Shown in pieces: positions 1-64,000 of a DNA stretch of 64,000 bases. The position numbers and the translations under genes are program-made. Location: assembly GCA_027922465.2 (NCBI GenBank), contig BQMF02000145.1:124001-188000 (forward strand). The letters are read 5' to 3'. Position 1 is the first letter of the stretch, and each line of letters opens with the position of its first letter. This stretch comes from Turritopsis dohrnii (Eukaryota > Cnidaria > Hydrozoa > Anthoathecata > Oceaniidae). The notes beneath the pieces are model-generated. The model was given only the letters and a program-made list of their open reading frames with translations, was not told the DNA's origin and made no database searches.

Positions 1-700
1 CGATGTATGAAGCATGTCTTTTGCTCGTACATATCACCGCATAAATCTAAACTTTTGGTAACCATGATAACCAGCACTGTTGGCGAGATTTGTTGTGGCT
101 TTTTTGTTGTTGTTTCCAGTATTATAATCCATACCACCGCAACTAACCTTAATGACCGATTTTCGCTAATAGAAATTAACTTAAAAGTCTATCAGCGGAA
201 ATCATCTCGTCAAAAATAGCTACTAACTATAACAGCCTGTATTGCAGTTAAATTGCAGTGATTTTCGTTCCAACAAATATTATTACGATTTCGAGTATAC
301 AAAAGAAACACAGCAGAAATCTCTTAAGCTTTATTCCACAAATAACTTCCACAACACCACAGTAGAATGCAATTATTTCAAGAATTCTAAAAATTTATTA
401 TGTTTCAGTTTGTGTTTGTGATTAGGATGGATGTTCACATTAAAGAAATTGAATAATGAAATAATGATATTAATAAGCAAGGCAAGCAGCATTACATGTA
501 TAAGCTGTGGATGAGAATGAGAAAAAAAGGAAGAACATATTCTTATTCTAAAAATACTGTTAGTGGGAGGAATAGAAAAAATTGGTACTTCATATTTTGT
601 AAGATATTGATGATTAACCGTGTCAGAAAACTTTTGATTATTAAAGATGTTTTCTTTTTCGGAAAAAAAATGTTGGTTAAAAGGAAACTGTGCGTTTTGT
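1..700. other. Non-coding AT-rich stretch
   Basis: I see no credible gene. The open frames here are short, rich in Phe/Ile/Asn/Lys, and match no motif I recognise. The stretch was also checked for tRNA arms, inverted repeats and tandem repeats, and none stood out. Confidence 0.5.
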
Positions 701-711
701 TTCATATGCAG

Positions 712-776
712 CGATTCTGTAGTGGTTAGTACCTTTGAGTGCGACCGCTGTGACCAGGGTTTGAGTTGAGTCATAT
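712..776 (+). repeat. tRNA-derived SINE-like head (degenerate)
   Basis: The stretch contains GTAGTGGTTAGTACC, which resembles a pol III A box, and about 35 bases later GGGTTTGAGTTGAG, which resembles a B box with substitutions. Spacing and order fit the head of a tRNA-derived SINE. No cloverleaf with intact arms and no clear tail could be made out, so this is not a functional tRNA gene. Confidence 0.35.
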
Positions 777-779
777 TGT

Positions 780-1860
780 GTCTCGATACTCCACTCCGAT
801 GCGTTATAAGAACAGTGTATCAGCCGATTAGGAGCCATCCACTGACTGCACAATGGCCTTTGAAAAAGTTAGAGCAGTGCTATACGTACCTCTGACGATA
901 AGCAGAATAGCCAACCATTACAAATGGAAGCCCAAATGACTAAAAAGTCCCAGTTACTTATTCACTGGATGTTACTTACTTAAAAATTATTGTCATGTGA
1001 TTCCTACATTGGTCAAAATTCATCACGTGAAAACTCGTTTATTCTTTTATCACTGCCGATTTTTAAAAGCAAGGTTGGAAAACCAAACCATAGATATCTC
1101 ACTGACATATGACCAAAATATAGGGCCCTTCCCCAGTGGGTTGCTTTTAAGCTTGTTACGCAATTATAAATGAAAGGTGGTTTCCTAAGAGTATATTTGT
1201 TTTCCTAGTTCCTTTTAACTTTTGAATTTGATGTCATAATAGTTGCCTACGTTTTTAAGAAGTTGGCATACATGGAGATTACATCCTCAATTATGAGATT
1301 AAGAGATTAAGGGCATCGATAAAACCGCAGATAATAATTCTAAAAATCTTTTATTTTCAACCTCTGCAATTTACAAGGTTTCGTAAGATAAATTGCTTTC
1401 ACGAATGTTTTTTCCGAATAAATGTTTCAGGATGATTGAAGCATTTGTAACCAAGAAGAAGACATATGAATTCTTTTACAAGTTATTGGGACGTTATTGA
1501 GACTCCATAGTAACTTGTGTTGAGGTTTCTATTAGGTTTTCATAAAGTATAGCTAGTAAAAATTCATAATTTGATGCATTTGATAAATATTTTGTCTCAC
1601 CTAAAAATAGGATCTGTTACTTATGAATTTAGGCTGTTTTACGGCAAAATGTAAACAGTGTTTAACCATCTATATGCTTTGCCATTCTTCTCGCCATCCC
1701 TAGCCCAAATAAGAATTATATGTTAAATGGAAGGATCAAACTGAATTGATAGATGACATAACACTTTTATCTTTCAGTAACTTCTCTTTTTTGCGTTCAT
1801 TTCAATTTCAAACTGATGAATTAAATATTCATGAATTTTTGTGATTTCATCAGTTAAGTA
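780..1860. other. Non-coding; 3' part is ETS upstream duplicate
   Basis: No gene is visible. From about 1210 onward the sequence is recognisably related to 29610-29830, for example the shared AATTATGAGATTAAG and AAATTGCTTTCACG blocks. This upstream DNA was therefore copied with the ETS gene. The alignment is broken by indels. Confidence 0.5.
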
Positions 1861-1871
1861 CCGTATCTGCT

Positions 1872-2235
1872 CTAATAAATGCCGCCCTCTGATAAACGGC
1901 GTCCTTTATTAAACACCGCACTTATATCGGAACATTTGTAACAAACGCCACAGTCTAATAAAAGTGTTTATTAGAACACAGGCTAAACTAAAATTAGCTT
2001 AATAGTTTTATTTGTTTTCTATCAACAAATTCTTCCTCGTTTGCATGGTAGTTGCTATAAAATAGAAGATATTTTCTCTTCTCATTTCTTATCATATCAT
2101 TTTTGTGAACATATCTTTTATGTAAAGCATTTTCAAACAATCTTTTGTAACGTTTTTTAGGATAAGAAAACATTGTTGTTTAAGTTTAAGCCTAAAAGCC
2201 ACCCTCTAATGAACACCGCCCTCTATTAAACACCG
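1872..2235. repeat. Inserted repeat with CACCGCC/CCTCTAATAAA motifs
   Basis: Short, diverged repeats of the form AATGCCGCCCTCTAATAA and ATTAAACACCGC occur at both edges (about 1875-1980 and 2200-2235). The segment is absent from the corresponding upstream region of the second ETS copy (29830-30000), so it looks like an insertion after the duplication. No coding capacity and no precise termini were found. Confidence 0.4.
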
Positions 2236-2709
2236 CATCCAAAGGTTGGATTGAAAATCATGAAAAATTTGTAGCTTTGTGTACAAAATAAAAATTGGTA
2301 CCTTTGCTATTAATTCCCAAATCAACACCTTGCCTTTTTTTGGAGAGGAAATGAATATATTTAAAGATAATTGCAAAATGATGAAAATGCAACCATAGTA
2401 ATATGATTCACTTCCATCAAATTGAAATAGAATTTATTCGAAGAAACGCGTATATAATTGTTATGCCATATGAGGCTTTGTTAGTCATGCTCATTTTGAC
2501 TTGGCAGGACTTCCATGATAACTTGTACATATGTATATATTATACAACTGAGGAACTATCCTGTGTAAATATTTGTTAATAATAATAATAAAGAAACAGA
2601 AAGGATTCCTAGAACTACGAAAGTGTTTATTATTAAAAATTAATTTCCACCCACCATAGTACATCTTTAGGAAGTTTTTTTGCGAGCATTGCAAAAAGGT
2701 TATTCTCCT

Positions 2710-2756
2710 GATCAATTAAAACTTGTGTTTTCCCCAATCGGTTTTATGTATAAATA
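2710..2756 (+). promoter_or_regulatory. Core promoter of ETS gene copy 1
   Basis: TATAAATA lies at 2749-2756, about 80 bases before the ATG at 2837. A 27-base block just upstream (2710-2736, beginning GATCAATTAAAACTTG and ending TTTTCCCCA) is identical in the second gene copy at 30191-30217. It is the best-conserved non-coding sequence around the two genes, so it is probably a regulatory element; the binding factor is not identified. Confidence 0.6.
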
Positions 2757-2836
2757 CCCTATAAGTCTCACAAATATTAATAGCAATATAAATTGAGTTT
2801 GGAGAAATAGCTCGACCATAGAGTAAATCACAAAAA

Positions 2837-5800
2837 ATGATTCACTCCACCAACGACGATATCTCGACTAACTGTAAGTTTAAAGAATGAATATTTAATT
2901 ATGTATACTGTTGTGCGCAGTTATGTAATTTTTGCGCAGATATGTAATTTCTGCGTAGATATGTAATTATTTTGCGCAGTTATGTAATTTCTGCGCAGTT
3001 ATGTAATTATTTTGCGCAGATATGTAATTTTTGAGCTGCGCAGTTATGTAATCGAGTGCTGCGCAGATATGTAAAATGCGGACTTTTTTATGGTTAAATA
3101 TTCGTTTGATAAGAACTCAGTTTTGAAGGTTTTGATTTCAAATTTGAGGACCATCTTTCCAGAATTTGTGTCAAAAGGGGATTTTAGGCCCAATTTGGTC
3201 CAAATTTACAGAATGATCAGTTTCTTTTGAAAATTTACACGAAGGATAATTCGAAGATTCTGATTTCAGAGATTAGGGCAATTTTTCAAAAGTTTGGGTA
3301 AAAAGGGGATTTTAGGCCCAATTTGGTCCAAATTTACAGAATTTGCACCTTTTTTCTGTGTCCCATTTTGATAAAAACTGTTTACGGAGAAGTTGCAGAG
3401 ATGTGGGGGTTCCTCTAAAAGAAAAACTTAATTAAGGTGATTCGCACTGAGTGAGACAGATCTCTTATTTTTCTTTCATTTTTTCATTTTTTTCATTTAT
3501 GAATATGGATAGAGAACTCAAGTACCCTAAAAAAATCTGGAAAACCCTAACACTTTTATGAACCAACAAAACCAACAAAGAAAAACATAACATTCTAGAT
3601 CAAAATCGACGATTGATGTGCTCCTAATTATAGCTAAACAATTTAGCTTTTTTTGACGTGCTGTCGTGAAATACTCGAGCCACGGATCTTTGGGATCGTA
3701 TTCTCTTTCGAGAAGAAGAACTGTCAAATGAGTGAGCGGGAGGACAATTGAACAAAAGCTGATAAATTAATACTGTAGACAACTTTATCTTACATCACCG
3801 AAGGGCATAAATACAAATTTCAATCTCTACAAAATCCTACGATCTTCGTATCCTACGCCCTTGCTCAGACGATATGAAAATTACACTTCAAATTGACAGG
3901 TCGGAGAAATAGGTTCATTTCTTATAAAGAAATTTTTTATAAAAACATAAACAAACTCATCTTCTGCGCATTCCCAACTTACTTTATGATATGCTAGGTC
4001 CGGATAGTGATAATGTAAAAAATTTTAAAGCTTTGTTTCTTATAAATAAAGTTCTTATAAAACATGAATACGTTTATTTTCCGCCAAATTACCTTTATGA
4101 AAGTAATCAAAATTCTTAAAAAGAGTTTTTTTTATCGTAAAATTCTTAATCTTTTCACAAAATATAGATTATCATGTCATTCATAAAAGATTTTATGATA
4201 TATCGCAAAAGCAGTGGTAGTTGAGTGAAAAAAATCTAGAAAAAATACTTGTATTAAAAAGTCCGCATTTTACATATCTGCGCAGCACTCGATTACATAA
4301 CTGCGCAGCTCAAAAATTACATATCTGCGCAAAATAATTACATAACTACGCAAAATAATTACATATCTGCGCAAAAATTACATAACTGCGCACAACATAT
4401 GCTTTGAAGGAATGAAACACGCACCAGGGTGTGGTTTGCTTCTTAGGTAGCGGCATTTGACTATTATTTTCACCTTCGTCGTTATCATTATCATCATCAG
4501 CATTCACATTTGCAATCTTTCTTTCAAAGTTTTCATATCATGTGGTAATTAGCGAATTACGAAAACATGTCAATCAACATTTTAATCTTGCTATAATATC
4601 AATGTATTCATCAAATTATATTTTTTACTAGCAATTGGCAAACACCATGGGAAAAGCTTTAAGTCATTCCCTCGATATTCCTTGTGGTACTTCTTGCTGG
4701 ACTTGCTTGAAACGAATGATTCTGGTCACCTCATCAGGTGGACTAATAAGGAGAATTTGGAATTTCATTTGGTCAACCCAAAAGAGTTGTCCGATCTGTG
4801 GGGTCAACTCAACGGAAAGGGCAACATGACCTATGCGAAATTATCACGAGCTCTAAGATATTACTACGGCAAAGGAGTCCTGGAGAAGGTAAGCAACATT
4901 TCAGAAGATGGAGGACGTCAGATTATTGTTTATTTTTAAGTTTAAGAGTCAGGTATTTAAAAGTTAAGTTGCTGCACGAATCTATCGAAAGATTTGTATT
5001 TACTGTAGACTATTTACTTACTATGCAAACTAATTGAATTTGTTATGCTAAACCTTGAATAAGTGGAGTTTAAGTACATTGAGTTTCATGAATTTAGACG
5101 GCTGGCAGTAAGTTTTTAGTACATTACGATATTTCGTGTTTAACAAGTAGTCATCAAGGGTGGTAATGTTTGTAGTTGTTTTAATAACTTTTGGGGGATA
5201 AATTAGACGATAACTATGCCTAACGAACATTTCTCCAATAACGCATACTTGTAAAACCACCGGAAGGTATATTTATATACAGACGATTATGCTGTCTCAG
5301 TCTGTTTGGTCATTCATTCTATCGAGACGAGACGGTGGGTTGACAATGAGTATTTGAGTATGTTCTGACAAAAGTGTTAAAATCAGGAGTAGGAATAGCA
5401 ATCGTCCAGTCTGATAAGCCCGGTGGCTTAATCTGTTCTTTTGCTAGAAAATCATGGGAGTTTGAAACATTTTCATGGTCTAAGGAAGGAATTCTGAAGG
5501 AGTTTTCATTTCAATTCGTTTTTATATGTTTTTTGGAAGTTTGTTTTTTGGGGATTGTTCATGGATTTTTTTACAACAATATCGTGTTCCAGGTGTTTAT
5601 TAATTCAGCCCTATTTTTTTGAACGTACAACTGGGCGAACATATTTTCATTATGAATTTCAGATTAATGAGTTTGGATCTATTTGTTTCATATATATTGT
5701 GAGTTAATTGTGAAATGCTGCCATGATGTGGCTCCAACTTAAAAACTATGCAAAATAGGATTTAGTTTTTACCAAATAGAGACTGTTCATATATGAGCTG

Positions 5801-6844
5801 TCATATGGATTTTTCAGCAAGGCTTTTCCGCAGGCTCAGGTTTATCCTCATGTGACACTGTTTATTGATAAAAAATCAGACTATTTTGTTGGGATCGAAG
5901 TAAGATCTGGGTTAGCCAGGCCAGCTCATTTTGATATTACAGGTTGTTGATTTTTAAGAGGATTTGCCAAGAGAGCCAAGTTTTCCGTTTTTCCTAGTGA
6001 ACACCTCCACACATGATAAGCCTCAGAATCTAAGAAATACATTTGATCACTGTTAACCAACAATTGATAACTGGAAGAAACCTTGTTATTGGTCAGTTTT
6101 AAGAATACTTTTCTCCTCATACCCCGGTTTTGTTTTGTTCTGAATTGATGTTTTCGAATTTTTCTTCAGGTACTGAACAAACATTTCCACTATCGCTTCA
6201 TTAAATCAGCAAGAACAAAGTTTGCGATGGAGAAGAAATTTGAAACAAAATGCCAGAAATCAAAAAAATCAGACTGTCCATTAGTTGAAGAAAGTGGAAA
6301 CGTGAAAAGTAGCGTTCCTGCTTCGGAACTATTCGCCGGTTGGATCAAGGAGATACAATGTAGCAGACCTACTGTTAACTGTGCTGATTCTTGTAGACAT
6401 CAGAATGACGAAGGTTTACGTATTCTTAACAACAACACCACAACGAGTTTTCATGCAAATCATCGCTTTGAGAACCAAGCTGCAAATAATGCGTTGCTCA
6501 CGCCAGTAGCAGTAAATAACGGAATGCTCCAGTCACTATATAGTGATGAAAACTTTTTTCAATTTGAAGATGGTATTGCGAATTCCCAGACAACATCTTT
6601 GCTTGAACAGACTGTTCCAATAATTGATGACCTTCCAGAAATCCCTAATCTAAATGAATTTGTCTCCATTCAAGAAATTAGTAAGTATATGATGGAAAAT
6701 CCCCAATTTTGTAAGGCCAAACACCCAGAAGCATCAGAAATATTTCAAAGTTATCTATCTGACGAAGAGAACTTAGAACATAGTAGCACCTATTTCACTG
6801 AAGAGCAACAGGATTTACTTGACTTACTAATGAAATTCTTTTAA
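2837..6844 (+). CDS. ETS-domain transcription factor, copy 1 (3 exons)
   Basis: Exons 2837-2873, 4632-4888 and 6170-6844 join in phase (GTAAGT/TAG, GTAAGC/CAG) into a 322-residue protein. Residues about 13-110 form an ETS DNA-binding domain: SLWYFLLDLLE, a conserved Trp, DLWGQ, then the recognition-helix signature KLSRALRYYYGKG with the two arginines that contact GGA in this family. The domain continues across intron 2 as FHYRFIKS. ETS proteins are nuclear transcription factors. The domain sits almost at the N-terminus. The C-terminal 200 residues match no domain I know, but an acidic stretch (TVPIIDDLPEIPNLNEF) is kept in the paralogue and may be an activation segment (inference). I cannot assign a subfamily such as ELK, ELF or SPI. 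Intron 1 holds a 1.5-kb foldback element. Confidence 0.85.
2909..4397. mobile_element. Foldback element with tandem-repeat termini
   Basis: The left terminus (2909-3089) and right terminus (about 4256-4397) are inverted copies of each other. Both are built from a 16-17-base unit, GCGCAGTTATGTAATT or GCGCAGATATGTAATT, in tandem, ending in TGCGGACTTTTT. Outer ends are TGTTGTGCGC/GCGCACAACA. The interior has a direct repeat (GGGGATTTTAGGCCCAATTT at about 3178 and 3305) and no transposase. The element is absent from intron 1 of the paralogue, which is only about 320 bases. No exact target duplication was established. Confidence 0.75.
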
Positions 6845-9800
6845 TGTGACATTATTTTTGTGGACTTGTAATTGTTTTGTTTTTTACCCGCGACGTCAAT
6901 TTATAACTACACCGTATTTGCAGTTATTTTAGGACATTTTCCAATTTTCTGTAAATCCGTCCCTTGAAAAATTGCGGCAATTTTAAATCAAAAGTTTCAA
7001 ATAACAGTTGATTATCTGTCAATATGCCTATTACACTGTGTATCTATGCATCTGTGCATCTTGATATTAGAAGACCATCGGAAACTGCCCAAGGTACCAT
7101 ACTGTTTGTCTTCTTAGAACTGGGAACAACAAAAGTTATGAACATACTGCTAAAAGTTGTTTCTGATAGCGCCAAAGGAACCTGAGATCAATCGATTAAA
7201 GTTCGAGCAGTTGCTTGATGGGCTCAACTGTGGTAATGCATTGATTCAGAGAATGGTTTCTTGAAAATCTTATAATAATCTTATACTAACATCAAAAATG
7301 AAATATTTTTAATAACCCCAGGATTTCGTGCTAAACGTTACATTTCAAACTCATTAGTCCATCCACATTATTATTTCGTTCTTGGTAATTCTTAAAGATT
7401 CAAAATTCCTGAAGTTAAAAATGCAGCGGAACACTTAGAATTCATCACATAAGAATGGAATTGAAAAAAAAAAAAAGTATCTTATCGGAAAAAAATTTGT
7501 ACCGACCAACACCTTATAAAAAAATAGCGAGTGTGAGTCAAACTTTTGTTTAAGACAGTGACAAATTTTGTTGAATTTTACGGTCAAAATCTTCTTAATC
7601 GGGGTCATATTTTTCGTTAGGCCATGCGGTTTTTTACGACTATTATATAGTAGCACGTGGTGTGACGTCAATTTTTTTGTTTTATCGCCACAGGGGAACT
7701 ATTGTTTCCAATTCGGTGATTTAATTTTCGTCACGGGATTTGCACACTGGAAAGGCGAATATGCCACATTCTTTTCGAAGTTAAACTCGGTAAAAATTTT
7801 TACCCGGGTTACTAGTAATAATATAAAAAGAAACATTTCGACCATTTCAAAAATTTTCTGTTTTATATCTCTTTTACCTATTGACGTTAAATCAGATGTC
7901 AACTGACAAAAAATCAGTAGAGGCTTTTTTAGTCCAATCTTCCCCCCTTCTTCTTCTTGTAGAATTCAAATCAGAAACCAAGCTTTATCTGGACTTTTAG
8001 TGCACTGTTGGTTTGGGCGGATTAATTTTGGGGCATCATCCAAAGCAGGCAAGGCCCCTCAATACCTGATGTCAAGGCCCAATGGATTGGGCATAGAGAA
8101 AAATTCTTGCAAATCATAAAATGGAAGTTTTTTCTAAGATTTTCTTACAATAAATCATAAACCTAAGTAGGGTTACATTTACACGTACATTATTCGAAGC
8201 CGCTACCTAGAAAAATCTTTGGCTATGTTCACACTCACACCGGTTCAATTACGTCCAAAGTAAGTCCGCCTTACAGACTTACAATCAAAGCACTTTCCCA
8301 TTTGTTTTCTTAATATGAAATCGAGTAAATAACCAAAAAACAAGCAATACCGAAATTTCGAAAAAAAGTCGAAATTTTTCGTTGGCTTAAATTATTCGTA
8401 AGGAGCCACTTACTATTAAATTGACTAAAACCGCAAGTTTCTTTTTAAATTTATTTATTTAAAACAAAGCTTTTCGTGTCTTCCGACACATCTTCAGGTT
8501 TAAATTATTCGTCAGACGAAAATGATGAAAATTCGGCAAAGATTTGGTCCGACGGAAATTTGTACCGACAAAGTTTTTACCGATAAGATCTCAAAACCGT
8601 CCGTATAAGAAAAAGAACAAGATGCCCTACCGGGCAGAAGGATTTCTGCAAGCTTTGCTGCTGAAAATGCCACAAAAATGCAACAGTAGCACACTAGTCC
8701 TGCAAAACTAAGACAGTTACATCATTCAGCTCGAGAAGCATCAGCATTAAATAAACAAAAATATTGATGCGACTGACAATGTTCGTCAAGAAAGTCAGCC
8801 TACCATAACATAAACAAGAGCCATATGGCACAAAACGGTAGCAGCATTTCAACTCGCAATGTACAAAACGAAATAGATTCTAAAATAATAAGTCTGAAAA
8901 CCCCATGAAGCTTTGTCGACCTTGTTTATCTCCTAGGCTTAAATGAATGGCAATTTTCATTTGAAAAAGTGTAAACAGGGCTTAACAAAAACCACCAGAA
9001 AACTATTTGATACAAACAAAAGAAATATGCACAATACATGAAACTATGTTGTTTTTTTTTATATCAGAGTTTTTTTATAAAAAGAAAACTATGTAAGACC
9101 GAGAAGAAAAAAAAAACAAACGTCTTCTGAAAATATAAGAAACAAAGTAAAACCGTTTCAAACTTTAATCCAAGACATTTTTGTAGACAAGAAAACAAAA
9201 TACACACGTACAAAATACACACGTACAAAATATAAAAAAAATGTAAAATGCTTTTAAAAAGTTTAAGTTCGATGAATTTCGATGAATCTTTGTAACTGCA
9301 AGAAGAAAAGAGCTTCGAACTTCGAAGCACAAGACGTTCCAAAAACAAAGCTTAAGTTTATTTTAACCGTGTTTCAAATTAGGTACAACTAAAGTTCCCC
9401 ACCGTGTTTTTAATAGGAAAATGTTTATTTAATGGCGAATCTATGGTAAAATCTAAAAAGAACGTATAAAAAATGTTTTGATAGTTATAAAAATTATTAG
9501 CCTCCGTTCTTTAGTTGCAATTTACGCACTTTCGGAAGCGACATTGGTAGGCTGCACAGGCTAAACTGCCATTTCGGTCGGTAGTAGTAGGAGGAGGAGT
9601 AGTCCAAGGGTGTTTTAATACGGTATTCGCTTCGCTGCTACCGTAAAAAGGGGCTTTTCTTTATGCTATCGCGGAGATCATTTATGAAGATCTGTTTTTT
9701 TGTACGAATAAGCTGAATGATTGTTACTGGATATTTGCCACCCACGTACTCCAAAAAAGTGCATCGACACAATACGAAACTTTAATTTAACCACATTAAA

Positions 9801-11396
9801 TATAACGAATCCTATAAAAAGATTGTGTATACTGGCGGTAACCAACATATCGTTTGGGCAGCACAAACTAATATATAAAGTTTCTATATTGATCTCCTCA
9901 GAATGAAAAATATAAATATCACAATAATAATTACTTAGAAATTAAAGCTCATATCTAATCTAAAAGTTAAAAAAAATACAACATACGTCAGGAGAAAAGA
10001 GATAAGCTGATATAGCCAGAATACATCAGTGCATATGTTGGTGATGTTGGGGAGGAGCTGAAAGGAAGCTAAGCTGAGCTTTAAAAATCCAAAAGCTTCT
10101 AAAAATTGACTTCAAACATGCATACACATACAAAATACACGAAGGTCTTTCATATTTAAAAAGGCTTGGAGCAAAAATAAAACAAGAAATACCTTTTCTT
10201 CCACACACCATGTATTGGCACTGTTTTCATATTTTAAACTTCAAGAAAACTTCTTTCAAAAAACAGAATAACCACACTGTAATTTAATTTTGTGAACATG
10301 ATAAGTTCCCAACAGTAATGCAATTCTTTATATAAAATTATAAGCTGTATTAACTTCTTTTAAAGCCATATTTCCATCAAAGAAACTTTTAGCAAACTAC
10401 ACACGTTCTTTCGCTGCCATTTTTAAAACGTTTTGTGGACGATCACATGGCATGGCGAAAATCAGCCAATAAACTATCGCTATTTAAGTGGAGGTGGCTA
10501 AATTAGCACCCTTTCGTAGAAATCGGGCATTATGCACCAATCACGATTGAGACGGCTTTTTTATGAACCAATGAAATTTAAGAAACAAAAATGCGTAGGT
10601 TTGGACAGTAAGATGAAAAAACAGAAAAACACGGACGATCGTAAAGTATTTCTTGCTTACGCAGAAATCCAAAAAAACAGCAAAGTCAAGTAAATTTTAG
10701 TGAAAACTTCTGTACAAAACAGACCATTTGAAACATAATCAATACGAATGACTCCTTCTGAAAAAAACCAATGCCGAAAGTATTCTGTGAAGTTTTCTTA
10801 CATGACCTTTCATAAAGAAATTATATCTGAATTTGTTTTCAGCTATCACCATCTTCTGCGGTTAATTGGCAACAACGAAGATTCACAAAACCCATCAGTA
10901 TCCTTTCATTATTCCCAAACAGCTTTCGTTGTGAAAAAAACATGTTTATTTTGCTGACTGAAAATCTTATACCAGAGAAATAAACAACAACATTTCATAG
11001 GTTACATTTTCTTTTGTAAAAATCTCAAAGTTAGTAAAGTGAACAACTTGAAGCAGATCTTTCAGAAGATATTCTGCACCTACATATTTAAAATTTTCAA
11101 CATAAATGCATAAAAAAATATCCTTTAAGCTTTCTATAAAAATGTCGACTGTACAAAATTCCCAGTTTTCAGAGCACTTGATTGATGAATCCATAAAAAT
11201 GCTTTGATTCATTTGAGAAAAAGCAATTTTCCAAGAAGTAGAGGCAATTTGATAGTGGACTCGTTAATACGTTAATCATCATTAAACGAAAGTGCTTACA
11301 GTCAGTTCCCTGATCAAATAAATTCTACATAATGTAAGAGATTCACATACGTTTTGTTGATGGGTAATAAGTATGCTCGCCACAATACTAAATCCA
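6845..11396. other. Intergenic stretch, ETS copy 1 to TKFC 3' end
   Basis: The two genes converge here. The DNA is AT-rich with many short open frames lacking any motif. A segment near 8455-8505 (TTTTCGTGTCTTCCGACACA) resembles tails of dispersed cnidarian repeats. CTTATCGG...TTTGTACCGAC-like sequence occurs near 7478 and 8555. At 9203-9230 there is a short direct repeat, TACACACGTACAAAA. No gene, RNA or complete mobile element could be supported. Confidence 0.4.
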
Positions 11397-14300
11397 TCAA
11401 TTCTTCAGTTTGTTGTATGCTTTTTCGATAGCTTCCAATACCAGCGCAACAGCAACAGCACCAGGATCTGGGTGTGTCAAACGAGTATCTGATACATAAC
11501 TAGCACGTCCAGCTTTCGCATGCATACTGAGAGTCGCATCAGCACCAGAACGTGCTGCCTAAACAAACCAGAAAAAGTTGAAATACTTCATCAAATCGAA
11601 ATAAAGAGCCCACTAACGACCATTACCTTGGCAGCATCTTTCAACATGTTTGCAGGAGTATCGTTTGCTTGCAATGACTTGTTTAACGAATGCAAAGAAG
11701 GATAGAGAGCATCTAACTAATGAAAAATAAAACAAAGGTAAATTTGATAGAACAACAAAATTTAACCAAAGCTCAAACCACCGTGTGATGAAAAGTTGTC
11801 GCTTCTCTCTGACTAAAACAATAATGTCATCTTCCGCAGTTCCACGCATGACGATTTATTTGTACTATATTGTTTGAAAAGTCTCATTGGAATAAATTTC
11901 GGACTTATTTTCAAATATTTTAATTATTTCATTTGTTTCGTAAAAGGGGTTTCCACTCTTTGGAATGGAGTCGATTTTTATCATTAACAAAGCATCATGT
12001 CCTTACCATTGTTCGATCGCCTTCTTCAGCACCACCATACCTAAACAGGTTAAAGAAAAAACAATAAAAATAAAAACAGCAAGGGCGGAAGACACAACCT
12101 AATAACCCGATTGCACGTACTTCTTCAAAGCACTAGTTCCTAGTTGAAACGCTTTCACGAAATCTTTTGCCTCACATCCTTCTTTCAATCCATTTGCAGC
12201 GGCAGTAAAAAATAGACTAATCAGCTAAAAAAAACAAAGCTAATGATATTAACGGTATTTTCTCGAATAAAATTAATTGTGAGCACTTTGGGTCTTTCTG
12301 CGAGGAGTTAATATGAACAAACAACCCAATTTTTAGCTCTTAATTGTGCTGTTGAACATCTTTTTTCCATAATAATGATAGTCGAACAACACTTCAGGCT
12401 TAGCATTGGTGGTTGAACTGACTCATTGTCTTTCGTGATATCAACATAAAATCCTTTTTGAGTGCTTTGTCTTGAAATACTTATTTTTGGAGCTTGATGT
12501 GTGAATATCAGCCAAAATAGCATGTAGGTTGTTGAGGTGGATTTCAAACATTTCAAAGATGAACACATTTCAAACAAGAAACAATTCAAGTGAAAGTTCA
12601 TAAACAATCCAAAATACTAGTGCTCAGGAACCAATGAATACTGAAATGTGTTTTTGTAAGAACCAATGAAAAGGCAAGTAAAAGTGATGTATTAAAAGGA
12701 ATGATAACTAAAATCATTAACGAGACTTACTGCGCCAGATGAGCCACCCATACTGCTTTCTAAATCGTTAGCCAATTGAAGGAACAAATCTCGTGGCTCA
12801 TTTACTGGCAGTTGAAGATGCGTATCGTTTGAGATTTTCAGAAATATTCCTTGAAATATACATGTTAACGTATTATGATGCTATAGCATCATACTATATA
12901 GAGTATGACTGGATGTTCATTCATTCACAAGAAAACATAAACCGTAATTATCCTAAATTAGTGTGCAGCAATAAATAATTACTTTATAGGGTGAGCACCA
13001 TAATGAGGATAAAAAATGTGAGTAATGTTTCCACAAAAGTATTAAGTGCCCACTAACTTAGGTGCCTTGAAAATTATCTTTCAAAAAGGGTGCGCGCTGA
13101 ATAATTAGGATAATAACGGTAGGAATAAAACACTTATGATCTATCAAGGATTTACCTTTAGCACCTCTAGCTAGCGTTGTTCCGGTATCGCCATCACCTG
13201 CAGCACGATCAAGCTCATTCAGTTTACTTTCATTGTCGATTAAGGCGGTGCATGCTTTCTTTAAGCAAGCACAGAGCGAAATACCTAGAAATATTCTATA
13301 AAAAATATATGTGACACTAGATCTGATGCAGCATGTTAAGATCGAGACAATTCTGGCTCAATTAAAGAAGTCTCACCCAATCCTTCAGCTTTTTGAAGTA
13401 CAAACTCGCTTTCTTGTTGCTTAGTTACCAACGGCATCATAATGTCACTCAATTTGTTTAGCATTCCATTTCTTGGCCAAGCCGGGGCATTACAGGGTGA
13501 GTCTATGACACAATACACAATATTTCATTAAGACATGTCTCATTAAATTAATGACCAACTCATACATTATAAGGAGAAAGCCATGAAGTCCTCACCCAAA
13601 TACTTCAACCTCTCATCATTTAATATCATCATGGTTAACGAGACACCTGCCATTTCCAATGAAGTGACAAATGTACCAACATAACATCTTTTGACAGAAA
13701 CATTAAGGGCATCTAAAAAATCACAATATATTCTGTTGGATAATGTGTTTCGTGTTTTATGTGTTAAACAACAAAAGAAAACGCAGAAATATTGTCCTTG
13801 ATATTCATTGGAAAACTTATTTTAAGAGCAACCAAATATTTCTATTATTTGATACTGACCTAAACAGCTTAGTGCTTCGTTGGCTATAATTGACAATTCA
13901 AGATTTGATGTTCCTCCAAGATTATTTACGAACATAGCGATCTCTTTCCCTAAAAGCATAAAAACCCAATAAAAAGCATTTTCAAAATGACCGTTTCCAA
14001 GAAGAGGTTCGTATATACCTTCCATAGATGGAAGATACCCGCTATTCCACATATGATCTATCATTTGCTTAACCAAGGAGGAGGCAGTGTTCATCTGAAA
14101 GACGAAACATTAGTCAAATATTTTCTAACTTTAATGAAATTTTTATTAAAGCTACAAGATGTAAACGTTATCTTTTATATTAATTATTCTAACAACTGTC
14201 AAATTCGGTATCAGGTTAATTAACTGGGACAATCATATGGGGGCAATTTTTCAGGTAGGGGATTGTCCTAGAACCGTCACACTTTATATCACATTGTTTC

Positions 14301-17300
14301 ACAAGGCAGCCGCATCAAGAAGAACAATTACCTTGATTCGAGCAACTCCAGCTTCTCCATGTATTCCTAAAGAATATTTGATTACTGCAGGTTTTGGAAA
14401 CTGACAACTAAACAGGGCTTTCCTCATATTGTTTCTACAAAACTCAAAGGTGATATTGAGAATCTGAATTACTACTTGCACATATTCAAAATTTATCATG
14501 ATTTAAGAACAAAAATAAGATGTTAAATAAGACGTTAAAAGACATGTCATAATAGCACTTCTCAAAAAGCTTGCAGACATTAAGCAGACCAAAAATCAGA
14601 GTTACAGAGAACAAAGGAGTGTGAAAACTTGCATTCATATGGAGTAGAAAATGTGTTGAAGAAAGTGATATTGTTGTCCATGCGAGTCCAGAAGGTTCCA
14701 GGTTTAACAGTATATTCTGGCTTGGAGTGTTGTTTGTTCTGGAGCTGAAAACCACTTACCTAAACCAAATTCTACTTCATCATCAGAGATAGTAAAGTTG
14801 GAAGGTTGACCAGGAATAGAGCATGGTGATAAACTAATGCTGATTGTTCCTATAAGAAGAAGTAGCTGATAAGAATGACTATGAAATGTTGTCCGTTGAA
14901 AACACCATAAATACCTTTTAGTCAGTGTTCTCTAAGCATTCAAATTAGATGAATTCCTAATCTTAAGTTATATTTCATACACCAATTCGACACGATTTTT
15001 CCGCGTTTATTTTTAGAGGTCTGGATCTAATTAGCTTGGCTAGAAAATATAGCGGATTAAAAATAAGCCATTTTAACTTGAGAAGACGAAGTAAAGTCAT
15101 CTCTCTCTTACTTGAATTTACTGTTACTGTTTTTATCTTTATAAAAGGGATTACGATCTCGTATGAGTGTAGAAGAACTTAAGAAATGTTTAAAACTCAG
15201 AGCGCGGAAGGTTACTGGAAGAAAGCAAGAATTGGTTGCTCGTGTTTTTGCTGCTGCTGAGATGTTCAGCCTGTTATGTCTTCACTGAAATTGAGAAGGA
15301 ATTGAAAATGGAGTACCAACACAAGTTGAAGCTGGATGACATTACAGTTCCTAGTCCTAATTCCCTCACTGATAACTGGTTAAATGAACAAGAGGGGATT
15401 AAATTCTGGCCTATGATATTGTATCCAGATATATTTAACTTTTTATGTTTTTTTTCCATCGACTGGAAGCAAAGGCTTATCTATGATTACAAAAACTCAA
15501 AAAATTATAGTTACTACAATTCTGGTTGTCTTCAGCCACTTTCTTATCATGATATAGATATTGCTAGCAAGTTCTGAATCTTGAAAGCTGACTGGAGAAA
15601 ATCTCAGAAAATTCGTGATACAATACTCTATTAATCACTTGATGATCCTGAAGCAAAGCTGTCATACTTATAGAGAGAAGACGACAAGCTTGTGTAAAAG
15701 TCATTGATGCTACATACTATGCCTTGTCCAGACAGTCACTACAGAGTGGAATGTTCTTATTTTATGATATGGATACCCTCACAGTTATGTTATCGATCAC
15801 AAGATTTTGACGGCAACATGAGGTATTTGGTTAAACTTGAACTGGTTTCCTGCAATCAAAAACAGTATTTAAAGCATATTTTGATCAACTAAAAATCCAA
15901 GGGGAAAGAATCAACTCAAGAAAAATGGCTATTTTTATAGCCACACATTTATAAAAAATACATTATTTTGATTCAAAGTAAGGCTTGGCACCCTTACTTC
16001 TTTGTTGTTTGTTATTTCTTTCCCATCCCTTGAGGGCTTAGGCTTTTCATATCATAACAAAAACATACATTTTTAGATAAACATTCTTCTACTGACCAAT
16101 AAAAAAGGTCTAAACATTTTTCTCTATAAAAATTTTTTAAAATCTTATCTCATATTTTGTTTGTACGAGCGATATTTTGATATTTTCTTGCAAGATGATA
16201 GGCCCACTGTTTTTGCTCTTGAGTTTGATTGGTTAAAGGAATAATTCTTAGCTTTCTGAAATTCAGAGTAAGAAATATTACTTTGTTCACCTTTTATTTA
16301 AGTTTGATTGGATTAAAATGTCTGAGAGTGTGTGAATGAAAAAATCCGGAGTTTTTGTAAGAATAACAACATTTATGCAACATTATGCTTTCAACACATG
16401 TCATGTACATGTAACATAAAAAGGAATGATTTGGCAACTAGCAAAGAGGAGAGGGGAGAAAAACAACACTTTCATTCACAAGTGTGTCCATACATAACTG
16501 TTTGACATGTATTCAGCCAAAATAATGTGTTTTTGATATTTGCAATCATTATCTGTTTTTGTTGATAGCTGGACCAGATGACAGGAAGTTCTCCTTGTCT
16601 TTTTCACAGGTTTATCATAACCTAACTTCAAAGTAGGATCATAGCAGTTAGCTGTGGTGGGATACCATTTTGATGATGATGTTGATATCAATAATCAGAG
16701 AAAACAGATCACTTGTACAAGGTTTCCAAGCCGATCTATCCGCTTTAAAGTTTGCATCCATCTCCTCCTAGCTTCGCCATTCCTCAAAACACTAGGGAAA
16801 CAACAAAGTTAGTATGGTGGTTCTAACACAAAAACAACAACATTCCTTTCTAGTTTTCCCTCCATTGATGGGAAAAGATTCAGCTCTCCATTTTAAATCC
16901 TTGATGTGTCGCCACAGCAACAGTTTACTGCACAATTTCATCCTTCTATAATACTGTATTGATAGTAATTAATACCAACTTAGGCATAATATTTCTACTT
17001 TATAAAGCATCTTAACAGCAACTGAAGTTTTCTAGCCAAAACTCTTAGTTCCCAGATCTTGACTGCGCAGAAATTAAAAATGGTAGAATGCCGTGTCGAA
17101 TTGGTGTATTAACTTTTATCTAGATGTTTATATTATAGACATTCTTCAATAATAGGCAGTCCTTATCTTATTTCAAAGTCATTCTATGAATTTGATAAGT
17201 TCTTCAATTTAAACAGTGCTTCTTTGAGACCTTTTTTAAAAACATTTTCAAATGACCACACGGCATGGCGGATATCAAGCCAACAAAGAATCATTATTAA

Positions 17301-20300
17301 AGTGAAAGTTCATAAAAAATCCAAAATACTACTTTATGAACCAATGAATACTGAGATGATTTTCGGCATGAACCAATGAAACTTGAAAAATAAATATGCA
17401 CAAGATCGGATAGGATGAAAAACAAAAAAATAAATAAATAAAAAACAACAATTATAAAATACTTATTGGTCACACAGAAATCTAATAATATACCCATTTC
17501 AGTGGTTGCTTCATTTAAAAATAATGCAATTTCTTGCAGTGACTTCCCTTCTTCGGCCATTGCTCCTGCCATCTAAGAAAACAAAGACGATTCAGGTTGA
17601 TATGTAGAGAATACACCTAGAAAATGTCTTTCAACTGTCTTCATTCAGCAATTTCAGAGATGTAAAAAGTGCACAAACGAAGAAGAGAATACATCCTTTT
17701 CTTCAGTATAATCAACAAAGCGAAAACAGAAATAATTTCTGTGGTTTCAACTTTCTCTTCCGATTTGGCTCAATCACAAAAGCTCACGTTAGCAAAAAAT
17801 CTGATATGGTGCCATTTGTGAAAGTTTATAGTTGCAAAAAAAAAATCAAAAATCATTAATGGTACTTTCTTTTAAATGCATTTTTCTAACACTTTTCTAA
17901 GTGATAAAAAACCTTAAACAAGTAGGTGGAATATTAGTCGTTAGGAGAAGTATCCTACTTTTTGCATTTTATAGCATGATTATGAGACATGGAATTTGAT
18001 TATACTGTAGACTTAGATACTTCTAAACACTTGAATACCTCATGGAGGTACCGCTCTCCTCATCAAACGGGATGTGGTCCAACATCCAGAACTCATTATA
18101 CAAGAGGACTATGCTACTATTGTAAATGTGAAAATGAACAACCTATCTATTCTCCTAGCAGGTGTTTATCTTCAATCCACCTCCAACAGCCAAAACTAGG
18201 GTGATATATATTCCATCCAGCTCGCAACAATCGGGGGAATCATGAAATGTTTTGAGGATACATCGTAGTTTCTTATTTTCGGAGATTTCCAAAGTTGTCC
18301 GTCAACCCATATTACGGAAAGATCCTTTAATCCGAACAATCTCACAAATCTTTTAAATGACTTCATCACCACACAAGAACTTACCCCTATTGATATCACA
18401 TTGGGAACCGGTCCAAACTACACCTACCACCATCTGTCACTACCTAACAAATCCTACATTGATCATATACTCATCTCTTCGAAACCTAATGAGATACTTC
18501 AAAAGCAGTAGAGTCATGGAGCTAAATAATTTGAATACTGTTGATCATCTTCCAGTGGAGCTGGTGCTATCCCTTCCATCCGGTGTTTCTGAAAGGAAGC
18601 CGCAACCACCAGAAAATGAGTACATCCCAGTCTTTATGTGGAACAATTCAACAACTTTATAACACCTTTATAACAAACTCACTTTCCAACTTAAACTTAA
18701 ACAAAATCAAGCCCACAATTGCAGATAAAGATATCACAAACTTTCAAACCATCCTCAAAAGCTGCGCTACTGTTGGTATGAGGCATTGGTATGAGGCATG
18801 GTCTAAAATTCAATGCAACCAAAACTCAATTCCTTATCTCAGGTATAAATAACATACCAGATGCAAGGATTACACTGAACAACGAAGAAGTAAAGCCACA
18901 GACAACTTTGAAGCATCTCCGCTTTTCTTGGGGTTCCAACAAATCGAACCAAATCACTCTAAAGAAACATCATTCCACTAGAATTTCGGAACTGTGGGCA
19001 ACAACACCGTCCCTTATCTCATGTGGTATTCGGGAAATGCACCCTGACACTGTAGCTACAATTTTCAAGGCAACACTCCTACCCAAAACCCTCTACGGGA
19101 TGGAAATTACCCAACTCTTTAAGACCTCAATAGTCAATGCCAATGAGTGACTACTACTTGGACTCTCCAAACACGCCAAAAATGATCTCAACCAGTATTA
19201 CTATCTGGATACCATCACCTCATACCTCAATGACCGAAAAATCAACCTTATTCATCTGCTAATGAGAAATGAAACCACCTCTAAATATCTACTCACAATC
19301 CTCAACACCCCGAACCGACTCGCTCATACTCAATCATCCAAGATCTCCTCGACACTTGCAAAAAATCGAATGTCGATGTAAAAGCTGCCCTTCTGACGAA
19401 ACAAAGACCCAGAACTAGTGAACTCGACCCTGAAAGGAACTCTGAACTTGAAGTGCTATTAACAGACAGGCATCTCTTCGAAAAACGAAAAACACTAAAA
19501 GACATTCTGGAAACTAACATCTCAAAGAGTTAAATGTCTATTTTTTAACCATGTATATAACCTGTATATCTATTAAACCGAAAGTTTTCCTAGGTTTCTT
19601 CTTGTATATACCCTCTTATTGGGTGATGAAAGAGAGTTTAATAATAAAAAAAAAACAAACTTGAATGTCGTCGTAGTATTTAAAAGCTTGTACAATATGA
19701 TATATATTATGTGAAAAGTATAAGCACTTAGTATACTAAGTTACGATCGGTTAAATTTTCATTGTGATCACCCATTTTTTTCATGGAAGATACCTAGAAA
19801 CATAGGCATTCCCATTTGGTACACATTGGAATGGAGCTCCCTTGTTAAGTAAATGTTAAAGCAGTTGCCACTAAAAAAATCACTGAGATTGAGGAAAAGT
19901 ATTTTAAGCTTGTTAAAGAGAAATTTACAGATCCAAAGAACGAAGAAATACTGGTTTGCTTTGTGACACACATCCATGCTAATACTGATTTTATTCTGAT
20001 GACAACAAAAGATTGTAGGAATAATAAAACTAAACAGGTCACTAAAATGGAGCTTAAAAAATTTGATATCAAAATAATGATGTGAAAACTTTGCCGCTAC
20101 ATTTTTATTCTCTAATTTAATTTCATGAGCTTATGGGTAAGTTCATGCACTCATATTTATTTTTGAATTTATATGTAAGTTTGTGGGGTCATACAAGTTT
20201 TTCATAGGTGTGCTTATCATAACAGAATACAATGTGTAAAGCTCAAGTCCTTATTGTTCATTATACAGATTCGTCTGATGACTCCTCGTCAGCTGAGGAA

Positions 20301-23073
20301 AGTTCCATAAATGTTGTAAGGTCTTGCTTCTTTGCCTTTCTTTGTGTCTCTTTAGTTCTTTTGGATTTGGCGACGAGCACCTACATCATCACCATCGCTG
20401 CATAGCTGGCATTGGGTCAAACTCTTGTGAAGTCAAGCTTTCCATACAAATTTGTAAAATACCGTCAAGTTGTTGCTGAGATAACAAATTTTTACCGATA
20501 GTTTTAACTAATCCATAAGTGAAAAAAGCCTTTCAACTTTCACATTGGAGAAAATAAATAAAAGCTTACACCAAGTAGAAGCATGATTAATCCAGTATAA
20601 TTTCGCACTAAAAATTTGCTCTTTATTTTTTGTTTGTTGAGAGGCAATCATTTCTTTATTTCGTTGGATCCCTATTGTATTAAGTAACAGTTGCTGGTTC
20701 TTGGACTACTTTCTCATTGTTCTATTTCTGCTGACATCAATATAGTGCAACCCTCAGCTCTTAATATGTAATAGTTCACTATCAAAAATAAGAGAAAACC
20801 CTCATTGGAAAAATGAAAAGAAAGAAAGGAAGTTAAAAAAGAAAAACAGCAACAAGAGAACGGATAACATAATCAAACTGTGTAGAAGAACTTTGCATCA
20901 ATCAAGAAAATGCTTGTCAGCAACGACTAGTGTGGCAAAAAATTCCAAGGAAGGATAAAAAGTACTGAAAAAAGATATTTTGAATGACCATTAGAGTCAT
21001 TTAAACTTACTTCAGATAACTGCATTTATTAAGTAGGTTTAATTAGTTGCATTCTAAAGTCTTAATAGGAGTAGAAAAGAAGAAAAGAAAATGAAATGAT
21101 TAATCGTTTCGCGATAACATAGATCATCTCAATTACATTCTAGATCTTCTTCAAGTCTTGCCGATCATTGATCAGTGATTGCCTGATATTTTAAGCGTTG
21201 TTACAATGTGAGGTATTTCTTCAGGAAAATGCCTTACAAATCTTATCTATAATAATCAAATGTAATACTTGAATGTAAAAAGATGTGAAAATTCTGATTT
21301 TATTAATTTTGACTTAAATTTCTCTCGGAATTCTTAATTCAATTTTGGTCATTCACAAAAATGCAAAAATTCCTAAAATTATTGTTTTGCAAAAGTTTAT
21401 ATACAGGAAAATTTTCAGTTTGACTTATTCACAAAAGTTAATGTTTTTGCATTTTGCAAATTTTTCTATTTGCAAACGTTTCTGTTCATGTTTCTGTTTT
21501 TGCATCTAAAGTAATGAAACATTGTGGAATGAAGTGTGTTTTAAAACAATACAATGTTTTGATCTTATATACAAGATGCAACTAAATAGTTTTTAAGTTC
21601 GACTGAACTGCAAAGAGCACATCAGTTTTATTTCAGCCATGTAAACAAGGAGGAAGCACATATGGATATAAGTGCCTGTATTTTTCTTTTCTGTTATAAG
21701 ACGGAAAATCTCATATTACCAAAATTATTATATGGCATATTGAACAACTAAAATACTTACTTTATGAACAAAAATGGTGCCACAAAGGCCTCTCCTTCCT
21801 GCACTTCTATCTTTACTTGTCAATGCACAATCTTCACCAACAACTACCATTTCAACATTGATACCCTCTGCCTTTGCTATTTCAGATGCTTTGCCAAAAT
21901 TTAAACGGTCACCTGGGAAAAACATTTAGATATGGCTATGGTCAGTTACAGCTGCAACATGATTTTAATGAACTAGCAGAAATAGGGTATAAATGCACTA
22001 CATTGAATATATATAATAAATAATAAAGGAGTGAAACAGTCTAAACAGTGTCTATATACCTGTATAATTTTTAACAATTAATAACACCCCTGCAGTAGTT
22101 GCACAGGTTTGAATTGTATTTAATATAGATCTAGAAGATGGAGAAGTGAAAACATCTCCACAAACTGCAGCTGTAAGCATTCCCTCGGCAACATAACCAA
22201 TGTGAGCAGGCTCATGGCCACTGCCTCCCCCTAGACCAAACAAAAAGGGTTTTGTTATATCTAATAAAATGGAAGAATCACCTTGACACAAAATATGCTG
22301 TGTGCATCCAAAACAAACAAACTTTATTGGATCGTTTAGCATATCTTGTTGTCAAGTGATTCCTTTTTTAGAATACCTGTGTAATTTGTAACAATCAACA
22401 AAACTCCTGCATCACAAAAACAAGTTCGAATAGCCTGAAGAACAGTTGATGAAGATGGGGAAGTAAAAACATCTCCGACAACACATGCAGTCAGAAATCC
22501 ATATCCAACATAACCAACTGCAAAAGGTTCATGACCACCTCCTCCACCTTGGTTCAAGTGTAAATTTTCAAAACCAGTAAATATTTAAGGACAGTTTGCT
22601 ATCAACTACACACTCATTTCTTTTTATAAGCATACAAGAAAATTGGGCTCAAGCTCAATATACTTAAGGTTTTCCCAACTTATGCTTAAAGGTGTGCTTA
22701 ATTCTAAAACTCATTCTATGGCCTGATATCGCTTTTGATATGAGATGAAACATTTTGACAGAAATGGAAGTAAGTAAAAATGATTTGAGCCTGGAAAATA
22801 TGTTTATGCTTAAACTTCATACTTATAAACAGAAATGAATGCACTATGTATATTCAAAAACTTACCAGTAATTAAAACAACTTTGTTTTGCTCTTTCAAC
22901 TTATGCAGATCACTCCTCACAACCACATTTATACCTTCCAATAGCTTCAGATGTGAATTAGTTCTGATATATCCATTTAAGCTATCAGTCACACATAAGC
23001 CAGGCTCATTAACAAGCTTTTTAGAAACTGTGGTTCCAATTGAAGACTTTTCATTAACTTGGCCCATTATCAT
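11397..23073 (-). CDS. TKFC: Triokinase/FMN cyclase (dihydroxyacetone kinase), 16 exons
   Basis: Exons, 5' to 3': 22866-23073, one of 22377-22547 or 22060-22230, 21761-21912, 17494-17572, 14760-14849, 14332-14366, 14019-14094, 13860-13949, 13596-13712, 13377-13502, 13156-13284, 12731-12849, 12121-12224, 12007-12040, 11627-11716, 11397-11558. All junctions keep phase and give 593 residues (human about 575). The family phosphorylates dihydroxyacetone and glyceraldehyde with ATP and cyclises FAD to cyclic FMN in the cytosol. DhaK half: GGSGHEPAH (His75), KNYTGD (Asp128) and GIHGEAG, whose His236 is the substrate-binding histidine in this family. DhaL half: [12 protein letters not shown] supplies the nucleotide/Mg aspartates (407, 412, 414), then MGGSSGA, GDRTM, AGRASY, DPGA. 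The ATG at 23073 was chosen (MIMGQ); an upstream non-coding exon is possible because an AG precedes it at about 23095. Confidence 0.93.
13950..14018 (-). other. 69-base in-frame TKFC intron
   Basis: Homology says this segment is removed: [16 protein letters not shown] is continuous in the family. It starts GTATAT and ends TTTTAG. Its length is a multiple of three and it contains no stop in frame, so a retained copy would add 23 residues without breaking the protein. Confidence 0.75.
15163..15577 (+). pseudogene. SAP-domain protein fragment in TKFC intron
   Basis: An ATG at 15163 opens a 41-codon frame with a recognisable SAP motif ([18 protein letters not shown], then [14 protein letters not shown]). 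SAP motifs bind DNA. The frame ends at a TGA; homologous coding continues one frame over ([15 protein letters not shown], then [12 protein letters not shown]). The combination resembles multi-copy cnidarian proteins with SAP and SWIM/YqaJ regions (from memory, unverified). A frameshift and a missing C-terminus make it a pseudogene. It lies in the 2.6-kb intron between the exons at 14760 and 17494 and is antisense to TKFC. Confidence 0.6.
17985..19660 (+). mobile_element. LINE remnant (endonuclease and RT C-terminal parts)
   Basis: On the plus strand, inside the 4.2-kb TKFC intron. The part at about 18270-18580 reads as the end of an AP-like endonuclease ([10 protein letters not shown], then DHLPVELVL). 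The part at 18780-19150 reads as the region after the RT fingers (TKTQFLISG, then [20 protein letters not shown]). Frameshifts and stops interrupt both and most of the RT is missing. The copy ends at a run of A after AATAATAAAA near 19645-19657, a typical LINE 3' end. Clade is not assignable with confidence. Confidence 0.7.
19700..21755. other. TKFC intron, remainder without recognisable content
   Basis: Apart from the weak hAT-like segment at 20250-20480, this AT-rich intronic stretch shows no frame with motifs and no clear inverted or tandem repeat. Confidence 0.45.
20250..20480 (-). pseudogene. Possible hAT transposase C-terminal remnant
   Basis: Reading minus from about 20470, [20 protein letters not shown] resembles the hAT dimerisation region, where an acidic/aromatic motif follows R-x-S-x-E. 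Frameshifts and stops follow. The resemblance is short and remembered rather than computed. Confidence 0.3.
22060..22230 (-). CDS. TKFC: TKFC alternative exon 2a (canonical form)
   Basis: This 171-base exon begins after TCTAG and ends before GTATAT, phase 1 at both sides. It encodes GGSGHEPAH...GDVFTSP...LLIVKNYTG, close to the form found in other animals. It contains the conserved active-site histidine and, at its end, the lysine of KNYTGD. The acceptor has a good pyrimidine-rich tract. Only 146 bases separate it from exon 2b upstream in the transcript. Confidence 0.88.
22377..22547 (-). CDS. TKFC: TKFC alternative exon 2b (divergent form)
   Basis: A second 171-base exon with the same phases (1/1) and the same boundaries as exon 2a, ending before GTATTC. 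Its 57 codons have no stop and are roughly two-thirds identical to 2a, keeping [12 protein letters not shown] and NYTG. It differs at positions conserved elsewhere: S to G in the glycine loop, HEPFA for HEPAH, and TNYTG for KNYTG. Including both exons would repeat the segment, so mutually exclusive use is inferred. The acceptor AG is preceded by a weak pyrimidine tract. Confidence 0.8.
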
Positions 23074-23429
23074 AAATTGTAGAAGACTTAACACCTAGCA
23101 TGGAAAAAGGCATCACAATAAGAAAATGGAAAAAGTATTTTTTATGTTATATACTTTTCTTTGTTGAATTCCAAATTATTATTCTACTAGCAACTACTTC
23201 TCACTATTATGAATGCCCCCGTAGGGGCCACAGTCACACTGATGCTAATGTGTCTTTTAAAAAGTGTAAATAGGCTTAACAAGTAATATCAGAAAGAGTT
23301 TGCTACAAACAAAAGAAATGTGTGAACAGCAACCACGGATACTTAATACTTTTTATTTTAGCCTAAGTTCCTCTTGAAGGAGAATTAACATCAAAAAACA
23401 ACTTAGACTAAAATAAAACTTCACGTGCT

Positions 23430-24720
23430 TGAAAATATAAATCATAACCTGGGTAAAATTTTTTTACCCAATTTAAAAGGATGTGTCAAATTTGCCTTTC
23501 CCGTGGGCAAACCCTGTGACAAAAATTTTAATTTGGGAATTGGCAACAGAAAATGCACCCATGTTGTAGAGCTCAATCAAAAAACTGTATGGGATGACCA
23601 ACCGTTAGAGAGATATCGCCAATCAATCATCACTTGTCCCAAAAAACAATTGTGCACACATTTTTCGTTGTCTTATTACCTGTATACCAGACCCCAATAA
23701 ACCTCAGTTATTTCTTCAGTTTCTAGAATTTGTGTTTGGCCAGAGGCGGACTCAAACTAGGAACCATTTTGCCACCACGGCTTATTATACAAAATATCTA
23801 AGCATTTGGTTGTTTATATCTAATGTATTGTTTCAAAGCACAGTGAATGACGGTCCTGGGAAAACAAAAACAACAATAATAACAAAACATTATCCCCATT
23901 GGTTTTCAAGATGTTTCCCCAAGAATATCATGTTCGATCGGAGGTGCAATTTCTCTCACAGCTCACATCTACCATTTTGCCTGACAGACAAACAGAGAAT
24001 CGGCTATTAATATACAGAATAGCCGCCAAGGCGGCGTCGCTCGCCGCCCATGTCCACCTGCTCTGTATCACTGTATCAATAAGCGTCAAATTTCCTTATA
24101 AACGGCTCATACAACTTGTGTTGAACCAGAAGCAGATTCGAAGTCACAACCTCTGGCAAAACCAATCTTTTATCAGTGTAAAAATACACTCAAAACGTAG
24201 AGAGAGAAAACTTCAACTTTTTATTAGCTTTTGTTTTACTATTTTACTATTAAGACAAAAGCAAAAAAAAATATTTTGTATCATGATTCTCTTTTTTTAC
24301 CTATCGGTTTTTAAACATTTTGATTGCTCGAAAAAAAGTTCACCCGTCTCCGACAGTCAGGCAAGGATACGTTAGGATACACTGGTAAACCGCACATGCT
24401 GCCATGTTCTGCCACTGCTGCTTTATGTCCAAAACGTTTAATCAGTTAGTTTCTTTGTATTTAGTTGATGTATTGTTTTCAAAACCAAGTCAACATGGAA
24501 TATAAAACTAACAATGATAATAAAAACAAAACGTTATTCCTAATTAGTTCATCAGCCAAAAACAGTCACGTTCGATTGGGGGTTGCAATGTATTTGCTTC
24601 GAACTCACGTCGCACACACAAAAAAAATAATTTCGCTCACAACTCAATCTACCATTTTGCGTGACTTACAGGCAAACAGAGAGACGGAGAATCGGCTATA
24701 TAGATAGCCATCGGTAATGT
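23430..24720. repeat. Interspersed repeat family 'GCCGCCAAGGCGGCG', copy A
   Basis: Shared landmarks in order: GTTGTAGAGCTC, GTTAGAGAGATATC, ATCCCCATTGGTT, CTACCATTTTGC, a short GACA/CAAA microsatellite, GAGAATCGGCTATTAATATA, GCCGCCAAGGCGGCGTCGCT, TGTATCACTGTATCAATAA, CAACTTGTGTTGAACCAGAA. The same order recurs at 55955-57532, 62402-63230 and 63060-63875. It is a mobile repeat of unknown class without an intact frame. The intact TGTATCACTGTATCAATAA at about 24064 matters because the RAG1-like unit is inserted in this exact sequence elsewhere. Confidence 0.7.
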
Positions 24721-24826
24721 CCTAGCTTGGCTACAACTTTGTGTATAAAACGAAATAAATTTAAAAAAAAAAGAACCCAAAAAAACCAAAAAACCCCATA
24801 AAAAACGTAGCAACTGCCTATGAGAT

Positions 24827-25931
24827 CAGGGGCTAATACAAGTCAAATTTCATAGCAGTAACCGCTATTGGGCGCCAAGATCGAAGCGCCCAAATTCAAA
24901 AAAAAAAAGGGAAAATTTTTTTTTTGAAAAGCTCAAAAAAGAATGTGAGAAGAGCAAAACAAAAGAAATGTTGAGCGTGGGTTTTCTACCATGAATTTTC
25001 TCTGTTCGCCACTCAGATCCTCCCTCAGTGAAGCAAATCTTGATCGATTAATGAGAATTTGTTTAAATGGTCCTGAATTATTATCAGATCAACATGTGAA
25101 CGAGTTAATCAATCAATTTAAACTAAAACGCGACAATCCACGCATAGATTTGTAGTCATGCTTTTATTCTTTGTTTAGTGTTCTTCTGTGAAATCTAAGA
25201 TTTAAATATAGAGTCGCAAAAAATATTTCTTAAATCCCTTCCCCAACAGCACACCATTACTCCGAGGATTAATTTCTTTGCTCAAGTTTCATGCACTTAA
25301 TAAAGAAGTTATTTCAATCCAGTTTTGAGAAATTGATCTTCGCAACCTCGAAGTTCCTTATCTCTCTTATTAAATTATTAAATACGGAGAAGTGCGTTCA
25401 TCTTATTTTAAAGCGGAAAGACAACCTCGTTACCGTTGCTTCTTCTCTCTTTTGCGCTAAATCAGACTTACGATTTAGCGTAAAGCAGAGAAAAAGCGCT
25501 GGGAAAGAAGGGCACTCTGTGAGGTTTCCGTACCTGGTTACCAAGGCTAGGTGATTACTTTACGAACTGAAACTTTCGAAATGATTATATAGTCCTGTAA
25601 AATATACACAAAGTAAGGAAATCAAAAATGGCGGAAGGTAAACACGCCGATTCGCGTGATTGAATTTTGAAGAACATTTGAAGATTCTACAGGAAAGACT
25701 GTTACGACACGAATAACAAGAAATGAGAAAGTTTTAAGGGACTAAGAATATGTATAGTATGTTAAAATAGAACGCATTTTAGACCATTCTAGGCCCTCAA
25801 ATCGAAAATTTTTCAGGGCTTCGCCCCCGGACCCCACAGAGGGGGTTTACAGCGCCTGACCCCCAGCTGCATTTGTTCGCCTGACTCGCTTCGCTACCAC
25901 CGCCCAAATTCAAATCCTGTATTAGCCCCTG
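24827..25931 (+). mobile_element. hAT-like element with 5-bp target duplication
   Basis: Perfect 14-bp terminal inverted repeats CAGGGGCTAATACA/TGTATTAGCCCCTG enclose 1,105 bases. Flanks are GAGAT (24822-24826) and GAGAT (25932-25936). Classical hAT elements make 8-bp duplications; 5-bp hAT-like groups have been described. A frame inside (24991-25155) looks like a hAT dimerisation remnant. There is no full transposase, so the element is non-autonomous. Confidence 0.8.
24991..25155 (+). pseudogene. hAT transposase C-terminal fragment
   Basis: A 54-codon frame with LSEANLDRLMRICLNGPELL and a terminal basic/acidic stretch resembles the conserved end of hAT transposases, where LxxERLxxLxRIxxNGP is typical. 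It sits within the inverted repeats of the 24827-25931 element, which supports the reading. Catalytic regions are absent. Confidence 0.55.
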
Positions 25932-25936
25932 GAGAT

Positions 25937-26643
25937 CTAGCACCTTAACAGTAGTCTGGTTACTCCTGAAGTAGTGTTATACGAGATAGTAGCCCCTAAC
26001 TTGCCTTCATATAAACGATGCTGATTAGACGAAGCCTTTTTTGGAACATGTGTGCTCTGTGAAAACCAATTTGTGATCTAGTGCAGTGATCATGGTTTTG
26101 GCTCCCCTACCATAGGTCTAAAAATACGTATTAATCATGGTTCACTGTTTTCTCGTCAGCAGCTGTCACATCTGTTTTGATAAATCTTGATGATTAGATG
26201 TTAGAAATGTATTTTCCATTTATAACTTATTTTATTATGAAGGCCATTTTTTTGCATGCACTCCTGCCAGACGTACAAAATGTTGTCATTAGCAACAATT
26301 GAGTCATTGGCTTGTAATAAAAATTCAAAAACAGTATACATGTCTACTAAAGGACCAGCTAGACTTCAACACCATATATTTGATTACTTTCAAAAGTGGT
26401 TTCGTGCGTAGTAATTAAAATATGCTAACTTAGAATTTATATCTATGTATAATTAAAAACGTATGCATGCATAAATTAATTTCTCAGTAGGGGGGAGGGG
26501 AGTGCGAAAAGGAAATAGCCATCTCATCTGGAGTATGTTTTTGTTCACTACATTTAGATCCAATTGAGGCACATACCTTTTTGACCAAGATGATTTTCAG
26601 TTTCTAGAGCTTTTAAAATGTGTGATTACCATCTCCGGCAGTA
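25937..26643. other. Non-coding stretch
   Basis: No gene is visible. Near 26490-26515 there is AGTGCGAAAAGGAAATAG preceded by a G-run, related to the terminal repeat of the small element at 28195-28288. Confidence 0.4.
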
Positions 26644-27538
26644 CAGTGAGGTTTTGTCAAGTGAGCCTCTGTTAAGTAGCCTCCATTAATATTTTATATA
26701 TTCTATCCTGAGAAGATGCTAAACAATAATATTCATAGATGACAACGTACATTGCCTAAAACGTCTTTAAACATTTCAAAACACTTACTCAGAACTTATT
26801 TAACTTCAGGAAACACTCAAAAATCACCGAAAACAGTCTTGACCTCTGTGGTGGGGACATCACAGAAAGTTCCTCAAACAAAGGGTCCAGGACACCTCTT
26901 CTGCTGATCAGTGCATCACAGAAAATTAGTTAACAGAGGCTGATTGTTTTGACCATCAAAAACTCATTTGTTATTTCTGTTATACAGGCCTCCATTAACT
27001 GATCAGTGCACCAGAGAAGAGGTACATTATCAGTATTTGACTGTCAATACTCAGCCTCCAAACTAATTTTCTGTGATGCCAGCCTCCGTTAACTGATCAG
27101 TGCAGCAGAAGAGGTTCTGGACCCTTGGTTTGAGAATCGTCTAAAGACCTTTACTTTGCTGTATTTGTAAATGCTCAGCCTCTGTTAACTGATCAATGGT
27201 GTAGTTAACCCACACAGAAGAGCTCTGCAGCAGCAGCGGGGAGGAGGAGATGCATCAATGTCGTCTGTGAGCTCTATCACACCATTGTTTTCAAAGTTTT
27301 TGTGTTTTTGAGACTTCACTACAGATTGTAAGATATCTTGGTCGTACCCCTAATATTATTCACGATTCTGTTCTGATGCAGAATTTCACGCTGTCAAAAT
27401 ATAGTATTTGCAAATATTTGCAATAATCAAAATAACATGATAAATGATTTCCCCACTATCATACTTATTTAATGCCATAAAATGATCATCAAGTTGTTAA
27501 CGGAGGCTTAACGGAGGCTACTTAACGGAGGCTCACTT

Positions 27539-28361
27539 CGTACCGACTAAAACAAGGACCCAGCTGGAACCATCAGGAACTGGCTGGAACCACCAGGAAC
27601 CAGCAAAGAACCAGCTGGAACCACCAGGAACCGGCAGTATAAATAATTCAGGAACCAGCTGGAACCAGCACAGTTACAAAATATTTTAAAAAAAGACGTG
27701 GTCATTCTCGTACAACGTATCGTGTTCACGATCCCCCCTCGTGATCAGAATTTGTTATGATACTTTGGATGTATATGGAAATTAGTTCGACTTGGTATGG
27801 CCCAACGGACCTAGATGAAAAACATAATTCTATTTTTTTTTGTACATATTTTTAAAAGGTAATACATGCGTCGTTTTATAAACTACCTATTTTTAACTAA
27901 ATAAATTAACCACTTTTGTATTGTTTTTCTAACTATTTTTAAGGTACATATCCCACATATTCCGAGTATTCTTATGTATCCCACCAATCCCTGTGCTACA
28001 GTATTTCATTTAAAATTGATTCAGTTTGGTCACTGACAATTCTGGCCTATGGGTTCCCTGTTTTGGTCACTACGGAAATTCAAATATTTGAGTGCGTGAA
28101 ACCACTGTTTAGCAATGATTCTCTGACTCTGTTGGTTCCAGCTGGTTCCTGAATTGTTTGCTGCCGGTTCCTGGTGGTTCCAGCTGGTTCTCTGGGCGCT
28201 ATTTCCTTTTCGCACCCCCCTAAGGTCAGGGTTAGGGTTAGGGCTAGGATCAGATACAGTTAGGGGGGTGCGAAAAGGAAATAGCGCCGTTCTCTGCTGG
28301 TTCCTGGTGGTTCCAGCCGGTTCCTGATGGTTCCAGCTGGGTCCTTGTTTTAGTCAGTACG
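27539..28361. mobile_element. Middle element of nest, GGTTCC-rich inverted repeats
   Basis: Ends are CGTACCGACTAAAACAAGG and the inverted TTGTTTTAGTCAGTACG. Each is followed inward by tandem blocks of the type CTGGAACCA.CAGGAACC. Direct copies of GGCTCACTT flank it (27530-27538 and 28362-28370), an 8-9-bp target duplication. No transposase is present, so it is non-autonomous. Confidence 0.8.
28195..28288. mobile_element. 94-bp innermost MITE with telomere-like core
   Basis: GGCGCTATTTCCTTTTCGCA at the left and its inverted copy at the right form a stem of nearly 30 bp. The loop is TCAGGGTTAGGGTTAGGGCTAG, about three TTAGGG units. An exact 8-bp duplication GTTCTCTG flanks it (28187-28194 and 28289-28296). 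It lies in the right inverted repeat of the middle element. Confidence 0.85.
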
Positions 28362-28385
28362 GGCTCACTTGACAAAACCTCACAG

Positions 28386-29079
28386 TGAAGCTTTCCTCTC
28401 GTCTGACTGAAATATATATTTTTTATAACAAACATCTTCAGTTTTGAAGAAAGCTCTGCCAGGTTATTTTAAAGAAAGAGGGAATATTGTACCAAGGAAA
28501 CAATATAATGAGATGATAATAGACATGTAATCATAAAAAAATAAGAAGAAGAGTGTTTACTTCTAACCCCACGCATGTGGAAGCTCCGCCCCCATCTACA
28601 AGATGTATCGAGTGCCAAAGAAGACTATAAATTAACAAAGTGCCATTCCCGTCAAAACAGCTGGTTTGTGTGATGTGAGAAACGTTTTTTCACGATTGGT
28701 ATAACAGCTGACGTCAGTGTTTTTCGTCACGGGGAATCCATTGCAAGGTATCCCCAACCAAACATGACATTCTTGGAAACATATCTCAAGGAACCAAGTA
28801 GAGATAACTGACGTTTTTTGGGGTCCTTACTGGGGACCGAAAAGTTTTTGGGACAACGCTGTTAAGCCATTTCAATCGTGCATCGGGTGATAGTAGTTTT
28901 TCGAGATCTGTGGTTGAACTTTCCCTGGAAAATTGGAGATTTTAATTTTTCGTCATTTTATTTTCACACAGGTTATACACAAATGGTTTTCAAAAGTAAA
29001 GCCCATAAAAATGTTTATTCACCGGGGTGCTAGTAATAATATTTAAAACTAACATATAAAATTGATTTGATCTAGGATT
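28386..29079. repeat. Diverged interspersed repeat segments
   Basis: Segments such as AATCCATTGCAAGGTATCCC and GATAACTGACGTTTTTTGGG (about 28730-28840) are related to 49185-49345 and, inverted, to 57185-57300 and 63470-63600. They are pieces of the same repeat family as 23430-24720. No gene is seen. Confidence 0.45.
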
Positions 29080-29655
29080 CTATCCTCCTAGATTTGATAA
29101 ATGTAAATGAATATGTCCTGAAAGTGTACGCCGTTCCACTCTATCACTTGCAAATGTCCTCACAGCTTCTAGATCAAACTTTGAAATCAACTTAAAATCT
29201 GACAATCTGCGCCAGAATGTATGTCTCTCAAAACAAGTTTGTTGATATCTCCATTTCGTGCTCTCAATGTCATTATTCAAAGTTGTCACGATCGTAGTTG
29301 TTTTTCCAGCACCAACATTAAACTTTAATAAAAACTGAAAATAGTCTACCATTGTTGGTAAATTACAGTCTCACTATTTTAAGGTGACAAGCAAACCCGA
29401 TTCAAAGAAACAAAGCTTGTTCGCAATTTCTGAAAAGAAAGACGAATAATTTTCAGGCAAGCGCTGTCCCAAGTGAGCAATATATAGTCTCCTTTCTTGT
29501 TTACATAATAAACAAAACATACGGTTCTTCTCCAGGGCGTTGTGAGCTTTTTCCGTCGTTAAATTGTTTATTTGAACGTGTTTGAACGTGAAAGTACATT
29601 TGTTTTCCTCGAATTTCCTCGAGTTGATGTCATGAAAGAAATCTATTAACTCCAT
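29080..29655 (-). CDS. Two adjacent unknown frames, one with P-loop-like GAGKTTT
   Basis: Reading leftward, a 93-codon frame (29655-29374) contains CLLCKQERRLYIAHLGQRL and then a 90-codon frame (29352-29080) begins near NVGAGKTTTIVTTLNNDIE. GAGKTTT resembles a Walker A motif but lacks the full GxxxxGK[ST] spacing context of a folded NTPase, and no Walker B follows. I recognise neither. They could be decayed pieces of a transposon gene or exons of a small gene with no junction I can support. Confidence 0.25.
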
Positions 29656-30190
29656 ATCTTAAAAACCTTTAAGCAGTAAACATGTATGCAGATTATATTA
29701 TCAATTATGAGATTAAGCCCATCGAATGAACTGTTGATATTAATGCTAACAATCTTTTATTTTAAACTGATGAAACTGTGTGCAAAACATGTTTATATAT
29801 AAATTGCTTTCACGGAAAATATATAAATCCTTTTGCAAGTTATTCTCTGCCATTCTGTCCTGCCATTCCTAATCCTAACAGGAATTAGATGTTGCGCAAA
29901 ACGGAAGGGCAAAACTTAATGAATAGATGACATAATACTTCTTCTTTTAGTTTGAAAAACCTCTCTTCTACAATTCAATTTAAATTCAGGGACTTTTTGA
30001 TACCATACGTTAAGTATTTTATGTTTTTGTTAGTTGTAAAAGCGAGTATCACATGAAGTTGTATGAATCATGCCCAAATCATCTTGAATTTGCGATGAAA
30101 CAAAAAGTATTCCTAAAACGTAAAAGCTTTAGACTAGGATTAGGCATTATAAAAAAAATAACTTTAGCATTGCGAAACGGTTATTTTCGT

Positions 30191-30237
30191 GATCAATTAA
30201 AACTTGTGTTTTCCCCAGTTAATTTTAGGTATAAATA
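30191..30237 (+). promoter_or_regulatory. Core promoter of ETS gene copy 2
   Basis: TATAAATA at 30230-30237 lies about 80 bases before the ATG at 30318. The preceding block (30191-30217) is identical to the one in copy 1. The spacing between block and TATA is also kept. Confidence 0.6.
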
Positions 30238-30317
30238 CTCTAGCCTCAATTTAGACATACATCATGCAATATAATTCGAGTTTGGAGAAGCAACTCGACT
30301 GCAGAACAGATCGAAAA

Positions 30318-32350
30318 ATGTTTCCCTCCACCAATGACGACATCTCAACAACTAGCTGTAAGTTTATGAAATGACAAATCAGTTAATTATTTCTTGAAGG
30401 AATGAAAACTCTACAAGATTTGGTGCGGGTAGCGTTTCAGTCAGCTGTCTAGCTATAGGTTTCGTCGCTGTTGTCGTTTATTTGCTAAGAAGACCACACA
30501 AGTCATATGATGTACGAAAGTGCCGCTTACTTGATGTTGTAGCGGATTGCATTTTCAAGTTTCAATTTAACACGTTTTCATGTCATTTGGTAATTAGCGA
30601 ACAATAATAATTAAAACAAGTCCATCAAACTTTTAATACCCTGTACTAGTATTATATCCTTGGAACTATATTTTTTACTAGCAATTGGCAAACACCACAA
30701 GAAAAGCTTTAAGTCATTCCCTCGATATTCCTTGTGGTACTTCTTGCTGGACTTGCTTGAAACGAATGATTCTAGTCACCTCATCATGTGGACTAACAAG
30801 GAGAACTTGGAATTTCGTTTGGTCAACCCAAAAGAGTTGTCCGATCTGTGGGGTCAACTCAACGGAAAGGGCAACATGACCTATGCGAAATTATCACGAG
30901 CTCTAAGATATTACTACGGCAAAGGAGTCCTGGAGAAGGTAAGCAACATTTCAGAAGATGGAGGACGTCAGATTATTGTTTATTTTTAAGTTTGAGAGGT
31001 GGGCATTTAAAAGTTAAGTTGTTGCACGAATCTATCGAAAAATTTGTATTTACTGTAGACTATTTACTTACTATGCAAACTAATTGAATATGTTAAGATA
31101 TGCTAAACCTTGAAAAAGTGGAGTTTAAGTACATTGAGTTTCATAAATTTAGACGGCTGGCAGTAATTCGTTAGTATATTTGCAATATTTTGTGTTTTAA
31201 AAGTAGTCAATAAGGATAAGAAAATGTTTTTAAACTGAATATTAATGACGTTTGCGCTGTTTAAAAGGAGAAACGACATGTCAGGGAGATATTTTTTCAC
31301 GAAATTCTTTCATTATGGCTAAGCACGTAATAATCCATAGATTAGAAGCGAATGTTTGCAGTGATAATTTATGAAAAGATCTACTTAATCTTTTTTCAGT
31401 TAAGTCGCTTTTAGTTCTTAAGTGTTCTTTCATTCTATCACAAACACGATGTTTGGTCGACAATGAGCGTTTGTGAATATATTGGTGAGAATGTCAAAAT
31501 TTGGACCGGGAGTAACAATGGGACTGATTCACAAACTGGGTTTGTTTCATGCACATCAGAATTTTCAATTTTGTAATCATAGCCATTAGTCGACTACTCC
31601 AACCCTTTTACAGTCTGCAAAAATCTCCTTTGTTTTGTTCTGAATTGATGTTTTCAAATTCTTCTTTAGATACTGAACAAGCCTTTCCACTATCGCTTCA
31701 TTAAATCAGCAAGAACAAAGTTCGCGATGGAAAAGAAATTTGAAACAAAATATCAGAAACAAGAAAAGCCAGACTGTCCATTATTTGATGAAAGAAAAAA
31801 CGGTAATAGTAGCGCTTCTACATCGGAACAATTGACGGGTTTGATTAACGAGATCCAATGTAGTGAGCCTACCGTTAGCTGTGCTAGATCTTGTAGACAT
31901 CAGAATGACGAAGGTTTACATATTCGTTATAACAACACCACAAGGAGTTTTCATGCAAATCATGTCTTTCAGAGCCAAGCTACGAATATTGGATTGCTCA
32001 CACCAGTAGCGGTAAATGATGGAAGGCATTTGATGGAGTCACCATATAGTGATAAAAATCTTTTTCAATTTCAAGATGGAATTGCGGATTCGCAGGCAAC
32101 ATCTTTGCTTGAACAGACTGTTCCTACAATTGATGACCTTCCAGAAATTCCTAACTTAAATGAATTTGCCTCTATTTATGAAATTAGTACATATATGGTG
32201 GAAAATTCCCTGCTTTGTAAGGCAAAACAGCCAGAAGCATCAGAAATATGTCAAAGTTACTTCTTCAATGAAGAGAACTTAGAACATAGTAGCACCTGTT
32301 CCACTGAAGAGCAACAGGATTTACAAAGCTTACTAATGAAATTTTTTTAA
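30318..32350 (+). CDS. ETS-domain transcription factor, copy 2 (3 exons)
   Basis: Exons 30318-30357, 30682-30938 and 31670-32350 join in phase into 325 residues. The ETS domain (residues about 14-111) is almost identical to copy 1: only a few residues differ before the splice after VLEK, which continues as ILNKPFHYRFIKS. The C-terminal part is more diverged but colinear, keeping SCRHQNDEGL, TSLLEQTVPTIDDLPEIPNL and CSTEEQQDL. Uneven divergence indicates purifying selection on the DNA-binding domain and looser constraint on the tail. Introns are shorter than in copy 1 because they lack the foldback insertion. The intact frame and conserved promoter argue that this copy is also a working gene. 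Confidence 0.85.
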
Positions 32351-32686
32351 TTTGACATTTTGTTCCTTCAATTTATTTTATCTTTTAGTCTGGACAATCA
32401 ATTCGTTTATTGTATAGTATTCAGAGTTATTTTAAGAAATTATACAAATTGCGGTAAATCTGTCTCTTGAAAATTACTGTTACTGTTTTAAAAAAGGATA
32501 AGCTCTCCAGAAAATTGGCTCGATTTTAAATCTTTGAGAATTTTTGAAATCTTTCGAATTACTCGATGAAATATAAACTAACATTAACTTTTAAAGATGA
32601 CAACATCAGGTTCAAATCTGAAAAGTGATTCACATTTCTTCATTAAAAACAAAACGGGTCCACACAAACCTTTGATTTGAACATGG

Positions 32687-33393
32687 AGGTATAAAACAGA
32701 AGGAGAACGAACTCAAAATCTGCTATTGTACTATCCGTGATGCGCTGCATTGTTTAAGTCCTCAGTGTGTAATAACATATATTTGCTATCATCTTGCATA
32801 ATTTTTATAATTTTGGCGTTCTTGCGTGAAAATTTCGTTCATATCAATTCTCCAATGTGATTAAAGATCGTTAGGGTAAAGTTCTTAGCATGCATAATTT
32901 GTAGGAATTGGGAGAATTATGCAAAAACGTCACAAATATGCAACAAAAACATTGCAACTTTAGGTCTATATATCTCGTGATCCCCTCAAGCAGTTTTGCC
33001 GAGCTTCAGTTTTTGAAGAGAGAATAATCCTAAGTTTTTGCACGTACCGCGGCACTATCGAGGCGCATTTAAGTCAGAAGATATGTAGATTGGAACTTAT
33101 ACATGAATTACGCGATATCTTCAACTCTGTATAAAAACATAGATTTTCATTTTTTTCTCAAGGAAGCTTTAGGTTTAATAATCTGCTTGTCACTATGCAG
33201 CAAGTTGATCAATTGTTATAATGGATGATATTTGGTTTTTAAATTGTCGTTAATTTTCAAAAAATTTATCGTTTCACCGAAAACCAGCCGAAAGCGCATC
33301 ACGGATGACATCAAAGTGATACCGCAATGAATAGAATAGTCATTATCTGAATAATAGAAAAATAAGAGTTCGTTCTCCTTCTGTTTTATACCT
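32687..33393. mobile_element. MITE with long subterminal inverted repeats
   Basis: AGGTATAAAACAGAAGGAGA (continuing ACGAACTC) at 32687 is matched by its inverted copy ending at 33393. Further in, ATCCGTGATGCGC (about 32737) pairs with GCGCATCACGGAT (about 33295). ACATG occurs just outside both ends, a likely 5-bp target duplication with one base of ambiguity. No coding frame. Confidence 0.7.
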
Positions 33394-33989
33394 ACATGAT
33401 TTGAACGAAGAAGTTTTCATTGTATGTAATTGTTCAGGTACAAAAATATGAAAGTTTTATTTTTAATTTTTACAAACGGTACTATTTCAAAAGTTATCCC
33501 AAAATACAAGAATGAGGACTTGTTTTTGTGCTGAAGCAAATCCATACACTTAGTTGCACACTTTTTTATAAGCAACAATTTTATGTACAACACTAGTAAA
33601 TATTTCAGAAAGTTAAGAAATTAGGAAACATGAAATTTTGAAATGATGCAACACTATCACAGCTCTAGCACATTTCTTGTCTGTGTTACAGAGTAAATGG
33701 ATTGCGAATTGAGATTTCACTCCGATATTGCAAAGTCGTATCCACATTTCGGCTATGCTGCCTGCGTCTCTGGATTCCGACGTTAATTACTGTAAACGAT
33801 GCGAACAATCTGCAACATCGAACATGAGATAAGTCTTCCTGCTGCTCTTCGGCTATCATGCAAGGACGATGAAATGCTCTTATGAAATTAGGAGGCTTAG
33901 CAATCCAATATCTGGTTGAGCGTAGTTCACATGAATGAAGAAACTCAAGAGGTGCAACCACAGAAATGTTGCAGATGGTGAAACTTTAA
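33394..33989. other. Non-coding stretch
   Basis: No gene or complete repeat is visible. The minus-strand frame at 33686-33961 has no recognised motif. Confidence 0.4.
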
Positions 33990-34490
33990 TGCAGTATTTA
34001 TGACACAAACATTGAAACATTGAAGGCTAAATTGATTCGTAAACTAAACGACGAAAAAAACAAGCGTAATGAAGAGAAACTAGGTGCCTTTAAAGTATGG
34101 ATTTCGGACACGATTAAAGCGAGATTCTATCATAGAAAAGGGGGCCTCAAATTGGCTCACAATACTACCGATAAAGGAATGTGGGTTCCTGCTTGACAAG
34201 CAATCACTCTGGGACGTCCTTTACATCAGGTACAATACACCTTTTAAGCGACTACCTCCATATTGTGCTTGTGTCGCAAACTTCAATAAAGATCATGCTT
34301 TTTTTGTGTTTGAAGGGTGCTTTAATCGCCACAAGACACAACGAAATACGAGATGCCACTGCCGAAATCTTGTCTGAGTGCTGAAAAGACGTTGCAGTCG
34401 AGACAATCCTGCAGAAAATCACAGGAGAGAAATTTAAAGACGTCTTCGAAAATGCCAATAAAATACGCATTTTCAAAGGCGACCGGGTTT
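33990..34490 (+). pseudogene. Retroelement C-terminal fragment (KGASNWLTILP type)
   Basis: Frames at 34084-34300 and, shifted, 34310-34480 read KGASNWLTILPIKECGF, LYIRYNTPFKRLP, then RHNEIRDATAEIL. This series is typical of the C-terminal part of a multi-copy reverse-transcriptase-associated protein seen across cnidarian genomes (from memory, family name uncertain). At least one frameshift near 34305 and no start make it a remnant. Confidence 0.5.
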
Positions 34491-34599
34491 TTTAAGATAT
34501 CCGTAAAGTAGCTTTTTAAAAGACTTAGACTTGATTTAGGCGTCCAAAAGAGGTCTTGTGCCGGCTGGGTGGATTTAAATTTAAAAAAAATATTGACTT

Positions 34600-34985
34600 G
34601 TTTCCTTACCCTACGACACGATCTGTTTTTGAAGGGCAAACTTATAGTAGCCTCATAGAATTCATCTTTTCGAATTTGCGATCGCAAAAGCTTTCATGTT
34701 TTCTTGAAATTCGATAAAATTATTGATAAAGCATACCTCCTCCTGCTGCACAGTAATGTCTCTGATTTTCTTCTTCTTTGGACTGGACGGTTTCGAAATA
34801 ACCATTGGATTATTCGATGTTGTAATGATTGGTATAGGATTTTTAGTTGATATGTTGTTTATCTTCTGATATATGCAGATGTGATTGTTGAAGATGAAGA
34901 ACTTCTCACAAAATGGAAGTCATCCTCCTCATTGACAGGTTCAGAGCGTTTCCTTCCCAAAATATTTCATAATCAATGCGTCGTG
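34600..34985 (-). pseudogene. Fragment of a second PAT-like gag, opposite strand
   Basis: Read on the minus strand, this matches the start of the gag frame at 36119-36500: the same DDFHFVRS, TITSA, PIITTSN, KPSSPKKK and QQEEV landmarks in the same order, then the FYEATISLPFKNRSCR segment. Frameshifts are present. A second, truncated member of the family therefore lies just outside the gypsy LTR in inverted orientation. Confidence 0.65.
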
Positions 34986-35105
34986 GAATATTCCTACTTC
35001 TAAACACGAAAGTATCCAAAGTGAATTGTTTTAACTTGAGAGAAATCTCCTTTTATAAACTATGCTATGCCATGCTCAATTTACTTACACCGGCACGCAG
35101 AAAAC

Positions 35106-35219
35106 TGTTATATTTGATATTTAATACGCGATGTCTTCGTTTTATGCGGATAAATGTCATCTTCTGACAAAAGATGCTACAGATCTCAGGTAGCCATCTT
35201 AGATAGCGTAGATATAACA
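35106..35219 (-). repeat. Gypsy 3' LTR
   Basis: A 114-base repeat bounded by TGTTATATTTGATATTTAAT on the plus strand and GCGTAGATATAACA. It matches 49062-49215 at both ends but is 40 bases shorter in the middle. The purine-rich GACAGAAGGGA (minus) just before it is a plausible polypurine tract. Confidence 0.8.
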
Positions 35220-35307
35220 TCCCTTCTGTCAATAAAGATGTCCATGAAACCCTCACAAAACACTAGTTATGTGTCTTAATCAAAATTTCGGGGGTTTATG
35301 AGTTCTT

Positions 35308-35967
35308 CTAAGTAAGATCAAAGTCTGTCAGGTGTTTGGGAGTGTTCCTGACCCTTTTCGGACTATCATCATTTCTCTCACTTTCCTGTTCTTCTACATT
35401 ATACGGAATGGTGTCATCAGAGCCTTTCTCATCTTCTTCATTATACGGACTGGTGTCATCGGAACTTTCTTCATCGTCGATATCTCTGCTTTTGGTTTCT
35501 GAATCGGTGTGCGAGTCATTTAAATCGATATCCGGCATGATGTCGATCATGGTGATGTTAGTCGATTCTACGGTTCTTGGAATTGTTGTTATAGGTGTTT
35601 GGCTTACTGGCTGGAAAAACTTCTTGATGTGTATGTTGTTGCGAACGATTATTTTTTTCCGCCTTGGGTGAGCTACACGCTACGAGGATATACTTTCGAG
35701 ATCTCGTACGGTTTTATCTCGTAGTACGGTTCGGTTTTGAAACGGCGACGGAAGTTCTTTACAATTACGGTGTCTCCTACTTGAAATGGTTCTCTCGCTT
35801 TTACGTGGTGTTTGGTGTCATATTGCGCTTTCATGTTTTGTTGGTAGGTGTTGAGCGACGGTTTATGGTTGGCGTTGTAGTAGCGAGGAATGTCATTTTT
35901 GGGTTTGTGTTGAAACATCAGGTCGGCCGCTGCTTTTCCGGTTGCTGTGTGTGGTGTTGTATGATAA
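35308..35967 (-). pseudogene. Gypsy integrase C-terminal part (downstream of the PAT insertion)
   Basis: Read from 35967 leftward: YHTTPHTATGKAAADLMF, the conserved segment near the end of the integrase core, then VGDTVIVKNFRRRFKTEPYY, a chromodomain-less GPY/F-like tail, then a frameshift near 35670 and an acidic C-terminal stretch (DDEESSDDTSPYNEEDEKG). Its upstream half is at 45649-45897. The break falls at the edge of the PAT element. Confidence 0.8.
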
Positions 35968-36105
35968 ATGGGTTTATTTACGATTTCAAAACAAATTTCG
36001 GTACCGACATAAGTGAATTAAGCATGACGTGGCATAGTTTATAAAAGGGCGGATCTCGCAAGTCAAAATGCACACGTCGTTTAGATAATTTTGTGACTAG
36101 AAGTT
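35968..36105 (+). repeat. PAT-like element repeat A1
   Basis: A 138-base copy matching 44707-44844. It contains GTTTATAAAAGGGCGG, a TATA-like promoter ahead of gag. Confidence 0.85.
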
Positions 36106-36118
36106 GGTATATTCTACT

Positions 36119-37099
36119 ATGCACCGATTACGAAATATTTTGCGAAGGAAACGTCCTGAACCTACCAATGAAAAAGACAACTTCCATTTCGTGAAAAGTT
36201 ATTTGTCTGCAACAATAACATCTGCAGATCAAAAGATAAAGAATATATCAACTGAAACTCCGATACCGATCATCACAACATCGAATGATCCTATCGTCAT
36301 TTCAAAACCGTGGAGTCCAAAGAAGAGCAAAGCCAGAGCCTGTACTGTACAGCAGGAGGAGGTATATCCCATTAATAACTTTATTGAGTTTCAAGAAAAC
36401 ATGAAGGCCTTTTTCGATGAAAAATTCGAACAAATGAATTCTATGAGGCTGCAGGATAAGATTGCTCTTCAAAAACAGATCGTGTCACAGGGAAAGGAAA
36501 GGAGTCAAATGTCTTTTAATTACAAATCGAACAAAATACAGGACGATTTTCTTGTATCATTGTCTAATAATATTGACAAAGCTAGATCTTTAGCAGAAGC
36601 AGGATCCAAGAGGCATCCCAGTACAAAATTTGACGACATTGACGAGCAAATTCGTAAAAGACGAAAAGTTATCAGGATGGCTGATAAATCTCCTGGTGGA
36701 TGGGACACAGTAAGGGAATACCTTACAGACGATTTGGCTAGTGATTCCGACGATGACATAAAGATGCGTCAAGCAGAATCTCATACTCTGGCCAAAAAGT
36801 CCAAGGTAAAAAAACGATTTATTTCAAATCCCAGGTACATGGGACATGATGGTCATCCACGTAACTTGCAGCGTCCGTTAAGCGTTCTTTCTCCGAATTG
36901 GTTTGCACATCAGCATCGAAATTTGTTACCTGGCAATTCTACAAATCCTTTTCAGCCTTTTTCGCGGACAGGCACTTCTGGAGTCAGAAGTGCGGCACCA
37001 TTCGCAGGCAGATTCAACAGCCCGAGCAACTTATGCTTCAACTGCGGCAACCCAGGTCACTGGAAGCATTCCTGCCTAGCAAGAAACGCCATCCAATAA
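36119..37099 (+). pseudogene. PAT-like gag with CCHC zinc knuckle (frame intact)
   Basis: ATG at 36119 (MHRLRNILRRKRPEP) opens a 326-codon frame. The C-terminus carries CFNCGNPGHWKHSC, a CX2CX4HX4C zinc knuckle that binds nucleic acid in Gag proteins. A Lys-rich segment (RKRRKVIRMADKSPGGWD) lies in the middle. The frame itself is open, but the downstream pol is broken, so the copy is not autonomous. Confidence 0.75.
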
Positions 37100-37102
37100 A
37101 GG

Positions 37103-38119
37103 TATCAAAACTTTTTCATCTAAAAGCAGTAAATTTAATATTAAGGGAAGTTTAAAAAGTCATTTCAATTATTGGGACAAAGAGTTACAAGCCAGTCCTT
37201 TTATACTAGAAACCCTTAAAAGTGGATATTAAATTCCTTTCAGATATAAACCTCCATCTTTAGAAATCAAAAATAACAATTCAGCTTTGTGTGATCCCGA
37301 TTATGTAGAATCCCAAATATTGAATCTGTTAGCAAACAAATTTATAAGCTCTGTCAACAAACCTTTTCTGACCAACCGAAAGAAAAGATTAGTGCTAGAC
37401 TTAAGCTATTTAAACAGTTTTGTTTGGAAGGAAAAAATCAAGTTTGATGATTGGAAAAGCTTCGAAGAGTACGTAGAATTTGCTCAAACGGCTTTTATGT
37501 TTAAATTCGACCTGAAAAGTGGTTACCATCATGTTGATATACACGAAGATCATCAACAGTATTTAGGATTCTCATGAATTTTCAAAGATGGTATTAAAAG
37601 GTATTTTATCTTTACTGTTCTACCTTTCGGTTTGACTTCAGCACCTTTTATTTTTACTAAGATGTGAGGGTGTTAGTAAAATATTGGCGTTCATTTGCCA
37701 TAAGAATTGCTTGTTTTATCGACGACGGTTTCAGTGTAGCATACTGTTTTGATGAAGCTGTGAGTAATTCGAACTTTGTGAAAAATTCACTTAAATCTGC
37801 AGGTTTTATTGTAAATGAAGGCAAATCTATCTGGGCACCTACTTCTCGCTTAGAATGGTTAGGTGTTATTCTAGATTACGATAAAAAGACTTACAAAATT
37901 TCAGAACGAAGAATCCAATCCATTTTATCAAGTATCAATAATATATTTTCTTCTTCTTATTTTTCGGCCAGACAACTAGCTTGTATCACGGGCAAAATAA
38001 TTTCAACAAAATTTGTGCTTCATAATATTGTCAGATTAAAAACTCGTGCTTTGTATAAAGTCATTGAGTCAAGATCGTCTTGGGATAAAAAATTTAATAT
38101 ATCTTACTATCACGATGTA
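37103..38119 (+). pseudogene. PAT-like reverse transcriptase, broken
   Basis: Conserved RT blocks appear in order: KKRLVLDLSYLN, FKFDLKSGYHHVDIH (first catalytic Asp), VLPFGLTSAPFIFTK, then in a shifted frame ACFIDDGF (the DD pair) and WAPTSRLEWLGVILD. A TGA at 37575-37577 replaces a likely Trp in LGFSW, another stop occurs near 37230, and there is a frameshift near 37662. The frame is cut at 38119 by a TA-flanked element and resumes after 39584. Confidence 0.8.
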
Positions 38120-39582
38120 CAGTGTGTTTCGTAATGTTGGAAATGGAAATTTTAAAGTTGTTTTTTTTAAATGAATATATCGAATTTCAAAATAATTTTT
38201 ACATCAATGGAAAGCCATTTTCAAGCTCTTTCGGCTAGTATATTTTTGTGAAAAATGAAAAAGTGGTTTTCGAAAAAATAAGGAAAATGTCTTGGAAAAA
38301 TGTAATTGAATTTTTAATGGTCGATTAAGATGTGAATGAAAAGAAAAGATTTTTTGAAACAATGACAGCAATTTGGAAAACAATAAACAAATTTAAGTTG
38401 TACAGTGTGTCCCAGAGAATTTCGGTCTGAGATTTTAAAAAGCTATAACTTTTCACACGTATATCAGATTTTAGAGATTTTTACATCATTCGATAGCATT
38501 TCTTTCAAGGATTTTAAAAACCTATATTTTAAATAATTTAGTCCAACACCTTTGTAGCAAAAAGGATTTCTTTAAACTGCCACGGTCATTAACTCCTTAA
38601 TGGTTAATAAAAGTAAGTTTCCACGTGCGATTATTCTTTTGTTTATCAAGAACATGTCGTGGTGTTGTTGAACACACTAAAATTATAATCTCATCACAAA
38701 GTTAAAAATTGTGAGACGGGGGCTTCTACAAAAAATTTTTGACATCATATGAGCAATCTTTAGTTGCTGCAAAAACATTTCTCCACTGAGATCCAGAGTC
38801 TATCAGAGTTTAGAAGTGAAATTGTTGACGCAGCATATAATCTTAGACAAAATTAAAATTTTATTAGCCACTCTTTATGATAGCAACAGCAAATCGCTGT
38901 GTCAAGAGAAACGGGGGACATGTTGAGACAGCTTAAAGTTTTGTTTTTAATGACTTTTGTGTTTTACAGTCACTTGACTTTGATATTGTTTTTGATAATG
39001 ACCTTTGATAGGTATTATTGAAAGATGTGTTAATTAACCATTAAGAAGATAATTGGATTTTTTCATGGTAAAATCCTTGATTGTTTCCTAACTAAAAGGT
39101 TTTGGAGAACAAAATGTATATGTTTAAAATCTATGAATAAAATCCTATGGAATGGTGTAAAAATTGCTGAAATCTGATGTATGTGTGAAAAGTTATGAGC
39201 TGTTATAATCTCAGACCGAAATTCTCTGGGACACACTGTATGTTCACGAAAAACGTAAAACTTTTATGTTTTAAAATATCAATTTGGGAGTCTCAGCGCA
39301 AACATAAAATTAATAAAAAATTTGAATGGATTCAGTGTTTTGAAACAATAAGCACGATGTAATTAAACTACGTGTTAATCGATCATTAAAAATTTAATTA
39401 CATTTTTCTATGACATTTTCCTTATTTTTTCAAAACCCACTTTTTCATTTTTCACAAAAATGTACTAGCCGAAAGAGCTTGAAAATGGCTTTCCATTGAT
39501 GTAAAAATTATTTTGAAATTTGATATATCCATTTAAAAAAACAACTTTAAAATTTCTATTTCCAACATTACGGAACACACTG
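38120..39582. mobile_element. TA-flanked MITE family 1 (CAGTGTGTTTCG), carrying a nested MITE
   Basis: Ends CAGTGTGTTTCG and the inverted CGGAACACACTG, flanked by TA on both sides, as for Tc1/mariner-type transposition. Another complete copy lies at 52133-52756. Subtracting the nested element at 38403-39238 and its TA leaves about 625 bases, the length of the clean copy. No coding capacity. Confidence 0.85.
38403..39238. mobile_element. TA-flanked MITE family 2 (CAGTGTGTCCCAG), nested
   Basis: Ends CAGTGTGTCCCAGAGAATTT and the inverted copy, flanked by TA (38401-38402, 39239-39240). Long, diverged inverted repeats extend about 200 bases inward. A second copy in the opposite orientation is at 40015-40847. 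No transposase. Confidence 0.85.
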
Positions 39583-39660
39583 TATATAATATTCTGTTCC
39601 ACAATTAAAAATTTTTTCTGACGCAAGTTCTATGGGTATCGCAGCCCTTTTGAACAATAA

Positions 39661-39825
39661 CAGAGGCGTAGCCAGAGGTCAGTCAAAATTTGTGGAGGAG
39701 AGTTAAGTCATTTAGGATAGAAAAGGAAAGCGTGCAAGTAACCTAATCGACACTTAAGACTGAAAAGAAATATCATAATGCTGAACTCCTCCAGGTTTTT
39801 TTGACTGACCATAACTACGCCTCTG
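39661..39825. mobile_element. 165-bp MITE with 5-bp target duplication
   Basis: Ends CAGAGGCGTAG and CTACGCCTCTG, with GTCAGTCAAAA-like repeats inside. Flanks AATAA and AATGA look like a 5-bp duplication with one change, and removing the element restores the RNase H frame. It is similar in design to the 5-bp-TSD elements at 24827 and 53103. Confidence 0.65.
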
Positions 39826-40014
39826 AATGACATTTGTTATAGAAACCTCGATCCTAAAGAACAAACAGAATCGTCAACTTTCAGGAAACTTTTAGCTATT
39901 TCACATGCAATTTCTTCTCTATCGAGTACCTGCGAAGGAGAACATGTTCTCATACACACAGATAGCATGGCAGCTGCCGCTATTGTCAAAGGAGGTAGTA
40001 ATAATGCAAAACTA

Positions 40015-40847
40015 CAGTGTGTCCCAGAGAATTTCGGTCTGAGATTTTAACAGCTCATAACTTTTTACACATGTATGAGATTTCAGCAATTTTACACCAT
40101 TCGATAGGATTTTATTCATAGATTTTAAAAATATACATTTTGTTCTCCAAAACCTTTTAGTTTGGAAACAAAAGGATTTTACCATGAAAAAATCCAATTA
40201 TCTTCTTAATGGTTAATTAACACATCTTTCAATAACAGCTATCAAAGGTCATTATCAAAAACAATATCAAAGTCAAGTGACTGTAAAACACAAGAGTCAT
40301 TAAAAACAAAACTTTAAGCTGTCTCAACATGTCCCCCGTTTCTCTGGACACAGCAAATTGCTCTTACTGTCATAAAGAGTGGCGAAAAAAATTTTGATTT
40401 TGTTTAAGATTTTTTGCTGCGTCAACAATTTTACTTCTCAACTCTGATAGACTGTGGATCTCAGTGGAGAAAAGTTTTTGTAGCAACCAAAGATTGCTCA
40501 TATGATGTCAAAAACATTTTGTAGCAGCCCCCGTCTCACAATTTTTAACTTTGTGATGAGATTATAATTTTAGTGTGTTCAATAACACCACGACATGATC
40601 TTAATAAACACAAGAATAATCGCACGTGGAAACTTACTTTTATTAACCATTAAGGAGTTAATGACCGTGACAGTTTAAAGAAATCCTTTTTACTGCAAAG
40701 GTGTTGGACTAAATTACTTAAGATATAGGTTTTTTAAATCCTTGAAAAAAATGCTATCGAATGCTGTAAAAATCTCTAAAATTTGATGTATGTGTGAAAA
40801 GTTATAGCTTTTTAAAATCTCAGACCGAAATTCTCTGGGACACACTG
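40015..40847. mobile_element. TA-flanked MITE family 2, second copy (inverted)
   Basis: Ends CAGTGTGTCCCAG and its inverse, flanked by TA at 40013-40014 and 40848-40849. It aligns to 38403-39238 in the opposite orientation. It splits the RNase H coding region after GGSNNAKLQ. Confidence 0.85.
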
Positions 40848-40949
40848 TACAGCTATTGGCTAATGACATTTACAATTTTGGTAAAGCTAAGAATATTTCG
40901 TTAAAAGTCACATGGGTGTCAAGAGAACTAAACACACGGGCAGATAATA

Positions 40950-42677
40950 CAGGGTGGCCCAAAAAAAGCTTACCCTGGTTTAAATAGCTAATTCAGCCAA
41001 AAATATTTACATTGAAATTTTGATTCTTATACCATTCGAAAGAAAATTTTATAAGCTTTCTAAAAATATATGATACGTATCTTCAGCATTATTACTTTGC
41101 GAGAAAGTCAAATTTTTATCTTTCACTCAAAGTAATTAAGATTTAAAGATCAATTAAAATACTTTCAAAATAGAAATTAATGATACGTTAAATTACAAAG
41201 TAATAAACACAAATTACAAAGTAATGAAAAGGACAATGAAATATGACGTGTCCGTCAAATGTTGTGACTTAAAGAATCAAACAAATGTTTTTGCATGTTA
41301 AAGAGGTTGAAAATGCAATTGACAGTGGAGCAACGAGTCTTTGTGGTAACAAAATATCATGAAACAAAAAGCTACATTGCTGTTAGGGAAGCATTCCGCC
41401 AACGGTTTCCCGGGCGTGCCGCCCCATGCAAGAAAACGATACACAAGAACATTCAAAAATATCAGCAAAATGGTACAAATCTTAACATGAATAAGGGACA
41501 TTCAGGTCGACGTAGATCTTCTCGCACGCCTCAAAATGTGAATATTGTAAGAAATGCTCTCGTTGCCAATCCTAGAGTAAGTACACGGAGGAATGGAATT
41601 CCAGTAAGCCGTTCAACTTTTCAGAGGGTTGTTCAAAATGATTTAAGGTGGCATCCCTTCAAAATGCATGTCCGGCATGAGCTAAAACAAGGAGATTCTG
41701 TGAGAAGAGTCAGATTTTGCCAATGGTTTGAAAATCAATGCCATAATCCAAGGTTTTTGTACAACCTAGTGATTGGTGACGAAGCATCATTTGCTTTAAA
41801 TGGACAGGTAAATAACCACAACGTCCGAATGTATGCAGAAAAAGGTAACCCCCCTGTATTTCAATTTGATGTGTCAAGTGATCGTCGTAAGCTGACAGTA
41901 TGGGCAGGAATTTGTGGGAACGGAACACTTGTTGGGCCTTACTTTTTTGATGGGAACGTTAATGGAAGGTCCTACTTACAGATGGTTGATACGTTTTCGT
42001 TGCCAAATTTGCAGAGATTCTATCCTGTTCTTTTCAATTCTGTTTGGTGGGCCCAAGATGGAGCTCCAGCTCACCGTACATGAAATGTTACCAATCGACT
42101 GCGTCAAATTTTTGGCAGAAATGTAATTGCTATTGGGCAGAATACAGAATGGCTTGCACGCTCCCCTGACTTGACCCCGCTTGATTGTTTCCTCTGGGGC
42201 TATCTGAAAGGCAAAGTTTACCAGACACCTGCAGCAACCCTTGCTGATTTAAGAGGAAGAATTCAAGATGCATGTACACAACTCACACAAACTCCATTTA
42301 TCCAAAACTCAATAAGAGAAATGAGAAGGAGATCTGTGTTGTGTATTCAAAGAAATGGACACCACGTAGAAGGACATTACCCTTAGTTTTACTTTCTTAT
42401 TAGTTTTCTTTGTTGTGTTTATTACTTTGTAATTTAACGTATCATTAATTTTTATTTTGAAAGTGCTTTAATTGATCTTTAAATCTTAATTACTTTGAGT
42501 GAAAGATAAAAATTTGACTTTCTCGCAAAGTAATAATGCTGAAGATACGTATCATATATTTTTAGAAAGCTTATAAAATTTTCTTTCGAATGGTATAAGA
42601 ATCAAAATTTCAATGTAAATATTTTTGGCTGAATTAGCTATTTAAACCAGGGTAGGCTTTTTCTTTGGGCCACCCTG
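40950..42677 (+). mobile_element. Tc1/mariner-like transposon (DD41D) with long inverted repeats
   Basis: Ends CAGGGTGGCCC and GGGCCACCCTG, flanked by TA (40948-40949, 42678-42679). The inverted repeats run about 260 bases (40950-41210 and 42415-42677), far longer than the 20-30 bases of classical mariners. A single transposase gene occupies the middle. The insertion lies at the end of the PAT-like RNase H, whose frame resumes directly after it. Confidence 0.92.
41295..42386 (+). pseudogene. Mariner-like transposase, one premature TGA
   Basis: ATG at 41295; 364 codons in one frame with a single TGA at 42081-42083, probably a decayed CGA. The N-terminus has a helix-turn-helix region (LTVEQRVFVV, AVREAFRQRFPGRAAPCKKT) of the DUF4817 type. 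Catalytic residues visible: VIGDEA (first D), WAQDGAPAH (second D), SPDLTPLDCFLWG (third D). There are 41 residues between the second and third D, the spacing of the DD41D group. Apart from the one stop the frame is clean, so inactivation is recent. The stop removes the third D. Confidence 0.9.
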
Positions 42678-42679
42678 TA

Positions 42680-43512
42680 TGAGTAAATCAATAGACTATG
42701 ACGATTGACAATTAACCGAATCATTTTTTAAAATGTTACATTCACTTTGGGGTCCATTTACATTTGATAATTTTGCTGATAACATCAATACAAAATGTCA
42801 AAAGTTTTTCTCTAAATGTGACGGTTTGAGGGAAAATCATAACAAGTGATAATTTCTGATAAATTTATCAGTAAATTACTGATTAGAAAACAATAGATTT
42901 AATCAGTAATTCGTTCGATTTATCAGTAATTCGTTCGATGAATCAGTAATTACTGATAAAATAATCGGTAAATACTGATAAATAATCAGTAATTTATCAG
43001 TATTACGGATTCATCGAACAAATTACTGATAAATCGAACGATCTACTGATAAATCGAACGAATTACTGATAAATCGAACGAATTACTGATTATTACTGAT
43101 ACATTTCTGATAAATTATTGATTAATTTATCAGTAATATCACTTGTTATGATTTTCCCTCAAACCGTCACAAATACTGGTGTCCAAATACCTATCAGGTG
43201 GATGCATTTTCTTTCGACTGGTCTGGAGAAACAAATCTGTTAGTGCCTCCAGTTTATTTAATTTCTAAATTTATTAAACATTTTTTAGCAAGTTCAGGAA
43301 CTTCAACAGCAGTTTTAGTTGTTCCTTACTGGCCTTCTTCAAATTTTTGACCACTCCTCATTGACAAGAATCGCATGTTTAAGGAATTTGTTAGGGACTA
43401 TAGAATCTTTCAATCCTCTAAAGGTCTTTTAACTCTAGGGGCTTTTAAAGGTTCCATTCTCGGAAACAATAATTTTCTCGTTCCTATTGTAGCACTACTA
43501 TTACAGATCTGA
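42680..43512 (+). pseudogene. PAT-like pol C-terminal region, interrupted by a foldback element
   Basis: Pieces 42680-42817 and 43171-43512 read LHSLWGPFTFDNFADNINTK, then VDAFSFDWSGETNLLVPPVY and VLVVPYWPSS, a segment that follows RNase H in DIRS-order retroelements. Stops are present. Confidence 0.65.
42818..43170. mobile_element. 353-bp foldback element
   Basis: GTGACGGTTTGAGGGAAAAT and its inverse form the ends, flanked by AAAT on both sides (42814-42817, 43171-43174). Inside, ATTACTGATAAATCGAACGA units in tandem on the right face their inverted copies on the left. The whole can fold into one long hairpin. No coding frame. Confidence 0.8.
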
Positions 43513-43577
43513 TTTTAGAATTTATACAGAGATGCATTTCGGCCAACTTTAATGTTAAAGACGAAAATCTGCAAAAG

Positions 43578-44506
43578 ATGGTGAACAATCTTCCGAATGT
43601 TTTGCAACAATCGAGAAGACCTAATACCTTAGCAACATATCAGACATATTTCCAAAAATGGTTAGCATGGTACCGATTGTTCACTGAAGTAAATCCGTTA
43701 CCTACAGAAGAACAGTACTTTATTTTATATAACATTTCTATGTTACAGTCAGGCGTATCTTTTCCCGTTATCAACACCTCAGTCGCCGCGATAAAATACT
43801 TCCATTCAATTACTGGCTTTACAATTGGACAATCAACTATTTTTAGACACGCACTAGAAGCTGCAAAGCGATCATCTTCGCATATACCTAAAAAGAAAGA
43901 GCCTTTGACAGTAGCCGATCTAAACAAAATAGTTAGTACTCTGAGAAATAATCCATGCTTATCAAATGTTAAAACCGATGCTTATTATCATTCTCTGCCT
44001 TTTTACGATTTAACGAGTGTAAAAATTTACGGAGGTCCAACATTGTTTTGGATACAATCCACGCCAAGATCTTCATAGAGAGGAGTAAGACAGACGTTTA
44101 TAGACACGGTCATTGGACTTACTTAGCAAGAGTGAATTCCAGTTTATGTCCTGTAAACGCCTTAGAAAAATATTTACGAATGGCGGACATCGAGTCTAAT
44201 TCCAACGATTTTATTTTCAGAGCAATGCAAACCGATAAAGCAGGCAGACAATACCTCCGAAAGACGAGAAAGGCGATATCCTACTCATCAATTCGCGATG
44301 ACATCAAAACGGTATTAAAAGAAGCCGGTTTATCTCCAGAAAAGTATGGTCTGTATAGCTTACGTTCCGGTGGGTTATCTGCCGCTGCAAATTTCGGGGT
44401 AAACGATAGGCTGATCATGAAACACGGTCGTTGGAAGTCGGAAAGCGTTAGATACATTACCGAAGATTTGTTTGTTAGGAGTCACTGGGTTTATAATTAT
44501 ATATAA
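43578..44506 (+). pseudogene. PAT-like tyrosine recombinase, one frameshift
   Basis: The first part (43578-43980) has RRPNTLATYQTYFQKWLAWY, the core-binding domain. After a frameshift near 43980 the frame at 44048-44506 continues. Catalytic residues: Arg in AFLRFNE, Arg in LYSLRSGGLSAAANFG, His/Trp in KHGRW and Tyr in RYITED. The usual His of HxxR is Tyr here. The protein integrates the circular DNA copy in this retroelement group. Confidence 0.8.
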
Positions 44507-44570
44507 TCTTATTTCAACTTTATGAATTGTTTGATTTGATTTCTCTCTTCACTCATGCTCTTAATTCACA

Positions 44571-44844
44571 CGTTTTGGTACGACATCTACTATCGAAGTA
44601 TAATATAAAACCTGTCTCGAGTTGATATTGTATTCTTTGCTCCTTTCCAAGTAGTCAGAAAAAGTAAATAAACTAAGTTATTTTCGGTTCACAGATTAGA
44701 AAATAAATGGGTTTATTTACGATTTCGAAATAAATTTCGGTACCGGCATAAGTGAATTAAGCATGACGTGGCATAGTTTATAAAAGGGCGGATCTTGCAA
44801 GTCAAAATTCACACGTTGTTTAGATACTTTCGTGACTAGAAGTT
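44571..44844 (+). repeat. PAT-like internal repeats B1-A2
   Basis: B1 (44571-44706) matches 45513-45648 and A2 (44707-44844) matches 35968-36105. They are directly abutted, as required for the split-direct-repeat structure. Confidence 0.85.
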
Positions 44845-44961
44845 CGAAAAGTGGTTTCATTTGCGTTTTGGGGTTTTCTAATCATAACTAGTGTTTAGTT
44901 TCTATTGTGTTAGAAAACGTATTCAAAATTATTTTATAATGACATCAGAATATTGTATTTC

Positions 44962-45150
44962 GATGCGAGGGTGCATCAGGATAATGTAACATGTGATGCG
45001 AGGGTGCATCAGGATAATGTAACACGTGATGCGAGGGTGCATCAGAATAATGTAGCACGTGATGCAAGGGTGCATCAGGATAATGTAACACGTGATGCGA
45101 GGGTGCATCAGGATAGTCTAACATGTGATGCGAGGGTGCATCAGGATAAT
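44962..45150 (+). repeat. 33-bp tandem repeat, about 5.7 units
   Basis: The unit starts GATGCGAGGGTGCATCAGGA and continues TAATGTAACACGT. It is 33 bases, so it stays in frame and encodes DARVHQDNVTR repeated in an open frame from 44953 to 45168. It lies between A2 and B2 of the PAT-like element. Units differ by one to three bases. It is a minisatellite, not a CRISPR: there are no unique spacers. Confidence 0.85.
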
Positions 45151-45512
45151 GAATTTGCGTATGTTTAGCTGAGTAAAATATTAGTCAATTGTAAATATTG
45201 TTTCAGACCTATCTTGCTGCATTTACAAAGTCTTGTAAACGTGCAGTTCAGTTCCTTACGGTTTCTTTTAGAACAAGTTCAGTTTTTTATAACGTGACAG
45301 GCTGAGCACCCACTTTGGCATCGGGGTTCTAAAAGTTTTTATCCGGGGGTAATTGAACAGAATTTTTTTAACAAAGAAAGAAAAAGAAAGGGATAGCTAT
45401 TCAACATTTGTTATCAGACGACTTTGTACATGTTAAAGTTGCATTTTATGCGATAAAATACTTATAGTTCATAGAACTTATTCCTGTAATTATGCATACG
45501 TTCTAGTCACGA

Positions 45513-45648
45513 CGTTCTGGTACGGCATCTACTATCGAAGTATAATATAAAACCTGTCTCGAGTTGATATAGTATTCTTTGCTCCTTTCCAAGTAGTCAG
45601 AAAAAGTAAATAAACTAAGTTATTTTCGGTTCACAGATTAGAAAATAA
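45513..45648 (+). repeat. PAT-like terminal repeat B2
   Basis: A 136-base copy of 44571-44706. It abuts gypsy integrase sequence at 45649, which fixes the right end of the PAT-like element. Confidence 0.85.
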
Positions 45649-46488
45649 TTGTGTAGAAACTTGTCTTTCTACATAAGCGCACTGGAGGACCTTACCGAGT
45701 GTGCGGTTAAACCCATTGTCCGTGATGATTGTCGTAGGAAATCCAAACAGAGAAAACGACTTGGTATGATTGCAAATGATTTGCTGAGAGCCGCCGCCTT
45801 TCTTCATGACAAAAGTAACTGGGTAGCGCGTGTTATAGTCTATTAGTACGAGAATGTGTTCTCCGGGTGGTAGAAATCGGCCCCGACAGTGTTCCACGGT
45901 TCTGCTGGCGATACGGTCGCTTGTAGTGGCTCGCGTTTAGCCGATGGTGTGGTTAATTGACGGGGTTGGACACCTTGCGAATAATCTTTCAACGTCGGAG
46001 GCGATTCCTGGCCACCAAACTTTCTCTCGGAGTAAGGCTTTTGTTCGTGTCATTCCTTGGTGCTGCCGGTGTGTGATGTCAAGTAAATCTTTTCGTAATT
46101 TCTGCGGTATGACAATGACATTGCCTTTTAGTAAGACACCTTGTGAGCCAATCGAGAGCTCGCGCTTGACATTTGAGTATGGGGTTTGACGTTTCATGTC
46201 CCATTTGCCGGTTGAGATGCTTGTGATGATGGACGACAAGACCGAATCTTTTGCTGTTTCTGCAGCGATCTTCATCAGGTCGACATTGACGGGCACGGCA
46301 TGAGACGTTACCATTGTGATGTAGTTTTCAGTATCTGATGTGTCTACAAAAGTTTCAGTTGGAGAACGCGATAAGATGTCTGCTGCATTTTTGCAACCTG
46401 GTGCGTACGTGATGTCATACTCATAAACCTGGAGTTTTAGGAACCAGCGCTGAATCCTTGGAGGAGGTTGTGAATTCGAGGACAACAT
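45649..46488 (-). pseudogene. Gypsy integrase, upstream part (zinc finger and core), plus RNase H end
   Basis: From 46488 leftward: VYEYDITYAPGCKNAADILS (end of RNase H), HRQHQGMTRTKALLREKVWW (integrase zinc-binding His/His region), then after a frameshift near 45930, EHILVLIDYNTRYPVTFVMK and TTIITDNG (second catalytic Asp). A deletion then jumps from DNG to NRTLGKVLQCAYVERQ, removing the segment that carries the catalytic Glu. It stops at the PAT insertion and continues at 35967. Confidence 0.8.
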
Positions 46489-46499
46489 CGAGGTTAGCG

Positions 46500-48542
46500 G
46501 CTTGTGGGCGGTTATGATTGTGACATGCGAATGGAAGATAAAATAGTGAAAATGTTATGAAGCCCAAAGAACGGCAAGGGCTTCGCGTTCGGTCTGACTA
46601 TATCGACTTTCGGCATCTTTCAGTGATCTGGACCCAAAGCTGACTGTTTTGTACACTCCATCTGCTTGTTCTTGTGTCAGACCCACTGGACTCGCGTCGA
46701 CGATGATGGTGGTTTTGGCATTTGGATTATAGCATGCCATTACTTCCGGACTCTGTAGTGCTTCTTTTAGCCGGTCAAACGCTGTTTGTTGTTCCAAATT
46801 CCAGATGAACGGTTCTTTCTTTCTAGTCAAACGACGCAGAGGTTTGAGATTGTTGCGTAGTTCTTGATAAATCTGCTGCAGAATGTGACTAGTCCCAAGA
46901 ACGAATGAATTTCGGATGCGTTGCGTGCCTGGGCTATGTGCTGCACTGCTTCGGTTTTCATGGACTCTGGTGCGATTCCCATCGGTGTTAATTGATGTCC
47001 GGCAAATACGAGGCTACTGACTCCAAATGTGCATTTGTTACGATTGAGCTTAAGACCATGATCTTGCAGGCGCTGCAATACGGTTTTGAGGTTTCGATTG
47101 TGATGCTCCTTTGTCGAACCCCAAGCGAGGATCTTTATCAGCTCAATCTTTATCTGGAAGATTTCGAAGGCACTACTGATACCGAAGAACAACCGCTTGA
47201 ACCGAAAAACACCATCATATGTTGCGAATGTTGTGATATCCCTGCTGTCAGGGTGTAACATGAGTTGGTGGTAACCTTCATGAAGATCTATTTTGGAGAC
47301 AATAGTGGCATTGTGTAGTTCTGGAAGGATTTCATCAAATTTGGGAATTACGTGTCTTTCACGAATGACGGCCTCGTTCGCCTTCCTCATGTCGATACAA
47401 AATTGCATTTGATCGCTTGATCGACGTGGAACAATGACAAAAGGGTTTAACGAGGTGGTGGGACCATCATAACGTTCAATAATGTCCAATTTTTCCAATT
47501 CTTCAGAAACTTTTTGTCGAGTGTGCCATGGTAACCTTCGTATGGGTTGCTGTTTGGGCGGTACTGTTTTATCAAGGTGTAATTTAATTTCAGTGTCCTT
47601 GACGAACCCATGTCCATCAAAAACGGTTTTCCTTTCTTCCAGTATCCCTTGTAGGCTTGAGGTGGACTGAATCGTGTTGATGATGGGTGGTGAAACTGGT
47701 GGCCCGACACGAAATAGCTCTAATGTTTCTGCAGTGGTTTTGCTGAGTATTGTCTTTCCCTTTCCTTTGACGACAAAGATTGTGGTGTTCACGAATTTGT
47801 CTTTGGCCTGGACGACAGCGGTGAATTTTCCTGCAACAGGTAACGGCTTTGTGGCTTGATATGAGTAAATGTTTGTGGTTGTTGGCGAAAGATTTGGTTG
47901 TGGATTCATTTTGGTCCAAACAGAATTGTTGATGATGTTGATGGAGGAGCCTGAGTCGATCAGTGCATCCATTTTAGTTTTGTTGATCAAGATCGGAAAC
48001 GTGGGACCTTCGTTGATAATGAACACGTAAAAGTTATTTATTTCTTCCTCACTACTTTTTGATCCGCTTTCAGGATGTGTGGTTTCGTCTTGTTTGATGC
48101 TGTTTACAGTTTTTTGTTTATTTTGAAAACACATTTTCCCAAAGTGTCCTGTGTTGCCGCACACACTACAGTGGACACCTTGAGTGCGACGACACTCATG
48201 TCCTTTGTGTCCTGCTGCACCACAACGGCTACATGTGTTATTGCCTTGTGTCGAAACTGCTGCTTTCGACCGTGGATAGTGACATCGGTCGTGTGCATTT
48301 TGTGTTCGATTTTGTTGTTTCGGTTGAGGGTCATGTGCTTGATGGTCTGGTGTTCGATGTCCGTCCTGAAATCGAAATTTTCCCCGGCCTTTGTAGTTCG
48401 ATGGCGAGAAGATTTTGTTGACTTGAGCGGTGAGTGGTGTTTGTGACGATGTTGCTTTCATTTGTTTGGCCTGATGCGTAGCAGCTTCGCGTGATTTGCC
48501 TAATTCCAGAACATTGTCAAGGGTGAGATCTCTCTTTTCCAA
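46500..48542 (-). pseudogene. Gypsy protease-RT-RNase H with RT deletion
   Basis: Two CCHC knuckles (CSRCGAAGHKGHEC, CSVCGNTGHFGKMC), protease MDALIDSGSSINII, RT blocks QFCIDMRKANEAV and VSKIDLHEGYHQLMLHP (catalytic Asp). The expected YxDD box is absent: FEIFQIKIELIKI runs straight into LAWGSTKEHHNRNL. So a small in-frame deletion removed the core of the active site. RNase H follows in an overlapping frame at 46555-46830 (TTIIVDASPVG, YSQTEREALAVLW). Confidence 0.85.
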
Positions 48543-48964
48543 TAACTTGGTTCTGAGGTGATGACTTGATCCCTTATGTGCTCATTTGTGCTTTGTCCGT
48601 ATTCGCAGTACATGGACAGTTTTTGAAGCCTGGTGACGAACTGGTCAATGCTTTCGTAATTTTCATGCCTTGCATTTCGAAATACTGATCGTTCGTAAGA
48701 TATATTCTCCTGCACCTTGAAGTAATTATTCAGGGAATTCGATGCTTCCTCATATGTTTCACCAGTATTTGGCAGAGTTTCAAAAATTTCTTGTGTGGGT
48801 TGTCCTGCTAAGTGTAGGAGGAGCGCTCTTTTTCTTGTGTCGTCTCCAATGCATGAAGCGACGATGAAATAATTAAATTAGATCCACTTTTCCCAACGCT
48901 GTGCTGTTGTGTTTGGGTCCCCTACAGGATCGAATGGTGCGATGGTGGGCATTTGCAGTGACAT
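48500..48964 (-). pseudogene. Gypsy gag N-terminal part
   Basis: ATG at 48964 reads MSLQMPTIAPFDPVGDPNTT and WEKWI, then a stop where the frame should continue. Matching gag sequence resumes in other frames, ending in SVFRNARHENYESIDQFVTR and joining the frame beginning EKRDLTLDNVLELGKSREAA. Confidence 0.7.
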
Positions 48965-49061
48965 GTTTTGTATACAAAGTGTTTTAACGCCTTGATTTAC
49001 GTGAGAATGTTGAAATATACTGTAATGTGAGACCTGGGTTCGTTTGCAGACTTGTCACCAG

Positions 49062-49215
49062 TGTTTTATTTGATATTTAATACGCGATGTCTTCGTTTTA
49101 TGTGGATAAATATTATCTTCTGACAAAACTAAGCTTGTTTATACTAGAGCCAGACTAGCTGCTCCTTGATATATGTTTACACAAAGATGGTACGCCTAAC
49201 GGCGTAGATATAACA
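49062..49215 (-). repeat. Gypsy 5' LTR
   Basis: A 154-base repeat, ends TGTTTTATTTGATATTTAAT (plus strand) and GCGTAGATATAACA, followed by the AAAAC duplication. Just below it in coordinate, TTGTCACCA ends in CCA, as expected for a tRNA primer-binding site. Confidence 0.8.
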
Positions 49216-49220
49216 AAAAC

Positions 49221-50938
49221 CACGCAGAAGCATAAACGCGGTCATCACGTGGAAAACCATTGCATTACATCCCCAATCGATCATGATGTTTTTGGTTAGA
49301 CATCTCGAGAACCAAATATGGATAACTGACATTTTGGGGGATCTGTAACCAAAGGAAAGAGTTGACAAAAATTAGGACCTATTTTCTTTTGAGGAGCAGA
49401 TCTTTAACATCATCAAAATCTGTGATCGACATTATATCTGAAACGGTTGATCTCAGCGAAACGAACCCATACATTTTTTGATCAGTTTTTCTAGCTTTAC
49501 CACATGTGTGCTCTTTCCATTCATCATTACGTGATAGTAATTTTCGTCACTGGGTGAAAGGGTAGGAGGGATTTGACATATCATAGACACTGTAAATTGT
49601 TTTACCTGGGACATTTTGAAAAGCAGGTAATGATACACACGAGAGTAAGCATATTAATGAAGGTATTGTGTTGAAGACCTATTACTATGGTGCAATTAGT
49701 ATGATATTGAACTTTCTTTCTGTTTGTCTTGTTTTTCTTACAGTATAATAGCATGAATATGGTTTTTGCATCATTAGTTTTCTATTGCGAAAGACAAATA
49801 AAAACAATAGATAGACGATTGAAGAAATGAATCTCATGATTTTAAATCTAGGTTCTAGGTTGGCGAAGAACAATATCTTTTGTTGGTATCCAGTCCCATT
49901 TTCATCATAGTCACAAGAAATAAGAAATTCCACCCGATTCGGGCCGTCTATGGATATCATTCATGAATGCCATTATCAGAGATGGTGTTGTTGATTAAGA
50001 GATTTCAAAATCAGATTGAAACAAGAAGATTACCTATCATAAACCTACCTGTAAAATCCATCCCTAGCTCATCATTTCCGAAGAGATTGACTAAAAGTAT
50101 GCAGAAAATGGAAGCATGTACAGCCCCTGTAAGTAGATACAGCGTACCATGAATCCTTCTCTGAGTTCAAAACAAGGATATACTCACTAAAGCACGCTCC
50201 TGGGTGGGTTCGCAATAATAAATCTAATAATTTAGTGCAAATATGCTTTTTGGAAAATGAACATAGCATTCCAAGACTTGAAATATATGTGGACAACGAT
50301 CTGAGCTCCAAAATAAGAGTCTACAACTGATTATTGCCAGAAGATCATTCCCTGATGAAATTATATGGTGCCTCAATGAAAAATATGTCTCTCCAAATCC
50401 TCATATCTGCAATTTTAAAATTTGGAATATGTGACGGGGTGGCAACTCATAAATCAGAATCCCTGTTACAATATCTTGTGCCAAACGTTTTCGTTCAAGC
50501 ATCCTCATTACAACTTTTACAATCAGAACATTTCAGACTTCAAAAATATGATGTTTTTTGCAAATCACACAAATGTCAAATATGTTTAACTAGTTAAAAA
50601 CAACATGAAGGATTACCGGAGAAAAAAGCTGAAAGATCAGTAGGAACTATAGAACTGCAAAGGCAGTAGCTCCTGTTTCTCTCACCAGATCGTATCAAAT
50701 TAATATTGCAGCATCAAAGATAAACAAATAAAGAAATTAAAACATTGCAAAATTAACTTCACAAGGCATCCATTTCAGTTAATAAAAATTTAAGTGAAGA
50801 TTTGGTAACTATCATGTCGAATGCATGTGCGGCAAAGTTACACCATTTATCAAATTCTTCTAGGAAGAACAACAGAAATATATACTCAGTTCATCTTCAG
50901 GTCCTTTCCATCCTATAATCATTCGATACTGTTAGTCT
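49221..50938. other. Non-coding stretch with repeat pieces
   Basis: 49225-49345 carries pieces of the repeat family seen at 28730 and 57185 (AACCATTGCATTACATCCCC, GATAACTGACATTTT). The rest has short frames without motifs. No gene can be supported. Confidence 0.4.
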
Positions 50939-51667
50939 GTGGCTGCTAAATCTGCTTCAGCTAATGATGATATACGCTTTAACAAAAACACTGGTTTTCT
51001 CATTTTGCCAACCAGACGGCGGTTAAGAGATTTTAAGAATTACATCAGACCAGAGCGAGAATTTAACAAACATATCATCACAGATACTGATACTGAAAAA
51101 TATATGGTCCAATTTTTAATGAAATGAAAAGTCAAGAGATTCTTGTATCTTGGCGTTCCATCTTTAAATTATGCTGCACTTAATAAAGTCAGTGTTGTTG
51201 CAACACATGTGCTGGTATTCCTGCTTCGAAGCATTGTCAACCCGTTTAAGTTCCGGTTTGCAAGTTTTGCTACTGTTGGAGCAGCAGAAAGTCAAACGTT
51301 TTTTCGAATGCATTTCATTATGAACAGTGTAGACGATGGCAATACTGAAGTTAATGTCACATACCGTACATTAAATTTATTCGAAAATGTGAAACGATTC
51401 ATGTATTGCATCTCTGACCCATCACATCTAATTAAAACAACTCGTAACTACCTAGCAAATATAGGATTTATTAAGCACACACGTGTGATGGGGAGTGATG
51501 AAGCATTCCCACTTTGTAATCATATAGCCGAAATATTTTATGAAGATCAAGCATGTGGACTGGCATTATTACCAAAGCTAACGCATGAACATATGGTGTT
51601 TTTGTACTGCCTACACATTGTTTATTTCGCACTAGCCTATACATCACATATTTTGAATTACAGTTAA
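50939..51667 (+). pseudogene. P-element/THAP9-like transposase fragment
   Basis: In one frame with a single TGA at 51125-51127: ILPTRRRLRDFKNYIRPERE, FNKHIITDTDTEKY, then LNYAALNKVSVVATHVLVFL, IVNPFKFRFASFATVGA, CISDPSHLIKTTRNYLANIG and HIAEIFYEDQACGLALLPKL. These blocks are those of P-type transposases related to THAP9 (from memory). Start, THAP finger and C-terminus are missing, and a segment between the FATVGA and FFRMHF parts is shortened. A decayed DNA transposon. Confidence 0.7.
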
Positions 51668-51782
51668 AATTTCACCGACGAATAAAAAACGTTTTAATAT
51701 TTTCACTACGGTAAAGCTCTCATTTTCTATCAGTAGCTTACAAACCTGACAATAAGATTTTAGTTACCTTCAGGTTTGCAAG

Positions 51783-52097
51783 TTATTGATAGGAAATTAG
51801 TAGGAAAAGCAGGCTGTGGAGACCGAAGTGCTTCTTGTCCAGATCAATGGATTCCTGGGAATGTAAAAAGATCTCACGCATTCTTGTGTAACTAAGAGGA
51901 ATCTTCTGACTCCGCAACCAATCGAATTTGTTTTTTGAAGACACTGATATATGTCTGGATAAGTACAAGTCAGAACTCCTGTTTGATAGCCCGCCGTCTT
52001 GTAAGTATACTTTCAGGTTAAAAACGGGGCAAATTCGAGAGTCCTGTCCGCTGATATAAATCCACGTCTTGGTAGATGTCATTTTTGCTTTCATCAA
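51783..52097 (-). pseudogene. Second tyrosine recombinase fragment
   Basis: Read leftward from 52097: TKTWIYISGQDSRICPVFNL, DLYLSRHISVSSKNKFDWLR, LSYTRMREIF and KKHFGLHSL. This resembles the catalytic domain of animal retroelement or Crypton-type tyrosine recombinases just up to the HxLR motif, where it breaks off. The His of this motif is present here, unlike the copy at 43578. It is too short to place in a family. Confidence 0.55.
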
Positions 52098-52132
52098 TTA
52101 GGGAGATTCGTAAACTCGACGAGCCTGTTATA

Positions 52133-52756
52133 CAGTGTGTTTCGTAATGTTGGAATTGGAAATTTTAAAGTCGTTTTTTTAAATGAATATACCGAATTTC
52201 AAAATAATTTTTACATCAATGGAAAGCCATTTTCAAGCTCTTTCGGCTAGTATATTTTTGTGAAAAATGAAAAAGTGGGTTTTGAAAAAATGAGGAAAAT
52301 GTCATCGAAAAATGCAATTAAATTTTTAATGATCGATTAACACGTAGTTTAATTACATCGTGCTTATTGTTTCAAAACACTGAATCCATTCAAATTTTTT
52401 ATTAATTTTATGTTTGCGCTGAGACTCTCAAATTGATATTTTAAAACATAAAAGTCTGACGTTTTTCGTGAACACACAGCTTAAATTTGTTGATTGTTTT
52501 CCAAATTGCTGTCATTGTTTGAAAAAATCTTTTCTTCTCATTCACATCTTAATCGACAATTAAAAATTTAATTACATTTTTCAAAGACATTTTCCTTATT
52601 TTTTCAAAAACCACTTTTTTATTTTTCACAAAAACATACTATCCGAAAGAACTTTAAAATGGCTTTCTAACGGTGTAAAAATTATTTTGAAATTCGGTAT
52701 ATTCATTTAAAAAAACAGTTTTAAAATTTCCATTTCCAACATTACGAAACACACTG
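52133..52756. mobile_element. TA-flanked MITE family 1, uninterrupted copy
   Basis: 624 bases from CAGTGTGTTTCG to CGAAACACACTG with TA on both sides (52131-52132, 52757-52758). It aligns with 38120-39582 minus its nested insertion. No coding capacity. Confidence 0.88.
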
Positions 52757-53102
52757 TACGAAAAAAATCAATTACTTGTAATAATTATTTTGAAACTGTT
52801 CTACTGAAACGGTACTTCAGAGATTTAAAGCCTTTTGTTGTATCAAAAGAAACATCATTACTTTGCAGGCTTATTTCAAGTGTTAATCTGAAGTTTCTAA
52901 TGACTTTGTAGGGAAAAATTCACGAACAACTGCACTAAGTTGTATACAATTCCCTACAAATCTATAGAAAAATAATGATTTTTCCGAATCCCGCTAATAA
53001 ACAATTTCATATACTGGTTGGAAAAAACAACGTCAGCTTTTAAGTTACTTATTTCATTGTACTGGCGAAATCCGCAGAAACCCAGCCAACAGATATTCAT
53101 CG

Positions 53103-55631
53103 CAGGGGCGGATCCAGGAGTAGGCAACTTAGGCAAATGCCTAACCCAAAATCAGTTAAACAATCTTTTTCATAAAATTGTATGAAAAAGGTATTGTATT
53201 ACAATAATCAGAAAATAATCGAAAATATCAAGAGATTCCCGCATCCAATCCGCCCCCGATCCTTTCTTTCCCAAATAGGATTATTATTCTCCCCGGCGAG
53301 GCGCGGCGCGCGCCATGATGTTAAAAATTAATGTATTTTACAGCTTGAGTTTATAGGTAGTGATCTCTGCCCGGAAAATGAGTTCTCATAATCACATTGA
53401 CAACACAGACTAGTGCCTAACGCTCAGCTTAGGCGAAGAAAATTTGCCTAAGGAGCCCCGGGTTTACACACTTTAATGAATGAACTGGAAGAAAATTTGC
53501 CTAAGGAGCCATGGGTTTACACACTTTAAATGAATGAACCAGAAGAAAATTTGCCTAAGGTACAACCACGGGTTTACACACTTTATTGAATGAATGGTCA
53601 CCAAGTCTGCACAAAACGACCGTGGGACCTTCGAATTAGACCCAGTTACACATGGATTCGCTAGAAAACATTGTTGCAGCTTTTGATGGCAATAATGAAG
53701 TATTAATTAGGAAATTTTGAATTAACTTAATACATCTGTTGAAAACTGACTTCAAAATCTAGGAAAAGCATTTTTTTCGAGTTATGTCTCTTCATTTGCT
53801 TTTGCGAAATGAAAACATTGTGGCTGCTTTAAAGCAAGTGTTTTATTTTTATGTAATATAAATGATTAGCATGGATTATTAGCACCATAATTCGTTGACC
53901 ATAAGTATGACGACAGTTATTTATTAGCTCGGCTATGTATATATAAGTTTGTTTGTGTCAACTGAACCGAAGCCTAATTTTTATTGATTAACTAATGATG
54001 TATAATATTTTTGGTATATGTTTCTGTTAACCAAAAATGCATCTGTAAATGTTATGAAATTACGTTTGAATGATACACAAAGTCATTGTTATTTTTCTGA
54101 GTTGTTTTGCGTAGGCAGCTGCATGGTTTTTTTAGCACCAGTATTTCTACCTGGTAACTTATTTGTATGTACAGTTCAGCATAATTTTTCTTGGCTTGAG
54201 ATGACTGTCTGGTTTTGAATTTAAGAACTTTAAAAGGATCCTGTGTCCAAAATGATATGAACCAATACGATTGAGCTCAAAAGCCTCTTGTTAGTATAAC
54301 TTACTTCTAGTTTCTGAGATATGTATTTAATTTTTGAAATCTTACATTCACTTGATGCAATGCATATTTTATGATCTATATAATAAGATAGTATATAGGT
54401 TAAACTTCTCATCGCAAGTTATCATTAATACAATGTCTTTTTAATTTACTATAGAGAGGAAGGGCTTTCACTCTGAGTGAGTGATAAGAAAATGAAGTTA
54501 TAATATATTGAGAGTTTATACACATAAACAAAGAATAAAAATCTTATTACATCATAATCATATAATTATTGTATCATTTTATGATTTTTAAATCAAAATA
54601 TCTGCCCAAGGAAACAGAATTTCCAAAAACTATAAGACTTCTAAAACAACTTTGTGCATCCTATCATCCCTCGAAATGTCATTTTGGATGCAGGAAAACT
54701 TTAACATCTTTGGATATATTCTTTCATTTTACAAAAACCACCTACAGTACGTTATGTCTTCTTTTGAAAAAGGTAATTACATAATGTTTTAGTTTGACTT
54801 CTTCTTTCCTAAACTACATTAAATTCTGTAAAAAAAATGCTGTAGCTCTTATTAAATATGAAGCAGTACATAATTTATCTGTTGCTGTGTAGTTTTATTA
54901 GGTTCTTGGACTTATCTCAGGGATTTCTGGAAACACCATATTTTTTTTTATTGTGGTTTACATTAATTATTTAACCATTGATCAATTTTAGGGTAGGGTA
55001 TACTATTTAATTTGATGAACGCCTAGTGCAGAAATCTGTTTTTATTTTGCTGCCGGATAATGATCAAGGAGCTTGTCTCTAACTTTGATTTTGGTCATTT
55101 TACTTTATTTCTTAACATAGTTTCTTTTCTTTTCTTTCTATCTGACCATTTTGACCAGTACATAGATGAAATATCATGTGTTAATCTGAGTGCTCCAATC
55201 TATCATGGTATAGGTGATTGAAAATTTATTTATTTGATTTATTACAAGTATGTTTTCATTTGATGGATTGTTCCTGTTCATGTAAAAGCAATCAAGAAAA
55301 AGAAGAAGATGACAGGTGAAGTAATTTATTGGTTATTTACTTAACCTCCAATCTGGCAGAAAATATTATTTTGGTCTACATAACGTAGTTCAATACATTC
55401 CATTCATACTCAATTAGTTTTCTTTTGTTTATTTCCCTTATTCCATTAGTGCAACAATACAGACTTGCATTATAACACTCCTTATGTTAGGACGAATGAA
55501 TTCGAGTTAATATTTCGAAAAGTATGCACTAGATTGGGCGTAAACTGGCGTAAATTTCATCGATTGCGCCCTTAGGTGTGTTTTGCAAAAAAAATTTGCC
55601 TAACCCTTAAAAAATCCTAGATCTGCCCCTG
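53103..55631. mobile_element. 2.5-kb element, ends CAGGGGCGGATC, 5-bp duplication
   Basis: Left end CAGGGGCGGATCCAGG, right end CCTAGATCTGCCCCTG, flanked by CATCG on both sides (53098-53102, 55632-55636). The interior is AT-rich with three tandem units of about 62 bases at 53430-53600 (GAAGAAAATTTGCCTAAGG ... GGGTTTACACACTTTA). No transposase frame is recognisable. A related right-end sequence in opposite orientation starts at 63876. It may be a hAT-like non-autonomous element of the 5-bp type. Confidence 0.8.
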
Positions 55632-55689
55632 CATCGTCCTCATTTTAAACGTTAAAGCTATACACGTATATGGAGGATAACCAACGCCT

Positions 55690-55813
55690 ATGTAAACAGC
55701 AATATTCACGTGGTGCGTTTGCGTACATGGGAGCCAAATTGTATAACAACTTCGCTCTTGATGTACGGAAAACGCCAAATTTCAAAGAATTTGTTAGTCT
55801 ATTGGAAATGTAA
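55690..55813 (+). pseudogene. LINE C-terminal fragment
   Basis: In one frame: YSRGAFAYMGAKLYNNFALD followed by VRKTPNFKEFVSLLEM and a stop. This resembles the last residues of non-LTR reverse transcriptases (the FxGAKLWNxLP-type motif). Only this tail remains, next to the insertion at 53103-55631. Confidence 0.5.
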
Positions 55814-55954
55814 TTTTTGACTTGACTATTTCATTTATTCAGTTCAAGTCTGGTTATCCAAGCTGATCGACACATGTTTTTACCCTCTTCATTTTCTTTG
55901 CTTTTAACTGTTTGTTTGTTTATACTTATTTACTAATGCTTTTTTATATAAATA

Positions 55955-57532
55955 CTAGCCGCCAAGGTGGCGTCGCTCGCCGCCCATGTTCAGCCTGCAT
56001 TGTATCACCACCTGCTCCAAATTATTGCACTTAAAACCAGCGATAAGACTTCCTTTGCTGCTGGCTTTATCGCCTAATAAAGTTCGTTTGCACGTGAAGA
56101 GAAATACGTTCCTGGTGTTTCAAGTCTTGCATGTTCTTAACTGAGCCGTTCATTGTCGCGGTCGCATTTAAAATGTCAGCAGACTTTCTTGCTTTACACA
56201 ATGCATTCCGAACGTGAACCGAACGTGGTTCTAATTTACGATTTTAAACCAATCAAATATCAGTTTAAGAATACACTCAAAACGCAGAGATAAAAGACTT
56301 TTCAACTTATTATTAGCTTTTGTTTTACGCGCTCTAACACGGGTGCTGTCAGAAGTAGGTAAAAAAATGGTTTCTCTTAAAAAGAGTACATGGGAGGAGA
56401 AAAAAATGCATGTGCTAAATGAATAAAGTGAATAAAAAACGTTCGATCAGATTAAAATAGATTAAAAGAAATCGATTAAAAGAAATTAAGACAACTATTA
56501 AGACAAAAGCAAAAAAAATATTTTGTTTCATGATACTCTTTTTTACCTATCGGTTTTGAAACATTTTGATTGCTCGAAAAAAAGTTCACCCGTCTCAGAC
56601 AGTCAGGCAAGCATTAGGATACACTGGCAAACCGAACATGCTGTCACGTTCTGCCACTGCTGCTTTTTGTCCAAAATGTTTAATCAGTTAGTTTCTTTGT
56701 ATTTAGTTGATGTATTTTTTTCAAAGCCAAAAATATAAAGAATATAAAACTAACAATAATAATAAAAGCAAAACGTTATTTTGATTGATTCACGTGCCAA
56801 AAAAGTCACGTTCGATTAAGGTTGCAATGTATTTATTTCGAACTCACGTCGCACACAAAAAAAGAAATAATTTCGCTCACAACTCAATCTACCATTTTGC
56901 GTGACTTACAGACAAACAAAGAATCGGCTATTAATATATAGACTAGCCGCCAAGGCGGCGTCGCTCGCCGCCCATGTTCAGCCTGGGTTGACTTCACGAA
57001 AAATAAAATTAAGGAATTGACAACCAAAAGTGTCCCCATGTTGTAGAGCTCGAAAAACTGATCAAAAAAATGTATGGGATCGTTTCACTACGATCAACCG
57101 TTACAGAGATATCATCGTTCAAAGATTTCGATGACGTCACAGACCCGTCCCCCGAAAAAATTAGACCCAAATTTTTCGTCACCCCATCGCCTGTATCGCG
57201 GACCCCAAAAAACGTCAGTTATCCCTATTGGTTATCGAGATAATTTTCCCTAAACGTCGCGGTCTCAATGCAATGGTTTCACACTGACGTTGCGCACAAG
57301 AAGAGAAATAATTTATGTGTGATCTTACATTGCTGACTCTCTTTCGCAGTTCACATCTACCATTTTGCGTGACTTACAAACAAACAAACAAACGCACAAA
57401 CAAACAAAAAAAAAACAAAAAAAAACAAAAAAAACAAACAAACAAACAAACAGAGAATCGGCTATTAATATATACACTAGCCCCCAAGGCGGCGCTTCTC
57501 GCCGCCCATGTCCACCTGGTCTGTATCACTGT
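55955..57532. repeat. Repeat family 'GCCGCCAAGGCGGCG', copies B and left half of C
   Basis: Copies of the landmarks listed for 23430-24720 run from 55955 (GCCGCCAAGGTGGCGTCGCT) and again from 56940. At 57379-57455 there is a CAAA-type microsatellite, then GAGAATCGGCTATTAATATA, CCCAAGGCGGCG and CTGTATCACTGT, where the family sequence stops abruptly at 57532. It resumes with CTGTATCAATAAACG at 62402. Confidence 0.75.
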
Positions 57533-57582
57533 CACGTTGGTTTAGCCGTGGAACGTTATTATGCGCATGCGCGAGATTTTTC
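57533..57582 (+). repeat. Left terminal inverted repeat of RAG1-like unit
   Basis: CACGTTGG at 57533, 5 bases (TTTAG), then CCGTGGAA at 57546 and TTATTATGCGCATGC to 57570, followed by a looser match (AGATTTTTC). From the first base to the inner block is 13 bases. Confidence 0.75.
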
Positions 57583-58066
57583 TTTCTATCTTTTCCGTTA
57601 TTAATAACACGTGTTGAGGCAGTTTTCTGGGGTCGAGATCTTGATTTTATACTACCTTAAATCGTATCATAGTAACTTGTTAGAAACCGCTGACTGCTTG
57701 GTACCGAAGGCTCTACTATAGTTAATCATGCTGAAAAATACACGAGGTCTCTTTTTATCGTTCTTCCGTTTGAAATGGCTGTTTGTTAGACGACCTTCCA
57801 AACATGGTAAATATAGCACCTACAAAATCGATCAAATTTTAATGCTTTTGAAGTTTTCCTGTTTACGTGATTTATATTTTCGTACAGTTTAATGCTTGGT
57901 GAATATTGTTGTGTTGGTTTATTGTGGTTAACACATTTGATAAGTGTTGTACAGCTACTGAAAAGTTGGGGATTTTTCATCATGGTATGCGCCATGTTTG
58001 CTTGTGTATGAGGTAGGTAAGTGATATAATATTAATAAATAAACAAGTTTTCTGCTGTATTAAACT
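57583..58066. other. Non-coding segment inside the RAG1-like unit, 3' of the gene
   Basis: About 480 bases between the left inverted repeat and the gene's stop. No frame with motifs and no second gene are seen on either strand. Confidence 0.5.
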
Positions 58067-58072
58067 TTTATT
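58067..58072 (-). terminator. AATAAA overlapping the stop codon of the RAG1-like gene
   Basis: The last codons read GAT GAA TAA AAG, so AATAAA at 58072-58067 contains the TAA stop (58070-58068). It is the only canonical polyadenylation signal seen directly at the gene end, which implies a very short 3'UTR. Confidence 0.5.
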
Positions 58073-61000
58073 CATCTTTCCTTTTTCGTTTTAAAGGCCC
58101 TATTTTCATGGTTTTTGGGTTTACTCTCAGGTAGTGCTCCTTCATCATTGCCTGAAGTCTGGCAGTACCATATGGCATCCTTCCATATATTGACTTCAGT
58201 GTGTTAAACTCAGGATGAAGTGCTTCTCCACCCTGCTCTCCGTAAAATCCTAAGCCATGTCTCCATTTACGAAGAAAAGGCATGACATGATCTTCTAATA
58301 AGTGAAGTTTTGGCGTGATTCTTTCTCTTGGCCAGGTTCCACGTAGGTACTGCATGAGATCTCGTATTGCTTTTTCTAAAAATGATAATATACAAATGTA
58401 ATTCTGCAAAAGTCCAAGCAGTTCAAGAACAAGAAGGATAATAGTCACGCCTAGTTCATCCAGTTTCTCCTCATCCAAGCAATCAGCACTGTTCATTAGA
58501 TTGTGGCACACTGAATATTTCAAGAACAGGAATTTGAAGTCCTGACAGGTTTTTATTGCCTCCTGATGAATGTCTGTGTTTCCGAAACCCAAATTGGTGA
58601 TGGTAATGGGCAATGAGTTGCATAGTTTGATGATATTTTGGGGCTAAAGGTTGGATAATGATGTTAATAATTTCATGTATCTATTAATTATAATCTATTT
58701 TAGTATAAACAGGCATACCTTCAACATTTTGTGCACGTGATTTCCCTCGAAGCTTTTACCATGATACGCCTGGCGGTGCACATTTACAGATTTTAAAACA
58801 TCATCCAAACCCTTAACACAGGGTCCGTCTTCTTTGTTTACATAGCTATTTTTCAATAGCTTATCTAATTCTTTTTCCTTGAAGAAATATAAAAAATTTT
58901 GTTAAGCACTTATGATAAATTGTATAGGGTTTGTTTGATGAAAATTGTTCCTTTTTTAATGCTCCAATAAACTATCGATATTCATTAAACTATGTACCTT
59001 TTCTGTTAATTTTTTAGAAATGTGTTCAATTCTTGGATTGTAGATTTCATAAATGTTGCTTTCTTGTTCAGGATCATTTGAAATATTCCTTGCTATAGCA
59101 TCATGAACTAAAGTGGAAAGTGAGTTCAGTTAATTATCCATATAATTGTGTCAAATATTACATAAGATCTTTGAGGGAAACCCTACTTAGTGATATTTTG
59201 TTTTTGCAATCGTTTATTGTGTAGGTCAATGCTGAAACTTTTTCTTGAATATCTGCTAAGTTTCTAATAGTCATGTTTGTTTCTTCCGCAGATAATCTTC
59301 TACCAGCCATTTTTACATCTACAATGTGACACTGGTATTCAAATAAATTGAAAAACTTCAGGAACGTTCCCAAAGAGATATGAAGTCCTGGTGGTGCTAC
59401 CTGCAAGAACATACACACAGATTGATGTAGGTACATTTTTTAAAATTAAAATAGATCAACGATCCAAATTGGTTAATATCACCTTACCTGATCAATGGGT
59501 ATGTTGAAATATGGTTTGTTGATGACATTATTATGATGTTTTGCTTCTTTTAGATTTGCACCATCTGCTTCAAATCCCAACAAATCATCAGTTATTGTGC
59601 TCAATGTTCTAGATGTTGATGGTCCTCGGACAGCCAAAGGGGTACTAAGTTGGCTGTTCATTATATTGCAATACAAACAGCAATGTCTACCTGAATAGAT
59701 AGATTATCAATGTGGTAAGGTGACTGGATTGGTTATATATACATGCTTTATTACTGAATATCATATATTATACCATTAGCTCCTGTCAGGCCATACATGA
59801 CACATAAAAATTCGTAATCACCAAATAAAAAGACACGTATGTTTTTCTCTCTAGAAAAGAAAATACTGTTGTGCAGTTGCTTGATTTAATGAAGAAATTG
59901 TTGATTTTTAGTAAGTATGCATACCCCCATTTCAATTTTTGTAAATGATCTATTTGGTCTTGGAATCTATGCAATCCCATAGTAAGGTTTGTTCTCCAAT
60001 CCTTAGCTTCAAAGAGTGAAAATACTACTGAGTGAGCTTTACTGTTTGGCTTCTCAACATTACATATTTGGTATGCCATCTTGAAGGACCCGCCTCCATG
60101 ATCACCACCAACTTTAATACGTAATTCTTTATCAAAAACTGTAGGAGTAACCAGTAAGTTGTGCCTATATTTTAACAAAATAAGTCAAATTACCGTTGTT
60201 AGTATATTTACCCAAAATGCAATTGAATTTTGAATTACCTTTCTAATTCTGTTGCCCGTTCCAAAATGTGTTGGGGAAGATCTTCGAGATATGCCCATGG
60301 GGCAGAGCGTACTTCATATCTTCCCTTTGCATCTTTACATTCAAATGTAAAGGGTGTCTCTTCCACTTTCAGACTATCCCCAGCTAAAGACTTAGCCATT
60401 TGCCGTTGCTTCCCGATTGATGCTGGTTTGACATCAAATGACTTCAGCCACCTAAAGGAAGCACATATCAAGTTCAATGTAGAGCAGCAAGACCTGACCT
60501 AAATGTTAAAGTATACGCAGCATCCTAACCTGGCCATGATAGCAAGTTTCCGCCAGGGAATGCCCATGTCAGCTTTCATGCCAACCATAGCTTCAGATGT
60601 AATGGCAATGGGTGATATTTTGGCTTCTCTTAAAAGCTTCGTTCTTTCATTTTCGTTGAATGTTTTTAAAAGAACAGCAGTTTGTTTAATTTGAGAGTCA
60701 CCATCATCTCCCACTAAAGTTTGCAAACTGCTCTTTAATGTTTTGCACCTGTTTTTTAAAGTCTTTTTTGAAGCTTGGGAACTTTGCTTGTAGGCTCTTG
60801 GGGTTGATGTGATGTAAAATGGCTATAATATGATAGAATGCAATGTTTTATTCAGTAGATATACATGAGGGAATACAGAACATAATCAAACATCAAGGGA
60901 GGAGTGCAATCTTTTATTATCAGTGTTTTTCTTTCTTAAATAACTTGCTTGTCTATGTTCAACTATATGTTCTGTATTTGCCTCTGATATAAACATTTGC

Positions 61001-61953
61001 TGTTAATTAAAATATAAGAAATGTCTAAATCTTCTTACCCTAGGCCCCCCTGACTTGAATGAAACAACAGTCGATTGTTCTTTTACCATTTTATGTTTAA
61101 TGACGTGTAGTGCTGCGTCTTCAATAGGTCGGGGGATGTCTGTATTTTCATCAATTTTAAAGACATCACTTATCGTGTAGTTAGGAGTAACAGCAGCAGT
61201 AGGAGGAGGAGGACCTTGACAACACGACTCGTGTTGTGATAATTTGTCCTGCTTAAACGATAAGCCACAACCACGAGAACAATTGATGTTGATACATTTA
61301 ATTAATTCAAGGACCGTCTCGTTTGGGGTGATCTTAGCAATATTTTTTTCGCATGTAGGGCATCGGACGTCATCCTTTCTTCGCCCCTCAATTTTTGGAC
61401 ATAAGCATTTCAAGCAGAATGTATGTTCGCAACTGTTAATTTTGAAGGGATTAGAAAATATATCGTGACAAAGTTTGCAAATGCATAAATGTAAATGTGG
61501 GGTTTTGTCAGTGTCTATGTTCGAGATATTTAATTTGACTGTGTTCGGAGTATTAAGCTTTTGCAACTCAATGATCGAATTTCTTGTCCAGCATGGAACA
61601 TTCCAAACGATATGCTGGCTTTCCTTTTTATTGCGCCTTCCCCCACTACGTTTGGTCAGAATGTGTTCACATACTTTGCACGATTGTGAGATGTGCTGTG
61701 TCCATGTAAAAGGTAAGGAAGGGTTAAAAGAGGTGCCACGTTTCTCGATATTTACTATCTTCGAATAGCAATTGTGACAAATTTTGTCAGGGTGGATATC
61801 TGAAACGTCTTCCACACAACTAATGTAAAAGGCCTTTTCAATTCGTGGCTTCAATTTCTCCACTACGAATGTTTTTTTGCTTAAGTAGCCACCACAAACA
61901 CGGCAAAGCTTTGTCAAGTATGTCGTGTGCATTTCAAGGGATGCTTGCGCCAT
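58068..61953 (-). CDS. RAG1L: RAG1-like transposase/recombinase with N-terminal RING (10 exons, intact)
   Basis: Exons 61039-61953, 60530-60822, 60239-60451, 59925-60164, 59774-59850, 59488-59690, 59187-59400, 58998-59107, 58719-58877, 58068-58643 join with GT/AG and matching phase into 1,000 codons including the stop (999 residues; vertebrate RAG1 about 1,040). N-terminal zinc pairs LCRVCGG (17, 20) and IHPDKICHNC (59, 62) match RAG1's region; RING C3HC4 at 159-201 (CKLCHD, CEHTFCLKC, CPTC); zinc finger 220-245. Core: GGDHGGG (Asp495), FGDYEFL (Asp565), CLYC (584, 587), HLLEDH (922, 927), GEQGGE (Glu944/948) are candidates for the DDE triad and ZnH2 site. Asp565 to the first Cys is 19 residues, as in RAG1. 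In this family the core cuts DNA at terminal signals and the RING has ubiquitin-ligase activity. ATG at 61953 follows a probable 90-base 5'UTR intron (61957-62046). Confidence 0.92.
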
Positions 61954-61956
61954 TTC

Positions 61957-62046
61957 CTAAAAATGGGCAAACTTTGACTGTAAATATTTTCTGTTTCAGA
62001 TGTGTTACCAGCATGAAAATTTGGGAATCAATACTTTAATACTTAC
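61957..62046 (-). other. Probable 5'UTR intron of the RAG1-like gene
   Basis: AGAGTAAGT (donor at 62046) and CCATTTTTAG (acceptor at 61957-61958) bound 90 bases just before GAAATGGCG, the start codon context. There is no in-frame upstream coding that would need it. Confidence 0.5.
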
Positions 62047-62340
62047 TCTTTTTGACGATATAAACTGTTTAAGCTGGAAAACTTTTGTGATACGTGAATT
62101 TTAGTGTTTTTGTTGTGGTACTTCGTCGTTTTTACCAGAGAACTTTGTTCATCAAAATCTTAGTGAAAAAAGCTTTTTGAAATCGAATAAATTGTATTAG
62201 AATGTTGCTTTGTTCCATGAAATTCGATTGTCAAAAGCTGATTATGAACTTAGGCCTTATTTTGTATTTTTGGAGGTTGTTTTTGCCAGTATTGTGTACT
62301 GGTAGCTAAGTACCAGCACTGTAAAATCAAAATATTCGAA

Positions 62341-62401
62341 TTTGAAAATCCAAGCATGCGCATAATAAAATTCCACGGAATGCATGTTTTGAACGCACGT
62401 G
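62341..62401 (-). repeat. Right terminal inverted repeat of RAG1-like unit
   Basis: Read on the minus strand from 62401: CACGTGCGTTC, then AAAACATGCATT, then CCGTGGAA at 62378 and TTATTATGCGCATGC to 62354, then GGATTTTC. From the first base to the inner block is 23 bases, 10 more than at the left end. Confidence 0.75.
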
Positions 62402-63875
62402 CTGTATCAATAAACGTCAAATTTCCTTATAAACGGCTCATACAACTTGTGTTCAACCAGAAGCAGATTCAAAGTCACAACCTCTGGTAAAACCAATCTT
62501 TTATCAGTGTAACAATACACTCAAAATGTAGAGGGAGAAAACTTCAACTTTTTATTAGCTTTTGTTTTAAAAAAGTTACGCGCTCTAACATGGGTGCTAT
62601 CAAACGTAAGGGGGAAATGGTTTCTCTTCTTAAAAAGATCACACGGGAGGAGAGAAAAAAAGGCACGTGCTAAATGAATAAAGTGAATAAAAAAAAAAAA
62701 GGTTCGATCTGAAGCGCATAACATTTAAAAAAGAAATTAAATTATTAAAAGAAAAGCAAAAAAATATTTTGTTTGATGATACTCTTTTTTCATCTATCGG
62801 TTTTTAAACATTTTGATTGCTCGAAAAAAAAGTTTACCCGTCTCAGACAGTCAGGCAAGGATACGTTAGGATACATTGGCAAACATGCTACCACGTTCTG
62901 GCACTGCTGCTTTTTGTCCAAACAGTTTAATCAGTTAGTTTCTTTGTATTTAGTTGATGTATTGTTTTCAAAGCCAACGTAGTCAACATAGTCCTTGGAA
63001 TATAAAACTAACAATAATAATAAAAACAAAACGTTATTCCTATTAGTTCATCAGCCAAAAAAAGTCACGTTCGATTGGGGTTGCAATGTATTTGCTTTGA
63101 ACTCCCGTCGCACACAAAAAAAAGAAATAATTTCCTTCACAACCCAATCTACCATTTTGCGTGATTTGCAAACAAAGAAACAGATAAACAGACAGACAGA
63201 AAATCGGCTATTAATATATAGACTAGCCGCCACATCAGCGTCGCTCGCTGCCCATTTTTAGCCTGGGTTGTGTCATCTTCTTCAGATTTCACGAAAAATA
63301 GAATTAAGGAATTGGCAATGATAGGTGTGCCCATGTTGTAGAGCTCGAAAAACTGATCAAAAGAATGTATAGGATCGTTTTTCTACGACCAACCGTTACA
63401 GAGATATTGTCGATCAAATATTTTGATTACGTCACAGACCCGTCTCCCCAAAAAATTAGACCCAAATTTTTCGTCACCCCATCGCCTGTATCGCGGACTC
63501 CAAAATACGTCAGTTATCCCCATTGGTTACCGAGATAATTTTCCCTAAACTTCACATTCTATCTGGGTCTCAATGGAATGGCTTCACGCTGACGTCGCAC
63601 AAAAGATAAAAAATAACATCTCTCACAGCTCACCTACCATTTTGCGTGACTTACAGATAAACCGAGAATCCGCTATTAATATATAAACTAGCCGCCAAGG
63701 CGGCGTCGCTCGCCGCCCATGTCCACCTGCTCTGTATCACTGTATCAATAAACGTCAAATTTCCTTATAAACGGCTGGTACAACTTGTGTTCAATCAGAA
63801 GCAAATTCGAAGTCACAACCTCTGGTAAAGCCAATCTTTTATCAGTATAACAATACACTCAAAACGTATAGAGAG
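62402..63875. repeat. Repeat family 'GCCGCCAAGGCGGCG', right half of copy C and copy D
   Basis: 62402-63230 continues the copy interrupted at 57532 (CTGTATCAATAAACG, then CAACTTGTGTTCAACCAGAA, ending at TTAATATATAGACTAGCCGC). A further copy follows (GTTGTAGAGCTC at about 63334, GCCGCCAAGGCGGCGTCGCT at 63701, TGTATCACTGTATCAATAA at about 63737). The second is cut at 63875 by another element. No gene is present. Confidence 0.75.
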
Positions 63876-64000
63876 CAGGGGCGGATCTAGGATTTTTTAA
63901 GGGTTAGGCAAATTTTTTTTTGCCAAACACACATAAGGGCGCAATCGATGAAATTTACGCCAGTTTACGCCCAATCTAATACATACTTTTCGAAATGTAA
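63876..64000. mobile_element. End of a CAGGGGCGGATC element, truncated by window edge
   Basis: CAGGGGCGGATCTAGGATTT at 63876, then GGGTTAGGCAAATTTTTTTT and CGCAATCGATGAAATTTACG, the inverse of 55510-55631. It is the right end of a second copy of the 53103-55631 family in opposite orientation. The rest lies beyond the window. Confidence 0.8.

Follow-up and report, generated by a model that had tools for sequence, protein, structure and literature searches.

Organization of the locus

The window, by which we mean the whole 64,000-nucleotide stretch of Turritopsis dohrnii DNA that was analysed, contains at positions 57533 to 62401 a mobile-element insertion enclosing a single gene. The element, its tips and its immediate surroundings are laid out as follows.

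57533..62401, no strand: almost certainly a complete Chapaev-type transposon, 4,869 bp (ungapped alignment of the joined flanks to two sister repeats; full copies elsewhere with both tips)
57529..57532, no strand: left copy of the 4-bp target site duplication CTGT, read from the sequence; single in the sister repeats
62402..62405, no strand: right copy of the 4-bp target site duplication CTGT, read from the sequence
57533..57537, plus strand: left tip CACGT; of 17 genomic matches to the left end, counting that of the window, 11 start at element base 1 or 2
62397..62401, minus strand: right tip ACGTG (CACGT from outside); of 24 genomic matches to the right end, counting that of the window, 16 extend to the final base of the element
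57546..57570, plus strand: left subterminal inverted block, 13 bp from the tip, 23 of 25 positions complementary to 62354-62378
62354..62378, minus strand: right subterminal inverted block, 23 bp from the tip, pairing with 57546-57570

The initial annotation had read this segment as a mobile insertion whose empty target site is preserved in sister repeats, and the flanks agree with that reading. The sister repeats carry exactly CACTGTATCAATAA at 24069 and 63738, while the filled site reads ...ATCACTGT, then the element from CACGTTGG to its end GCACGTG, then CTGTATCAATAA... Read in this way, the duplication is unambiguously CTGT, an exact 4-bp repeat present on both sides of the element, as had been claimed, with no base of slack on either side. 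The short sister motif would not by itself exclude a chance match: within 2 mismatches it is found in 3 places, a count equalled by 7 of 100 shuffles. When the flanks are joined with one CTGT kept, 206 of their 247 bp align without a gap to 23984-24189 (93.2% identity) and to 63653-63858 (91.7%); the AAAC-rich first 41 bp are unaligned to the sister repeats.

The CACGT ends and the near-perfect 25-base inverted block described in that annotation are likewise present, and the distance from tip to block differs by 10 bp between the two ends of the element. Among the ends listed that have a recognisable tip and block, the left spacing is 13 in 10 of 11 and 12 in one (spacings of 10-22 covered), and the right spacing is 23 in all 16 listed (15-32 covered). 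In another Chapaev family of this genome, represented by the C18 copy, no significant block common to both ends was found once the tips were masked (95 of 300 shuffles were as good), and the 13/23 spacing has therefore been seen to date in one family only.

The transposase gene

The spliced model of the gene comprises 11 exons encoding 974 amino acids on the minus strand. It is the sole gene inside the element, as had been noted, and for the 535 bp and 448 bp that lie outside it no ORF of at least 80 amino acids was listed. The intact open frame announced earlier exists in the sense that the predicted spliced model is open for all 974 codons, but it is divided among the following exons and is not a single frame.

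61039..61953, minus strand: exon 1, encoding the Chapa region (zinc/importin-binding, of RAG1 type), a RING finger and a C2H2-like finger
60530..60822, minus strand: exon 2, in which DUF1280 begins; helical region, perhaps equivalent to the RAG1 nonamer-binding domain; GT/AG splice sites in 3 of 3 copies
60239..60451, minus strand: exon 3, DUF1280
59925..60164, minus strand: exon 4, last part of DUF1280; D495 as a candidate for the first catalytic Asp
59774..59850, minus strand: exon 5, D565, candidate second catalytic Asp
59488..59690, minus strand: exon 6, C(2)C motif, C584/C587
59187..59400, minus strand: exon 7, LH motif, H654
58998..59107, minus strand: exon 8
58719..58877, minus strand: exon 9
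58451..58643, minus strand: exon 10, followed by a 75-bp in-frame intron
58068..58375, minus strand: exon 11, H(4)H motif, H897/H902; E919 and E923 as alternative candidates for the catalytic Glu; stop codon

The 75-bp intron after exon 10 was placed because all 7 aligned homologues show a gap of 25 residues there and because GT donors occur elsewhere: the donor of this last intron is GC in the window copy versus GT in two other full copies.

Affinities of the protein

The transposase part matches the Pfam family DUF1280 over residues 324-550 (E 1.3e-16, 61.3 bits against a cut-off of 25), a family that a passage of PMC3985635 equates with Chapaev transposases. A section of PMC4079192 characterizes Chapaev by target duplications of 3-4 bp, by termini of the form CAC...GTG and by the motifs C(2)C, LH and H(4)H. 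The duplications found here are CTGT in the window and GCAG at a second copy (C366), and the CACGT...ACGTG termini of the window element recur in other copies. The protein likewise has the three motifs, together with a candidate DDE triad. Of these acidic and metal-binding residues, across 31 aligned proteins, C584, C587, H897 and D565 are conserved in every one, D495 in 30 (one S), H654 and H902 in 30 each (one gap each), and E919 and E923, either of which is a candidate for the catalytic Glu, in 29 each (two gaps each).

By sequence the N-terminal part is RAG1-like. It matches Pfam RAG1_imp_bd (E 2.3e-7, above cut-off in the full protein) and then a RING finger, zf-RING_UBOX scoring above cut-off for exon 1 alone and slightly below it for the full protein. 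A profile of the homologues matches residues 102-461 of RAG1 with an E of 9.6e-35; the best named among the 46 homologues listed are from Hydra vulgaris, in keeping with the cnidarian host given in the initial annotation. Chapaevs with a Chapa domain followed by a RING had been described by 2015, to judge from the portion of Kapitonov and Koonin 2015 (PMC4411706) that concerns them.

As for the rest of the protein, the predicted fold of a homologue closely matches the RAG1 core, and a profile-profile comparison gives a distant match (E 3.2e-4, probability 39%, with 0 of 100 column shuffles as high), which shows kinship but not membership. The Pfam RAG1 family PF12940 is not listed up to E 1 for the 974-residue protein, in a search whose filters remove most matches above about 0.1 and with a Pfam copy that may lack the newer PF26xxx RAG1 families; neither PF12940 nor PF26xxx, which RAG1 proteins themselves were seen to have, appears among the precomputed domains of the 46 homologues. 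A search of the genome with the Pfam RAG1 profile was uninformative, since no control genome gave a match. The description of the insert as a RAG1-type element is thus partly right: the N-terminus is RAG1-like by sequence and the RAG1-core fold is predicted in a homologue's model, but Pfam family, 4-bp duplication and CAC/GTG termini place it with Chapaev, and it is neither a RAGL (ProtoRAG) element nor a Transib.

By analogy with these families, a transposase dimer would bind both subterminal blocks, its RNase-H-like DDE active site would cut beside the terminal CAC/GTG, and the ends would be joined to target strands 4 bp apart, with gap filling producing the 4-bp duplication. The RING part may be a ubiquitin ligase, as in RAG1.

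Other copies in the genome

Two further full copies have both tips as in the window, one at G000:C366 (99.5% identical) and one at C420 (96.3%). The C366 copy has its own 4-bp duplication, GCAG, and flanks unrelated to those of the window, so that the search proposed earlier, for further copies sharing the ends but having a target duplication of their own, succeeded, the left-end and right-end matches included. Older copies are less clear. No clean target duplication was found for C173 (L015) and none for C132, whose left tip has decayed; C252 and C54 are one duplicated locus, flanked by AATA/AATG (3 of 4 bases alike); and unless one supposes an exchange between the two head-to-head copies at C420, their duplications do not match. 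C18, the member of another DUF1280 family, has the duplication ACGT, its family's tips being placed by alignment ends and this ACGT match; the 11-bp terminal repeat of that family is not significant, 25 of 300 shuffles scoring as high. The duplication count covers copies other than C76 of the C18 family, which has a decayed left tip, and those that are one-ended or have truncated ends (e.g. C357, C45, C118 and C288). DUF1280 as a whole gives 150 scored matches in the genome. Between the window and C420 copies dN is 0.011 and dS 0.058 (963 codons), an excess of synonymous change. The window element was probably active recently.

Comparison with known systems and alternative readings

Chapaev transposons were reportedly described by Kapitonov and Jurka in 2007, and the Aplysia N-RAG-TP is said to come from work of Panchin and Moroz in 2008. 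With Chapaevs that carry Chapa and RING the window element has in common the DUF1280 transposase, the DDE residues with C(2)C, LH and H(4)H, the CAC...GTG tips, the 4-bp duplication and the RAG1-like N-terminus with RING, and no difference of kind was found in the comparison with published descriptions. Its particulars are the 11 coding exons of the model and the subterminal block 13 and 23 bp from the tips. Chapaev3 shares the group and the Chapa domain (PMC4411706, in part) but duplicates 3 bp, TWA, between a flanking A and T according to an extract of PMC4079192, whereas the window family has 4 bp (CTGT and GCAG). Like the window element, Aplysia N-RAG-TP is mobile with a RAG1 N-terminal-like protein, as a paragraph of PMC8355894 has it.

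One alternative, put forward in the initial annotation, is a true RAG1-only transposon, which would belong to RAGL/ProtoRAG or Transib and be unusual for its 4-bp duplication. RAGL elements share the RAG1-core fold that is predicted here, and the lancelet RAG1L has N-terminal zinc motifs and a RING dimerization domain (PMC7204232, in part). However, a RAGL transposon that is complete has two convergent genes, RAG1L and RAG2L, in the same portion of that source, whereas the window element has one gene and its 535 bp and 448 bp outside leave no room for a RAG2-like gene. Duplications of 5 bp are given for TransibSU, of the RAGL group, and for Transib in parts of PMC8355894 and PMC4411706, where the canonical transposase of Transib has no Chapa/RING portion at its N-terminus; the two clean cases here (window and C366) have 4 bp. 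This length had been presented as a departure from RAG-type duplications, yet it is no anomaly, because 3-4 bp together with CAC...GTG ends are published Chapaev hallmarks (PMC4079192, the section cited above). Moreover, the Pfam match of the transposase part is to DUF1280 rather than to the RAG1 family, and with a vertebrate RAG1 query all 44 scored genome matches (out of 200 candidates) fall in residues 146-390, none in the catalytic core. We therefore reject RAGL/Transib membership, on account of DUF1280 and the 4-bp duplications, as highly improbable.

Even smaller is the chance that the gene is a domesticated host gene lying in a repeat-rich region by accident. Its open spliced frame and a dN/dS well under 1 are what such a gene would display, but the intact tips, target duplication and empty sister sites speak against it, as does the near-identical C366 copy with different flanks; the empty site and that copy led us to discard it. 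Just as negligible, in our view, is an assembly artefact or segmental duplication in place of transposition. Some copies do have flanks in common (the duplicated C252/C54 locus), but the window and C366 have unrelated flanks and different 4-bp duplications, and the alignment of the joined flanks to the sister repeats is gap-free, for which reasons it too was rejected. We are thus left, with little doubt, with a complete Chapaev DNA transposon of the subgroup with a Chapa zinc region and RING, recent enough to retain a perfect target duplication. The kind of element is already known and the window copy is a further member of it.

Possible implications

A clean, probably recently mobile copy with an empty site, an open predicted gene and a near-identical sister copy makes this element a good starting point for biochemical work on a RAG1 relative; among the results listed, which include the best 60 of 242 chains, no Chapaev transposase with an assay or a solved structure came up. 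A RAG1-core fold over the whole transposase, as modelled, combined with a RAG1-type N-terminus, may bear on the origin of the domains of the antibody recombinase. More speculatively, and we think it rather unlikely, Chapaev transposases could possess every part of the RAG1 architecture, with a nonamer-binding-like region following the RING, and act on ends whose common block is set deeper by one turn of DNA on one side than on the other (13 versus 23 bp), which would foreshadow or parallel the 12/23 rule. If this were true, the full RAG1 domain order would be older than the split between Chapaev and Transib/RAG. A Foldseek search with the exon-2 model returned nothing at E 0.001; the exon-2 region compared with the RAG1 nonamer-binding domain gives a weak match.

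Insertion into a host repeat

The initial annotation had proposed that the insert results from transposition by a RAG1-type element, and the insertion itself is real. The element starts with CACGTTGG, ends with GCACGTG and lies between the flanks ATCACTGT and CTGTATCAATAA. Window positions used here are the following:

57533-62401: the element, 4,869 bp, flanked by a CTGT duplication
57546-57570 and 62354-62378: left and right subterminal blocks
61953 to 58068, minus strand: transposase gene, 11 exons
58376-58450: last intron of this gene, 75 bp
24069 and 63738: uninterrupted target form, in two sister repeats

The short target motif could occur by chance; when the flanks were joined minus one CTGT, they gave gap-free alignments of 206 bp with the two sister repeats, the identities being 93.2% and 91.7%. 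It had been suggested as an objection that the sister repeats might already contain part of the insert; the 24-kb sister region (23501-24700) shows no match inside it at E 1e-6. A stretch 268 bp downstream of the element (62660-62682, AAGGCACGTGCTAAATGAATAAA) resembles its right end plus flank at 83%, which is probably due to chance.

Other copies in the genome

A search of the 436-Mb assembly with the element ends, as the initial annotation recommended, brought further copies with matching tips. The first 168 bp gave at least 17 matches, at least 11 of them starting at element base 1 or 2, and the last 200 bp gave at least 24, at least 16 of which reach the final base (all these counts are lower bounds and include the window copy). 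A full-length copy in contig C366 is 99.5% identical to the window element over 4,870 columns and lies in unrelated flanks with an independent duplication, GCAG/GCAG. Contig C420 holds another full-length copy (96.3%) and, in head-to-head orientation with it, a third one, of which element positions 57-2475 and 3144-4869 were read. On its two sides the full C420 copy has flanks that do not agree. Across the pair, GCCA is found both as the left flank of one copy and as the right flank of the other; the remaining two flanks also fit (ACGG, next to a remnant tip at a distance of 19 bp). In this region (C420:262000-270500, junction near 2419-2443) the tips are seen head to head, separated by 19 bp, with the 4-bp flanks matching crosswise. 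Such an arrangement would be expected after an exchange between two copies, the short middle stretch being as if inverted.

Among the decayed copies, those in C252 and C54 (one duplicated locus) have AATA/AATG, and no target duplication was found in the flanks of those in C173 and C132. The flank of a right end in C513 (at 141843) belongs to the host repeat family of the window (aaccagaagcagattcgaag); judged from this flank, that copy is a second insertion into the family.

A Chapaev element with a RAG1-like N-terminal part

The predicted protein matches RAG1_imp_bd (residues 38-113), a RING finger (159-201) and DUF1280 (324-550, E 1.3e-16). According to the papers cited here, DUF1280 is the Chapaev transposase and falls into one clade with RAG1 in a tree of RNase H-like proteins (PMC3985635); Chapaev hallmarks are duplications of 3-4 bp, CAC...GTG termini and C(2)C, LH and H(4)H motifs (PMC4079192); and two subgroups carry a Chapa domain followed by a RING, the likeness of Chapa to the RAG1 N-terminus being already published and Chapaevs from lancelet and sea anemone being on record (PMC4411706). 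The window element agrees with Chapaev in all these respects: DUF1280, duplication size, termini, the three motifs, and Chapa plus RING. Its identity must therefore be corrected from a RAG1-type element to Chapaev, and it is probably a recently active member of this known transposon group. At the sequence level, the claim of a RAG1-like gene holds for the N-terminal part: a profile of 30 of 46 homologues matches mouse RAG1 residues 102-461 with E 9.6e-35, whereas its match to the RAG1 core is insignificant. Among named homologues the best come from Hydra vulgaris, and the next mainly from echinoderms and lancelets.

The 11 exons yield an unbroken predicted protein of 974 residues. The last intron was recognised because the 25 residues it would encode are absent from all seven aligned homologues; in the window copy, reading through it would keep the frame and add these residues. 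Its donor is GC in the window copy and GT in both other full copies, and the other nine introns are GT..AG in all three. The C420 copy is open over 963 residues, and the frame of the C366 copy is shifted by a single-base gap. Since dN is 0.011 and dS 0.058 over 963 codons between the window and C420 copies, the comparison suggests that the protein was under selection while these two diverged.

Unequal spacing at the element ends

The two subterminal blocks are complementary at 23 of 25 positions, and their alignment score with the tips masked was attained by none of 300 shuffles. From tip to common block the distance is 13 bp in 10 of the 11 left ends listed (12 bp in one) and 23 bp in all 16 right ends listed; the left-end count covers spacings of 10-22 and ends in which tip and block could both be recognised. 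The difference of 10 bp, about one DNA turn, recalls by analogy the 12/23 rule. The offset may nevertheless be a quirk, because the ends counted share descent, some being duplicates of one locus, and the 13/23 spacing was not seen in the one other Chapaev family examined (C18). Among the papers listed in searches of the open-access literature we found no mention of unequal end spacing, nor of a nonamer-binding region, in Chapaev.

Chapaev and RAG1 likeness across the genome

A genome search for DUF1280 gave 150 scored matches out of 315 candidates, which is not a gene count since one gene can match repeatedly; there were none in 14 control genomes (animal or other, not stated). With a mammalian RAG1 query, 44 scored matches were obtained, all within query residues 146-390, and at least 28 of them have a DUF1280 place, from a set of 87 of the 150, no more than 3 kb away. 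From this query range and this proximity, the RAG1 likeness detected with that query is, at the sequence level, N-terminal and mostly adjoins Chapaev transposase. Diverged RAGL or Transib elements may be present in the genome.

Scores are nearly equal among the 14 best DUF1280 matches, whose open frames span 256-275 aa, and for others the match falls within one open frame of 751-1077 aa; several Chapaev families thus coexist. The copy in C18, from a different DUF1280 family, has CACGGCTGTTT and CACGGTTGTTT as its tips and is flanked by the duplication ACGT/ACGT; it is 99% identical to that in C76, the two having been compared among the 14 best. The C76 copy is split by about 530 bp (4281-4808 of the region L048); this stretch, with ACTTTAAACGT and ACGTTTAAAGT at its ends as an apparent inverted repeat, may be a small non-autonomous element.

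Other features of the window

45937-48542, minus strand: two ORFs, 183 and 571 aa
41295-42083: ORF of 262 aa, sharing 92% identity with a protein encoded on a short public contig
6227-6844 and 31727-32350: similar ORFs about 25 kb apart, for putative proteins of 205 and 207 aa

By eye, the first two resemble fragments of a polyprotein of an LTR retrotransposon, with zinc knuckles; the 262-aa ORF looks like a Tc1/mariner-like transposase, and the last two look like duplicates.
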